A DNA stretch of 43,446 nt, taken from positions 1 through 43,446 of the forward strand of contig JAGYLL010000003.1 in assembly GCA_018401135.1 (NCBI GenBank). The letters run 5' to 3'. The notes beneath the pieces are model-generated. The model saw only the letters and a program-made list of their open reading frames with translations, was not told where the DNA came from and did no database searches. Each line of letters opens with the position of its first letter. Within the stretch, counting starts at the first letter, position 1. Both the position numbers and the translations under genes were made by a program. Origin of the DNA: Candidatus Moraniibacteriota bacterium. GTDB taxonomy: Bacteria; Patescibacteriota; Minisyncoccia; Moranbacterales; GCA-2747515. Below, piece after piece: positions 1-43,446 of this stretch.

Positions 1-394
1 TCTTGCATTTTTCTCCACGAAGGTGGAGATCCAGTCTTATAAGTATGAAATCAAGAAAATCCCTCCCCCTCGATGACTCGGGCACTCCCTTTTCCTCAGG
101 GAGAGAATCCCTCTGTCTTTTCGACCGAAGCACTCTTTTGAGAGTGCAAAGTGGAGACTTAGTCCGCCTTTAGCGGAAATCTCTCTGAAGAACTAAGAGA
201 GATTTCTCGACCATATGACCCCTATGGGATGTACTCAAAAATAAAGTAAGGTGTCCAAGAGGTATTCATCTTGTACAAAATATTGACTTTTTTATGAATA
301 TGTGCTATGGTTCGAGGTTATTACTATGAAAAAAAGTAGTGGATTGCCTTTTTTTTGTTAATGTGTAATTATTTCTAAGGAGTTACTATTTTTT
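1..394. repeat. hairpin-rich intergenic region before the purD-like gene
   Basis: No convincing gene is present. The stretch holds several inverted repeats: TCTCCAC/GTGGAGA near 12-28, CTCCC/GGGAG near 85-103, GCACTC/GAGTGC near 130-147, TCCGC/GCGGA near 163-177, and a perfect 11-bp stem GAAATCTCTCT (176-186) with AGAGAGATTTC (196-206). Two short segments recur in the other intergenic repeat zone: 22-38 resembles 39528-39544, and 89-108 resembles 39774-39793. It reads as dispersed REP-like sequence. A structured RNA cannot be excluded. Confidence 0.55.
283..311 (+). promoter_or_regulatory. promoter for the purD-like gene
   Basis: TTGACT at 283-288, a 17-bp spacer and TATGGT at 306-311. The predicted transcript starts near 318 and leaves a leader of about 75 nt. 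A clear AAGGAG ribosome-binding site lies at 378-383, ahead of the ATG at 395. Confidence 0.6.
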
Positions 395-1714
395 ATGAAT
401 ATACTTTTCGTCTCAGAAGATTTATCTGGAGGTGATTTAGCATATCGTTTGAAAAAAGAGGGGAATAAAGTCCGTCTTTTTATTCATGACAAAAAACAAA
501 GAAAAAATCTCAAAGGAATGGTCGATCAAGTAGAAAAGTGGGGGGATCATATTAACTGGGTTGGAAAGAAAAAAGGTCTTATTATTTTTGATAGTACAGG
601 CTTTGGTGAGCATCAAGATCGTTTACGAAAAGAAGGATATTCTGTCGTGGGAGGATCTGCTATGGGAGATAAAATAGAAGACGATCGACATTTTGGTAAA
701 GAGATAATGGAGCAATGTGGTATTATAACCATACCATCTTTCCCTTTTCGTTGTCTTGATGAGGCTATCAATTTCGTGAAGAAAAATCGAGAGGAGTGGG
801 TGATAAAGCAAAATGGACATGTTTCAAAAATTTATAACTATGTCGGACAAATGTCTGATGCTAGAGATGTTATTGATGTCCTCGAAACATACAAAAAAAA
901 TAATAAACGAGATTCTCACTATATAGAATTACAAAAACGAATTCGTGGCGTAGAAATCGGGGTAGCTCGATATTTCAATGGGAATGATTGGGTGGGTCCA
1001 ATCGAAATGAATGTGGAGCACAAAAGCTTATGCTCTGGGGGATTGGGTCCAAAGACCTATGAGATGGGAACCTTGATGTGGTATGACGATGCTATAGACA
1101 AAAATATACTGTTTCAATTAACAATAGCAAAAATGAAATCATACTTACAGAGTATTAATTTTCGTGGAGACATTGATATCAATTGTATTGTTAATGAATC
1201 GGGTGTGTATCCCTTGGAAGTGACAGCTCGATTTGGCTTCCCCTCGACACAATTACAAAGCGCACTTCATATTTCTCCTTGGGGGGAATTTTTGAAGGCA
1301 GTTGCTGATGGAAAATCGTATAATCTTCGTTATAGGAAAGGTTTTGGTATCATCGTGGTTATTGCAACCCCGCCATTTCCGTATGTGGCTATATCCAAAC
1401 GATATAATGTAGAGGGAACGAGGATTTTTTTCACGTCCCCTTTGACAAAACAAGAAGAGAAAAATGTGCATTTCGAAGAGGTTTCTAGAGATTCTAAGGG
1501 TGCGTATTACATTTCTAGTTCCAGTGGTTTTGTTCTCAATGTAAGTGGGGTAGGGAAGAGTATCAGAGAAGCTCAAAATAAAGCCTATAGACTTGCCGAA
1601 AAAATTATTATACCAAAGAAATTTTATCGTAATGATATCGGTACAAAGTTTTTGGAACGAGAGGGAAATCTTTTGAAAAAATGGAGATATCTTCAAAATA
1701 TAGATATTCAATAA
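395..1714 (+). CDS. PurD-like ATP-grasp ligase (GAR synthetase homologue)
   Basis: This 439-aa protein resembles phosphoribosylamine-glycine ligase (PurD), which joins glycine to phosphoribosylamine in purine synthesis. The body matches PurD: a lysine-containing ATP-grasp segment (EWVIKQNG, about residue 134), the loop EHKSLCSGGLGPKTYEMGT aligning with the DHKR...GPNTGGMG region, and VTARFGFPSTQ aligning with NxRFGDPETQ. The N terminus does not carry the usual GSGGREHA glycine-rich motif; it starts MNILFVSEDLSGGDLAYRL. No other purine genes are nearby, so it may have another amine or amino-acid ligase role. The ATG start is backed by AAGGAG 11 bases upstream. The family assignment is fairly sure; the substrate is not known. 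Confidence 0.75.
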   Translation: MNILFVSEDLSGGDLAYRLKKEGNKVRLFIHDKKQRKNLKGMVDQVEKWGDHINWVGKKKGLIIFDSTGFGEHQDRLRKEGYSVVGGSAMGDKIEDDRHFGKEIMEQCGIITIPSFPFRCLDEAINFVKKNREEWVIKQNGHVSKIYNYVGQMSDARDVIDVLETYKKNNKRDSHYIELQKRIRGVEIGVARYFNGNDWVGPIEMNVEHKSLCSGGLGPKTYEMGTLMWYDDAIDKNILFQLTIAKMKSYLQSINFRGDIDINCIVNESGVYPLEVTARFGFPSTQLQSALHISPWGEFLKAVADGKSYNLRYRKGFGIIVVIATPPFPYVAISKRYNVEGTRIFFTSPLTKQEEKNVHFEEVSRDSKGAYYISSSSGFVLNVSGVGKSIREAQNKAYRLAEKIIIPKKFYRNDIGTKFLEREGNLLKKWRYLQNIDIQ

Positions 1715-1827
1715 TTTTTTAGAAAAAGATAGGGGTGAGAAGATGTTTTTCGGGGGAAAGAGTTTTTTTACAGAGAAATATTTCTCTCGGGTAAAGATTG
1801 TGTTCTTTGAAAAAAGAGGGGTGAGGT

Positions 1828-2361
1828 ATGTGGAAACAAGTGCGTGGTTTTATCACCACCTTCTTTGCTTTTAGAGAGGGGAGTGGTAATAAGGAAATGG
1901 TGAAAAAGAGTGGTGTTGTTATCGTTTCTAATACTCTTTTTCGAATTTTTGACTGGTGGATGGTGGGAGCATCTGCGGTTCTCGTGGTGTTTCTCAAACA
2001 GCAAAGCTTTTCGGATGTAGATGTATTTATGGTTTTGTGGGGGATTAATTCATTTATAGCATTGTTTGTTGTTTTTATAGGTAATGCTACACGAGTAGAC
2101 ATTACTCTTATGGAGGGAGTGAGAAGATGTCTTGATGCTATGCAAGAAAAATTTGGTGTTATAACATCCATAACAACTATAGGCATACTGTTTTTCCACT
2201 TTATCTGGAGCTGTCCCTCTCAAATCTATTTCTTGATTCGGAAAAAGCATTTTCTGATAGAGAAATTTTGGGTCGGAATAATTCTAGGTATAAGTGCTCT
2301 TCAGATGGTGGTATGGACTGTGGTGTATCTGCAAGGATACGAATGGTCCCTTCTTATTTGA
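1828..2361 (+). CDS. hypothetical membrane protein, about four helices
   Basis: A 177-aa protein that I do not recognise. Hydrophobic segments lie at about residues 44-62, 70-85, 110-125 and 147-168, so it is probably an integral inner-membrane protein. A short basic stretch (RKKHF) sits between helices three and four. Purine-rich AGAGGGGTGAGG lies directly before the ATG and can serve as a ribosome-binding site. It follows the PurD-like gene by 113 bases and may be co-transcribed with it. The antisense reading frame over 1719-2186 is of low complexity and is not taken as a gene. Confidence 0.55.
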   Translation: MWKQVRGFITTFFAFREGSGNKEMVKKSGVVIVSNTLFRIFDWWMVGASAVLVVFLKQQSFSDVDVFMVLWGINSFIALFVVFIGNATRVDITLMEGVRRCLDAMQEKFGVITSITTIGILFFHFIWSCPSQIYFLIRKKHFLIEKFWVGIILGISALQMVVWTVVYLQGYEWSLLI

Positions 2362-2393
2362 TCTGAAATTTTTCCTATGGAGATCCTAGCTAC

Positions 2394-2422
2394 TTGCTGG
2401 GATTTTTTTTTAGAAGTATACT
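2394..2422 (+). promoter_or_regulatory. promoter for the GNAT gene
   Basis: TTGCTG at 2394-2399, a 17-bp spacer and TATACT at 2417-2422. The expected transcript start near 2429 lies before the ATG at 2451 but after the upstream in-frame TTG at 2394, so it decides in favour of the ATG. Confidence 0.5.
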
Positions 2423-2450
2423 GAAAAATAATAAAACATTTTATTTTACT

Positions 2451-3044
2451 ATGAATTTCGAAAATATCCCTGAAAAACAACCGTCATTTGCACCTTTTAT
2501 TGCAAAAAATCTTTCTGAGCAAGAGCAAGAAGGACTTTTACAAGAAATTCTTTCTCTCGAAAAACAAATTTTTCCTCCTGATTGGCTCTATGAAGATGCC
2601 GAAATATATTATAGAGAAATGTTGGAGAATCCATCAGCTATCAATATATTTTTGCGTGGAGAAAATAATAAAGTAGTGGGATATCTTTTGGCAAAACCTC
2701 TCTCTGATGTATATGAAGAGCTTGCACAAGATGATCCTGAGTTGAAGCGTGATGAGCAGTGTTACTATATCGAAACGACAGAAATTCTTCCAGAATATGC
2801 CAAGGGTAGAGGTGCTCTTAAATTTTTTAACGTTTTACAAGGGGAAATAGAAGAAAACCATCCGGAATATAATGCTATTTCAGCGCATGCTCGCGTATCA
2901 AATGGTCTGGCAGATGTTTTGGCGAGAAAAGTAAAGAAAAGTCTTATGGAAGAAAGATCGATTGAGAAATGGGCTCATGGTGGGGGAGAGCCTTATGCCT
3001 ATATTCAGTGGGGATTAGAAAAAAAACAGGAAAATGATCTTTAA
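2451..3044 (+). CDS. GNAT-family N-acetyltransferase-like protein
   Basis: A 197-aa protein that looks like a GCN5-related acetyltransferase. The segment KVVGYLLAKPLSD has the form of the central beta strands. CYYIETTEILPEYAKGRGALKFFNVLQ has the form of the strand that leads into the acetyl-CoA pyrophosphate loop, with KGRGA in place of the usual QxxGxG/A. The substrate is unknown. The ATG at 2451 is preferred over an in-frame TTG at 2394 because a -10 box (2417-2422) lies between them. It precedes the histidine kinase gene by 24 bases, so the two may share a transcript. Confidence 0.6.
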   Translation: MNFENIPEKQPSFAPFIAKNLSEQEQEGLLQEILSLEKQIFPPDWLYEDAEIYYREMLENPSAINIFLRGENNKVVGYLLAKPLSDVYEELAQDDPELKRDEQCYYIETTEILPEYAKGRGALKFFNVLQGEIEENHPEYNAISAHARVSNGLADVLARKVKKSLMEERSIEKWAHGGGEPYAYIQWGLEKKQENDL

Positions 3045-3068
3045 GTATATTATTAATTTTCTTTCTTT

Positions 3069-4796
3069 ATGATTTGTCCTGGATTTCCTGAGCCTACCTT
3101 TTTCTTTTTTATTGAAAATGCTTCTCCTTTGTTGTATTATTCTCATATCCCCGCGGTTATCGTGGCTCTTTTCTTGGGTGGCTTTGTTTATTTCAAAGGA
3201 GGTAAGAATTTGGTAAGTACTACACTTCTTACTCTTATTTTCGTGTTTAGTATATGGGTTGTATTTAATCTCATTACTTGGACAGGTAATGAGAGTTCGG
3301 TTATTTTTTTCGTCTGGGCTCTTTTTGGTATATTATATGCCCTTATCGCTCTTTTGAGTGTATATTTTGTTTCTGTTTTTATAGAGGGGAAGAATGTCTC
3401 TTTTCGTAAAAAACTTATTTTGGGTGTACTTTTTACTCCTATTCTTGCTTTTACTCCAACGTCATTTAATCTTGAAATTTTTGATTTACAGAGGTGTGGA
3501 ATCTCTGATCTCAGTTTTTTTCTCTACTACTATTATTTTCTTGGATTTCTTGCTTTCTTTTGGATACTTGGTATATTTTTCTCATATATAGGACGAAAAG
3601 ATGTTGCAAAAGAGGCTAAGAAGCAATTTTTTTTCCTTGTGGTAGGAATCGAACTCTTTCTCCTTTTTTTCTTCGGGAGCGGTCTTCTGACAAGCTTTCT
3701 TGTTGATAGTGGGTATACAGATAGTTTTGAATTGGAATTTTACGGTTTATTTGGAATGCCTATTTTTATAGCCTTTCTTACCTATATCATAGTAAAATAT
3801 AATGCTATGAATATAAAGCTTTTGGGTGTAAATGCTCTTATTTTTGCTATAAGTACTCTTATTGCATCTCAGTTTTTCTTTATTCGAAATCCTATTAACC
3901 AGTTACTTACAGGATTTACCTTAATACTTGTTCTTATTTTTGGCTTTATTCTTATTCGCTCTATGAAAAAGGAGTTACAGCGAAAAGAAGAGTTACAGAA
4001 TTTGGCAGATCAATTGGCAGTCGCTAATCAAAAGCTTAAATCTCTCGATCGTGCCAAAAGCGAATTTATTTCTATAGCTTCTCATCAATTACGAACCCCA
4101 CTTACTGCTATAAAAGGATTTATCTCTCTTATTCTCGAGGGATCGTATGGAAATATCGATGGACCTATTCGAAGTGCGCTTAATAAAGTGTATCTTTCTA
4201 ATGAACGATTGATTCGATTGGTAGAAGATCTTTTGAGTATATCGAGGATAGAATCAGGACGTTTGGAATATAAATTTCGTAGATGGAAATTAGAGGAAAT
4301 TGTAGAAGATATTGCTGATATGTTTCGTCTTCGTGCTCGTGATGCGGGACTTGACTTTCAGGTTATGATACCCAAAGAACCTCTCGCAGAAGTCTATATC
4401 GATGGAGATAAGATTCGAGAAGTTATTTCTAATTTGATAGATAATGCTATAAAATATACTAAACAAGGCTTTGTTCAAATCTCGGTTTCTCAAAAAGAAG
4501 ACGAGTATGTTCGTGTTATTATCAAAGATTCAGGTGTGGGTATTTTGGCAGAAGATATTCCCCATCTTTTTGAAAAATTTTCTCGCGGAAAGGATACCGA
4601 TCGATTACACGCTAATGGAACGGGATTGGGTCTCTATGTGGGCAAACAAATTATTGAGGCGCATGGAGGCAAAATCCATATTTTTTCTGAAGGGGCAGAT
4701 AAGGGGTCTACTTTTATTCTTGAATTATCATTGAAAAAAGGAGAGGGAAGAGAAAAAAAAGATGCGCTTGGCAAAAAAGAAGAGAAGACCCTTTGA
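3069..4796 (+). CDS. membrane sensor histidine kinase
   Basis: A 575-aa sensor kinase. Residues about 25-300 hold about eight or nine hydrophobic helices, a multi-pass sensor region of the 7TM/MASE type rather than a periplasmic loop. A short coiled coil (about 300-328) leads to the HisKA domain, with the H box ISIASHQLRTPLT and the phospho-acceptor His339. The ATPase domain follows: N box NLIDNAIKYTK, G1 KDSGVGI, F box FEKFSRG and G2 GTGLGLYV. All catalytic elements look intact. It lies 86 bases before a double-receiver response regulator, which is probably its partner. The signal sensed cannot be told from sequence; the helices suggest a membrane or lipid-soluble cue. Confidence 0.9.
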   Translation: MICPGFPEPTFFFFIENASPLLYYSHIPAVIVALFLGGFVYFKGGKNLVSTTLLTLIFVFSIWVVFNLITWTGNESSVIFFVWALFGILYALIALLSVYFVSVFIEGKNVSFRKKLILGVLFTPILAFTPTSFNLEIFDLQRCGISDLSFFLYYYYFLGFLAFFWILGIFFSYIGRKDVAKEAKKQFFFLVVGIELFLLFFFGSGLLTSFLVDSGYTDSFELEFYGLFGMPIFIAFLTYIIVKYNAMNIKLLGVNALIFAISTLIASQFFFIRNPINQLLTGFTLILVLIFGFILIRSMKKELQRKEELQNLADQLAVANQKLKSLDRAKSEFISIASHQLRTPLTAIKGFISLILEGSYGNIDGPIRSALNKVYLSNERLIRLVEDLLSISRIESGRLEYKFRRWKLEEIVEDIADMFRLRARDAGLDFQVMIPKEPLAEVYIDGDKIREVISNLIDNAIKYTKQGFVQISVSQKEDEYVRVIIKDSGVGILAEDIPHLFEKFSRGKDTDRLHANGTGLGLYVGKQIIEAHGGKIHIFSEGADKGSTFILELSLKKGEGREKKDALGKKEEKTL

Positions 4797-4882
4797 TAAA
4801 GAGATATTTTGGTGTATTATTAAAAAAAGACAAGAAGAAGGTTTCATAGTAAAAAAATTATTCTCTCCTAAAATATTATTTT

Positions 4883-5752
4883 ATGGCTTCCATACTGCTC
4901 GTAGAAGATGATCCGATGATTTCAGAAATATATCAAAGAAAACTTTCTCAATCTGGATATGAGGTAGTACTTGCTTTTGATGGACGAGATGCTGTCAATA
5001 AAATACAATCTCAGAGGTACGATCTTGTTTTATTAGATTTAGTTCTCCCTGTTCTTGATGGAATAAGTGTGCTCAAAGAAATTTCTCGAGAAGGAAAGCA
5101 AAAATCTCGTTCGCCTATTGTTGTTTTTAGTAATTTAAATGATGGAGAAAATCAAGAAGCTGCTTTTCGCTATGGAGCGCAGGGGTTTATTGCAAAGGCA
5201 CAATTTAATCCTTCAGAGCTTATCGGAGAGGTCCAGCGCTATCTTCGAGAATCTTCTGAACAGAAGAAAAATGAAGATAAATTTAACAAATCTCCACAAG
5301 AAGAAAATTCTGAAGATGAGGAAAAAGAGAAAAAGCACATTCTTCTTGTAGAGGATGAGGATGTTTTTAGTCATCTTTTCTCCGAACGCTTACGAAAAGA
5401 AGGTTTCAAGGTGACAGTTGCCGAAAATGGATTAGAAGCACTAACGTTTCTTGAGAAAGAAGCTATTGATATCATTATAACTGATATTCTTCTTCCTATT
5501 ATGCGTGGCGATGAATTGATAACGAGAATTCGACTTCAAGGAGGGGAGAAAAAAGATATCCCTATTGTTGTTGTCTCAGCCTCAGCAAAAGATGAACAGG
5601 TAGCTCTTGTAAAAAATATGAATATACAGGGATTTTTTGTGAAAACACGTATTATTCCTAGTGAACTTGCTCAATATATTTATAGTATTTTGGAGGGAAA
5701 TAAGAAGGAAAATAAAAATCATAAAGATACTACGACTGACAATAATGTATAA
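4883..5752 (+). CDS. response regulator with two receiver domains, no output domain
   Basis: A 289-aa protein made of two CheY-like receiver domains. Domain one (about residues 3-118) has the acidic pair in LLVEDDPM, the phospho-acceptor Asp in LVLLDLVLPVLDG and the conserved Lys in FIAKAQF. Domain two (about 150-272) has LLVEDEDV, IIITDILLPIMRGDE and FFVKTRI. A Lys/Glu-rich linker joins them, and the C terminus is a short charged tail. There is no DNA-binding or enzymatic output, so it may act as a phosphorelay intermediate, a phosphate sink or a protein-interaction switch for the adjacent kinase. The start ATG follows AT-rich DNA without a Shine-Dalgarno sequence. Confidence 0.9.
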   Translation: MASILLVEDDPMISEIYQRKLSQSGYEVVLAFDGRDAVNKIQSQRYDLVLLDLVLPVLDGISVLKEISREGKQKSRSPIVVFSNLNDGENQEAAFRYGAQGFIAKAQFNPSELIGEVQRYLRESSEQKKNEDKFNKSPQEENSEDEEKEKKHILLVEDEDVFSHLFSERLRKEGFKVTVAENGLEALTFLEKEAIDIIITDILLPIMRGDELITRIRLQGGEKKDIPIVVVSASAKDEQVALVKNMNIQGFFVKTRIIPSELAQYIYSILEGNKKENKNHKDTTTDNNV

Positions 5753-5776
5753 GCATTTACTGAAAAAGAAGAGATT

Positions 5777-7561
5777 ATGAGAACACATACTTGTGGAGAG
5801 TTGAGACATAAAGATATCGAGCAGTTAGTAACTTTGGCGGGTTGGGTGCAAAAAAGGAGAGATCATGGAGGTCTTATTTTTATTGATCTTCGAGACCGTT
5901 ATGGATGTACGCAAATTACTTTTGATCCAAATCACAACAAAAAAGCATGGGAAAAAGCAAATGCTGTGCGAAGTGAATGGGTACTTCAAGTAAAGGGAAA
6001 AGTTGTTTCTCGGCCTGAGGCTATGATAAACACTAAAATTAAAACAGGCGAAATTGAGATCGATGTTTCAGATGTAGATATAGTAAATACATCGAAAACA
6101 CTTCCTTTTGAATTAGATGGGGAAAAATCAAAAGAAGTAAATGAAAATCTTCGTTTGCAGTATAGATTTCTTGATTTAAGAAGACCTGATTTACAAGCAT
6201 TGCTTATTTTGAAAGACAAATATATTCAGTATATGCGAGAATATTTTCATAAGCATAATTTTATCGAAATACAGACACCTATTTTGGCAAATTCTTCTCC
6301 AGAGGGAGCTCGTGATTTTCTTATTCCCTCTCGTTTATATCCAGGGAAGTTCTACGCACTTCCTCAAGCGCCTCAACAATTTAAGCAACTTCTTATGGTT
6401 GGAGGTATCGACAGATATTTTCAAATAGCACCGTGTTTTCGAGATGAAGACCCTCGAATGGATAGACATTATGGAGAATTTTATCAATTGGATATGGAAA
6501 TGAGTTTTGTGTCTCAAGAAGATATCTTTGCTCTTATGGAGCCTCTTATGAAGACGCTGACAGAAAAATTTTCACAAAAAACCATAGAAGGCCTTAATGA
6601 AGATGGAAGTTTTAGAAAGATTTCGTGGAGAGATGCTATGACTACCTATGGTATTGATAAGCCAGACTTGCGATTTGATATGAAGATACAACCCATTTGT
6701 GATCTTGTGAGGGATTGTTCCTTTTCTGTTTTTAGTAAGGCCATTCTTGATGGGGGAGTTGTCCATGCTATGAAAGTAGATGGTGGTGCGAAGCAATTGA
6801 GTCGCAAGGATATTGATGATCTGACAGAAGTTGCCAAGGGTAAAGGTGCTAAGGGATTGGCCTATATTTTTGTAAAAGAAGGAAACGATCTCCAATCCCC
6901 AATTATAAAATTTTTAGGTAATGATGTGGCGAGAAAAATTGTCGAGAGATTGGGTGCTCAAGCAGGAGATTGTATTTTTTTTGGAGCTGATACTTGGAAA
7001 ACAGTATGCTTGAGTTTAGGTGCTGTTCGCAATGAATGTGCTACAAAATTAGGGCTTAAGGATAGTACAAAAGCAGTATGGTGTTGGATTGTTGATTTTC
7101 CTATGTATGATTATTCTGATATTGAGCCTGGAAGAATTGATTTTGGACACAATCCTTTTTCTATGCCACAGGGAGGTATGAAAGCTTTGGAAGAAAAAGA
7201 CCCATTGGATATTTTGGCCTATCAATACGATCTTGTCCTTAATGGTTTCGAGGCTTCAAGTGGAGCTATAAGAAACCATAGTCCAGAGATAATGTATAAG
7301 GCTTTTGAAATTGCTGGGTATACAAAAGAAGAGGTCGATGCACGTTTTGGTGGCTTGATTAAAGCTTTTCAATACGGAGCACCTCCCCATGGAGGAAATG
7401 CACCTGGTATTGATCGTATTCTTATGGTTTTACAAGATCTTGATTCTATTCGTGATATCTATGCATTCCCCAAAGATGGAAAGGGTCGCGATCTTATGAT
7501 GGATAGCCCTACCACTATTGAGACCAAACAACTTGATGACGTACATATACGATTGAAATAA
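5777..7561 (+). CDS. aspS: aspartate-tRNA ligase
   Basis: AspRS charges tRNA with aspartate. The 594-aa length is normal for the bacterial type. In order: an N-terminal OB-fold anticodon domain (GWVQKRRDHGGLIFIDLRDR, from about residue 17), class II motif 1, motif 2 at about 220 (CFRDEDPRMDRHYGEFYQLD), a GAD-type insertion at about 280-410, and motif 3 near 540 (GNAPGIDRILM). It starts 24 bases after the response regulator gene. Whether it is discriminating or also makes Asp-tRNA(Asn) cannot be judged here, since no gatCAB genes are in the window. Confidence 0.97.
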   Translation: MRTHTCGELRHKDIEQLVTLAGWVQKRRDHGGLIFIDLRDRYGCTQITFDPNHNKKAWEKANAVRSEWVLQVKGKVVSRPEAMINTKIKTGEIEIDVSDVDIVNTSKTLPFELDGEKSKEVNENLRLQYRFLDLRRPDLQALLILKDKYIQYMREYFHKHNFIEIQTPILANSSPEGARDFLIPSRLYPGKFYALPQAPQQFKQLLMVGGIDRYFQIAPCFRDEDPRMDRHYGEFYQLDMEMSFVSQEDIFALMEPLMKTLTEKFSQKTIEGLNEDGSFRKISWRDAMTTYGIDKPDLRFDMKIQPICDLVRDCSFSVFSKAILDGGVVHAMKVDGGAKQLSRKDIDDLTEVAKGKGAKGLAYIFVKEGNDLQSPIIKFLGNDVARKIVERLGAQAGDCIFFGADTWKTVCLSLGAVRNECATKLGLKDSTKAVWCWIVDFPMYDYSDIEPGRIDFGHNPFSMPQGGMKALEEKDPLDILAYQYDLVLNGFEASSGAIRNHSPEIMYKAFEIAGYTKEEVDARFGGLIKAFQYGAPPHGGNAPGIDRILMVLQDLDSIRDIYAFPKDGKGRDLMMDSPTTIETKQLDDVHIRLK

Positions 7562-7580
7562 AAAAGATGGTATACAAAAG

Positions 7581-8801
7581 ATGAAAAATCTTTTTTCAAG
7601 TTACTATTTCTTTACAAAAATTATGTGGAGTTTATTTAAGAGAAAACAAAAATTACAGCAAGGTCAAGCTCGTTTACTCTACGGAACAGCTTTTTTTCTT
7701 GGTTTGTGTGGTTCTCTTATTATGTACACAGCATCGACGTATTTTTCTCATGTATGGGGTGATGAAAATGTTGGTTTTATATATACTTGTATATTTGCGA
7801 GTAATTTAATATTTCTTCTCTTTCTCCATTCCATTATTTTTTTCTTTGGAAAAACAACGACATTTTATCTCCTCCTTTTTGTACAAATTATTTGTATTTT
7901 TTTCCTATCTCTTTTGAATGTTTCATTTTTTGGAGCTTTCTTCCTTATGGTTTCCTCTTTGATACTTTCGCTTTTGTGGACGCTCCTTGATTCTCTTCTG
8001 GAGGATTTTTCCCTCGATGAATTCTCAGGAAGAATTCGAGGAACCTATCTTGCAAGTATGAACGCAGGACTTCTTTTTGGACCACTTCTTTCAGCTGTAC
8101 TTATTGATTCCTACGGTTATTCTGGACTTTATTTCGTAGCACTTCTTTTTTTTGTAGCACTCTTTAGTGTTTCTCTTGGAGCTTTTTATGGCATCAATTA
8201 TAAAATTCGAAATCATATATCACTTTCTACAATAGTTTCACAAATAAAAAAGTGTCCAAATATTTTGTATATTTATTGGATATCGTTTACTTTGGATTTT
8301 TTCTATGCCATTTTGGTTGTTTTTACGCCTATTTATTTTTTGCAACTTGGTCTTTCTTGGTCTGATATAGGAATTATACTTTCTCTTGCACTTATTCCTT
8401 TTGTTTTACTTCAATATCCTGTGGGTTACCTAGCAGATCGACACACGGGAGAGAAAGAACTTATTCTTCTTTCTTTTATCATTATCATAGTTGCTGTGGG
8501 GCTTATGCCTCAAATAGAAACAACGAGTATTTTCGTGTGGGCACTTATTTTGATTATGGGTCGTGTAGGAGCGGCTCTTTTGGAAGTTTTGAGAGATTCC
8601 TATTTTTATAAACAAATTGATGGTGATGATATTGGTTTGATACATTTTTTTAGAACTTCTCGTCCGATAGCTTATATAACAGCATCTTTGCTGGCAAGTT
8701 TCTTTCTTGTTTTTTTCCCTCTTTCTGAAATTTTTTGGTTAGTGGTTGTTTGTGTTATTATTGGGATATATCCAGTTTTTAGATTAAAGGATAGTAAATA
8801 A
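7581..8801 (+). CDS. major facilitator superfamily transporter
   Basis: A 406-aa integral membrane protein with about 12 hydrophobic helices, typical in length for MFS permeases. The loop between helices 8 and 9 has the degenerate signature GYLADRHTGEKE, close to the GxxxDRxGRR motif. The matching first-half loop is weak. The substrate cannot be assigned. It begins 19 bases after aspS and ends 15 bases before scpA. An alternative start at 7623 (MWSLFKRKQK) would remove a short hydrophobic N terminus. Confidence 0.8.
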   Translation: MKNLFSSYYFFTKIMWSLFKRKQKLQQGQARLLYGTAFFLGLCGSLIMYTASTYFSHVWGDENVGFIYTCIFASNLIFLLFLHSIIFFFGKTTTFYLLLFVQIICIFFLSLLNVSFFGAFFLMVSSLILSLLWTLLDSLLEDFSLDEFSGRIRGTYLASMNAGLLFGPLLSAVLIDSYGYSGLYFVALLFFVALFSVSLGAFYGINYKIRNHISLSTIVSQIKKCPNILYIYWISFTLDFFYAILVVFTPIYFLQLGLSWSDIGIILSLALIPFVLLQYPVGYLADRHTGEKELILLSFIIIIVAVGLMPQIETTSIFVWALILIMGRVGAALLEVLRDSYFYKQIDGDDIGLIHFFRTSRPIAYITASLLASFFLVFFPLSEIFWLVVVCVIIGIYPVFRLKDSK

Positions 8802-8816
8802 GTCTGCAAAGTGAAT

Positions 8817-9542
8817 ATGTATACGGTAAAAATTGAATTTTTTGAAGGACCGTTGGATGTTCTTTTGGGAATAATTGAGGCTCGAGAATTAGACATTTCC
8901 TTGGTAAGTCTTTCGGAGGTTGCTGATCAGTTTGTTTGTTATGTAGAATCTTCGCATACCATACCCCTTGAGCATTTGGCAGATTTTTTGGTAGTTGCCT
9001 CAAGACTTCTTCTTATTAAATCAAGAGCTCTTTTGCCTGTACTTGAAAATGAAGAAGAGGAAGAGGATATGAGCATTGACTTAGAGGCGCAAATAAAAGA
9101 GTATAAACGTTTTAAAGAAATAAGTGATATTTTGGGGAGACACTATGCGCTATCACAAACGCTTTTTCGAAGAGAGGCTTATTTGGCAGTTCCTTTGCCT
9201 GAGCCGTCTTCTTTTGAGTATACCTTTTCTTCTCAAGATATGGGTTTTTCATTTTCGCGTTTAGTCGAACAATTACCTGATCCAGAAGCGTTGAAAAAAA
9301 AGGTTATACGAAGAATTATTTCTTTGGAGGAAAAAATTGCATATTTTAAAAGAATTTTTTCTCAAAAAGAAAAGGGAACATTCGTTTCTCTTTTGGGAAA
9401 CGATACTGACAATGAGAGTCTTTCGATTTCTTTTCTTGCGTTTTTGGAACTTGCTCGTATAAAAGTTATTCGTGTTCATCAAGAGGAGCATTTTGGAGAG
9501 ATTATTTTTGAAAAAATAAAGACGTATGAGTCAACAAAATAG
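8817..9542 (+). CDS. scpA: segregation and condensation protein A
   Basis: ScpA is the kleisin that bridges the heads of SMC in the bacterial condensin that organises the chromosome. The N terminus YTVKIEFFEGPLDVLLGII is the hallmark of the family, followed by ELDISLVSLSEVADQF and the helix HLADFLVVASRLLLIKSRALLP. The protein is about 241 aa, as usual. The ATG at 8817 is chosen because it puts the conserved motif at the usual distance; a GTG two codons upstream (8811) is also possible. Its end overlaps the start of scpB by 17 bases, which indicates translational coupling. smc is not in the window. Confidence 0.95.
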   Translation: MYTVKIEFFEGPLDVLLGIIEARELDISLVSLSEVADQFVCYVESSHTIPLEHLADFLVVASRLLLIKSRALLPVLENEEEEEDMSIDLEAQIKEYKRFKEISDILGRHYALSQTLFRREAYLAVPLPEPSSFEYTFSSQDMGFSFSRLVEQLPDPEALKKKVIRRIISLEEKIAYFKRIFSQKEKGTFVSLLGNDTDNESLSISFLAFLELARIKVIRVHQEEHFGEIIFEKIKTYESTK

Positions 9543-10098
9543 AGATCAATTAGCAAGTCAAATAGAAAGCATTCTTTTTGTACATGGAGATCCTTTGCAA
9601 CTCAAAAAAATTTCAAAGTTTTTAGAATGTTCTCTTGAAGATATGGAAGATGCTATAGGCATACTTGAGGCACACTATGATTCTCCTTGTCGAGGTTTGG
9701 CACTCATGAGAAAAGATGATACAATAACACTTGTTACTCGATCTGAAAATGCTTCCATTGTAAGAAAATTTACAAACAAAGATATCAACGCTCAACTTTC
9801 CAATGCTCTCTTGGAAGTTATGTCTATTGTTGCATACCGTTGCCCTGTGACAAGGCAAGAAATAGAATATATACGAGGAGTGAACTGTGGATCAGCTTTG
9901 AGAAATCTTCTCATACGAGGCTTGATTGAAAAAGTACATCATTCAGAAGATAAAAGAGCATTTTTGTATAGACCAGCATCACTTTTTTTTGAAACAATAG
10001 GCATAACGAATATTACTCAACTTCCCCAATATGAAAAACTCTCCCGAGATTCCCGCTTGGTATCTACCGAAGATGAAGAAGCGAAGATTTGGAAATAG
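9526..10098 (+). CDS. scpB: segregation and condensation protein B
   Basis: ScpB forms a winged-helix dimer that binds ScpA in the SMC condensin. The features seen are the N-terminal segment QIESILFVHGDPLQLKKI, the central EVMSIVAYRCPVTRQEIEYIRGVN and the second winged helix RNLLIRGLIEKV, all standard for ScpB. At 190 aa it has the normal length. It overlaps scpA by 17 bases, and its 3' end overlaps the likely start (10073) of the carboxypeptidase gene by 26 bases. Confidence 0.96.
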   Translation: MSQQNRDQLASQIESILFVHGDPLQLKKISKFLECSLEDMEDAIGILEAHYDSPCRGLALMRKDDTITLVTRSENASIVRKFTNKDINAQLSNALLEVMSIVAYRCPVTRQEIEYIRGVNCGSALRNLLIRGLIEKVHHSEDKRAFLYRPASLFFETIGITNITQLPQYEKLSRDSRLVSTEDEEAKIWK

Positions 10099-10342
10099 CA
10101 TTTTTTTTGTTTTAGTAGGAGGTTCTTTTTTTATTCTTTTTTCTTTTTTATATACCAAATCTAGCTCTTTGGATTTTTTTTCACCTACTGTTTTGGGAGA
10201 AGAATACGAAAATGGATCAGTGGTCTCTTCTTTTGAACAAAAAATCCAGAGGAACTTTTTTCTTCAAGTAAAGAAATCATTGAGAAGAAAAACCAGAAGA
10301 TCTTGTTCCATTTGGAATCCCTCTTCCTCGCATAAAAGATGA
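10073..10342 (+). pseudogene. N-terminal fragment of a D-Ala-D-Ala carboxypeptidase, frameshifted
   Basis: From the ATG at 10073 the frame reads MKKRRFGNSIFFVLVGGSFF, a basic start and one hydrophobic helix that would anchor the enzyme in the membrane, then a Ser/Glu-rich linker. After the A6 run at 10239-10244 the sensible frame moves by -1 and reads NPEELFSSSKEIIEK. After the A5 run at 10288-10292 it moves by -1 again and reads KPEDLVPFGIPLPRIKDD, directly into the catalytic domain. Adding one A to each run restores a single frame from 10073 to 11135. Left as it is, this frame ends out of register at 10342. Confidence 0.7.
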
Positions 10343-10343
10343 T

Positions 10344-11135
10344 GTGAGGGATTTTATTTCTGTAAGTTCGCACGCTTCTCTTGTTATTGACGCCCAATCA
10401 GAAACACTCCTTCATTACAATGAAGGAAAAGAACGTCGTCCTATAGCATCTCTTACGAAGATGATGACCGCTCTTATGGTTATGGAAAGCGTAGAAGATT
10501 TAGATGAGATTGTTACTATAAAAAAAGAAATGCTTAATGTCGAGGGTACGGTCATAGGTTGTCCACGATCTGGCTATTGCACAGGCACACGACTTCAAAT
10601 TGATGAGAAAATTCGTGTGAAAGATCTTCTCAAGGCGATGCTTATGAATAGTGCTAATGACTCCGCAACAGCTCTTGCTGTTCATATAGGAGGAACTATG
10701 GAAGATTTTGTCGATGATATGAATGAAAGAGCACAATCTTTGGGTTTTATGGATTCGAATTTTTGTACCCCATCTGGACTCGAAATAGACGGTAAAGAAT
10801 GTTATTCAACTGCTTATGATATTGCTCGAATAGCTATAAGGGTTCTCGAATATCAAGAAATTTGGGAGATAATGAATCTTCCTCCTGGCACAACCATAAC
10901 ATCTGTAGATGGAAAATATACACACGAGTTGCTTAATACGAATGCACTCCTTGGTGATTACGATGGTCTTTTGGGCGCAAAAACAGGATTTACGCCAGAT
11001 GCCGGTTATTGTGTTTTGGCAGTTGCTCAAAGACAAGGACACAATATTGTTGGTGTAGTACTTGACGACCCTTATCGATGGAGAACGATTCAAGATATGT
11101 TTACCTGGACATTTTCCTCTTATATATGGAAATAA
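10344..11135 (+). CDS. D-alanyl-D-alanine carboxypeptidase (peptidase S11), catalytic part
   Basis: This is the catalytic domain of a low-molecular-weight penicillin-binding protein, which removes the last D-Ala from peptidoglycan stem peptides outside the cell. All three active-site motifs are visible: SxxK in IASLTKMMTAL, SxN in MLMNSANDSA and KTG in LLGAKTGFTPDAGYC. The open frame starts at a GTG (10344), but this is probably not a real start. The in-frame codons upstream to 10284 read as linker sequence, and the membrane anchor lies in another frame (see the fragment at 10073). The usual C-terminal beta domain is missing, which is common in short S11 enzymes. As sequenced, the domain would lack an export signal. 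Confidence 0.85.
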   Translation: MRDFISVSSHASLVIDAQSETLLHYNEGKERRPIASLTKMMTALMVMESVEDLDEIVTIKKEMLNVEGTVIGCPRSGYCTGTRLQIDEKIRVKDLLKAMLMNSANDSATALAVHIGGTMEDFVDDMNERAQSLGFMDSNFCTPSGLEIDGKECYSTAYDIARIAIRVLEYQEIWEIMNLPPGTTITSVDGKYTHELLNTNALLGDYDGLLGAKTGFTPDAGYCVLAVAQRQGHNIVGVVLDDPYRWRTIQDMFTWTFSSYIWK

Positions 11136-11154
11136 GTCTCTAAGAAAAATTGTT

Positions 11155-11182
11155 TGATTTCTTTTTTTCTACATAGTATACT
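11155..11182 (+). promoter_or_regulatory. promoter for mraY, likely giving a leaderless transcript
   Basis: TTGATT at 11155-11160, a 16-bp spacer and TATACT at 11177-11182. The ATG of mraY is at 11189, about where transcription should begin, and there is no Shine-Dalgarno sequence. A leaderless mRNA is inferred. Confidence 0.5.
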
Positions 11183-11188
11183 TTTATT

Positions 11189-12286
11189 ATGGAAATAGCT
11201 CAAATACAACATATTCCTGAAGCAATGAATGTGTTTAAAGTTCTTGCTACGGGCGTATTAGCTTTTGTTTTAGCATTTTTTATCACACCTTTCTGGGCTC
11301 ATTTTTTGTATCGTAAAAAAATAGGGATAAAAATAAAAAAGAATTCTGTGCAAGGAGAGAAATTGACGTATGTAAGTGCTCTTCATAAAAACAAGGAAGG
11401 TACTCCTACTATGGGAGGGGTTATTATATGGCTTTCGGTTCTTCTTTTGGCTTTTGCCTCCCATTTTATTTTTCCATGGTTTGCTTGTTTGGTAGAGACT
11501 GATTTTATAGCACGTTTGGATTTTTTGAGTCGTTCTCAAGTCTGGCTCCCTCTTTTTGCTTTGGGAGCAGGAGGTGTTTTGGGGCTTTTGGATGATTATA
11601 TGAGCGTGAAGGGTATAGGAAAAAATAAAGGAGGAGGTATGAGATTTTTGATGCGCTTTTATTGGCTTTTTATCATAGCTGGTGCGGGTGCTTGGTGGTT
11701 TTATGACAAACTTGGTTGGGATGAAATTCATATTCCCGCAGTGGGAGACTTTTCTATAGGACTCTGGTATATTCCTCTTTTTATTTTTGTTATTTTGTTT
11801 ACAGCTATATCTTCTAATGAAACAGATGGTTTGGATGGACTTAACGCGGGAGTACTTCTTATGGCTTTTTCTGCTTTTGCTGCTATTGCTTATGCTCAGA
11901 ATAAAATGGATCTTGCGGCCTTTTGCTCCGCTGTTTCGGGCGCACTTCTGGCATTTCTTTGGTTTAATGTCTATCCAGCAAGATTTTTTATGGGAGATAC
12001 GGGCGCTATGGCACTAGGAACAACACTGGGGACTGTAGCACTTCTTACCGATTCCGTTATCGTTCTTTTTATCATTGTTTTTATCTATGTTCTTGAATCG
12101 GGGAGTGTCGTGATACAGCTTTTCTCGAAACGTTTTTTTAAGAGAAAGGTATTTCTTTCTGCTCCCATACACCATCATTTCGAAGCTCTTGGTTGGCCTG
12201 AGCCAAAAGTTACGATGCGTGTATGGATATTTACTATGCTCACAGCGGTTATCGGAGTAATTGTTGCTATCTTGGGAGGTGGATGA
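11189..12286 (+). CDS. mraY: phospho-N-acetylmuramoyl-pentapeptide transferase
   Basis: MraY transfers phospho-MurNAc-pentapeptide from UDP to undecaprenyl phosphate, making lipid I on the inner face of the membrane. The 365-aa protein has about ten transmembrane helices and the family motifs: GTPTMGG (about residue 70), the catalytic pair in LLDDYMSV, NETDGLDGLNAG, FMGDTGAMALG and the histidine motif PIHHHFEALGW. It is a single gene here, away from murD (34380) and with no mur/fts cluster around it. It lies 53 bases after the carboxypeptidase gene and appears to have its own promoter. Confidence 0.97.
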   Translation: MEIAQIQHIPEAMNVFKVLATGVLAFVLAFFITPFWAHFLYRKKIGIKIKKNSVQGEKLTYVSALHKNKEGTPTMGGVIIWLSVLLLAFASHFIFPWFACLVETDFIARLDFLSRSQVWLPLFALGAGGVLGLLDDYMSVKGIGKNKGGGMRFLMRFYWLFIIAGAGAWWFYDKLGWDEIHIPAVGDFSIGLWYIPLFIFVILFTAISSNETDGLDGLNAGVLLMAFSAFAAIAYAQNKMDLAAFCSAVSGALLAFLWFNVYPARFFMGDTGAMALGTTLGTVALLTDSVIVLFIIVFIYVLESGSVVIQLFSKRFFKRKVFLSAPIHHHFEALGWPEPKVTMRVWIFTMLTAVIGVIVAILGGG

Positions 12287-12298
12287 TCGTGCTAATAT

Positions 12299-12327
12299 TT
12301 GACAAGAGATGATTTTTTCTTTATATT
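12299..12327 (+). promoter_or_regulatory. strong promoter of ssrA
   Basis: A consensus TTGACA at 12299-12304, a 17-bp spacer and TATATT at 12322-12327. The predicted start near 12334 leaves a short 5' leader to be trimmed before the mature tmRNA end at 12363. rnpB has the same two hexamers and spacing. Confidence 0.8.
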
Positions 12328-12362
12328 TCATAGTACGGAGTTAAAAACTCAATTTTTGTTTT

Positions 12363-12784
12363 GGGGCTGTATGATTCGACGGAATGTTCTTTATCAAGAA
12401 AGCGAACTGATCTATCGTGATTATATCAAAAAACTATTCACGAAACTATACGTGCAAACGTATTCAACAAGGCAAAAGAAGCTATTGCGAAAGCATTTAG
12501 TCCTTCCTACGCCATCGCTTTGGCCTAATATCCTTAGCCATCAAATCAAATGAGTGCTTCATAGTTTGAATTTGGTGTTATATAATGAAGCTAGTTTTTC
12601 TTTTTCCCATGAAGAAAATACGAAATATATTGGGATGGCGAAGCGTTATTTTCTGTTTTTCTTTTAAGACGCGGATGTCATTATACAAGTTTCGTTATTG
12701 CGCGAATTCTTGCTAAGAAAAACTGCGTTCGGAGAATTCTTGATAGGTGCGTTACCGGACATGGGTTCAATCCCATCAGCTCCA
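12363..12784 (+). ncRNA. ssrA: transfer-messenger RNA (tmRNA)
   Basis: tmRNA rescues stalled ribosomes and adds a degradation tag. The 5' end GGGGCTG...GATTCGACGG is the conserved tmRNA start, and GGGGCTG pairs with CAGCTCC at 12777-12783 to form the acceptor stem. The T arm is CATGGGTTCAATCCCATC. The tag frame starts at GCA 12454 (ANVFNKAKEA...) and ends in ...SPSYAIALA with TAA at 12526-12528, giving a 24-residue tag. The 3' CCA is not encoded after A12784 and must be added. Short open frames across this region, such as one at 12299-12553, are not genes. Confidence 0.95.
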
Positions 12785-12821
12785 CTGAAGTAAAGGTGTC
12801 TCAATAAGTATACTAATAAAA

Positions 12822-12852
12822 TTTCTTATGTTTTGTTTCAAAACATAAGAAA
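12822..12852 (+). promoter_or_regulatory. perfect 14-bp hairpin just before infC
   Basis: TTTCTTATGTTTTG (12822-12835), loop TTT, then CAAAACATAAGAAA (12839-12852) form a perfect stem ending nine bases before the infC start codon. A TATACT box at 12809-12814 would start transcription near 12821, so the hairpin would sit at the very 5' end of the mRNA. It could stabilise the message, control translation of IF-3, or end ssrA transcription; no T run follows it, which argues against a classical terminator. Confidence 0.6.
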
Positions 12853-12861
12853 GCCATTTTC

Positions 12862-13410
12862 ATGAGAAGACGATTTCGAAGGCCAAAAAAATTTAAACTT
12901 GTTGTACCAAGATATCGATCCAATGAACAAATCAAGGTGCCAAGTGTTTTTATTATCGATGCCGATAATAATCAAGTGGGAGAAATGGATATTCGTGAAG
13001 CTTTGGCTATGGCAAAAGAAGCGGAGCTTGATCTTGTAGAGGTCGCTCCCAAAGCAAATCCTCCTGTTTGTCGTATTTTAGATTTTGGAAAATTTCAGTA
13101 CCAACAAGCCAAGAAAGAACAACAACAGAAGACGCATCAGAAAAAAACAGGAACAAAAGGTTTGAGAATAGGTTTTCGAACGGATACACACGATCTTTCT
13201 TTCAAAAAGAAGCAAACAGAAAAATTTATCGAGAAAGGATATAAGGTAAAAATAGAAATTCGATTGCGTGGAAGAGAAAAGGCTCATCAAGATATGGCAA
13301 GAGAAAATTTACAATCTTTTGTTTCTTCACTTGACATTCCGCACAAAATAGAAGAAGATATCAAAAGGTTTCCTGGTGGATTTCATGTTGTAGTCGCAGG
13401 AGAAGAATAA
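12862..13410 (+). CDS. infC: translation initiation factor IF-3
   Basis: IF-3 binds the 30S subunit, checks start codons and keeps the subunits apart. The 182-aa protein shows the N-terminal domain (NEQIKVPSVFIIDADNNQVG; EALAMAKEAELDLVEVAP; PPVCRILDFGK), the lysine-rich linker and the C-terminal domain (GLRIGFRTDTHDLSFKKKQ; KVKIEIRLRGRE). It starts with a plain ATG instead of the rare AUU often used for infC autoregulation. An ATT lies two codons upstream, in frame. It heads the conserved infC-rpmI-rplT order. Confidence 0.97.
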   Translation: MRRRFRRPKKFKLVVPRYRSNEQIKVPSVFIIDADNNQVGEMDIREALAMAKEAELDLVEVAPKANPPVCRILDFGKFQYQQAKKEQQQKTHQKKTGTKGLRIGFRTDTHDLSFKKKQTEKFIEKGYKVKIEIRLRGREKAHQDMARENLQSFVSSLDIPHKIEEDIKRFPGGFHVVVAGEE

Positions 13411-13422
13411 TTGAAATATTAT

Positions 13423-13617
13423 ATGAAGCAAAAAACAAGAAAAGCTGTTTCTAAAAAATTTACTATAACGAAAACGGGAAAGGTATTTCGTCGTTATACG
13501 AAGCAAAATCATGGAAATAGCAAAGAAACGGGATCATTTAGAAGAAAAAAACGACGAGACATAGAGTTGAATAAAACAGATAGCGCTAATGTTTTACGTG
13601 CACTGCCCAACGCTTAA
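13423..13617 (+). CDS. rpmI: 50S ribosomal protein L35
   Basis: A 64-aa, very basic protein of the large ribosomal subunit. The start MKQKTRKAVSKKF aligns directly with the family's MPKMKTRKAAAKRF, so the ATG at 13423 is chosen. An in-frame TTG at 13411 has a better placed AGGAG (13398-13402) and would add four residues, so a longer form cannot be ruled out. It lies between infC and rplT, as in most bacteria. Confidence 0.93.
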   Translation: MKQKTRKAVSKKFTITKTGKVFRRYTKQNHGNSKETGSFRRKKRRDIELNKTDSANVLRALPNA

Positions 13618-13644
13618 AAGAATAATTGATCCAAAAAATTGAGT

Positions 13645-13992
13645 ATGAGTCGAGTGAAGCGCGGAGTTTCCGCATCTAAAAGAAGAAAAAATGTATTGAA
13701 ACTAACAAAAGGTTTCAAGTGGAGGAGAAAATCTCACTATAGAGCAGCCAAAGAAGCTCTTCTTAAGGCTGGAAAATATGCACATAGAGATCGTAGAGCC
13801 AAAAAACGAGTTATGCGACGTTTATGGATTACTCGTCTTAACATCGCACTTAGAGGAGAAGGAGTGAAGTATAGCGAATTCATTCGTCTTCAAAAGAAAG
13901 TAGGGAACAAACTTGATCGGAAAGTTCTTTCTGAACTTGTGGTAAAAGAACCCGCAGTATTTTCATCTCTTGTTTCGCAAATAAAAGGGTAG
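13645..13992 (+). CDS. rplT: 50S ribosomal protein L20
   Basis: L20 binds 23S rRNA early in large-subunit assembly. The 115-aa protein shows the family start SRVKRGVSASKRRKNVLKLTKGF, followed by RAAKEALLKAGKYAHRDRRAKKR and LWITRLNIALRGEGVKYSEFI. The ATG at 13645 is preferred over an in-frame TTG at 13639. A hairpin terminator follows at 14014-14063. Confidence 0.96.
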   Translation: MSRVKRGVSASKRRKNVLKLTKGFKWRRKSHYRAAKEALLKAGKYAHRDRRAKKRVMRRLWITRLNIALRGEGVKYSEFIRLQKKVGNKLDRKVLSELVVKEPAVFSSLVSQIKG

Positions 13993-14013
13993 GTTTTTTT
14001 TAAAGAAAGATCG

Positions 14014-14063
14014 ATACTAAAAAACGAATGTCTTATTTTATAGGGAGCATTCGTTTTTAGTAT
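14014..14063. terminator. terminator after rplT, probably bidirectional
   Basis: ATACTAAAAAACGAATG pairs with CATTCGTTTTTAGTAT with one bulged base and a loop of about 17 bases. A-rich and T-rich arms are present on both strands. It sits between rplT on the plus strand and a small candidate gene ending at 14085 on the minus strand. Confidence 0.6.
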
Positions 14064-14084
14064 ATGGAGGATAGGGAAAAATTT

Positions 14085-14204
14085 TTATTTCTTATCCACG
14101 TCTTCTAATTTCACAAGGATTTCTTTCCAAAGACGTTTGAAAGCTCCAAAAGGAAGCCAGATCCAGAGAGTTTTCTTGAGGAGTTTTTCAAAAAATTGAT
14201 TCAT
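14085..14204 (-). CDS. possible small membrane-active protein, 39 aa
   Basis: From an ATG at 14204 the frame reads MNQFFEKLLKKTLWIWLPFGAF..., a short basic and aromatic, probably amphipathic, peptide ending in VKLEDVDKK. I do not recognise it. Support comes from context. A promoter-like pair lies at the right distance upstream (TTGCAT/TATTCT on the minus strand, 14241-14269), giving a leader of about 30 nt. A terminator shared with rplT follows its stop. There is no Shine-Dalgarno sequence. A longer in-frame version up to 14318 would cross the promoter and is less likely. Confidence 0.4.
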   Translation of the reverse strand: MNQFFEKLLKKTLWIWLPFGAFKRLWKEILVKLEDVDKK

Positions 14205-14240
14205 ATATATTAGGAGAAAAGAAATAAAAAGAATATATAT

Positions 14241-14269
14241 AGAATAAACTTTTTTGTAAAAGAATGCAA
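14241..14269 (-). promoter_or_regulatory. minus-strand promoter of the small 14085-14204 gene
   Basis: Read on the minus strand: TTGCAT (14269-14264), 17 bp, TATTCT (14246-14241). It lies back to back with the plus-strand promoter at 14278-14306, nine bases apart, which makes a divergent promoter region. Confidence 0.4.
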
Positions 14270-14277
14270 TGTTTTTT

Positions 14278-14306
14278 TTGTAAAACATATATTTTTTTGA
14301 TATACT
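14278..14306 (+). promoter_or_regulatory. promoter of the Cys-rich protein gene
   Basis: TTGTAA at 14278-14283, 17 bp, TATACT at 14301-14306. The expected start near 14313 leaves a leader of about 27 nt before the ATG at 14340. Confidence 0.55.
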
Positions 14307-14339
14307 TATAGAGTGCATTAATAATCTATGTAATTGAGT

Positions 14340-14969
14340 ATGAAAAAAGAAGAAAAAGGTTTGTTATTATTTGTTATAAGTATTCTTTTTATTCTTACTG
14401 CAGGTGCTGTTGTTTTTTTCACCATGAATTCTTATACATTTGAACCTTCTCCCTATACATTAGAAACTCCTTATTATCCAGAGTCAGATTCTTGTCAGAT
14501 GCTTTCCTGTCATGGAACTGATGTGCAATGTGGGATACAAAAAGGTCATTTACAATGCGATATGATGTATCAGATAGGAGATAGTTGTCGACAGTATGCT
14601 CGTTGTCAGACAATCGAAGGCGAATGTACGCTTATAAAAGAAGATTTTTTCGATACCTGTGTTTCTTGTGTAGAAAAATGTCAAGAAACATCTGCTAACT
14701 CCGACGATCCCTCAGAAGTTTTTTTGTGTGAAAATTCTTGTTTAGAGGGAAGTTATGACAGAAAGTTATTGAAGATATGTCCAGATGAGAAAATTGAAAA
14801 TGCTATGCCAGGAAGTTTTGACGATGCACTCGCCGTTCCTCAAGAAGAAGGGGGATTTCCTCTTCCGAGAGAATATTTTATCCTAAATGGAGAAAGACGA
14901 GAAATTGAAGAATTTGATACAGTGTGGGTAGAAGAAAATTGTTCTGTGGGGGAGCAAATAGTTTGGTAA
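14340..14969 (+). CDS. cysteine-rich exported or membrane-anchored protein
   Basis: A 209-aa protein I cannot assign to a family. Residues about 10-29 form one hydrophobic helix after a Lys/Glu-rich start (MKKEEKGLLLFVISILFIL), so it is a signal anchor facing outward. The outer part (about 50-130) has a dozen or more cysteines, several in CxxxC- or CxxC-like spacing (SCQMLSCHG, DTCVSCVEKC, CENSC), which suggests several disulfides. The rest is acidic. The ATG at 14340 is chosen over a TTG two codons upstream because the promoter fits. A thioredoxin/CcdA fusion elsewhere in the window (26573) could supply disulfide chemistry; that link is an inference. Confidence 0.6.
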   Translation: MKKEEKGLLLFVISILFILTAGAVVFFTMNSYTFEPSPYTLETPYYPESDSCQMLSCHGTDVQCGIQKGHLQCDMMYQIGDSCRQYARCQTIEGECTLIKEDFFDTCVSCVEKCQETSANSDDPSEVFLCENSCLEGSYDRKLLKICPDEKIENAMPGSFDDALAVPQEEGGFPLPREYFILNGERREIEEFDTVWVEENCSVGEQIVW

Positions 14970-15091
14970 AAAGAGAGTATTAGAGAAAGGGGGTTATTTT
15001 AGAAATGTTTTTTTATTTACAAAAAGAGCTAGATGTCTCATTCTTAGAGAATATTTTCTTTTGAAATAATTTTTTTGTACCGAAATTTTTT

Positions 15092-16858
15092 ATGACAATA
15101 TCTTTGCGAACGATACTTTCTTATTATTGGAGACATATAAAAAATTACCCCATAGTAGGGATACTTCTTTTTATTTCGTATATATCTGCAGGAATTATTG
15201 CCAACACGCTGTCCCCACTTATTTATAAAAATATTATCGATATTATTTCTTTGGGAGAAATACGTCAGGAGATGGTACAGGATGTTTTTTTCTGGGTGTG
15301 GATATTGGGAGGAGCAATTATTGCCTATAATATTCTTTATCGACTTGGAGACTATGTTTCTATTCTTTTTGAAAGTAATATTCTTAGGGATTTAGCCAAT
15401 GATGCTTTTGAGCGACTTCATCGACATTCGTACTTCTTTTTTACGAATAATTTTTCAGGATCATTGGTATCTAAATCGAAGCGTTTTGTTTGGTCTTTTT
15501 CTTCTATTTTTAATAATGTGTTGTGGCATATCATTTTACGTTTTGTGGAGCTTCTTGGTGCTATTATTGTTCTTTTTCTCAATGTGCCTCTTATCGCATG
15601 GATGTATGTTTTGTGGATTATTGTTTTTATCGGAATTTCTCTTTGGTTTGCTCGTATAAAAATGCCTTATGATACCAAAGAAGCGAATATGGATTCTCAA
15701 GTGACTGGGAGACAAGCAGATACGATAACGAATGCCCTTACTATCAAAATGTTTGGTTCAAGAGGAGGAGAACAGGTATCGTTTCAGGAAATAACTCAGC
15801 TACAAGAAAAAACACGAAGAAGCGCTTGGCTTATGCGTAATTACCAAGTTGCTCTTCAGGGTTTTCTATTTATTATTTTGGAATTTGGCGCTATGTATTT
15901 TGTGGCACAGTTATGGAGTGAAGGTCGTGCTACCGTAGGAACAGTTGTTTTGGTACAAATATATATATTCGGAACGTTTAATGCTGTTTGGGGTTTTGGA
16001 AGAGCTTTAATGGATATTGAGAAATCATTGGCAGATGCCAAAGAAATGGTGGAGATTTTCGAAACGGATATCTCGGTTAAAGACCCTATTTCTCCAGAAA
16101 AGTGTCTTATTTCTAGGGGAGAAGTGCTTTTTGATACTGTTTCGTTTGTGTATGAAGACAAGGGAAGTAAGGTGTTGGAAAATTTTCACCTTCATATACT
16201 CCCAGGAGAAAAAATTGGTATTATGGGACACAGTGGAGCAGGAAAAACAACGATTACGAAAATCCTTCTTCGTTTTATCGATATACAAGAAGGAAGTGTT
16301 CGAATCGATAATCAAGATATTAGAAATATTACCCAAGATGATCTTCGTCGAAAGATTGCCTATGTTCCTCAGGAACCTTTGCTTTTTCATCGATCTATAA
16401 AAGAAAATATTGCTTATGGAAAACCAGAGGCAACAGATGAAGAAATACAAGAAGTTGCAAAGCGTGCCAGAGCACATAAATTTATACAAAAACTTCCTCA
16501 AGGATATGATACTCTGGTCGGTGAACGAGGAGTTAAATTATCAGGAGGAGAGCGTCAGCGCATTGCTATTGCTCGTGCTATGCTCAAAAATGCACCACTT
16601 CTTATTCTCGATGAGGCAACAAGTTCTTTAGATAGTGTGAGTGAAAAGTATATCCAAGAGGCGCTTCATAATCTTATGGAGAATCGAACAACTATTGTTA
16701 TTGCCCATCGATTGAGTACCATTCAAAAGATGGATCGCATTTTGGTTGTAGAAAATGGGAAGATTATTGAAGAAGGAGATCATACAACACTTATGGATGC
16801 AAATGGAGTTTATGCTCTTTTTTGGAATCAGCAGGTTGGTGGCTTTATTAGAGAGTAG
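15092..16858 (+). CDS. ABC exporter, fused permease and ATPase
   Basis: A 588-aa half-transporter of the MsbA/McjD type that would work as a homodimer. Residues about 20-300 hold six membrane helices (type I exporter fold). The ATPase has Walker A GHSGAGKTT at about 379, Q loop PQEPLLFH, signature LSGGERQRIA near 482, Walker B LLILDEATSSLD near 505 and the H-loop histidine in VIAHRLST. All key residues are intact. The substrate is unknown; lipids, peptides and drugs are all possible. It is preceded by 120 bases of AT-rich DNA without a clear promoter. Confidence 0.93.
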   Translation: MTISLRTILSYYWRHIKNYPIVGILLFISYISAGIIANTLSPLIYKNIIDIISLGEIRQEMVQDVFFWVWILGGAIIAYNILYRLGDYVSILFESNILRDLANDAFERLHRHSYFFFTNNFSGSLVSKSKRFVWSFSSIFNNVLWHIILRFVELLGAIIVLFLNVPLIAWMYVLWIIVFIGISLWFARIKMPYDTKEANMDSQVTGRQADTITNALTIKMFGSRGGEQVSFQEITQLQEKTRRSAWLMRNYQVALQGFLFIILEFGAMYFVAQLWSEGRATVGTVVLVQIYIFGTFNAVWGFGRALMDIEKSLADAKEMVEIFETDISVKDPISPEKCLISRGEVLFDTVSFVYEDKGSKVLENFHLHILPGEKIGIMGHSGAGKTTITKILLRFIDIQEGSVRIDNQDIRNITQDDLRRKIAYVPQEPLLFHRSIKENIAYGKPEATDEEIQEVAKRARAHKFIQKLPQGYDTLVGERGVKLSGGERQRIAIARAMLKNAPLLILDEATSSLDSVSEKYIQEALHNLMENRTTIVIAHRLSTIQKMDRILVVENGKIIEEGDHTTLMDANGVYALFWNQQVGGFIRE

Positions 16859-16908
16859 TATTTTTGGTGCAAAGTAGAGGAAATAATAAAAAAAGGTAAT
16901 TAAAGGTG

Positions 16909-16936
16909 TTGCGAAAGAGTATTTTTATGCTACTAT
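16909..16936 (+). promoter_or_regulatory. promoter for tyrS, start codon at the predicted transcript start
   Basis: TTGCGA at 16909-16914, 16 bp, TACTAT at 16931-16936. Transcription would start about 16943, one base before the ATG at 16944. There is no Shine-Dalgarno sequence, so a leaderless message is likely. Confidence 0.45.
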
Positions 16937-16943
16937 AGAATAT

Positions 16944-18161
16944 ATGACAAAAGAAGAAAAAAAGCGCGCCATCGAAGATATATTCGATCGAAAAACTATT
17001 GTAGAAATACTTCCTTCCAAAGAAGCTTTTATTGAACGTCTTAGTGGAGATGAAAAAATGCTTTTTTTTATTGGATTTGATGCTACATCTCCCACACTTC
17101 ATCTTTCTCATGCAAAAAACATTATGCTTTTGGAGAAATTTCGTCTTCTTGGGCATAAAGTCGTTTTGCTTTTTGGTGATTTTACCGCTATGATCGGTGA
17201 TCCCACAGGAGAGTCTTTGAAGCGAAAGCAACTTAGTCGAGAAGAAGTAGCGGAAAATGTTGAAAAGTGGAAAAAACAAATACGTCCTTTAATGGATTTT
17301 GATGCCAAAGAGAATCCCCCACAGATACGATATAATAGCGAGTGGCTTGCTCCTCTTACTTTTCAAGAGATTATTCAATTAGCATCTCATTTTACTGTAG
17401 GGCAAATGCTAGAGAGAGATATGTTTGAAAAGCGTATGAAAAAGGGTGATCCTGTGTATCTTCATGAATTTTTTTATCCCCTTATGCAAGGGTATGATAG
17501 TGTAGTGCTTGAAGCTGATGTTGAACTTTGTGGAACAGATCAAACCTTTAATGCCCTTTCAGGAAGGACGCTAAGAAAAAAATTACAAAATAAAGAAAAA
17601 TTTGTTGTCACCGTTACCCTTATGGAAGATCCCGAAACGGGAGAATTAATGTCAAAAAGCAAGGGAACAGGAGTTTTTCTTGATACAGATGCTCGAAATA
17701 TGTTTGGTCAGGTAATGTCTTTGGGAGATGGTATGATAGAGCCACTTCTTAGGCATTGCACTCGTCTTTCTCTTGATGATATTGATGATGTTCTTATAAA
17801 AAACAAAAATCCTCGTGATACAAAATTACAAGTAGCACAAGAAATAGTATCCATATTTTATGGAAAAGATGAAGCTGAAAAAGAGAAGAAATATTTCATC
17901 GAAACGTTTTCAAATAAAAATATTGATCTCGATTCTCTTGAGAGTACGGAAGTTTCTTCGGGAGAAACTTTTCTTGATGTTTTGGTGCGAGAAAAACTTG
18001 CCGAAAGCAAAGGAGATGCACGAAGAAAAATTATACAAGGAGGTGTTTCTTTGGAAGGAGAAAAGTTACTCGACCCAGAACAATCATTTACAGAAGAAAT
18101 GAATAATACTACTCTTCGTGTGGGGAAAAAACATTTCAAAAAAATAGTTTTTAGAAAATAA
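16944..18161 (+). CDS. tyrS: tyrosine-tRNA ligase
   Basis: A class I synthetase that charges tRNA(Tyr). At 405 aa it resembles the TyrZ-like branch: FIGFDATSPTLHLSHAKNI carries the HIGH-equivalent HLSH, then GDFTAMIGDPTGES, the tyrosine pocket YPLMQGYDSVVLEADVELCGTDQ and the KMSKS equivalent MSKSKG at about 236. A C-terminal S4 RNA-binding domain (EKLAESKGDARRKIIQGGVSL) is present. It is followed after 22 bases by pheS and then pheT, so three synthetases probably form one operon. Confidence 0.96.
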   Translation: MTKEEKKRAIEDIFDRKTIVEILPSKEAFIERLSGDEKMLFFIGFDATSPTLHLSHAKNIMLLEKFRLLGHKVVLLFGDFTAMIGDPTGESLKRKQLSREEVAENVEKWKKQIRPLMDFDAKENPPQIRYNSEWLAPLTFQEIIQLASHFTVGQMLERDMFEKRMKKGDPVYLHEFFYPLMQGYDSVVLEADVELCGTDQTFNALSGRTLRKKLQNKEKFVVTVTLMEDPETGELMSKSKGTGVFLDTDARNMFGQVMSLGDGMIEPLLRHCTRLSLDDIDDVLIKNKNPRDTKLQVAQEIVSIFYGKDEAEKEKKYFIETFSNKNIDLDSLESTEVSSGETFLDVLVREKLAESKGDARRKIIQGGVSLEGEKLLDPEQSFTEEMNNTTLRVGKKHFKKIVFRK

Positions 18162-18183
18162 GCAGGAAGAAAATAGAGAATGT

Positions 18184-19203
18184 ATGGAAAATATTGCAAA
18201 AAATATCGAAAAAGATCTCGACGAAGTTCGTTCTCTGGAAGATCTTGAACGTGTTCGCATTACGTATCTTGGAAGGAAATCTTTTCTTTCTGAAAACTTA
18301 CGTTTATTAGGAAAGATGACACCCGAAGAGAGAAAAGAACAAGGACCAAAGCTCCAAGCTATTAAAGAACATATAACGCGAACTCTTGATGAGAAAAAAT
18401 ATGCTCTTGAACAAACTTCTTTTGATTGGAAAAAAGACGCACTTGATATAAGTCTTCCCGGTAAAAAATCTCCTATTGGACATTTTCATCCGATAACACA
18501 AACGATTCGTGAAATTGAAGATATTTTTATTTCTATGGGATTTGATATCGCCGATGGACCGGAGATAGAAAATGAATTTTACAATTTTGATGCCCTAAAT
18601 TTTCCCAAGAATCATCCAGCTCGTGATATGCAAGATGCGTATTGGCTTTCTGAAAAAAATGAAAAAGGAGAGAAACTTCTTCCTAGAACGCATACCTCGT
18701 CTGTACAAGTTCGTTATATGCAGGAAAACACCCCTCCGTTTCGGATTATCATTCCAGGAAAAATTTTTCGTCATGAGCCGACAGATGCTTCTCATGAACA
18801 CACGTTCCATCAATTCGAAGCTCTTGTCGTAGGAGATGATGTGAATGTGGCACATTTTAAATACATTGCTCAAGAATTTTTTTCTTCTTTTTTTGATACA
18901 GCCATAGAAATTCGTTTGCGTCCAAGTTTCTTCCCCTTCACTGAACCAAGTTTCGAATTTGATATTAGTTGTGCGGTATGTGAGGGGAAGGGATGTAGTG
19001 TATGTAAGCGTACGGGATGGATTGAAGTGGGGGGTGCTGGTATGGTGAATCAAGAAGTTTTTGTCTTAGCTGGGTATAAAGAGAATTTTTATAGAGGATT
19101 TGCATGGGGTTTTGGTGTTGAGCGATTGGCTATGATGAAATATAAGATTGATGATATACGATTATTCCATTCGGGTGATCTGCGATTTATACGACAATTT
19201 TAA
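18184..19203 (+). CDS. pheS: phenylalanine-tRNA ligase, alpha subunit
   Basis: The catalytic subunit of the PheRS (alpha-beta)2 enzyme. The 339-aa protein has the short N-terminal coiled coil, GHFHPITQTIREIEDIFISMGF, motif 2 (GKIFRHEPTDASHEHTFHQFE) and motif 3 (GFGVERLAMMKYKIDDIR). Four cysteines at about 263, 266, 271 and 274 (CAVCEGKGCSVC) form a zinc-ribbon-like insert seen in many bacterial PheS proteins. pheT starts 25 bases downstream. Confidence 0.97.
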   Translation: MENIAKNIEKDLDEVRSLEDLERVRITYLGRKSFLSENLRLLGKMTPEERKEQGPKLQAIKEHITRTLDEKKYALEQTSFDWKKDALDISLPGKKSPIGHFHPITQTIREIEDIFISMGFDIADGPEIENEFYNFDALNFPKNHPARDMQDAYWLSEKNEKGEKLLPRTHTSSVQVRYMQENTPPFRIIIPGKIFRHEPTDASHEHTFHQFEALVVGDDVNVAHFKYIAQEFFSSFFDTAIEIRLRPSFFPFTEPSFEFDISCAVCEGKGCSVCKRTGWIEVGGAGMVNQEVFVLAGYKENFYRGFAWGFGVERLAMMKYKIDDIRLFHSGDLRFIRQF

Positions 19204-19228
19204 TATATTTTTTTAAAAGAAGCCTTCT

Positions 19229-21643
19229 ATGAAATATTGTGTATCTTGGCTTAATGAATTAGCACATACTCACCTTAGCGCAGAAGAAATGGCAGAGCTT
19301 TTTACTAGGCATAGTTTTGAGGTAGATGGAATAGAGAAAATAAAGAGCGCTCCCTCTGGTGTAGTTGTGGGAAAGATTCTTGATATTTCTCTACATCCCA
19401 ATGCTGATAAACTTCAATGTACAAAAGTAACGATTGACCCACAAGAAAAAGAAATACTTACTATTGTCTGTGGAGCAAAAAATATTACAGTGGGTGATAT
19501 TGTTCCTGTGGCAACAGTGGGAACGAAGCTTGAAGAAGATTGTCTTATTACGAAGTCAACTATTCGAGGAGAATTGTCAGAAGGGATGTTGTGTGCCGAA
19601 GACGAACTTGGTTTGGGAAAAGATCATAGTGGTATACTTCAACTTGATAAAGAGATACCGATAGGCACGTCTCTTGTGGAAGTATTTGGACAAGGAGATG
19701 AAGTAATCGAATTAGATATTCTTGCCAGTCGTGGACGAGACGCACTTTCTCATATCGGGATTGCACGAGAACTTTCGGCTATTACGGGAGGGGAGAATTT
19801 GGGAGAAAATCGAGGAGAAAATACACCACCTTCTCTTTCTGGTGAAAAGGAAAATAAAGAAAGTGAAAAAATACACATAAACATAGAAAGTAAAAAACTT
19901 TCTAAGCGATATATGGGGGTGCTTTTGAAATCTGTCAATAATACTGCTCAGACACCTGATTGGATGATGCGAAGACTTCGTGCTTGTGGCGTACACTCTA
20001 TTAATATTGCAACAGATATTACCAATTACGTTATGCTTGAGACGGGACAACCACTTCATGCTTTTGATGCGAAAAAAATAGGCGACGTATCCCAAAAAAT
20101 TTCTCTCCAGATACGAAAGGGGAGAAAGGGAGAAAGACTTTCACTTCTAGATGGAAAAGAAGTTGAAGTTAATGAAAATGATATTGTTATTGCCAATGAT
20201 CAAGAAGTACTTGCTCTGGCTGGAGTTATGGGTGGCAAAACGAGTGGCACGAGTAAAGAAACATCGAGTGTTTTTTTAGAAAGTGCATGGTTTGATCCTA
20301 TTTCTATTCGCAAAACAAGAATGCGACATAAGATAATCACAGAGAGCTCGTATCGATTTGAGCGCGATATAGATCCTGAGGGCGTGAGTTTAGCAGTGGC
20401 GCGAGCCATCGAACTTTTTAAAAAGTATGCTGGAGCACATATTGAAGAAGAAAAAGATCTCTACCTTGAAAAAGAAAAGTCAGTAGCGGTGATTCTTCCT
20501 TATTATGAAATACAAAGTCTTTTGGGCGTGAGTATTCCTTTGGAAAAAGTTGTATCTATTTTGAAACTCCTTTCGTTTAAAGTTCGTCAAGATGGGGAGA
20601 TACTCTCTGTGTATGTCCCGAGTTTTCGTAAAGATATTCGCACGTTTCAATATATTATAGAGGAGGTAGGACGTTTGTATGGCTATGATCATATACAACC
20701 ACAAGCTTTAATAACACCACTGCGAGCATCTCGAGAAAACAGCTCTCATAAAATAGTTCGTCTTATGGGGAATGCTCTTACGGGATGTGGCTTTGATGAG
20801 ATTATGACGTATTCTTTTTATGGAGATGAAACGGTAAAACTTTTTGGTCTTGAAAAAGAAAGTCATTTTACACTTCTTAATCCACTAAGTCCTGATCAAA
20901 AATATTTTCGGTCAAAAATACTCCCTAATATGCTCAAAGCAGTACCTGCAAATATCAAAAGATTTGAGAATATAAATATTTTCGAAATAGGAAAGGTGTA
21001 TGAGCGAGAAGATGATGGAAGTGTGAAGGAATATCAACGTTTGGGTATAATCTCTTCTCAGGCAAAAAAAGAAAAAAAAGGAGAAACGTTATTGAGACTT
21101 AAAGGGACTATTGAGAGCATACTCTTCTCACTTTTTGGACAGTATCCTGATGTTTCTCCTATTGAATTTGAGAAAGGATTGGAGTATTTTCATAGATCAC
21201 AAAGTATGGATGTTTCTCTTGATGGTGTTTTGATAGGATTTGTGGGAACCTTGCATCCTTCTATAACAAAAAAAATGAAACTCCCTGAGCAAACAGCGGT
21301 AGCTTCTTTGGACAGAGATGCTTTGGCATTTCTCTTTGAGAGAGAATCTCGCTATTATACCCCGCTTGAACGATTTCCTTCAGTATTTCGAGACATTTCT
21401 ATGAAAGTTCCGTATGAGATTACAGCCAAAGAAGTTGAAGATGCTATCAGAGAGATAATTGATAAAGAGCATCTCCAATCACTGGAACTTTTTGATGTTT
21501 TTGAAAAAGAAGAAGAAAAAAACTTTGCCTATCATTTGGAATTTAACTCAAGGCAGAGGACGCTTACAGGAAAAGAAATTGATGATAGTATGGAGAGGGT
21601 CTTCGAGAAACTAGATTCGTTGGGGATAGAAATACGAAAATAA
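19229..21643 (+). CDS. pheT: phenylalanine-tRNA ligase, beta subunit
   Basis: PheT carries the editing and tRNA-binding parts of PheRS. The 804-aa protein has, in order, an N-terminal domain (MKYCVSWLNELAHT), an EMAP-like tRNA-binding domain (about 45-150: DISLHPNADKLQCTKV; IVCGAKNITVGDIVPVATVG), the B3/B4 editing core (INIATDITNYVMLETGQPLHAFDA), B5, the catalytic-like domain and the C-terminal FDX-ACB domain (FPSVFRDISMKVP). Its length is normal. It ends the tyrS-pheS-pheT group and is followed by the rnpB promoter. Confidence 0.97.
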   Translation: MKYCVSWLNELAHTHLSAEEMAELFTRHSFEVDGIEKIKSAPSGVVVGKILDISLHPNADKLQCTKVTIDPQEKEILTIVCGAKNITVGDIVPVATVGTKLEEDCLITKSTIRGELSEGMLCAEDELGLGKDHSGILQLDKEIPIGTSLVEVFGQGDEVIELDILASRGRDALSHIGIARELSAITGGENLGENRGENTPPSLSGEKENKESEKIHINIESKKLSKRYMGVLLKSVNNTAQTPDWMMRRLRACGVHSINIATDITNYVMLETGQPLHAFDAKKIGDVSQKISLQIRKGRKGERLSLLDGKEVEVNENDIVIANDQEVLALAGVMGGKTSGTSKETSSVFLESAWFDPISIRKTRMRHKIITESSYRFERDIDPEGVSLAVARAIELFKKYAGAHIEEEKDLYLEKEKSVAVILPYYEIQSLLGVSIPLEKVVSILKLLSFKVRQDGEILSVYVPSFRKDIRTFQYIIEEVGRLYGYDHIQPQALITPLRASRENSSHKIVRLMGNALTGCGFDEIMTYSFYGDETVKLFGLEKESHFTLLNPLSPDQKYFRSKILPNMLKAVPANIKRFENINIFEIGKVYEREDDGSVKEYQRLGIISSQAKKEKKGETLLRLKGTIESILFSLFGQYPDVSPIEFEKGLEYFHRSQSMDVSLDGVLIGFVGTLHPSITKKMKLPEQTAVASLDRDALAFLFERESRYYTPLERFPSVFRDISMKVPYEITAKEVEDAIREIIDKEHLQSLELFDVFEKEEEKNFAYHLEFNSRQRTLTGKEIDDSMERVFEKLDSLGIEIRK

Positions 21644-21695
21644 CACAAAAAAATGTTTTTTGAAAAAAATGAAAAGAGTTATACTCAGGAGAACA

Positions 21696-21724
21696 TTGAC
21701 AAAATTATATAAATGTGATATATT
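21696..21724 (+). promoter_or_regulatory. strong promoter of rnpB
   Basis: TTGACA at 21696-21701, 17 bp, TATATT at 21719-21724, with TG one base before the -10 (extended -10). The hexamers and spacing are identical to the ssrA promoter at 12299-12327. Confidence 0.8.
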
Positions 21725-21745
21725 CCAAAGGATTTTTGTGGAAAG

Positions 21746-22168
21746 ATATATCAAAACAAGTTCTGTGATCGCTTTTTTTTAGAAATAAAAGAAAGAGGAA
21801 AGTCCGGACATTCAGTTATTATGTATATAATAACAAAAGTAGCGGGTAATGCCCGTCTGTCGCAAGACACGAGGTGCGAGCAGAGACGTCTTGTTTTGCA
21901 AAAAACAAGACATCCTATCTTGTATAGGATGAGCTCTCTATGTAAATAGAGAGGTGAAACGGCTAAATCCTTACTCGAATGCAAGACCGTGTTCCACACT
22001 TTCTTTGTAATGAAAAATTTATTACAAAGAAAGTGTGGAAAGAGTCGCTTCTTCCTTTGGGAAGAGATCGTATTGGCAACAATACGGCAAGATAAATGAT
22101 CACTATGTTTACTATTTTAGGATGTTGAACAGAAACAGAATCCGGCTTATGCACTTGTTTTGATATAT
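21746..22168 (+). ncRNA. rnpB: RNase P RNA, class A
   Basis: The catalytic RNA that trims tRNA 5' leaders. P1 is a 16-bp pairing of 21746-21761 with 22153-22168. Conserved blocks are GAGGAAAGTCCGGACA (from 21794), GTGAAACGGCTAAATCC (about 21953-21970) and the 3' block ACAGAATCCGGCTTATG (about 22135-22151). Between them are helices with GNRA-type loops: GTCTTGTTTT-GCAA-AAAACAAGAC and CTCTCTAT-GTAA-ATAGAGAG. A perfect 18-bp hairpin at 21994-22038 is in the P12 position. The short reading frames across it are not genes. Confidence 0.95.
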
Positions 22169-22221
22169 ATTTCCATATGAAATAGCGAGGATATGTGCTT
22201 TTGATTCGATGATAAAAATCT

Positions 22222-23643
22222 ATGAAACGATCAGAACTTTTTTTTAGTGGTATCCAGGTTCCAGTTGATTTTTTTATGATGATTTTGGCTGCAACTACAG
22301 CCTATTGGATTCGAAATATACCCGAAGCCCTTCTTTTTAATAATCGCTTATACGAATTTTCTTACGGAGATTATATCAAAGTGATGCTTATTATCATACC
22401 TTTTCTTCTTGTTATATTTGCTTTTGAGGGTTTGTATAATATCCGAACAACGAGAAAATTTTGGAGAGAAGCATGGCGTGTTTTCCGTGCTTTGAGTATT
22501 GGTTTAGTTATCATTATCGTTGTCATATTTTTGCAAAATGAATGGTTTGCTTCACGATTTATCATTCTCGCTTCGTGGATTTTTGCAACTTTGTATGTTG
22601 TTCTCGGGAGGTCATTCCTTCTTTTTGCTCAGCGTTGGCTTTTGATTACAAAAGGAATTGGTGTTCATCGCGTTCTTCTTATAAACGGAAGTAAAAAAAC
22701 AAAGTTTTTTCATCGTTTTTTACAAAAGATGCCCAAGCTTGGATATAAAGTAGTTGACATTACTCAGATGATAGACTTGCAGAAGATAAAGGAGATACGA
22801 AAGCATAAAGGTGTTGATGAGATCATTCTTTGTGATCCAAGTGCTCCTGATGATCTCCAAGAGAAACTTATTGACTATTGTTCTATCCACAATATTGCCT
22901 ATAGCTACATTCCAACAAGTATGCAGGCTTCAAAAATTCAAATACGCACACTTGGGGGAGAGCCTCTTTTTGAAGTTGCTCACACACCATTAGATGGTTG
23001 GGGAAAAATTCTCAAGAGGTCATTTGATATAGCAGGATCGTTAGGACTTATTTTTATAACCGCTCCTATAATGTTTTTCATAGCGATTCTTATAAAATGG
23101 GAAGATCCTAGTGGTCCAATAATTTTCAAAAACGAACGAATCGGTGCTGATGGAAAGAAATTTTTTCTGTATAAATTTCGTTATATGAAATGGAAATATA
23201 GTACATCAAGAGAAAACCCTGATTACAAAGAAGCACTTGCTTTTGAGAAAAAACTTATCGAGGAGAGAAATACAAGAAAAGGGCCTATTTACAAAATAAA
23301 AGATGATCCTCGAAAAACTTCTATTGGAAAACGTATTGAGAAGTATTCTCTTGATGAACTCCCTCAGTTTTTTAATGTTTTACGAGGAGATATGAGTTTG
23401 GTTGGCCCACGTCCCCATCAAGAGCGTGAGGTTGAAAAATATCGAGAATACCATCGTCGTCTCCTTACGATAAAACCAGGAATAACGGGAATGGCTCAAG
23501 TTTCTGGTCGAAGTGATTTGGACTTTGAAGATGAATATCGATTTGATCTTTTTTATATTGAAAACTGGTCGTTGCCTCTTGATATCACTCTTTGTTTTAA
23601 AACAGTAGGAGTTTTGGCGGGTAAAAGGAAAAATCATTCTTAA
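22222..23643 (+). CDS. polyprenyl sugar-phosphate transferase (WcaJ-like)
   Basis: It starts surface-polysaccharide repeat units by moving a sugar-1-phosphate onto undecaprenyl phosphate. The 473-aa protein has four or five N-terminal helices, a CoA-binding-like middle part (about 150-250) and a C-terminal transferase domain (about 265-470): KRSFDIAGSLGLIF, FKNERIGADGKKFFLYKFRYM, the catalytic SLDELPQFFNVLRGDMSLVGPRP and KPGITGMAQVSGRS. It lies alone, without other polysaccharide genes. The phosphohexomutase at 36906 could feed the same pathway. Confidence 0.93.
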   Translation: MKRSELFFSGIQVPVDFFMMILAATTAYWIRNIPEALLFNNRLYEFSYGDYIKVMLIIIPFLLVIFAFEGLYNIRTTRKFWREAWRVFRALSIGLVIIIVVIFLQNEWFASRFIILASWIFATLYVVLGRSFLLFAQRWLLITKGIGVHRVLLINGSKKTKFFHRFLQKMPKLGYKVVDITQMIDLQKIKEIRKHKGVDEIILCDPSAPDDLQEKLIDYCSIHNIAYSYIPTSMQASKIQIRTLGGEPLFEVAHTPLDGWGKILKRSFDIAGSLGLIFITAPIMFFIAILIKWEDPSGPIIFKNERIGADGKKFFLYKFRYMKWKYSTSRENPDYKEALAFEKKLIEERNTRKGPIYKIKDDPRKTSIGKRIEKYSLDELPQFFNVLRGDMSLVGPRPHQEREVEKYREYHRRLLTIKPGITGMAQVSGRSDLDFEDEYRFDLFYIENWSLPLDITLCFKTVGVLAGKRKNHS

Positions 23644-23653
23644 ATGTATACCT

Positions 23654-24037
23654 ATGTTTATCTTTCGTTGGTTTTCTCTGGCATTTCTTTTCTTTATTAT
23701 TTCTCAATATGTTCCTGGTATTGATGTAGCAAGTTTTTATGTTGCTCTTGTTTTGGCTTTTTTTTGGGGAATTATCAATGTCACCCTCAAACCCATACTT
23801 ATCTTTCTTACCCTTCCTATAACTATTTTGACACTTGGACTTTTTACCTTTGTCATTAACGGATTTCTTTTTTGGTTCCTTTCTACGTTTATAAAGGGTT
23901 TTTATGTAGAAAGCTTTTTCTCTGCTTTTTTGGGAGCGCTTTTGCTTTCTCTAGGAAGTGCTATTATTAATTACTTTCTGAAGAAATCTCAAGAGGATAC
24001 GTATAAAAGTAAAGATCGAAAAGATTTTTTGAGATAA
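23654..24037 (+). CDS. small four-helix membrane protein, YvlD/phage-holin-like family
   Basis: A 127-aa protein with four hydrophobic helices. The glycine/proline-rich middle (FFWGIINVTLKPILIFLTLPITILTLGLFTFVINGF) is typical of the YvlD/phage holin family IV proteins (PF04020). The name comes from similarity; there are no phage genes here. The C terminus is charged. It starts 10 bases after the sugar-phosphate transferase gene, so the two are probably co-expressed. The function is unknown. Confidence 0.8.
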   Translation: MFIFRWFSLAFLFFIISQYVPGIDVASFYVALVLAFFWGIINVTLKPILIFLTLPITILTLGLFTFVINGFLFWFLSTFIKGFYVESFFSAFLGALLLSLGSAIINYFLKKSQEDTYKSKDRKDFLR

Positions 24038-24069
24038 GGTGTTCGTTTTTTTGGTAATATACAAAGAGT

Positions 24070-24786
24070 ATGTCTACATTAGTTCTTGATATTGAAACAG
24101 TGGGAGAGTCTTTTGATGCTATGGATACTTCTACACAGGAAGTTATGACACGATGGATTGATCGTGATACCAGTGATAAACAAGAAAAAGAAGAGCTTCT
24201 TCGTTATCTCAAAGAGGGTATGGGGTTTTCTCCTCTTACAGGAGAAATTGTCGCTATAGGAGTTTTAGATGTAGAGCGAAAAAAATCTGTTGTTTATTTT
24301 CAAGCACCAGGAGAAACGTATGGAGAATTTGAAGAAAATGGCGTTACCTATAAACAAATGAATGAACCAGAAATGCTTTTGCATTTTTGGAAAGGCGTTG
24401 ATCAGTATTCGGAGCTCGTTACGTTTAATGGTCGAGCGTTCGATGTTCCTTTTTTGATGATTCGAAGCGCTCTTCACAAAATTCGTCCCAGTAAAAACTT
24501 TCTTTCCAATCGGTACAGGGGATTACAGGTTAATACTGCCAAGCATATAGATCTTCAGGAAGAATTAACTTTTTATGGTGCTATGAGGCGTCGAGGATCT
24601 CTTCATCTGTGGTGTAGAGCTTTTGGTATCAAGAGCCCGAAAGTCGAGGGTGTTTCTGGTGATGATGTTGCAAGACTTTTTGCTGAGAAAAAATACAAGG
24701 ATATTGCCAGGTATAATGTGAGGGATATAGAGGCAACGAGAGATCTTTATATGTATTGGAATGATTATTTACGATTTGATCGATAG
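24070..24786 (+). CDS. predicted 3'-5' exonuclease of the DNA polymerase B exonuclease type
   Basis: A 238-aa DEDD-type exonuclease domain protein. ExoI is LVLDIETVGES (Asp7, Glu9), ExoII is VTFNGRAFDVPFLM, and ExoIII is ARYNVRDIEATRDLY; all four acidic residues are present. It resembles the stand-alone predicted PolB-like exonucleases (PF10108). It could trim DNA or RNA 3' ends. A -10-like TAATAT (24055-24060) ends nine bases before the ATG and there is no Shine-Dalgarno sequence. Its end overlaps the long frame of engB, but engB itself probably starts after it. Confidence 0.82.
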   Translation: MSTLVLDIETVGESFDAMDTSTQEVMTRWIDRDTSDKQEKEELLRYLKEGMGFSPLTGEIVAIGVLDVERKKSVVYFQAPGETYGEFEENGVTYKQMNEPEMLLHFWKGVDQYSELVTFNGRAFDVPFLMIRSALHKIRPSKNFLSNRYRGLQVNTAKHIDLQEELTFYGAMRRRGSLHLWCRAFGIKSPKVEGVSGDDVARLFAEKKYKDIARYNVRDIEATRDLYMYWNDYLRFDR

Positions 24787-24796
24787 AAAAAACTTT

Positions 24797-25390
24797 ATGA
24801 ATATGAATGTTGAATTTATTAAGGGTATTATTGGGACAGATCCCATCATAACGGATACAAAACCACAGATTGTTTTTATTGGACGTTCTAATGTAGGAAA
24901 ATCGAGTGTTATTAATACTCTTGTGGGAGAAAAAATAGCGCGCTCAAGTTCTACTCCAGGGAAAACGCGAGAAATAAATTTTTTCCTTGTTAAAAAGAAA
25001 AAATATCTTGTAGATCTTCCTGGATATGGGTATGCGAAAGTTTCTGAAAAGCATAGAGAGAAATTAAAAAAACATATCCTTTGGTATATGTTTGAATCAG
25101 GAGCGCCTATACATCGTATTATTCTTATCGTAGATACTCGAGTAGGGATTACTGCCTTTGATGAAGAAATTTTACGAGCTTTATTTGATCACGAGATTCC
25201 TGTTACGCTTGTTGCCAATAAAATTGATAAACTTACCCAAAAAGAAATGCACCTCGCTCGAACTCGTTTTGAAAAACAAGGCTTAAAAAAAGAAGATATT
25301 ATTTGGATGAGTGCAAAAACAGGAAAGGGAAAAGGTGATTTACGACTATTTCTTGAGATGGAATTTGGAAAAGAAAAAAAGCTTTCGTAA
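24797..25390 (+). CDS. engB: ribosome biogenesis GTPase EngB (YsxC/YihA)
   Basis: EngB is a GTPase needed for 50S subunit assembly. G1 is GRSNVGKSS, the switch is SSTPGKTREINFF, G3 is DLPGYGYAK, G4 is VANKIDKL and G5 is SAKTGKG. The ATG at 24797 (MNMNVEFIKG) gives 197 aa, the usual length. An upstream in-frame ATG at 24761 would overlap the exonuclease gene by 26 bases and add an odd N terminus. It follows the exonuclease gene by 10 bases. Confidence 0.95.
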   Translation: MNMNVEFIKGIIGTDPIITDTKPQIVFIGRSNVGKSSVINTLVGEKIARSSSTPGKTREINFFLVKKKKYLVDLPGYGYAKVSEKHREKLKKHILWYMFESGAPIHRIILIVDTRVGITAFDEEILRALFDHEIPVTLVANKIDKLTQKEMHLARTRFEKQGLKKEDIIWMSAKTGKGKGDLRLFLEMEFGKEKKLS

Positions 25391-25398
25391 AAGCTTTT
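25374..25398. terminator. weak hairpin between engB and the convergent small gene
   Basis: AAAAGCTTT (25377-25385) pairs with AAAGCTTTT (25390-25398) around a four-base loop. It overlaps the stop codon regions of both convergent genes. The stem is AT-rich and no extra T run follows, so terminator function is only suggested. Confidence 0.35.
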
Positions 25399-25655
25399 CA
25401 AATTTCCAAACGTCGGAGAAGTTCTTTTTTCTTTTCAAGAACTTTCTTCCTAAATTTCTTTTGGCGATCTCCCTTGAGGCGCATTCTTGGCGGGTTGAGA
25501 GATCTTTTGAATTCTTGGAGAGCCCTTTTGTCTCCCAATCGAACTTTTTTTATGAGCTCCTCAAGTTCGATATTTTTTGAGGTGTCTCCAAAGAGCTCTT
25601 TTCTTAAGGAATAATAGTCTTTGAGGAAAATATCCCACTTTTCTTGGTTTCCCAT
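25398..25655 (-). CDS. small basic protein of unknown function
   Basis: An 85-aa protein, lysine- and arginine-rich, especially in its C-terminal half (RMRLKGDRQKKFRKKVLEKKKELLRRLEI), probably all helical. I do not recognise it; nucleic-acid or ribosome binding would fit the charge but is an inference. The ATG at 25655 is chosen because AAGGAG lies six bases upstream, one of the few good Shine-Dalgarno sites in the window. An ATG six codons further up (25673) lacks one. A promoter lies at 25689-25717. Confidence 0.65.
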   Translation of the reverse strand: MGNQEKWDIFLKDYYSLRKELFGDTSKNIELEELIKKVRLGDKRALQEFKRSLNPPRMRLKGDRQKKFRKKVLEKKKELLRRLEI

Positions 25656-25688
25656 ACAATACTCCTTGAGCATCGTCGGTAATTTATA

Positions 25689-25717
25689 ATTTTAGCATAT
25701 TTTAGGGGAAATGTCCA
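25689..25717 (-). promoter_or_regulatory. promoter of the small basic protein gene
   Basis: On the minus strand: TGGACA (25717-25712), 17 bp, TAAAAT (25694-25689), with TG one base before the -10. The predicted leader is about 25 nt and contains the AAGGAG site. Confidence 0.5.
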
Positions 25718-25799
25718 GTATTGTACAGTATAATTTGTATAAAACTTTATTTCTATAGAGTAAATGGGGAATTCTTCATATTTTTCTTTTTGCAGAGTA

Positions 25800-25840
25800 A
25801 AAGAAAAACCCTTGGTCGCTACGTGGTAGCTTCCAAGGGC
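25800..25840 (-). terminator. intrinsic terminator of the 25881-26399 gene
   Basis: On the minus strand CCCTTGG (25840-25834) pairs with CCAAGGG (25816-25810), followed by TTTTTCTTT (25809-25801). This is a standard rho-independent terminator about 40 bases after the stop codon. Confidence 0.75.
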
Positions 25841-25880
25841 TTGGATGTGTCCAAAGGAGTTCCAGTGGACGGGAAAGGGG

Positions 25881-26399
25881 CTAGAGCATTACACCGGGGC
25901 AGATGATTTGGATTCCAGGGAACCAACAAGAACCACCCCTGTTGTCAAGTCTCCCGCCGCAGATGCTCCAGTAACGGTCATCGGAGTCCCAGCTGACACT
26001 CATGATGAAGACTTTACCGTTTTTTTCTTTTACGTAGAAGATATTCGCGTAGCCGTTGTTGAGGAGTAAACCCAACTTGCCGTTGGGTTGTGCTTCGATC
26101 AGGCTTGCGATGTCTTCCATTGTGGACAGGCGCGTCTCCGCCGGCAACTCCTTGTAGATGTCTTTATCGTAGGCTCTTTCCTTGAGGATTAAGACCACAT
26201 AGGGACGTTCGGGAGCTGAATTTACCGTCTGCCTGGCAGAGAGGTCGAGGCGGTCTGCGAACGAGTTGTCGACGTAAAGGCCAGTGCGGGTCTGGTAGAA
26301 CGCCGAAGCATTGAAGTGCTCTGTTCGCGCTGGGACGATCGCTTGAGCAATAGGTTTGAGAAGCGAAGTTTCTGAAAGTATCTGGTTACTTGTTGTCAT
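25881..26399 (-). CDS. orphan protein with NGYANIFYV motif, GC-richer than its neighbours
   Basis: A 172-aa soluble protein with no family I can name. The C-terminal half (LGLLLNNGYANIFYVKEKNGKVFIMSVSWDSDDRYW) looks like a small beta-rich domain. I recall NGYANIFYV-type sequences in hypothetical proteins of Parcubacteria-like genomes, but could not check this. The coding sequence is about half G+C while flanking genes are clearly AT-rich, so it differs in composition and perhaps in history or expression. It has its own promoter (26481-26508), a leader with competing hairpins, and a good terminator. It is therefore a single-gene transcription unit. Confidence 0.7.
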   Translation of the reverse strand: MTTSNQILSETSLLKPIAQAIVPARTEHFNASAFYQTRTGLYVDNSFADRLDLSARQTVNSAPERPYVVLILKERAYDKDIYKELPAETRLSTMEDIASLIEAQPNGKLGLLLNNGYANIFYVKEKNGKVFIMSVSWDSDDRYWSICGGRLDNRGGSCWFPGIQIICPGVML

Positions 26400-26441
26400 C
26401 TCATACTCTCTTTCTTTGTCAAAGAAAATCTTCTATTGCCG

Positions 26442-26475
26442 AGGACTGAGGCAGTCGCACGTCTTTGCTTGCGAC
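26442..26475 (-). promoter_or_regulatory. two overlapping, mutually exclusive leader hairpins
   Basis: In the leader of the 25881-26399 gene, GTCGCA/TGCGAC (26454-26475) and GACTG/CAGTC (26444-26456) share bases 26454-26456, so only one can form at a time. This arrangement could act as a small RNA switch. The stems are short (6 and 5 bp), so chance is possible. Confidence 0.3.
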
Positions 26476-26480
26476 TTATC

Positions 26481-26508
26481 ATTAAATCTTTTTTTGACTC
26501 TGTGTCAA
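26481..26508 (-). promoter_or_regulatory. promoter of the NGYANIFYV protein gene
   Basis: On the minus strand: consensus TTGACA (26508-26503), 16 bp, TTTAAT (26486-26481). The predicted transcript start is near 26474, giving a leader of about 74 nt. Confidence 0.6.
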
Positions 26509-26572
26509 TGTCTTTATTGAAAAAAATTGAGAGTCTTTGAAAAAACAGAGGCGTGGCGCGATGTAGGGTGCT

Positions 26573-27835
26573 CTAGATAAATCGGAGGGTATCTGGGGAG
26601 AAGAGGAGAAGAAATCCTAATATGAGCATAAGTATTCCTCCGATGAGATTAGTAAAGGTTGAATATTTTGCTGTCATTCCTATTTTGTCCATACTCCAAA
26701 TAGCTATAGCAAAAACTATAAGGTCGTCAATCATATAGGTGAGGAGATAGAGAAGCATCATAGATTGTTGCTCAAGAAAAGAAAGATTATTCATTTCTAA
26801 TATTTTCGTAAATGCTTGAGGTATTCCTATAGAACAAGCAAATTCTATAATACTAATACTGAGAGCGAGGAAGAGAATAGCAAGAATAACAGCGGGATTG
26901 AGGGGGGAAGAGGCGATTTTTTTGATCTGACGTATAATTTTTTCCCGTCTAGATGATGTCGTGACCGAACATGTTCCTTTTGCCTGAGACCATTCGTATA
27001 AGAAAAATGCTCCACCCAAAACAGCTATAATACCTACAATAGGCGTGACGATGGAATCGAGATCGATAAAATTCCACGTAGTAAACCAAATATTGAGAAT
27101 AAGTGCGTAAATAATCGCTTGGGAAAGAATGAAAAGTCCTGCCAAAAAAAACATACGCTTTCTCGATCGTGTCTGGGCAAGTATGAGAAGAAAGGTGACA
27201 AGTACCCAAAGGGCACACGGATTAAAGCCATCGATGAAACCAAGTGTAAGGGAAAGGAGGGGAAGTGAATATGTACTTACATCAAAGGTTCCTATAAAAG
27301 GAAGAGAGACATTTAATGGTTTTGCTGTTGTTGCAAAAGAAGGCATCTCGCAGATCCCAGCTTCATTTTCTTGGCAAAAAGCATTGGTTAATTGACCTTG
27401 TTGCGTTCCTCCTTGTTGAATGATTTCTTCTGGAGAGAGTGTTCCTATTTCCTTATTCTCCAGAGCGATTGATTCTATAAGTTTCCCTGTTGTTTTAGCG
27501 CTATCAAATCCCGAAAAAGCCGTATTTCCTACGATGATAATGGGTGTGGCAAGGGGAAAGCCTTCTAATGTGGCAATTTCTTTCCACCATGATGCATAGG
27601 GTTCGGTATGAATGTCTAGATATTGAGATTGTATAAAAGAGTATTGAGATTCTAGGGAGGTGAGAAATTCTTTTGCATCTTGGCAGTGTCTACAGTCTTC
27701 TCTTGCAAAGACGTATACGATAACGGAATCGTTTTTCGAAGAAGAGACAACTTCATCAGAAGCAAGTAGAGGAGAAAAGGGCAAAAAAATAAAGAAGAGG
27801 CATTGAAAAAAGAGAAAATGTGAAAAATATTTCAT
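26573..27835 (-). CDS. thioredoxin-like domain fused to a CcdA/DsbD-like membrane domain
   Basis: A 420-aa membrane protein for thiol-disulfide exchange across the membrane. A signal peptide (about 1-25) precedes an exported thioredoxin/glutaredoxin-like domain with the redox pair CRHC at about Cys48/Cys51 and the cis-Pro segment LATPIIIVG. A linker with two further cysteines leads to six or seven helices (about 190-418). These carry the paired membrane cysteines of the CcdA family, one in GFIDGFNPCALW and one in IIEFACSIG. The domain order is the reverse of E. coli DsbD, where the thioredoxin domain is C-terminal. It lies 18 bases after the broken glycosyltransferase-like gene and probably shares its transcript. 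Electrons may go to exported proteins such as the Cys-rich one at 14340 (inference). Confidence 0.85.
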   Translation of the reverse strand: MKYFSHFLFFQCLFFIFLPFSPLLASDEVVSSSKNDSVIVYVFAREDCRHCQDAKEFLTSLESQYSFIQSQYLDIHTEPYASWWKEIATLEGFPLATPIIIVGNTAFSGFDSAKTTGKLIESIALENKEIGTLSPEEIIQQGGTQQGQLTNAFCQENEAGICEMPSFATTAKPLNVSLPFIGTFDVSTYSLPLLSLTLGFIDGFNPCALWVLVTFLLILAQTRSRKRMFFLAGLFILSQAIIYALILNIWFTTWNFIDLDSIVTPIVGIIAVLGGAFFLYEWSQAKGTCSVTTSSRREKIIRQIKKIASSPLNPAVILAILFLALSISIIEFACSIGIPQAFTKILEMNNLSFLEQQSMMLLYLLTYMIDDLIVFAIAIWSMDKIGMTAKYSTFTNLIGGILMLILGFLLLFSPDTLRFI

Positions 27836-27853
27836 AGAAAAGGAGGGATAAAA

Positions 27854-28381
27854 TTATTGAATAAGAAAAAGTTTATTGAAAATGGAATAGGGAGAAAGGT
27901 GTGGGAAAGCAAGTGATCCCGTTAGTGTACGATCGGTAAGTCGAGATCCAGAAAATTCTACAACAAGTCCTTCATTATCAGGTATGGTACCGTAGGTGTC
28001 AAGGGAGTCTTTTTCAACCAAAAAGAAAACTCTTTCAAAATGAGAAAAATCTGCACGATTGAAATCTTCGGCGTTAAAGAAATAGGCGGAAGAAATACCC
28101 TCCATTTGGAGTATACTTGGAATCATAACAAAACCATTTCCTGTTACATTTTTTTCTACGAGAATAATATCTTTTTGTGTAAAATTTTGAGAAAAGGCTC
28201 TAGTTTGTTGGAGAAGGGAAGAATCTTGAGAAATAGAGAAAAAAGAAAATAGAGGAATGTTTTGAGAGAGAAAAAAGAGCTGAAAGAATGCCATAAAGAA
28301 ATATTCTTTGACTTTTTTTCGACGTTTGAATGAAGAGAAAGAATGTATAAGCCAAGATGAGAATAAGAGCGGGAAGAACAC
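27854..28381 (-). pseudogene. fragment 6 of the GT-C-like gene (C-terminal soluble tail)
   Basis: After a last helix (EYFFMAFFQLFFLSQNIPLF) comes a soluble tail of about 125 residues (KDIILVEKNVTGNGFVMIPS..., FERVFFLVEKDSLDTYG), the usual short outer domain at the end of such enzymes. It stops 18 bases before the thioredoxin-CcdA gene. Confidence 0.65.
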
Positions 28382-28544
28382 TAAAAAGAAACCTTCTCAA
28401 CATCCAAGGGTGATCAGGTGAGATGAAAGGGATAAGGAGATAGAGAAAGCCTGGCGACAATATGCTAAGAAAAGAAAAAATGAGCTCTTTTCGTTTGGGT
28501 ATATTTTTTAGAAAAAATAAAAGTATGCAAGAGAAAAATCCCAA
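28200..28544 (-). pseudogene. fragment 5 of the GT-C-like gene
   Basis: Carries FFSCILLFFLKNIPKRKELIF, then SPDHPWMLRRFLFSVLPALI, the His/Pro/Arg segment typical of this transferase group. One base too many in or near the seven-T run at 28313-28319 ends the good frame at about QTSKK; it continues as VKEYFFMAFFQLFF in fragment 6. Confidence 0.65.
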
Positions 28545-28938
28545 GAGAGCTAGAATGCCTATGCCATGGGAAAAGAATTTTCCATAAACCTAAAAGAGAA
28601 AGAGAAATAGTTGCTTCTTGAGAGGGAAGGGATTCTATAATCCCAAGTGTCTCCAAAAAGGCTTTTGCTACCGTTGAGTAGAAGGGAATATTGTGTAAAA
28701 CAGCAAGGAAGAAAAAGAAAAAGAGTAGGAGAGAAGGTAAAAAAAATCGAACCAATATTTTTTCTCGAAGAAATTGTTTTGCCAAAGGAAAAAATAAAAG
28801 TGAGATAAGAGCAAGAAAAGCAAAAACATACCCTCTATTCTTGTTATAGAAAGAAGTCCTAGTGAAAGAAAAAGAAAGAAGAGATTGTTTGAAGAAGGTT
28901 TTTGTATGAAATGCAGAAGAAAAAGGAGTGCAATCCAA
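28465..28938 (-). pseudogene. fragment 4 of the GT-C-like gene
   Basis: The meaningful part runs from ALISLLFFPLAKQFLREKIL through NIPFYSTVAKAFLETLGIIES to SLLGLWK. One extra base in the four-T run at 28578-28581 then moves the frame to FFSHGIGILALLGFFSC. Confidence 0.65.
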
Positions 28939-29159
28939 AGACTAGCGAGCATAACATTTTCAGTAAGGGAGAAACGTGAAAACCACCAGAGGGGAAACGT
29001 TATAAAAATGAGAGTAATAAAAATATACGCTGTTTTTTTATTAGTGAAATACAAAAGGATGTTCAAAAAGAAAAAGCAAAGAAAAAGAGCGTAAGTGCAT
29101 TTCCTAGCATAATATGGTAAGGAGAAGGAATTCCAAGGGAAAGAAGAGAGGCATACCAT
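28668..29159 (-). pseudogene. fragment 3 of the GT-C-like gene (central helices)
   Basis: The meaningful part starts near LNILLYFTNKKTAY and includes PLWWFSRFSLTENVMLASLW and LLSITRIEGMFLLF. After the five-A run at 28822-28826 (T5 on the coding strand) the good frame moves by -1 to LALISLLFFPLAKQF. Confidence 0.65.
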
Positions 29160-29425
29160 GCTATGGTTGGATGGGGAAATTGTGTTACGAGATTGCCTAC
29201 AGAGTCATAAAAAAATCCAGGAAAGTTTAATGCCTTCCCTTCTCCATAGGCAGAAAAAAACGACTGTGCTTCTTGGAGAGGAAAAGAAAAAGATGAATAT
29301 TTCGAGAGAAAATAACTCGACTGAGAAATGGATCCCTGGTCTCGTCCATTAAAAAGTGTTTGAGGCTGAAAAAAAACAAAAGTATTAGAGGATAATAAAA
29401 AAAGAAAGAAAACTCCAAAAAACAA
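29063..29425 (-). pseudogene. fragment 2 of the GT-C-like gene (first outer loop)
   Basis: Contains a helix, then the large outer loop with NGRDQGSIS and SVGNLVTQFPHPTIAWYASL, where the catalytic acidic residue of GT-C enzymes usually lies. It runs out of frame at the A/T-rich stretch near 29065-29075. One added base restores AFFFLNILLYF of fragment 3. Confidence 0.65.
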
Positions 29426-29654
29426 AGGTGTGTGGAGAGGGATGAGACATTTTTTTTAATAGAGAGGGATGATTTCTTAAAAACCAAAAAAGAGAGCCTC
29501 CTAAAATCCAGAATATTGGGGTTGAGAAGACATCGAGCCAACCAAAAAAAGTTGCCAGAATAACCCAGATGACCCATAAACCCAAGAAACGTTGCAAAAG
29601 TAGACATATAAAAGTATAGCATAAGAACGATAAAAAGAATATGTTTGAAGTCAA
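29385..29654 (-). pseudogene. fragment 1 of the GT-C-like gene (N-terminal helices)
   Basis: Reads two hydrophobic helices (FLGLWVIWVILATFFGWL and following), then SLLKK. The next sensible residues (CLIPLHTPLFFGVFF) lie in another frame. Removing one base from the eight-T run at 29450-29457 (A8 on the coding strand) joins them. Confidence 0.65.
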
Positions 29655-29726
29655 ATGTTACATATTGTTATTTTCCTTGTTTTGTAGTATTTTTATGGAG
29701 TAGGTTTCATTTTATAGAGAATATAT

Positions 29727-30674
29727 ATGGAAAAAGAACCAAAAATATTAGAAAAAATTTCTTCAGAAGAGGGTATAAAACAAGAAAGTGAAAATGGGGA
29801 AAAGAAGATGAAGCTCCGTCTCTCATTTTTAGACCTTCTTGGGAATATATGGAAAAGGTTTCTTGAGCGATGGGAACTTTTTCTCGTGATTGGTTTCGTT
29901 ATGAGTATTTTTGAGATTATTCTTTTATTGAAAGATTTTGAAGTGCTTGGTGAGAATAGTTTACATTCCCTTATTTTTATTTTTTGGATTATTTTGAGTT
30001 TGATTTTAGCATTACTTTCTCAAATCGTATTTTTTTATATGGTAGTGGAGCAAAAAACTTTTTCGAATATTGCCGAAATAAATATTCTTTACAGAAAAGC
30101 AATTTCAGATGTACTTCCCTTTCTTTGGATAGGATTTCTTTCGAGTATGGTTATCTTGGGAATGACGTTTCTTTTTGTTATACCTGGTCTTTTGTTCGTT
30201 TTTCTTCTTGGCTTATCTTCTATGATATATTTTTGTGAGCATAAAAAGGGAATGGAAGCTCTCTTGGGAAGTTGGCATTACGTCTCTCGATTTTTTTGGG
30301 AATTTGCTTTTCGAATGACAAGTGGTTTGTTTTTGATGTTGCTTTTGTTATTTGCTTTTGTTGGTTTAGCGGATGTATTTTTAGGAATTGATTTGAGTAA
30401 AATTGAAGAAAAAAATACTTTTTCTTTCATTGGGCATAGTATAAGTAGTATTTTTCAAAATGGAGTTTTCGTGCCTCTTTCACTTCTTTTTCTCCACGAA
30501 ATATATAAAGATATGAAATCTTTATATGGAGAGCAAGTAACGCAACAACAGCGAATAAAGAGGAAAAGATGGCTTTATTTAGGAATTTCTTTGGCTCCAT
30601 TAGCTATCATTTCTCTCGTTATCTTTCTTGTTTTTCTTATTGTTTCTTTAAATATAAATACACAATCTTTCTAG
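29727..30674 (+). CDS. hypothetical membrane protein with about six helices
   Basis: A 315-aa protein: an acidic, soluble N terminus (about 1-45), then six hydrophobic segments to residue about 312. The segment MTFLFVIPGLLFVFLLGLSSMIYF followed by GMEALLGSWHYVSRFFWEFAFRM resembles the pattern of DUF975/YciC-like membrane proteins common in small genomes, but I cannot fix the family. A basic stretch (QQQRIKRKRW) precedes the last helix. It is divergent from the broken transferase gene. The function is unknown. Confidence 0.65.
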   Translation: MEKEPKILEKISSEEGIKQESENGEKKMKLRLSFLDLLGNIWKRFLERWELFLVIGFVMSIFEIILLLKDFEVLGENSLHSLIFIFWIILSLILALLSQIVFFYMVVEQKTFSNIAEINILYRKAISDVLPFLWIGFLSSMVILGMTFLFVIPGLLFVFLLGLSSMIYFCEHKKGMEALLGSWHYVSRFFWEFAFRMTSGLFLMLLLLFAFVGLADVFLGIDLSKIEEKNTFSFIGHSISSIFQNGVFVPLSLLFLHEIYKDMKSLYGEQVTQQQRIKRKRWLYLGISLAPLAIISLVIFLVFLIVSLNINTQSF

Positions 30675-30689
30675 GAGAAATTTTTTTTC

Positions 30690-30717
30690 TTGTTATTTTT
30701 ATATTTTGTGATATGCT
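30690..30717 (+). promoter_or_regulatory. promoter of tRNA-Glu
   Basis: TTGTTA at 30690-30695, 16 bp, TATGCT at 30712-30717, with TG one base before the -10. The mature tRNA starts at 30752, so a leader of about 28 nt would be removed by RNase P. Confidence 0.5.
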
Positions 30718-30751
30718 ATTTTTCATAGTGTAAGAAAGAAATATATATTTT

Positions 30752-30825
30752 GCCGCCATCGTCTAGCCCGGTCAGGACGCCAGGTTCTCATCCTGGTAAC
30801 AGGGGTTCGAATCCCCTTGGCGGTA
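30752..30825 (+). tRNA. tRNA-Glu, anticodon CTC
   Basis: The acceptor arm GCCGCCA pairs with TGGCGGT (first pair G-U). The anticodon arm CCAGG-TTCTCAT-CCTGG gives anticodon CTC, reading GAG. The T arm is AGGGG-TTCGAAT-CCCCT. The discriminator is A30825. CCA is not encoded (the next bases are CAC), so it must be added by the CCA enzyme. Confidence 0.95.
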
Positions 30826-30874
30826 CACAGTACAATAATTGGGTGATTTCTTGTAATTAAAGAAGCTATACTCT

Positions 30875-31945
30875 ATGGATGTTTCTCTCGAACTTTCTCT
30901 TTTTAAGAAAGAAATTGATAAGGAAATAACCCAATTTCTCGACAAAGAAATAGCAAGTATCCAAAAAAAAGACGCATTGGTCGTCAACGCTCTTCGACAT
31001 ACAAAAAAGATACTTCTTTCGGGAGGAAAACGTATTCGATCAGCGATGATGTATCATGGGTATCTTCTCTCAGGAGGTAAGGATAATGAAGAAATGCTCA
31101 GAACATCTGTGAGTATGGAATTAATACATACCTTTCTTCTTATTCATGATGATGTTATGGATAGAGATGATTTTCGGCATGGAAAAAAAACAGTACATGC
31201 TTTTTATAGAGAATATGCTCAAAGATTTTTCTCCGATAAAGATTGTGATCATTTTGGTAATGCTATTGCTATTTCTCTTGGAGATATGCTTGCTGCATTG
31301 GGGCAGAAATGTATTTATCAATCACACTTTCCTCCTGAGCGAATTGTTTTTGCACTAAAGTATTTGCAATCAATTGTTTCCTCGACTATTATAGGACAAG
31401 TAAAAGATATTCGTATGGGATTTTCTTCTCATATAGCTAAAGAAGCTGAAGTTCTTGCTATGTATGAAAATAAAACAGCTCGATATACGTTTGAAGGACC
31501 TCTTTGTTTGGGAGCTATTCTTGCTGGAAAAGGAGAGGATTTTCTTGGATATATTTCTTCGTATGCCATTCCAACGGGAATAGCATATCAAATTCAAGAT
31601 GATATCTTGGGAATATATGGAAATCCTACAACTATGGGAAAGCCCATTGGTTCAGATTTAGAAGAGGGAAAAATGACACTTCTTATTTCAAAAGCCTATG
31701 AGCTGGGGGATAAAATTCAAAAAAAGACTCTTATGGATATTTTAGGATCGCCCGTAACCAAAGAAAAACTTTCTTTGGCAAAAGAAATTATTGAAAAAAC
31801 AGGATCACTTGCTTATGCGCAGTCAAAGAGTTCTCGACTTTTGCAAGAAGGAGAAGAAGCTATAAAAAAGATAGCTACAAAAAATATTCAATCAACAGAC
31901 TTTCTTATCAGTGTCTCTTCTTTTCTTTCTCAAAGAACGGTATAA
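30875..31945 (+). CDS. polyprenyl diphosphate synthase (short-chain trans-isoprenyl type)
   Basis: It joins isopentenyl diphosphate units to make farnesyl or geranylgeranyl diphosphate. The 356-aa protein has GGKRIRSAM, the first Asp-rich motif DDVMDRDD with the downstream RHGKKTVH, and the second motif as QIQDDILGIYG, DDxxG rather than the classic DDxxD, as in some GGPP synthases. Product length cannot be told with certainty. It lies 9 bases before uppS, which would use its product to make the C55 lipid carrier. The only usable start is the ATG at 30875. A TATACT at 30867-30872 just before it may be fortuitous, or the gene may be read through from the tRNA. Confidence 0.9.
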   Translation: MDVSLELSLFKKEIDKEITQFLDKEIASIQKKDALVVNALRHTKKILLSGGKRIRSAMMYHGYLLSGGKDNEEMLRTSVSMELIHTFLLIHDDVMDRDDFRHGKKTVHAFYREYAQRFFSDKDCDHFGNAIAISLGDMLAALGQKCIYQSHFPPERIVFALKYLQSIVSSTIIGQVKDIRMGFSSHIAKEAEVLAMYENKTARYTFEGPLCLGAILAGKGEDFLGYISSYAIPTGIAYQIQDDILGIYGNPTTMGKPIGSDLEEGKMTLLISKAYELGDKIQKKTLMDILGSPVTKEKLSLAKEIIEKTGSLAYAQSKSSRLLQEGEEAIKKIATKNIQSTDFLISVSSFLSQRTV

Positions 31946-31946
31946 T
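31941..31946 (+). promoter_or_regulatory. -10 box of uppS, overlapping the upstream stop codon
   Basis: A perfect TATAAT whose TAA is the last part of the polyprenyl synthase stop region. The -35 is weak. Transcription would begin at about 31953-31955, at the uppS ATG (31955), so a leaderless uppS message is suggested. Confidence 0.4.
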
Positions 31947-31954
31947 ATATATGT

Positions 31955-32671
31955 ATGGAAAATAAAGAAATGAAAATCATTCCTCATCACCTTGCTATTA
32001 TTCCTGATGGAAATCGTCGATGGGCTAAACAACGCAATAGATCTCCGTGGGAGGGTCATAGGGAGGGAGCAAAAACAACAGAAATACTTATTAAGAAAGC
32101 AAATGAAATAGGCATAGAATGTCTTTCTTTTTGGGGATCTTCTCAAGACAATCTCAAAAAACGACCTCTAGAAGAAAAAAAAGAACTCCTTGAAATTTAT
32201 TTAGAATATTTTCATAAAATACTTGAAAGTGAGGAGGTTCATAAAAATGAAGCAAAGATAAATATTATAGGTGAATGGGAAGAACAATTTCCTGCGAAAT
32301 TAAAAAATGTATTGAAAGATTGTATACAAAATACAAAGCACTATTCCAAACGAATGCTTAATTTTTTTCTTGCCTATAACGGAGATCGTGAAATGCTTCA
32401 CGCTATACAAAATATAATTTCACAAGGTATACATCCTGAAAATATAACGCCAAAAATTATTAAACAAAATCTTTTTACAAAAGAGCTTCCTGCTGTAGAC
32501 TATCTTGTGAGAACGGGAGGGGAACCTCATTTGAGCACAGGGTTTATGATGTGGGATGTTGCCAATGCTCAACTGTATTTTTCTCAAAAACTCTATCCTG
32601 ATTTTAATGCGCAAGCATTTGAAGAGGCTATCGAAGAATTTTCTCAAAGAAAAAGACGTTTAGGTGCATAA
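31955..32671 (+). CDS. uppS: isoprenyl (undecaprenyl) diphosphate synthase, cis type
   Basis: It elongates an allylic diphosphate in cis to make the lipid carrier for cell-wall synthesis. The 238-aa protein carries HLAIIPDGNRRWAKQ with the catalytic Asp, the substrate segment GIECLSFWGSSQDNLKKRP, and RTGGEPHLSTGFMMWDVANAQLYF. These vary from the usual bacterial MDGNGRWA and RTSGExRLSNFLLWQ; IPDGNRRWA is seen in archaeal and eukaryotic-type cis-prenyl transferases. The product length may therefore differ from C55. It follows the polyprenyl synthase directly. Confidence 0.92.
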   Translation: MENKEMKIIPHHLAIIPDGNRRWAKQRNRSPWEGHREGAKTTEILIKKANEIGIECLSFWGSSQDNLKKRPLEEKKELLEIYLEYFHKILESEEVHKNEAKINIIGEWEEQFPAKLKNVLKDCIQNTKHYSKRMLNFFLAYNGDREMLHAIQNIISQGIHPENITPKIIKQNLFTKELPAVDYLVRTGGEPHLSTGFMMWDVANAQLYFSQKLYPDFNAQAFEEAIEEFSQRKRRLGA

Positions 32672-32747
32672 TGAATTTTTGTGATATACTGAAGGAAGAT
32701 TTTTTTGAGAGAAAAAGACCTATTTATTTTTAGTATAACACAAAAAT

Positions 32748-34328
32748 ATGTACGATATTCTTTTGCGAGGAGGGCTCGTCTATGATGGATTAGGATCCTC
32801 ACCTTTTCGTGCTGATATTGCTATAAAAGATGGTCGTATCTATGAAATGGGAGAAATAGGAAGAAATGCATCAACGCGAGAAAAAATAGATATTGATGGG
32901 GGTATTGTTTGTCCTGGTTTTATCGATGTAAATAATCATAGTGATACCCATTGGAGAATTTTTTCAGATCCAACTTTAGAAAGTCTTGTAAGGCAAGGTA
33001 TTACCACTATGATAGGGGGTGCATGTGGATCTTCACTTGCACCTTTGCTCAAAGATAGAGCGATTGAATCTATACGGAAATGGATAGACATACGAGAAAC
33101 GAATATTAACTGGCAAAGTATGGATGATCTTCTCTCCCTTCTTTCTTTGCGAGAAATTCCTATTAACTATACAACTTTGGTGGGGCACAATACACTCCGT
33201 CGAGCAATTATTGGTGATGAGCATCGTCCTTCTACACAAATGGAGATTGATCAAATGGTGTATGCTTTGAGAAATTCTTTGAAAGAAGGTGCTCTTGGCC
33301 TTTCTTTTGGACTCGCCTATACCCATGCTAAATCTGCTGATGATAGAGAATTAGGAACTTTCTTTATGGAAATGGCGAGAGCAAAAAGAATTTCTTCGAT
33401 ACATCTTCGTAATGAAGGTGCTTGGGTTCTTGAAGCACTTGAAGAAGTTTTGGAATATGCAAAACAAACGAATGCTACTCTTCATATTTCTCATGCGAAA
33501 ATAATGGGAGAAAAAAATTGGAAACTTTTTGAGAAATACCTTTCTCTTTTAGACGAAGCTGTAAAAAATAATGTCCATATAAGTTTTGATATTTTTCCTT
33601 ATAATTATACAGGAACCGTTCTTTATACCCTTCTTCCTGATTGGGTAAGTGAAGGCGGTAGAGATGCAATGCTTCATCGTTTGCGAGACAGAGCTCTTCG
33701 TCGTCAAGTAAAAATAGATATGCAAAAAATGGGATTGGAATATGAAAACATATATATCCTTAATGCGACGTTTCTCGACAGAGCACTTACAAAAAAAAGC
33801 ATACTCCAAATAGCACAATCTCGTAATAGTACACCTGAAGATGCTCTTATTGATGTCCTTCTTTCAAGTGAGGGAAGAGCTATTGTTCGTATGAATGTTT
33901 TGTTCGAAAAACATATAGAAAAAGCCATACAACATCCTTTGTCAATAATTGCTTCTGATGGAGCTGGATATGGCATTGAACATAGACAAACAGGAGAAAG
34001 TGTACATCCTCGATGTTTCGGTTGCTTTCCTCGTTTTCTCTCTTACTATGTCAAAGAAAGAAAGCTTCTCTCTTGGGAGGAAGCTATTTACAAAATAACA
34101 GGTTTTCCTGCGAAGTGTTTTGGTATTGAAAAGCGAGGTGTTTTACAAGAAGGAAATTATGCAGATATTACCATATTTGATCCTGAAACCATAGAAGAAA
34201 AAGCAACGATCCAAAATCCTTATCAATACGCACAAGGAATTAATCATCTTATTGTGAATGGTAAAATTGTTTTGCGAGATGGTGTTTATAAAGAAAAAAA
34301 GGCGGGTATGGTTATAAGAAAAAAATAG
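32748..34328 (+). CDS. N-acyl-D-amino-acid deacylase-like amidohydrolase
   Basis: This 526-aa metal-dependent amidohydrolase resembles D-aminoacylase, which frees D-amino acids from N-acyl forms. Seen: the N-terminal beta domain (MYDILLRGGLVYDGLG), the metal-site strand as GFIDVNNHSDTHW, the cysteine ligand in GGACGSSLAPL, histidines in SSIHLRNEG and HISHAKIMG, and the catalytic Asp in IIASDGAGYG. In the family the first strand reads HxH; here the first His is Asn (DVNNH). The well-bound metal site (Cys, His, His) is intact. It lies between uppS and murD, so a peptidoglycan or D-amino-acid scavenging role is plausible. TATAAC at 32734-32739 ends nine bases before the ATG, with no Shine-Dalgarno sequence. 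Confidence 0.85.
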   Translation: MYDILLRGGLVYDGLGSSPFRADIAIKDGRIYEMGEIGRNASTREKIDIDGGIVCPGFIDVNNHSDTHWRIFSDPTLESLVRQGITTMIGGACGSSLAPLLKDRAIESIRKWIDIRETNINWQSMDDLLSLLSLREIPINYTTLVGHNTLRRAIIGDEHRPSTQMEIDQMVYALRNSLKEGALGLSFGLAYTHAKSADDRELGTFFMEMARAKRISSIHLRNEGAWVLEALEEVLEYAKQTNATLHISHAKIMGEKNWKLFEKYLSLLDEAVKNNVHISFDIFPYNYTGTVLYTLLPDWVSEGGRDAMLHRLRDRALRRQVKIDMQKMGLEYENIYILNATFLDRALTKKSILQIAQSRNSTPEDALIDVLLSSEGRAIVRMNVLFEKHIEKAIQHPLSIIASDGAGYGIEHRQTGESVHPRCFGCFPRFLSYYVKERKLLSWEEAIYKITGFPAKCFGIEKRGVLQEGNYADITIFDPETIEEKATIQNPYQYAQGINHLIVNGKIVLRDGVYKEKKAGMVIRKK

Positions 34329-34379
34329 AAATATTTGAAAAAAGAAGGTTGATTTTTTGGTATTGAGGATTATTTTTGT

Positions 34380-35792
34380 ATGAAATATAAAGAAGATTTT
34401 AAGGGAAAACGGGTTACGGTGTACGGTCTTGGTCTTCATGGCGGGGGAATAAGTACTGTTCGTTTTCTTGTAGAGGCGGGTGCTTTGGTAACCGTTACTG
34501 ACTTGAAATCACACGAACAACTTCTTCCTTCTATCGAAAAACTTTCTCTTTTTGAGAAAAATATACAGTATGTTCTTGGACGGCATAGACCTGAGGATTT
34601 TATAAAAGCAGATATCGTAGTAAAATCCCCCGCTATTCCTTGGAGTGATAAATATATTCGTTTGGCACAAGAAAATAACGTAAGAATCGAGATGGATTCA
34701 AGTATCTTTTTTCGATACTGGAAGAATCCCATAATAGGCGTTACAGGAACAAAAGGAAAAACAACGACGGCTCTCCTTACTGCTCGTATCTTGCAAATGA
34801 TAGGAGTCGATGCTTTGGAGGTAGGTATAGGACAAACTCCAGTACTTGATACTCTCGGAAAAATGAAACAAAATTCTGTAGCTGTTTTTGAATTATCAAG
34901 TTGGAGATTGAGTGCTTTTTCGGAAATACCGATGAAAAAAAGTCCCCAAATAGCTATTTTCAAAAATTTTTTACCTGATCATTTGAATTACTATTCTACA
35001 ATGGAAGCCTATCTTAAAGATAAGAAGAATATATTTCTCTATCAAAAGCCGACAGATTGGTGCATTCTCAATCACGATGATCCTGTTTTGCGAAATCTTC
35101 AACAGGAAGTAAAAGCTCAAATTTTATGGTTCGGCTTTTCTCGTCCAGAGAAGGGAAAAGCAATTTTTATAGATCAAGGTTGGGTTGTTTTGGACGACGG
35201 AATTGATACAAAGCGTATTGTGGCTACAAGAGAATTAGGATTGCAAGGTAAACATAATATCCTCAATGCCACAGCTGCTATTGGTGCATGTTGGGCATAT
35301 GGTGTCCCACTAGAAAAGCTCAAAAAACGAGCAAAAGATGTAGAAGGGATTCCGCATAGACTTGAGTTTGTTGCTGAAATACGAGGAATAAAATATTACA
35401 ACGACACGACAGCCACTATCCCTGATGCGACTATTTCTGCGCTTCATTCTTTCACCCAACCAGTTATTCTTATAGCGGGAGGTTCGAACAAAGGCTTGCA
35501 TTACGAGGGATTTGCTAAATCAGTCTCACATCGAGCAAAGAATATTGTTTTTTTACAAGGAACAGCGACCGTTGATATGAAAAAGGCTCTTTATGAGAGA
35601 ATAGGGGAGAAAGCGAATGCTTTTTACGAAGAATCTTCTATGGAAAAGGCTCTTATGCGAGCCACTTCTTTGGCGCAAGCGGGTGATGTTATCGTTCTCT
35701 CTCCTGGTGCAGCGAGTTTTGGTATGTTTCAAAATGAGTTTGATAGAGGGGATCAATTTCGTGCACTAGTACGCTCCTTGCGAAAGCGATAG
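34380..35792 (+). CDS. murD: UDP-N-acetylmuramoylalanine-D-glutamate ligase
   Basis: MurD adds D-glutamate to UDP-MurNAc-L-Ala in the cytoplasm. The 470-aa protein has the N-terminal Rossmann part (VTVYGLGLHGGGISTVRFL), the ATP loop GVTGTKGKTTTA, FELSSWRL, the central HNILNATAAIGA and the C-terminal domain with YNDTTATIPDAT and SPGAASFGMF. It is intact and of normal length. It follows the deacylase-like gene by 51 bases and precedes trpS by 39. MraY, which works two steps after the remaining ligases, lies 23 kb away. Confidence 0.95.
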   Translation: MKYKEDFKGKRVTVYGLGLHGGGISTVRFLVEAGALVTVTDLKSHEQLLPSIEKLSLFEKNIQYVLGRHRPEDFIKADIVVKSPAIPWSDKYIRLAQENNVRIEMDSSIFFRYWKNPIIGVTGTKGKTTTALLTARILQMIGVDALEVGIGQTPVLDTLGKMKQNSVAVFELSSWRLSAFSEIPMKKSPQIAIFKNFLPDHLNYYSTMEAYLKDKKNIFLYQKPTDWCILNHDDPVLRNLQQEVKAQILWFGFSRPEKGKAIFIDQGWVVLDDGIDTKRIVATRELGLQGKHNILNATAAIGACWAYGVPLEKLKKRAKDVEGIPHRLEFVAEIRGIKYYNDTTATIPDATISALHSFTQPVILIAGGSNKGLHYEGFAKSVSHRAKNIVFLQGTATVDMKKALYERIGEKANAFYEESSMEKALMRATSLAQAGDVIVLSPGAASFGMFQNEFDRGDQFRALVRSLRKR

Positions 35793-35806
35793 TATGTTTG
35801 TATACT
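35778..35806 (+). promoter_or_regulatory. promoter of trpS, starting inside the end of murD
   Basis: TTGCGA at 35778-35783, 17 bp, TATACT at 35801-35806. The -35 lies in the last codons of murD. A leader of about 19 nt is expected before the trpS ATG at 35832. Confidence 0.5.
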
Positions 35807-35831
35807 TAAATACTTAGTATAAGAGAAATCT

Positions 35832-36860
35832 ATGAAGCCACGAATATTTTCAGGAGTACAGCCATCAGGAAATCTTCATATAGGAAATTATTTAGGTGCC
35901 ATACAACAATGGGTTCAACTTCAAGATGAGTATGAAGCACTTTTTTGTATCGTGGATCTTCATGCTATTACCGTTGCTCAGAATCCCGAAGAGCTTCGAA
36001 GAAGGACCTTTGAAATTGCCAAAACGTATATAGCTTTGGGTATTGATCCCGAAAAGTCGCATATTTTTGTTCAGTCATATGTCAAAGAACATACCGAACT
36101 TGCTTGGATTTTGAATACCCTTACAAAAAATGGAGATTTAACAAAAATGACACAATTTAAAAGTAAAACAGGTGTAGATTTTGAAGAATCTGAGGGTTCA
36201 GTATCTTTTCAAGAAATGAAAGAACGATTTAATTCTGTAGGCGTGGGACTTTTCGATTATCCCGTTCTTATGGCTTCTGATATCCTCCTCTATGATACGA
36301 ACTGTGTTCCTGTGGGGGATGATCAGATGCAACATTTAGAGCTTACCCGAACTCTTGCAAGGCGTTTTAATAAACGATTTGGAGAAACATTTATCATTCC
36401 CGAAACACGAGTATTACAAGACGGTTCTCGTATTATGGGACTTGACGATGCTCATAAAAAAATGTCTAAATCCGCTTTGAGTGAATATAATTATATTGCT
36501 CTTCATGATGAATTAGAAATGGCAAAGAAAAAAATTATGAAAGCCAAGACGGATAGTGGATTGGATATCACTTATAGCGAGGATCGTCCAGAACTCAAAA
36601 ATCTTCTTACTATCTTTGCTCTTTTGGAAAAGGTTTCTCCAGAAGAAATAGTTCTTCGATACAAAGGAAAAGGGTACGCTGATTTCAAAAAAGGACTTGC
36701 TTTGACTGTCTTTTCTTTTCTTGAAGCATTTCAAAATAAATACGCAACTATTTCTGATGAAGAAGTTCGCAAAGTTTTATATAAAGGAGCTGAATATGCT
36801 TCCCGTATTGCTCAAGAAAAAATGAAAAATGTTCGTGAGAAAGTAGGATTTTGGCAATAG
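35832..36860 (+). CDS. trpS: tryptophan-tRNA ligase
   Basis: A class I synthetase for tRNA(Trp). The 342-aa protein has the HIGH-type signature SGVQPSGNLHIGNYLGAI, the tryptophan pocket VPVGDDQMQHLELTR and the KMSKS loop in HKKMSKSALSEY. Its length is typical. It ends before a strong bidirectional terminator at 36883-36911 shared with the convergent phosphohexomutase gene. Confidence 0.97.
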   Translation: MKPRIFSGVQPSGNLHIGNYLGAIQQWVQLQDEYEALFCIVDLHAITVAQNPEELRRRTFEIAKTYIALGIDPEKSHIFVQSYVKEHTELAWILNTLTKNGDLTKMTQFKSKTGVDFEESEGSVSFQEMKERFNSVGVGLFDYPVLMASDILLYDTNCVPVGDDQMQHLELTRTLARRFNKRFGETFIIPETRVLQDGSRIMGLDDAHKKMSKSALSEYNYIALHDELEMAKKKIMKAKTDSGLDITYSEDRPELKNLLTIFALLEKVSPEEIVLRYKGKGYADFKKGLALTVFSFLEAFQNKYATISDEEVRKVLYKGAEYASRIAQEKMKNVREKVGFWQ

Positions 36861-36882
36861 TTTTCTATATATATTTTAAAAG

Positions 36883-36911
36883 AAATAAAGAGTCCTGGGG
36901 GCTCTTTATTT
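36883..36911. terminator. bidirectional terminator between trpS and the phosphohexomutase gene
   Basis: A perfect 10-bp stem: AAATAAAGAG (36883-36892) with CTCTTTATTT (36902-36911), loop TCCTGGGGG. T-rich sequence follows on both strands. It overlaps the stop codon of the minus-strand gene (36906-36908). Confidence 0.85.
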
Positions 36912-38243
36912 TTCTCGTATAAGCGCGAGAACTTCTTTTGTTTTTTCTTCCATCATTTCTTTTGTCTTTGCTTCGAGATTGAGACGAAGAACAGGCTCAG
37001 TATTAGAAGGTCGAACATTCATCCACCAATCATTGAATCGTATTTTTATACCATCAAGCTCAGAAAGCTCTCCTTCGCTATAGTGATTTTTGAGTTTTTC
37101 CATAATGACATCTTTGTCGGAAACTTCACTGTTGATTTCTCCGCTATGCCAATACCGTCTGAGATGAGAAACAAGCTCAGAAAGAGGCTTTCCTGTTTGT
37201 GCCATAAGATTGAGAAGGGTAAATGTTGCAAGTGTTGGAGCTTCCCCGTTTTTATTGGCTTGGAAATAATAATGCCCAGAAAGCTCTCCAGCAAAGAGGG
37301 CGTTTTCTTGTGCCATTTGTTGTTTTATAAATGCATGTCCAACGCGACATTCGTGAGCGATACCACCATATTCTTCTATAGTTTCTTTTACCGCATCAGA
37401 AGAACGAAGATCATAAAGAATAGTAGCTCCTGGATTTTCTTCAAGGAGCACTTGAGCGATAAGTCCCGTAATGAGATCCATAGGAATAACTTCTCCCTTT
37501 TCATCTATAAATCCTACTCGATCAGCATCTCCATCATAGGCAATGCCGATATCAGCCTTTGTTTCTCGTACGGTCTGTTGGAGTTCACGAAGTGTCTCAG
37601 TATTGAGGGGATTAGCTTCATGAGCGGTGTAGGGATGCTCGAGATCACAATAGATTTTTTCAAACGAAAGATTTTCACTATAGCGTTCGTAGAGAGCGAG
37701 ATCCAAAACTCCCATAGTATTGGCACAATCAATAGCTATAGAGAATTTTTTGTTTTGAAAATGAGCAAAGGTTTGGAAATAGGAATAGTAGGCTTCTTTT
37801 ATGTCTTGGGATACAGAGGAACCCTTCTTTTCAGAGGGAATAAAATTTCCTTTGAGTGCTTCATCTCGTATATCGAAAAGTCCAGAAATTTCTCCTACAG
37901 GAACAGCGTTTTTTTTGCAAATTTTTACTCCATTGTACTGAGCTGGATTATGTGATGCTGTTATACAAAGAGCTCCATCGACAGGAAGATGCCAAGAAGA
38001 GAAGTAAAGCATTGGTGTGGTAACCATTCCGATATCGATAACATCACACCCAGCATCATTGATACCGCGAATAAGTTCAGAAAGAAGTGAAGGACCAGAA
38101 GAACGAGCATCTCTTCCTACAGAAACCGTATGAAGTTGAAGAACTTTCACCGTTGCAAAACCGATAGCATAGGCAGATTTTTCATCGATATCAGTTGGAT
38201 ACACGCCACGAACATCATAGGATTTGAATATGGAAGAATTCAT
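36906..38243 (-). CDS. phosphomannomutase/phosphoglucomutase
   Basis: It interconverts hexose 6- and 1-phosphates to supply sugar nucleotides for surface glycans. The 445-aa protein has the N-terminal FKSYDVRGVYP, the phosphoserine loop ITASHNPAQYNGVK, the metal loop AYDGDADRVGFID, the sugar loop FAGELSGHYYF and the phosphate-binding RPSNTEPVLRLN. All four active-site loops are intact. The ATG at 38243 (MNSSIFKSYDVRG) is chosen. A longer frame to 38426 would overlap the ychF gene and adds unrelated residues. Its likely partner here is the sugar-phosphate transferase at 22222. Confidence 0.93.
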   Translation of the reverse strand: MNSSIFKSYDVRGVYPTDIDEKSAYAIGFATVKVLQLHTVSVGRDARSSGPSLLSELIRGINDAGCDVIDIGMVTTPMLYFSSWHLPVDGALCITASHNPAQYNGVKICKKNAVPVGEISGLFDIRDEALKGNFIPSEKKGSSVSQDIKEAYYSYFQTFAHFQNKKFSIAIDCANTMGVLDLALYERYSENLSFEKIYCDLEHPYTAHEANPLNTETLRELQQTVRETKADIGIAYDGDADRVGFIDEKGEVIPMDLITGLIAQVLLEENPGATILYDLRSSDAVKETIEEYGGIAHECRVGHAFIKQQMAQENALFAGELSGHYYFQANKNGEAPTLATFTLLNLMAQTGKPLSELVSHLRRYWHSGEINSEVSDKDVIMEKLKNHYSEGELSELDGIKIRFNDWWMNVRPSNTEPVLRLNLEAKTKEMMEEKTKEVLALIREK

Positions 38244-38271
38244 ATCTTTGTAAAAATAAATTATTTCCTTT

Positions 38272-38300
38272 ATAGTACCATAGTAATGAATATTTTTGAA
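38272..38300 (-). promoter_or_regulatory. promoter of the phosphohexomutase gene
   Basis: On the minus strand: TTCAAA (38300-38295), 17 bp, TACTAT (38277-38272), with TG one base before the -10. The -35 box overlaps the -35 of the divergent ychF promoter, so the two may exclude each other. Confidence 0.45.
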
Positions 38301-38324
38301 TACGAGAAGTTTATAAAGTAATTT
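38296..38324 (+). promoter_or_regulatory. promoter of ychF, giving a very short leader
   Basis: TTGAAT at 38296-38301, 17 bp, TAATTT at 38319-38324. The predicted transcript start is near 38331, about four bases before the ATG at 38335. No Shine-Dalgarno sequence is present. Confidence 0.45.
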
Positions 38325-38334
38325 TTGTACGTAT

Positions 38335-39378
38335 ATGGCACTCAAAGTTGGAATTGTGGGACTTCCTAATGTAGGTAAATCAACGCTTTTCAAAGCACTT
38401 ACCAAAAACCCTGTAGATATTAACAATTATCCTTTTTGCACGATTGATCCCAATGTCGGTGTCGTGAAAGTTCCAGATGATCGATTGGAGAAACTCTCTC
38501 AAATGTCTGAAAGTAAAAAGACCATTCCCGCTGTTGTGGAATTTGTGGATATTGCTGGATTAGTGAAAGGGGCTTCTCAAGGAGAAGGACTAGGAAACGC
38601 TTTCCTTGCTCATATTCGTGAAGTAGATGCCATTGTTCATGTTGTCAGAGTCTTTGATGATAGTAAAATTATTCATGTCGATGGAAGTATCGATCCTCAT
38701 CGAGATAGGGAAACGATTATCACGGAGCTTATGCTTGCAGATATGTCTACTATCGTAAAGCACACCGATCGTCTCGAAAAACTCGCTCGAGGAGGGGATA
38801 AAGAGGCAACGAGATCACTTTCTTTGGCAAAGAGATTACGAGAGGCACTCGAAGCAGGAAATGTCGCATCAAGTGTTTCTGTAAGCGAAGAAGAAAAACC
38901 CTTGCTTCGAGGATTTTCTCTTCTTACTTCAAAACCTGTTATCTATGTTTTCAATGTCAATAACCTAGAACAAGAAATTTCCCAAGAGTTTCAAAATCTC
39001 GACTATGTAAAAATTGATATTAAAATGGAGGAAGAGCTTTTGGATATGAGTAAGGAGGAAATGAAAGAGTTGGAATTAGAAACAGGACTTGATGATTTGA
39101 TACGCAAGGCCTATCAAGTTTTGGGACTCATAACTTTTCTTACTACAGGAGAACAAGAAAGTCGTGCATGGACAATCAAACGAGGCTCTACTGCACCTGA
39201 GGCAGGATCAGCTATTCATAATGATTTCAAAGAACGTTTTATCAGAGCGGAAATTATTGGATGGGAAGAACTTTTGGAAGCATCTTCTTGGTCAAAGGCT
39301 AAAGAGCTAGGAAAAGTCCGAACAGAAGGAAAAGAATATATTGTTCAAGATGGTGATGTCGTTATATTTAAAGTATAA
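38335..39378 (+). CDS. ychF: redox-regulated ATPase YchF (Obg-like)
   Basis: YchF binds ribosomes and prefers ATP over GTP. The 347-aa protein has the P loop GLPNVGKST, the switch segment NNYPFCTIDPNVGVV, G3 DIAGLVKGASQGEGLGNAFL and, at the position of the usual NKxD, the altered YVFNVNN, as expected for the family's change in base preference. The C-terminal TGS domain (LITFLTTGEQESRAWTIKRG; FIRAEII) is present. It is intact and of normal length. Confidence 0.96.
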   Translation: MALKVGIVGLPNVGKSTLFKALTKNPVDINNYPFCTIDPNVGVVKVPDDRLEKLSQMSESKKTIPAVVEFVDIAGLVKGASQGEGLGNAFLAHIREVDAIVHVVRVFDDSKIIHVDGSIDPHRDRETIITELMLADMSTIVKHTDRLEKLARGGDKEATRSLSLAKRLREALEAGNVASSVSVSEEEKPLLRGFSLLTSKPVIYVFNVNNLEQEISQEFQNLDYVKIDIKMEEELLDMSKEEMKELELETGLDDLIRKAYQVLGLITFLTTGEQESRAWTIKRGSTAPEAGSAIHNDFKERFIRAEIIGWEELLEASSWSKAKELGKVRTEGKEYIVQDGDVVIFKV

Positions 39379-39934
39379 GACTTCTTGTATTCTCTCTTAT
39401 TCCGCGCGTAGGCGGGGATCCATTCCGAATCCCTCCGCTCTCTGTTCAAAGAAGACAAAGAAAATACTGGACCCCTCCCGCCACGGCGGGATCACGGGGG
39501 AGGTTTTCTCTTTTATTTTCTCAGGTAGGCGGGGACCCAGTCTTTCTTCTTTTCCTTTGTTAAAAGAGTATTTTGAGCACCCCTCCTTTCTTTTCTCTCT
39601 TTGCCAAAAGAGTATCCCGAGCTTTCTCATCTCTTTTCTCTCTTTGCCAAAAGGGAGTACCCCGAAGGGGGGGGATTCTCTTGATTTCAGACGAAGAAAA
39701 TCCCCCTCAATCCCCCTTTTCCTAAGGGGGAGGAAGAGGATATCTTTTGGCAAGGAGGAGGAAGAGAGGACACCTTTTCTTCAGGGAGAGAATAATGCGA
39801 AGAGGGAAAATTTTCCGAGTTTCTTCCCTTCCACACCTCTTTATTTCCACCACTTGCAAAAAAGGGCTTTTTCTTGTATAAAGAGTCGTCACGGCATGAC
39901 CGTGATATAACAGAAAAAACAGGAGTAAATACGC
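39379..39934. repeat. intergenic zone of REP-like and C/G-run repeats
   Basis: No gene is supported. Repeated units include GGCGGGGATCCATTCC (39411-39426), the palindrome CCCGCCACGGCGGG (about 39477-39490), GGCGGGGACCCAGTCTT (39528-39544), a doubled AATCCCCCTC segment near 39700-39720 answered by AAGGGGGAGG, and repeated TTTGCCAAAAG.AGTA.CCCGA near 39599-39665. Two units match the first 110 bases of the window. Long open frames on both strands here come from the repeats and are not considered genes. Confidence 0.65.
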
Positions 39935-40153
39935 GTGAACGCAGTTGAAAGAACTGCAGACTCAAGTTTGGTGGCCAAAACAGCACTCCTCATAGCAGAA
40001 GATAGATATCTTCACATGAAGAGAGAATACAGAAGATGCTCTTCGGCTTGCCAAAAAGGTCTTGAGAAAGAAGATCCAAGCGGAATTGTTTGTTTGTTGG
40101 ATTGGATGGTCCGTTTAAGAGACTCTAGCCAAATGATGGCTATGAAGAAGTAA
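39935..40153 (+). CDS. small hypothetical protein, 72 aa
   Basis: A GTG start with AGGAG nine bases upstream (39921-39925), a 72-codon frame, and an intrinsic terminator 35 bases after the stop form a complete small unit. The protein (MNAVERTADSSLVAKTALLI...) is helical, with mixed charge, three cysteines and two Trp/Leu-rich turns (CLLDWMVRLRD). It has no signal peptide. I do not recognise it. Base composition is richer in G+C than the large genes around it, like the orphan gene at 25881. Confidence 0.5.
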   Translation: MNAVERTADSSLVAKTALLIAEDRYLHMKREYRRCSSACQKGLEKEDPSGIVCLLDWMVRLRDSSQMMAMKK

Positions 40154-40187
40154 ATAAAATCAGCTACTCCCGAAACGTTCCTCTTGA

Positions 40188-40217
40188 GGTATGCTATACA
40201 AACGCATACCCTTTTTT
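40188..40217 (+). terminator. intrinsic terminator after the small gene
   Basis: GGTATGC (40188-40194) pairs with GCATACC (40204-40210) around a nine-base loop, followed by CTTTTTT. It supports real transcription of the 39935-40153 gene. Confidence 0.75.
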
Positions 40218-40272
40218 ATAAAAGCTTATTTCAATAGAGTTTCTAGAAAATTTTTTCTTTTCCCCGTTTCTT

Positions 40273-40299
40273 CCTTCCGTCCGCCGCCGTAGCGGAAGG
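40273..40299. repeat. GC-rich hairpin
   Basis: CCTTCCG (40273-40279) pairs with CGGAAGG (40293-40299) around a C/G-rich loop. It lies before the promoter of the large exported protein and looks like the other REP-type hairpins rather than a terminator, since no T run follows. Confidence 0.4.
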
Positions 40300-40315
40300 G
40301 GGCCATCCGAAAAAA

Positions 40316-40343
40316 TCGACAAAAAATAAAAAATGAGTATACT
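40316..40343 (+). promoter_or_regulatory. promoter of the exported esterase-like gene
   Basis: TCGACA at 40316-40321, 16 bp, TATACT at 40338-40343. Transcription would start near 40350, after an in-frame ATG at 40333 but before the ATG at 40375, and so points to 40375 as the real start. Confidence 0.45.
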
Positions 40344-40374
40344 AAAAAATATATCATTTGTCTTTACGACGTTT

Positions 40375-43300
40375 ATGACTACGCAGAAGAGTTTCTCGAG
40401 AAAAAAGTACACCTTTTTTCTTTTTTGTATAGTTTTTATGGGTTTGGGTTTTTCTGCAAACCCCATTTTTGCCCAAGAGTATGATCACTTGAAATATAGT
40501 CATATACTTATCGAAGAAGATACGGTATGGAGTGAAAGTTTCGTTCAAGAAGATTTTCGAAAAAATATAGCTATTGTTAACGACGCAACACTTACTATCC
40601 AAGCTGGTACAAAAGTAGAAATAGGAGAACTTTCTGTTTTTGATGGAAGAATTGTAGCACAAGGAACAAAAAACAATCCTATTATCATAACCAAAGGAGC
40701 ATCCCTTCCGCTTACAGAAGATCAAAAAAATTATGATCCAAAATGCTTTCCGTTTAACGAATCTCCAGGAACAATACAATTTTATGATGAACCTCAAACA
40801 TCTGGCGATGAAGAGACCTCCTTTTTTTCCTTTGTTATTTTTCAAAATATGGGGACATCTATACATCACGATGGTATTGGTTGTCCTTTCAATTTAGCAA
40901 AAAATAAATCTTTCTTTCCTTTTATTTCTTCAGTTTTAGCTGGTCCTCCTGTACAGAGAGATATTCCCACGATAGATTTCTTTGACGGACGTTTGTTTAT
41001 GGAAAACGTTTCTTTCCAAAATTCAGCTTTTGCCGATATTCGAGTTGATATATATCCCTATTCTGATGATGAAGAAGATGATGATCAGGTTTTTACTTTT
41101 CTCTCTATTAAAGATTCTAATTTTGAGAAAATGACTTCCTCCAACAAAGCACTTCTTTCAATGAGTGAACTTTCGAATTCCTACCAAAGAGGTTTCTATG
41201 AAAGAATTCACCTTATAAACAATTGGTATGGATCTGAAGATGGTCCCAAAACGACAGAGAATACTGAGACTGAAGGGAAAGAACTCGTAGGTGGATATGT
41301 TTTGGATGGATGGAGTCGAGAGCCTTTTGAAATAGGGGTATGTCCAGAATGTGCTTCCAATATATTTTTCCTCCCAGGCATCAAAGCGAGTAAGCTTTTT
41401 ATGGAGAAAAATGAGAAGGAAGACACTATTTGGCTCCCGACTGTTGGCAGTGATGATGTTGAAAACTTGGCACTTGATGTTGAAGGAAAAAGCAAAGAAA
41501 ATGTCTATACTAATACGGTTATGGAAAGTACGTTCGGTGGTGATATATACAAAACATTTTTCGAAAATCTTACTCAATGGAAAGAAGAAGAGATTATAGG
41601 AGATTTCAATATATTTGCCTATGACTGGAGGAAGAATGTCGAGGACATTGCCAAAAATGGAAATTCCTCTTCTCAAGAAGACATCAAACAAATGGTAGGA
41701 GCAATACAAACATTGAGTCAATCTTCGTTTACGAAAAAAGTTACGATAGTCGCTCATTCCAATGGAGGTCTTCTTGCCAAAGCACTCATTCAAGAGTTGG
41801 AGAGACTACAACAGGCACATTTAATAGAAAAATTCATTTTGGTTGGTTCTCCACAAATAGGAACACCACTCTCTGTGCTTTCTCTTTTCTATGGATATGA
41901 AGAATTTATTCCTTTTCTTCTTTCGCCATCAGACGCTCGAGATCTTGCCAGAAATATGCCGGGTGCGTATGGACTTTTGCCATCACAAACATACTTTGAT
42001 CGTATGGAAGAAAGTTTCATTTCTTTTTCTTCAGAAAATACTCGTTATAAAGATTTTCGAAAAGCGTATGGAGAGAATATTGATTCGTACGAAGAATTCC
42101 TTTCTTTCCTTTCGGGGAAAAAAGATGGTCGGGAAGAACCAAAAAAAGAAAATCTCGAACAAGAGGCAATTCTGAGAGAAAATCTTTTAGCACAAGCCAG
42201 AGAAACACATAGTCGACTTGATGCGTGGAGTCCGCCAGAAACGCTTGATGTTATTCAAATTGCCGGTTGGGGACTGGAAACGATACGTGGTGTGCGCTAT
42301 AGCGAAAAACAAAAAGTTCGATGCTATCCTTCTATGGGAAGTTCTGTTCCTTCTTGTACAGGTGTAGGAGAATATGAACCTGTCTATGAACCTCTGTGGA
42401 CACGGGATGGTGATAAAGTCGTCGTTACTCCAAGTGCGCTTTTTTTGGAGGAATCAGAAAATGTAAAGCGGTATTGGATGAATTTATTTGATAGCGATAC
42501 TATTTTTTCAAGAGAAAAAAATCATAAAGATCTTTTTGAATCAACTTCTGTTTTGGAATTCCTTACCAATACTCTTCAGAAACTTCCTGAAAAAGAACTT
42601 CCCGAATTCATCACTTCCACACGACCCGAAGGTTTTGCAGACGAATCTTCTCGTATACGTGTTTCTCTCCACTCGCCACTCACTCTCCATCTCTATGACC
42701 AGCACGGTCATCACACAGGACGATCAGAAATCTTGTGGGAGGGAGAGAATATACCATCGATAGAAGAGACTATTCCGGGAAGTTCGTATGTTGAGCTGGG
42801 GGAGAGAAAATACCTTCATTTCTCAGGAGGGGAGGAATATAGACTAGAGCTTGTGGGATACGCCCAAGGGACGTATTCTTTGATTGTGGAAGAAATGAGG
42901 GGAGAGGAGATAATTGCGTCCAAACAGTTCACCAATCTTCCCACATCGGACAAGACGACTGTTTCCATCACCATTCCCTCTTCGGGCATAAATACTCTCA
43001 ATACGATCATTTCAGATTATAATGGCAAAGAGGCTGGGGGAGAGTATGTTGCCTATGATGGCGGAGGATATGAAGAAATACAAACAGATACTTCTTCTGT
43101 AAAAACACCCGAAGAAGGTGTTTTTGTGGAGCAAAAAGATTCTTCAGTACCAGTGCAAGAAGATAGTATACAAAAAACCTCTCTTGAGAGTGAAGATGAA
43201 AAAGAAGAAAAAACCAAAAATAATCGTATACAAAAGACGAAGTGTCTTTCTGAAAAGCCCGTAACTTCCATCGATACGCTTTTTCCGAAAGGGATTCCTC

Positions 43301-43446
43301 TCGTACAAGCTTCGTTTGAAACAAGAGAAGAATCCGAATTTTCTCCGATAGCTCCTCTGGAATCTCAAGAGGGGGAAAACGAACAACAGCAAAGAAAAGA
43401 AGAAAGAAAAAAGAGAGAGTGGTGGGGATTACTCCTTGGTGGGGGA
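40375..43446 (+). CDS. large exported protein: beta-helix-like domain plus LCAT-like lipase/esterase (3' end beyond window)
   Basis: An uninterrupted frame runs to the last base of the window, at least 1024 aa. Residues 1-33 are a signal peptide (basic start, hydrophobic core, cleavage after NPIFA). About 50-230 has repeats like ATLTIQAGTKVEIGELSVFDG, typical of right-handed parallel beta-helix proteins. Then follows an alpha/beta hydrolase resembling lecithin-cholesterol acyltransferase: FLPGIKASKL (about 332), FAYDWRKN (about 414-421), nucleophile motif VAHSNGGLL with Ser462, VGSPQIGTPLS, NMPGAYGLLPSQTYF, the acidic RDGDKVVV (Asp678/680) and NHKDL (His717). A beta-rich part and a long acidic/Lys-rich linker end in REWWGLLLGGG, possibly the start of a membrane anchor. 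Numbering uses the ATG at 40375; the ATG at 40333 would add 14 residues. A surface lipase or acyltransferase is inferred; the substrate is unknown. Confidence 0.8.
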   Translation, partial: MTTQKSFSRKKYTFFLFCIVFMGLGFSANPIFAQEYDHLKYSHILIEEDTVWSESFVQEDFRKNIAIVNDATLTIQAGTKVEIGELSVFDGRIVAQGTKNNPIIITKGASLPLTEDQKNYDPKCFPFNESPGTIQFYDEPQTSGDEETSFFSFVIFQNMGTSIHHDGIGCPFNLAKNKSFFPFISSVLAGPPVQRDIPTIDFFDGRLFMENVSFQNSAFADIRVDIYPYSDDEEDDDQVFTFLSIKDSNFEKMTSSNKALLSMSELSNSYQRGFYERIHLINNWYGSEDGPKTTENTETEGKELVGGYVLDGWSREPFEIGVCPECASNIFFLPGIKASKLFMEKNEKEDTIWLPTVGSDDVENLALDVEGKSKENVYTNTVMESTFGGDIYKTFFENLTQWKEEEIIGDFNIFAYDWRKNVEDIAKNGNSSSQEDIKQMVGAIQTLSQSSFTKKVTIVAHSNGGLLAKALIQELERLQQAHLIEKFILVGSPQIGTPLSVLSLFYGYEEFIPFLLSPSDARDLARNMPGAYGLLPSQTYFDRMEESFISFSSENTRYKDFRKAYGENIDSYEEFLSFLSGKKDGREEPKKENLEQEAILRENLLAQARETHSRLDAWSPPETLDVIQIAGWGLETIRGVRYSEKQKVRCYPSMGSSVPSCTGVGEYEPVYEPLWTRDGDKVVVTPSALFLEESENVKRYWMNLFDSDTIFSREKNHKDLFESTSVLEFLTNTLQKLPEKELPEFITSTRPEGFADESSRIRVSLHSPLTLHLYDQHGHHTGRSEILWEGENIPSIEETIPGSSYVELGERKYLHFSGGEEYRLELVGYAQGTYSLIVEEMRGEEIIASKQFTNLPTSDKTTVSITIPSSGINTLNTIISDYNGKEAGGEYVAYDGGGYEEIQTDTSSVKTPEEGVFVEQKDSSVPVQEDSIQKTSLESEDEKEEKTKNNRIQKTKCLSEKPVTSIDTLFPKGIPLVQASFETREESEFSPIAPLESQEGENEQQQRKEERKKREWWGLLLGGG

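What the first reader, a model, noticed from the sequence alone, without database searches (positions are those of the whole stretch)
40375..43446. Surface protein combining a beta-helix-like region with an LCAT-like acyl hydrolase
The frame is open for at least 1024 codons. It joins a signal peptide, a beta-helix-like region (ATLTIQAGTKVEIG...; GRIVAQGTKNNPIIIT), a hydrolase with PG, YDWR, AHSNG and an Asp/His pair in the order expected for LCAT-type enzymes, and a charged stalk that seems to lead to a membrane anchor. If the organism is a host-dependent CPR bacterium, an anchored esterase that acts on host or environmental lipids would be a direct tool for contact with other cells. I do not know of this domain order as a described family.
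Basis: partly seen in the sequence, partly recalled or inferred. Interest (0 to 1): 0.72.

Follow-up and report, generated by a model that had tools for sequence, protein, structure and literature searches.

The report
Secreted LCAT-type lipase on beta-helix stalk
A tiny host-dependent bacterium that appears unable to make its own membrane lipids carries a secreted enzyme of the LCAT/lysosomal-phospholipase family on a beta-helix stalk, and in its relatives this gene is almost always followed by a gene for a small, uncharacterised membrane protein, which makes the pair a testable candidate for how such bacteria obtain, or attack, other cells' lipids.

Summary
The frame at 40375 (or 40333)-43446 is real, runs off the contig end (the window is the whole contig), and has homologues across Moranbacteria and other Parcubacteria. 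An AlphaFold2 model (mean pLDDT 81.7) shows a signal peptide, a short beta-helix, an LCAT/PLA2G15-fold hydrolase and a beta-sandwich, then a disordered tail. Best solved matches are PLA2G15, LCAT and the T6SS phospholipase Tle4. Ser462, Asp680 and His717 are invariant; Asp678 is not. The membrane anchor is unproven: the C terminus is missing, and only 7 of 70 complete relatives end in a hydrophobic helix.

59 of 68 complete genes are followed within about 80 bp by a 90-260-residue protein with at least three predicted membrane helices, against 8 of 297 other genes. That 4-helix family has no Pfam, NCBIfam or PDB match. A second LCAT class has a different small membrane partner. The window's genome has no detectable fatty-acid synthase, PlsC, PlsY or CDP-alcohol transferase.

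Most likely it is a secreted phospholipase-A-like enzyme that frees acyl chains and lysolipids from other cells. Activity and the partner's role are inferred. New variant of a known kind.

The parts
40375..40473 (+). Signal peptide (residues 1-33: SRKK, then FFLFCIVFMGLGF, then SANPIFA|Q); an alternative start at 40333 adds 14 residues
   Evidence: Sequence; helix 8-24 in the model. No lipobox seen. N-terminal hydrophobic stretch in 62 of 70 full-length relatives. Cleavage site read by eye, not by a predictor.
40495..41319 (+). Short beta-helix-like region (residues 41-315) ending in NNWYGSEDGP
   Evidence: More than 20 short strands, largely at pLDDT above 85 with weaker loops; hhalign 97.4% over 61 columns to relatives with a Pfam beta-helix. 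No Pfam hit for the window copy itself.
41347..42609 (+). LCAT/PLA2G15-fold alpha/beta hydrolase domain (residues 325-745)
   Evidence: PF02450 E=2.2e-16; Foldseek PLA2G15 E=8.9e-15, LCAT 1.3e-11, Tle4 3.2e-10; profile hits Tle4 8e-9, PLA2G15 2e-7.
41758..41760 (+). Candidate nucleophile Ser462 (AHSNG)
   Evidence: Invariant in 20 of 20 relatives of both classes and in the 61-row alignment.
42412..42414 (+). Candidate acid Asp680 (DGD)
   Evidence: Invariant; aligns with the Asp of GDGDGTV in PLA2G15.
42523..42525 (+). Candidate base His717
   Evidence: Invariant wherever the region is present.
42646..43080 (+). Beta-sandwich (residues 758-902; HSPLTLHLYDQHGHHTG...)
   Evidence: All-beta, pLDDT above 90 over most of its length; shared by both LCAT classes (hhalign 92%).
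43084..43446 (+). Charged disordered linker (904-1002) and start of a C-terminal helix (1003-1020) cut by the contig end
   Evidence: pLDDT about 30 over most of the linker; helix 1003-1020; contig end. Anchor type unknown.

Best explanation
An exported, probably surface-associated acyl-ester hydrolase of the LCAT/PLA2G15/Tle4 kind. Steps: (1) a signal peptide exports it; (2) the beta-helix acts as a stalk or adhesion module that holds the hydrolase away from the cell; (3) Ser462-Asp680-His717 cleave an acyl chain from membrane phospholipids of a neighbouring or dead cell, releasing fatty acid and lysolipid; (4) a small polytopic membrane protein encoded directly downstream in relatives, and presumably in the sequence missing here, works with it at the producer's own membrane, by protecting that membrane from the enzyme or by handling the products; (5) the lipid-auxotrophic cell uses the products. 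Steps 1-2 and the fold and residues of step 3 rest on sequence and models; the gene linkage in step 4 is shown in relatives; lipid substrate, partner function and step 5 are inferred.
For: Fold and residues: PF02450 E=2.2e-16; model mean pLDDT 81.7; PLA2G15 and LCAT are the top PDB folds; invariant S/D/H. Export: signal peptide and N-terminal hydrophobic stretch in 62 of 70 relatives. Partner: 59 of 68 complete SNG-type genes followed by a small ORF with 3 or more TM segments, against 8 of 297 control genes; 51 of 64 partner hits lie just downstream of an LCAT gene; the SMG-type class has a different small TM partner, 45 of 52 hits near an LCAT gene. Need for lipids: no ketoacyl synthase, PlsC, PlsY or CDP-alcohol transferase match in the genome, with working controls. 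Context: CPR-rich samples are enriched in lysolipids, with phospholipase A named as a possible source (PMC7242380); [quoted passage not shown]
Against: No activity data; LCAT-fold enzymes also include acyltransferases and other esterases. The hydrolase-partner pair is as expected for an antagonistic effector with immunity. The partner was not found in the window's own genome. Some genomes of the same family have neither gene, so the system is not essential for lipid-auxotrophic members. Absence of lipid-synthesis genes was tested by four families only, in a 97% complete assembly.
Confidence: 0.55

Rival explanations
1. Antagonism: the secreted hydrolase is an antibacterial lipase effector against competitors or host cells, and the small TM protein is its immunity protein. 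Nutrition is a by-product or absent.
For: Closest solved relative by profile is Tle4, an antibacterial T6SS phospholipase. The partner directly follows the enzyme and is often duplicated without it (two copies in L046, L050, L077, L079; five in L120; four TM genes after a truncated LCAT gene in L122). In most tandem loci examined, copies keep a similar C-terminal half (often 60-92%) while the N-terminal half (TM1 and outer loop) drops to about 20-53%; L077 is an exception. Two paralogous enzymes in one genome are 90-100% identical in the tail but 50-68% in the cap region.
Against: The catalytic domain is conserved rather than swapped. N-half divergence exceeds C-half divergence in ordinary orthologues too, so the contrast is modest and from few loci. 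No secretion-system marker was looked for. Tli4-type immunity is not a 4-TM protein (own knowledge).
Confidence: 0.3
2. Non-lipid esterase: the enzyme removes acyl groups from host polysaccharide, peptidoglycan or storage polymer, with the beta-helix as carbohydrate-binding module.
For: Beta-helix folds are common in polysaccharide-binding proteins (own knowledge); PHA depolymerase and carboxylesterase folds appear lower in the Foldseek list.
Against: The top folds by far are lipid-acting (PLA2G15, LCAT, Tle4), with a PG-W-YDWR-GxSxG-LLP-DGD-H order conserved in the family.
Confidence: 0.12
3. Structural surface adhesin whose hydrolase domain is no longer catalytic.
For: Large multi-domain surface protein with variable termini; some paralogues are broken (L012, L026, L047).
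Against: S/D/H are invariant in all intact relatives.
Confidence: 0.03

Closest known systems
Lysosomal phospholipase A2 (PLA2G15) and LCAT, Pfam PF02450
   Same: Fold (TM-score on the target 0.62-0.69), motif order and position of Ser and Asp
   Different: 16-17% identity; bacterial; fused to an N-terminal beta-helix and a C-terminal beta-sandwich; no evidence for acyl transfer
Tle4, T6SS lipase effector of Pseudomonas aeruginosa, with immunity protein Tli4 (PDB 4r1d)
   Same: Best PDB profile hit (8e-9), fold hit 3e-10; enzyme paired with a neighbouring protective gene
   Different: Sec signal peptide here; partner is a 4-TM protein with no PDB fold match; no T6SS link shown
Parallel beta-helix surface proteins (Pfam Beta_helix / NosD)
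   Same: Longer relatives hit them strongly
   Different: Here the helix is short and fused to a hydrolase
Predicted secreted phospholipase of Vampirococcus lugosii (PMC8080830)
   Same: A secreted phospholipase proposed to supply host lipids to a CPR bacterium
   Different: Different lineage; its family is not stated in the passage read, and no beta-helix or TM partner is mentioned there

Membership tests
LCAT family (PF02450) | Score above the curated family cut-off | tested here: met
   60.5 bits against 21
LCAT family (PF02450) | Ser-Asp-His at the family positions | tested here: met
   S462, D680, H717 invariant; D680 aligned with the PLA2G15 Asp.
LCAT family (PF02450) | LCAT/PLA2G15 three-dimensional fold | tested here: met
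   Foldseek E=8.9e-15, TM-score on target 0.67
LCAT family (PF02450) | Phospholipase A or transacylase activity | not testable with these tools
   Needs enzyme assay
Parallel beta-helix proteins | Coiled beta rungs / Pfam beta-helix match | tested here: inconclusive
   Window copy: no Pfam hit, strands modelled; relatives match Pfam and align by profile over 61 columns
T6SS Tle lipase effectors | Delivery by a T6SS (no signal peptide, linked VgrG/PAAR) | tested here: not met
   A Sec signal peptide is present; no T6SS gene families were searched
Membrane-anchored surface protein | C-terminal transmembrane helix | tested here: inconclusive
   Contig ends at residue 1024; 7 of 70 complete relatives have a hydrophobic C-terminal helix
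Effector-immunity pair | Dedicated partner gene adjacent to the enzyme gene | tested here: met
   In relatives 59 of 68 against 8 of 297; not visible for the window copy
Effector-immunity pair | Partner neutralises the enzyme | not testable with these tools
   Needs co-expression test

The most novel reading that the evidence does not exclude
A widespread two-gene lipid system of Parcubacteria: a beta-helix-mounted LCAT-type phospholipase plus a dedicated 4-TM (or, for the second class, 3-TM) membrane partner of undescribed families, used to strip lysolipids and fatty acids from other cells. It would supply the missing enzyme behind lysolipid enrichment in CPR, with partner and enzyme cap diversifying together.
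Probability: 0.35. Interest if true: 0.8.

Novelty: new variant of a known kind. Interest (0 to 1): 0.62.

Why it matters
How CPR bacteria that cannot make lipids obtain them is an open question; [quoted passage not shown] This gives a named, common candidate enzyme with defined catalytic residues and a linked, undescribed membrane protein family, so the question can be tested directly by expression and lipid assays. If the pair is instead an effector with immunity, it would be a contact weapon of host-dependent bacteria.

Tried and rejected
Missing C terminus and partner in the window's own genome: no second LCAT locus and no partner hit even at E up to 10, so both fall in an assembly gap or are absent. 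Relationship between the two partner families: no support (probability 2%). Known fold for the 4-TM partner: none in the PDB; no Pfam, NCBIfam or PADLOC family. Viral origin: no relative in viral contigs; giant-virus LCAT-like folds appear only as remote structural matches. Asp678 as the acid: rejected in favour of Asp680. 'Micavibrio' as a non-CPR holder: rejected as mislabelled. PDB profile search with the N-terminal region found nothing useful. Literature search found no description of this domain order or gene pair in the held library, which omits most subscription papers.

Full report
What is there. The window is one complete contig of an 820 kb, 97% complete genome. The last frame, 40375-43446 (+), has no stop before the contig end; an in-frame ATG at 40333 adds 14 residues.

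Domains. Pfam LCAT matches at 2.2e-16. An AlphaFold2 model built on 61 window and locus sequences has mean pLDDT 81.7, with most blocks of residues 41-890 above 85, apart from weaker stretches around residues 111-150, 171-190 and 231-270; residues 904-1002 are disordered and a helix starts at 1003. Foldseek places PLA2G15 first (E=8.9e-15, TM-score on target 0.67), then LCAT, then Tle4. A profile of 20 relatives finds Tle4 (8e-9), PLA2G15 (2e-7) and LCAT (3e-5) in the PDB by sequence. Ser462, Asp680 and His717 are invariant; Asp678 is not.

The N-terminal part is a short beta-helix: Pfam does not recognise it in this copy, but relatives with the same order match Beta_helix at 4e-21 and the two kinds of N terminus align by profile over 61 columns. 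After the hydrolase comes a beta-sandwich shared by both classes.

Distribution. 24 of 57 related genomes have a match; 85 of 131 genomes of the order pass the Pfam LCAT cut-off; 260 loci in species-representative genomes encode relatives, and the 80 kept come from Moranbacteria, Kaiserbacteria, Nomurabacteria, Zambryskibacteria, Taylorbacteria, Lloydbacteria and unnamed Patescibacteria or bacteria, apart from one record that looks mislabelled. In a broader draw of the phylum 62 of 380 genomes match, many weakly. Two classes exist: AHSNG, to which the window belongs, and AHSMG.

C termini. Among 70 complete relatives only 7 end in a strongly hydrophobic helix. Others end in FIMAH-like helices, amphipathic Trp-rich helices or a 'GLVIPYxxTxxGxIxIxY' tail. 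Two anchored relatives of the same family (L050 and L027) show that a TM anchor is possible here, but the window cannot tell.

The partner. Comparing neighbours of 66 loci revealed one family next to 48 of them: a protein of mostly 125-150 residues starting 0-35 bp after the hydrolase stop in most cases. Counting any 90-260 residue ORF with at least three predicted TM segments within about 80 bp, 59 of 68 complete AHSNG genes have one, against 8 of 297 other genes in the same loci. Searching the order with this family gives 64 hits in 44 genomes; 51 lie just downstream of an LCAT gene on the same strand and 42 of the 44 genomes have an LCAT match. The model is a confident four-helix bundle (pLDDT 89) with no PDB match and no Pfam or NCBIfam family. 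The AHSMG class has a different small TM protein of about 95 residues beside it: 45 of 52 hits, 37 upstream and 8 downstream. The two partner families are not detectably related. Pairwise distances of enzyme and 4-TM partner correlate (r=0.66; largest of 999 permutations 0.13), which shared descent alone could give.

Duplication and divergence. Partner genes are often in tandem: two copies in L046, L050, L077 and L079, five in L120; L057 has two full pairs. In most of these loci the C-terminal halves stay similar while the N-terminal halves diverge (for example 0.92 against 0.39 in L050, 0.85 against 0.28 in L046; exception L077). Two paralogous enzymes of one genome are nearly identical in the tail and differ most in the cap region. 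This fits diversifying enzyme-partner recognition, but rests on few loci and orthologues show a milder version of the same trend.

Physiology. The window's genome shows no match to ketoacyl synthase, PlsC, PlsY or CDP-alcohol phosphatidyltransferase, while control bacteria ring. It probably depends on external lipids. CPR-rich samples are rich in lysolipids, for which phospholipase A was suggested as a source (PMC7242380); [quoted passage not shown]

Judgement. The hydrolase reading is strong on fold and residues. Lipid substrate is likely by relationship, not shown. Whether the partner is immunity, self-protection, tether or importer is open; I put self-protection or immunity first. The individual domains are known kinds; their joining and the linked partner families are, as far as the held literature shows, undescribed.

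Noticed in passing
L048 (DYDB01000008.1): Record titled 'Micavibrio sp. isolate IMS_BF-2' carries the same protein as a Moranbacteria relative of the window (identical C terminus to G004:C17), so the title is probably a mislabel.
   Followed up: partly
L124-L131: A second LCAT class (AHSMG), some members with Pfam beta-helices, has its own undescribed small TM partner of about 95 residues, up- or downstream.
   Followed up: yes
L120:1512-4609 and L122:4474-6513: Tandem arrays of 4-TM partner genes after an LCAT gene (five in L120; four small TM genes in L122 after an LCAT C-terminal fragment).
   Followed up: partly
L012, L026 (G042) and L047: LCAT genes broken by stops or frameshifts, suggesting pseudogenes or assembly errors.
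   Followed up: no
window 39380-40330: About 950 bp without a clear gene upstream of the LCAT gene, with diverged direct repeats, including GTAGGCGGGGAYCCA at 39408 and 39525 (none expected by chance).
   Followed up: partly
window 39935-40153 (+): 72-codon GTG ORF just upstream of the LCAT gene; no evidence that it is a gene.
   Followed up: no
L034:931-998 (residues of the LCAT protein): This relative, with the 'GLTVPY' tail, carries an OmpL47-type domain (NCBIfam NF047446, 1.1e-16) after the beta-sandwich, named from Leptospira surface proteins.
   Followed up: no
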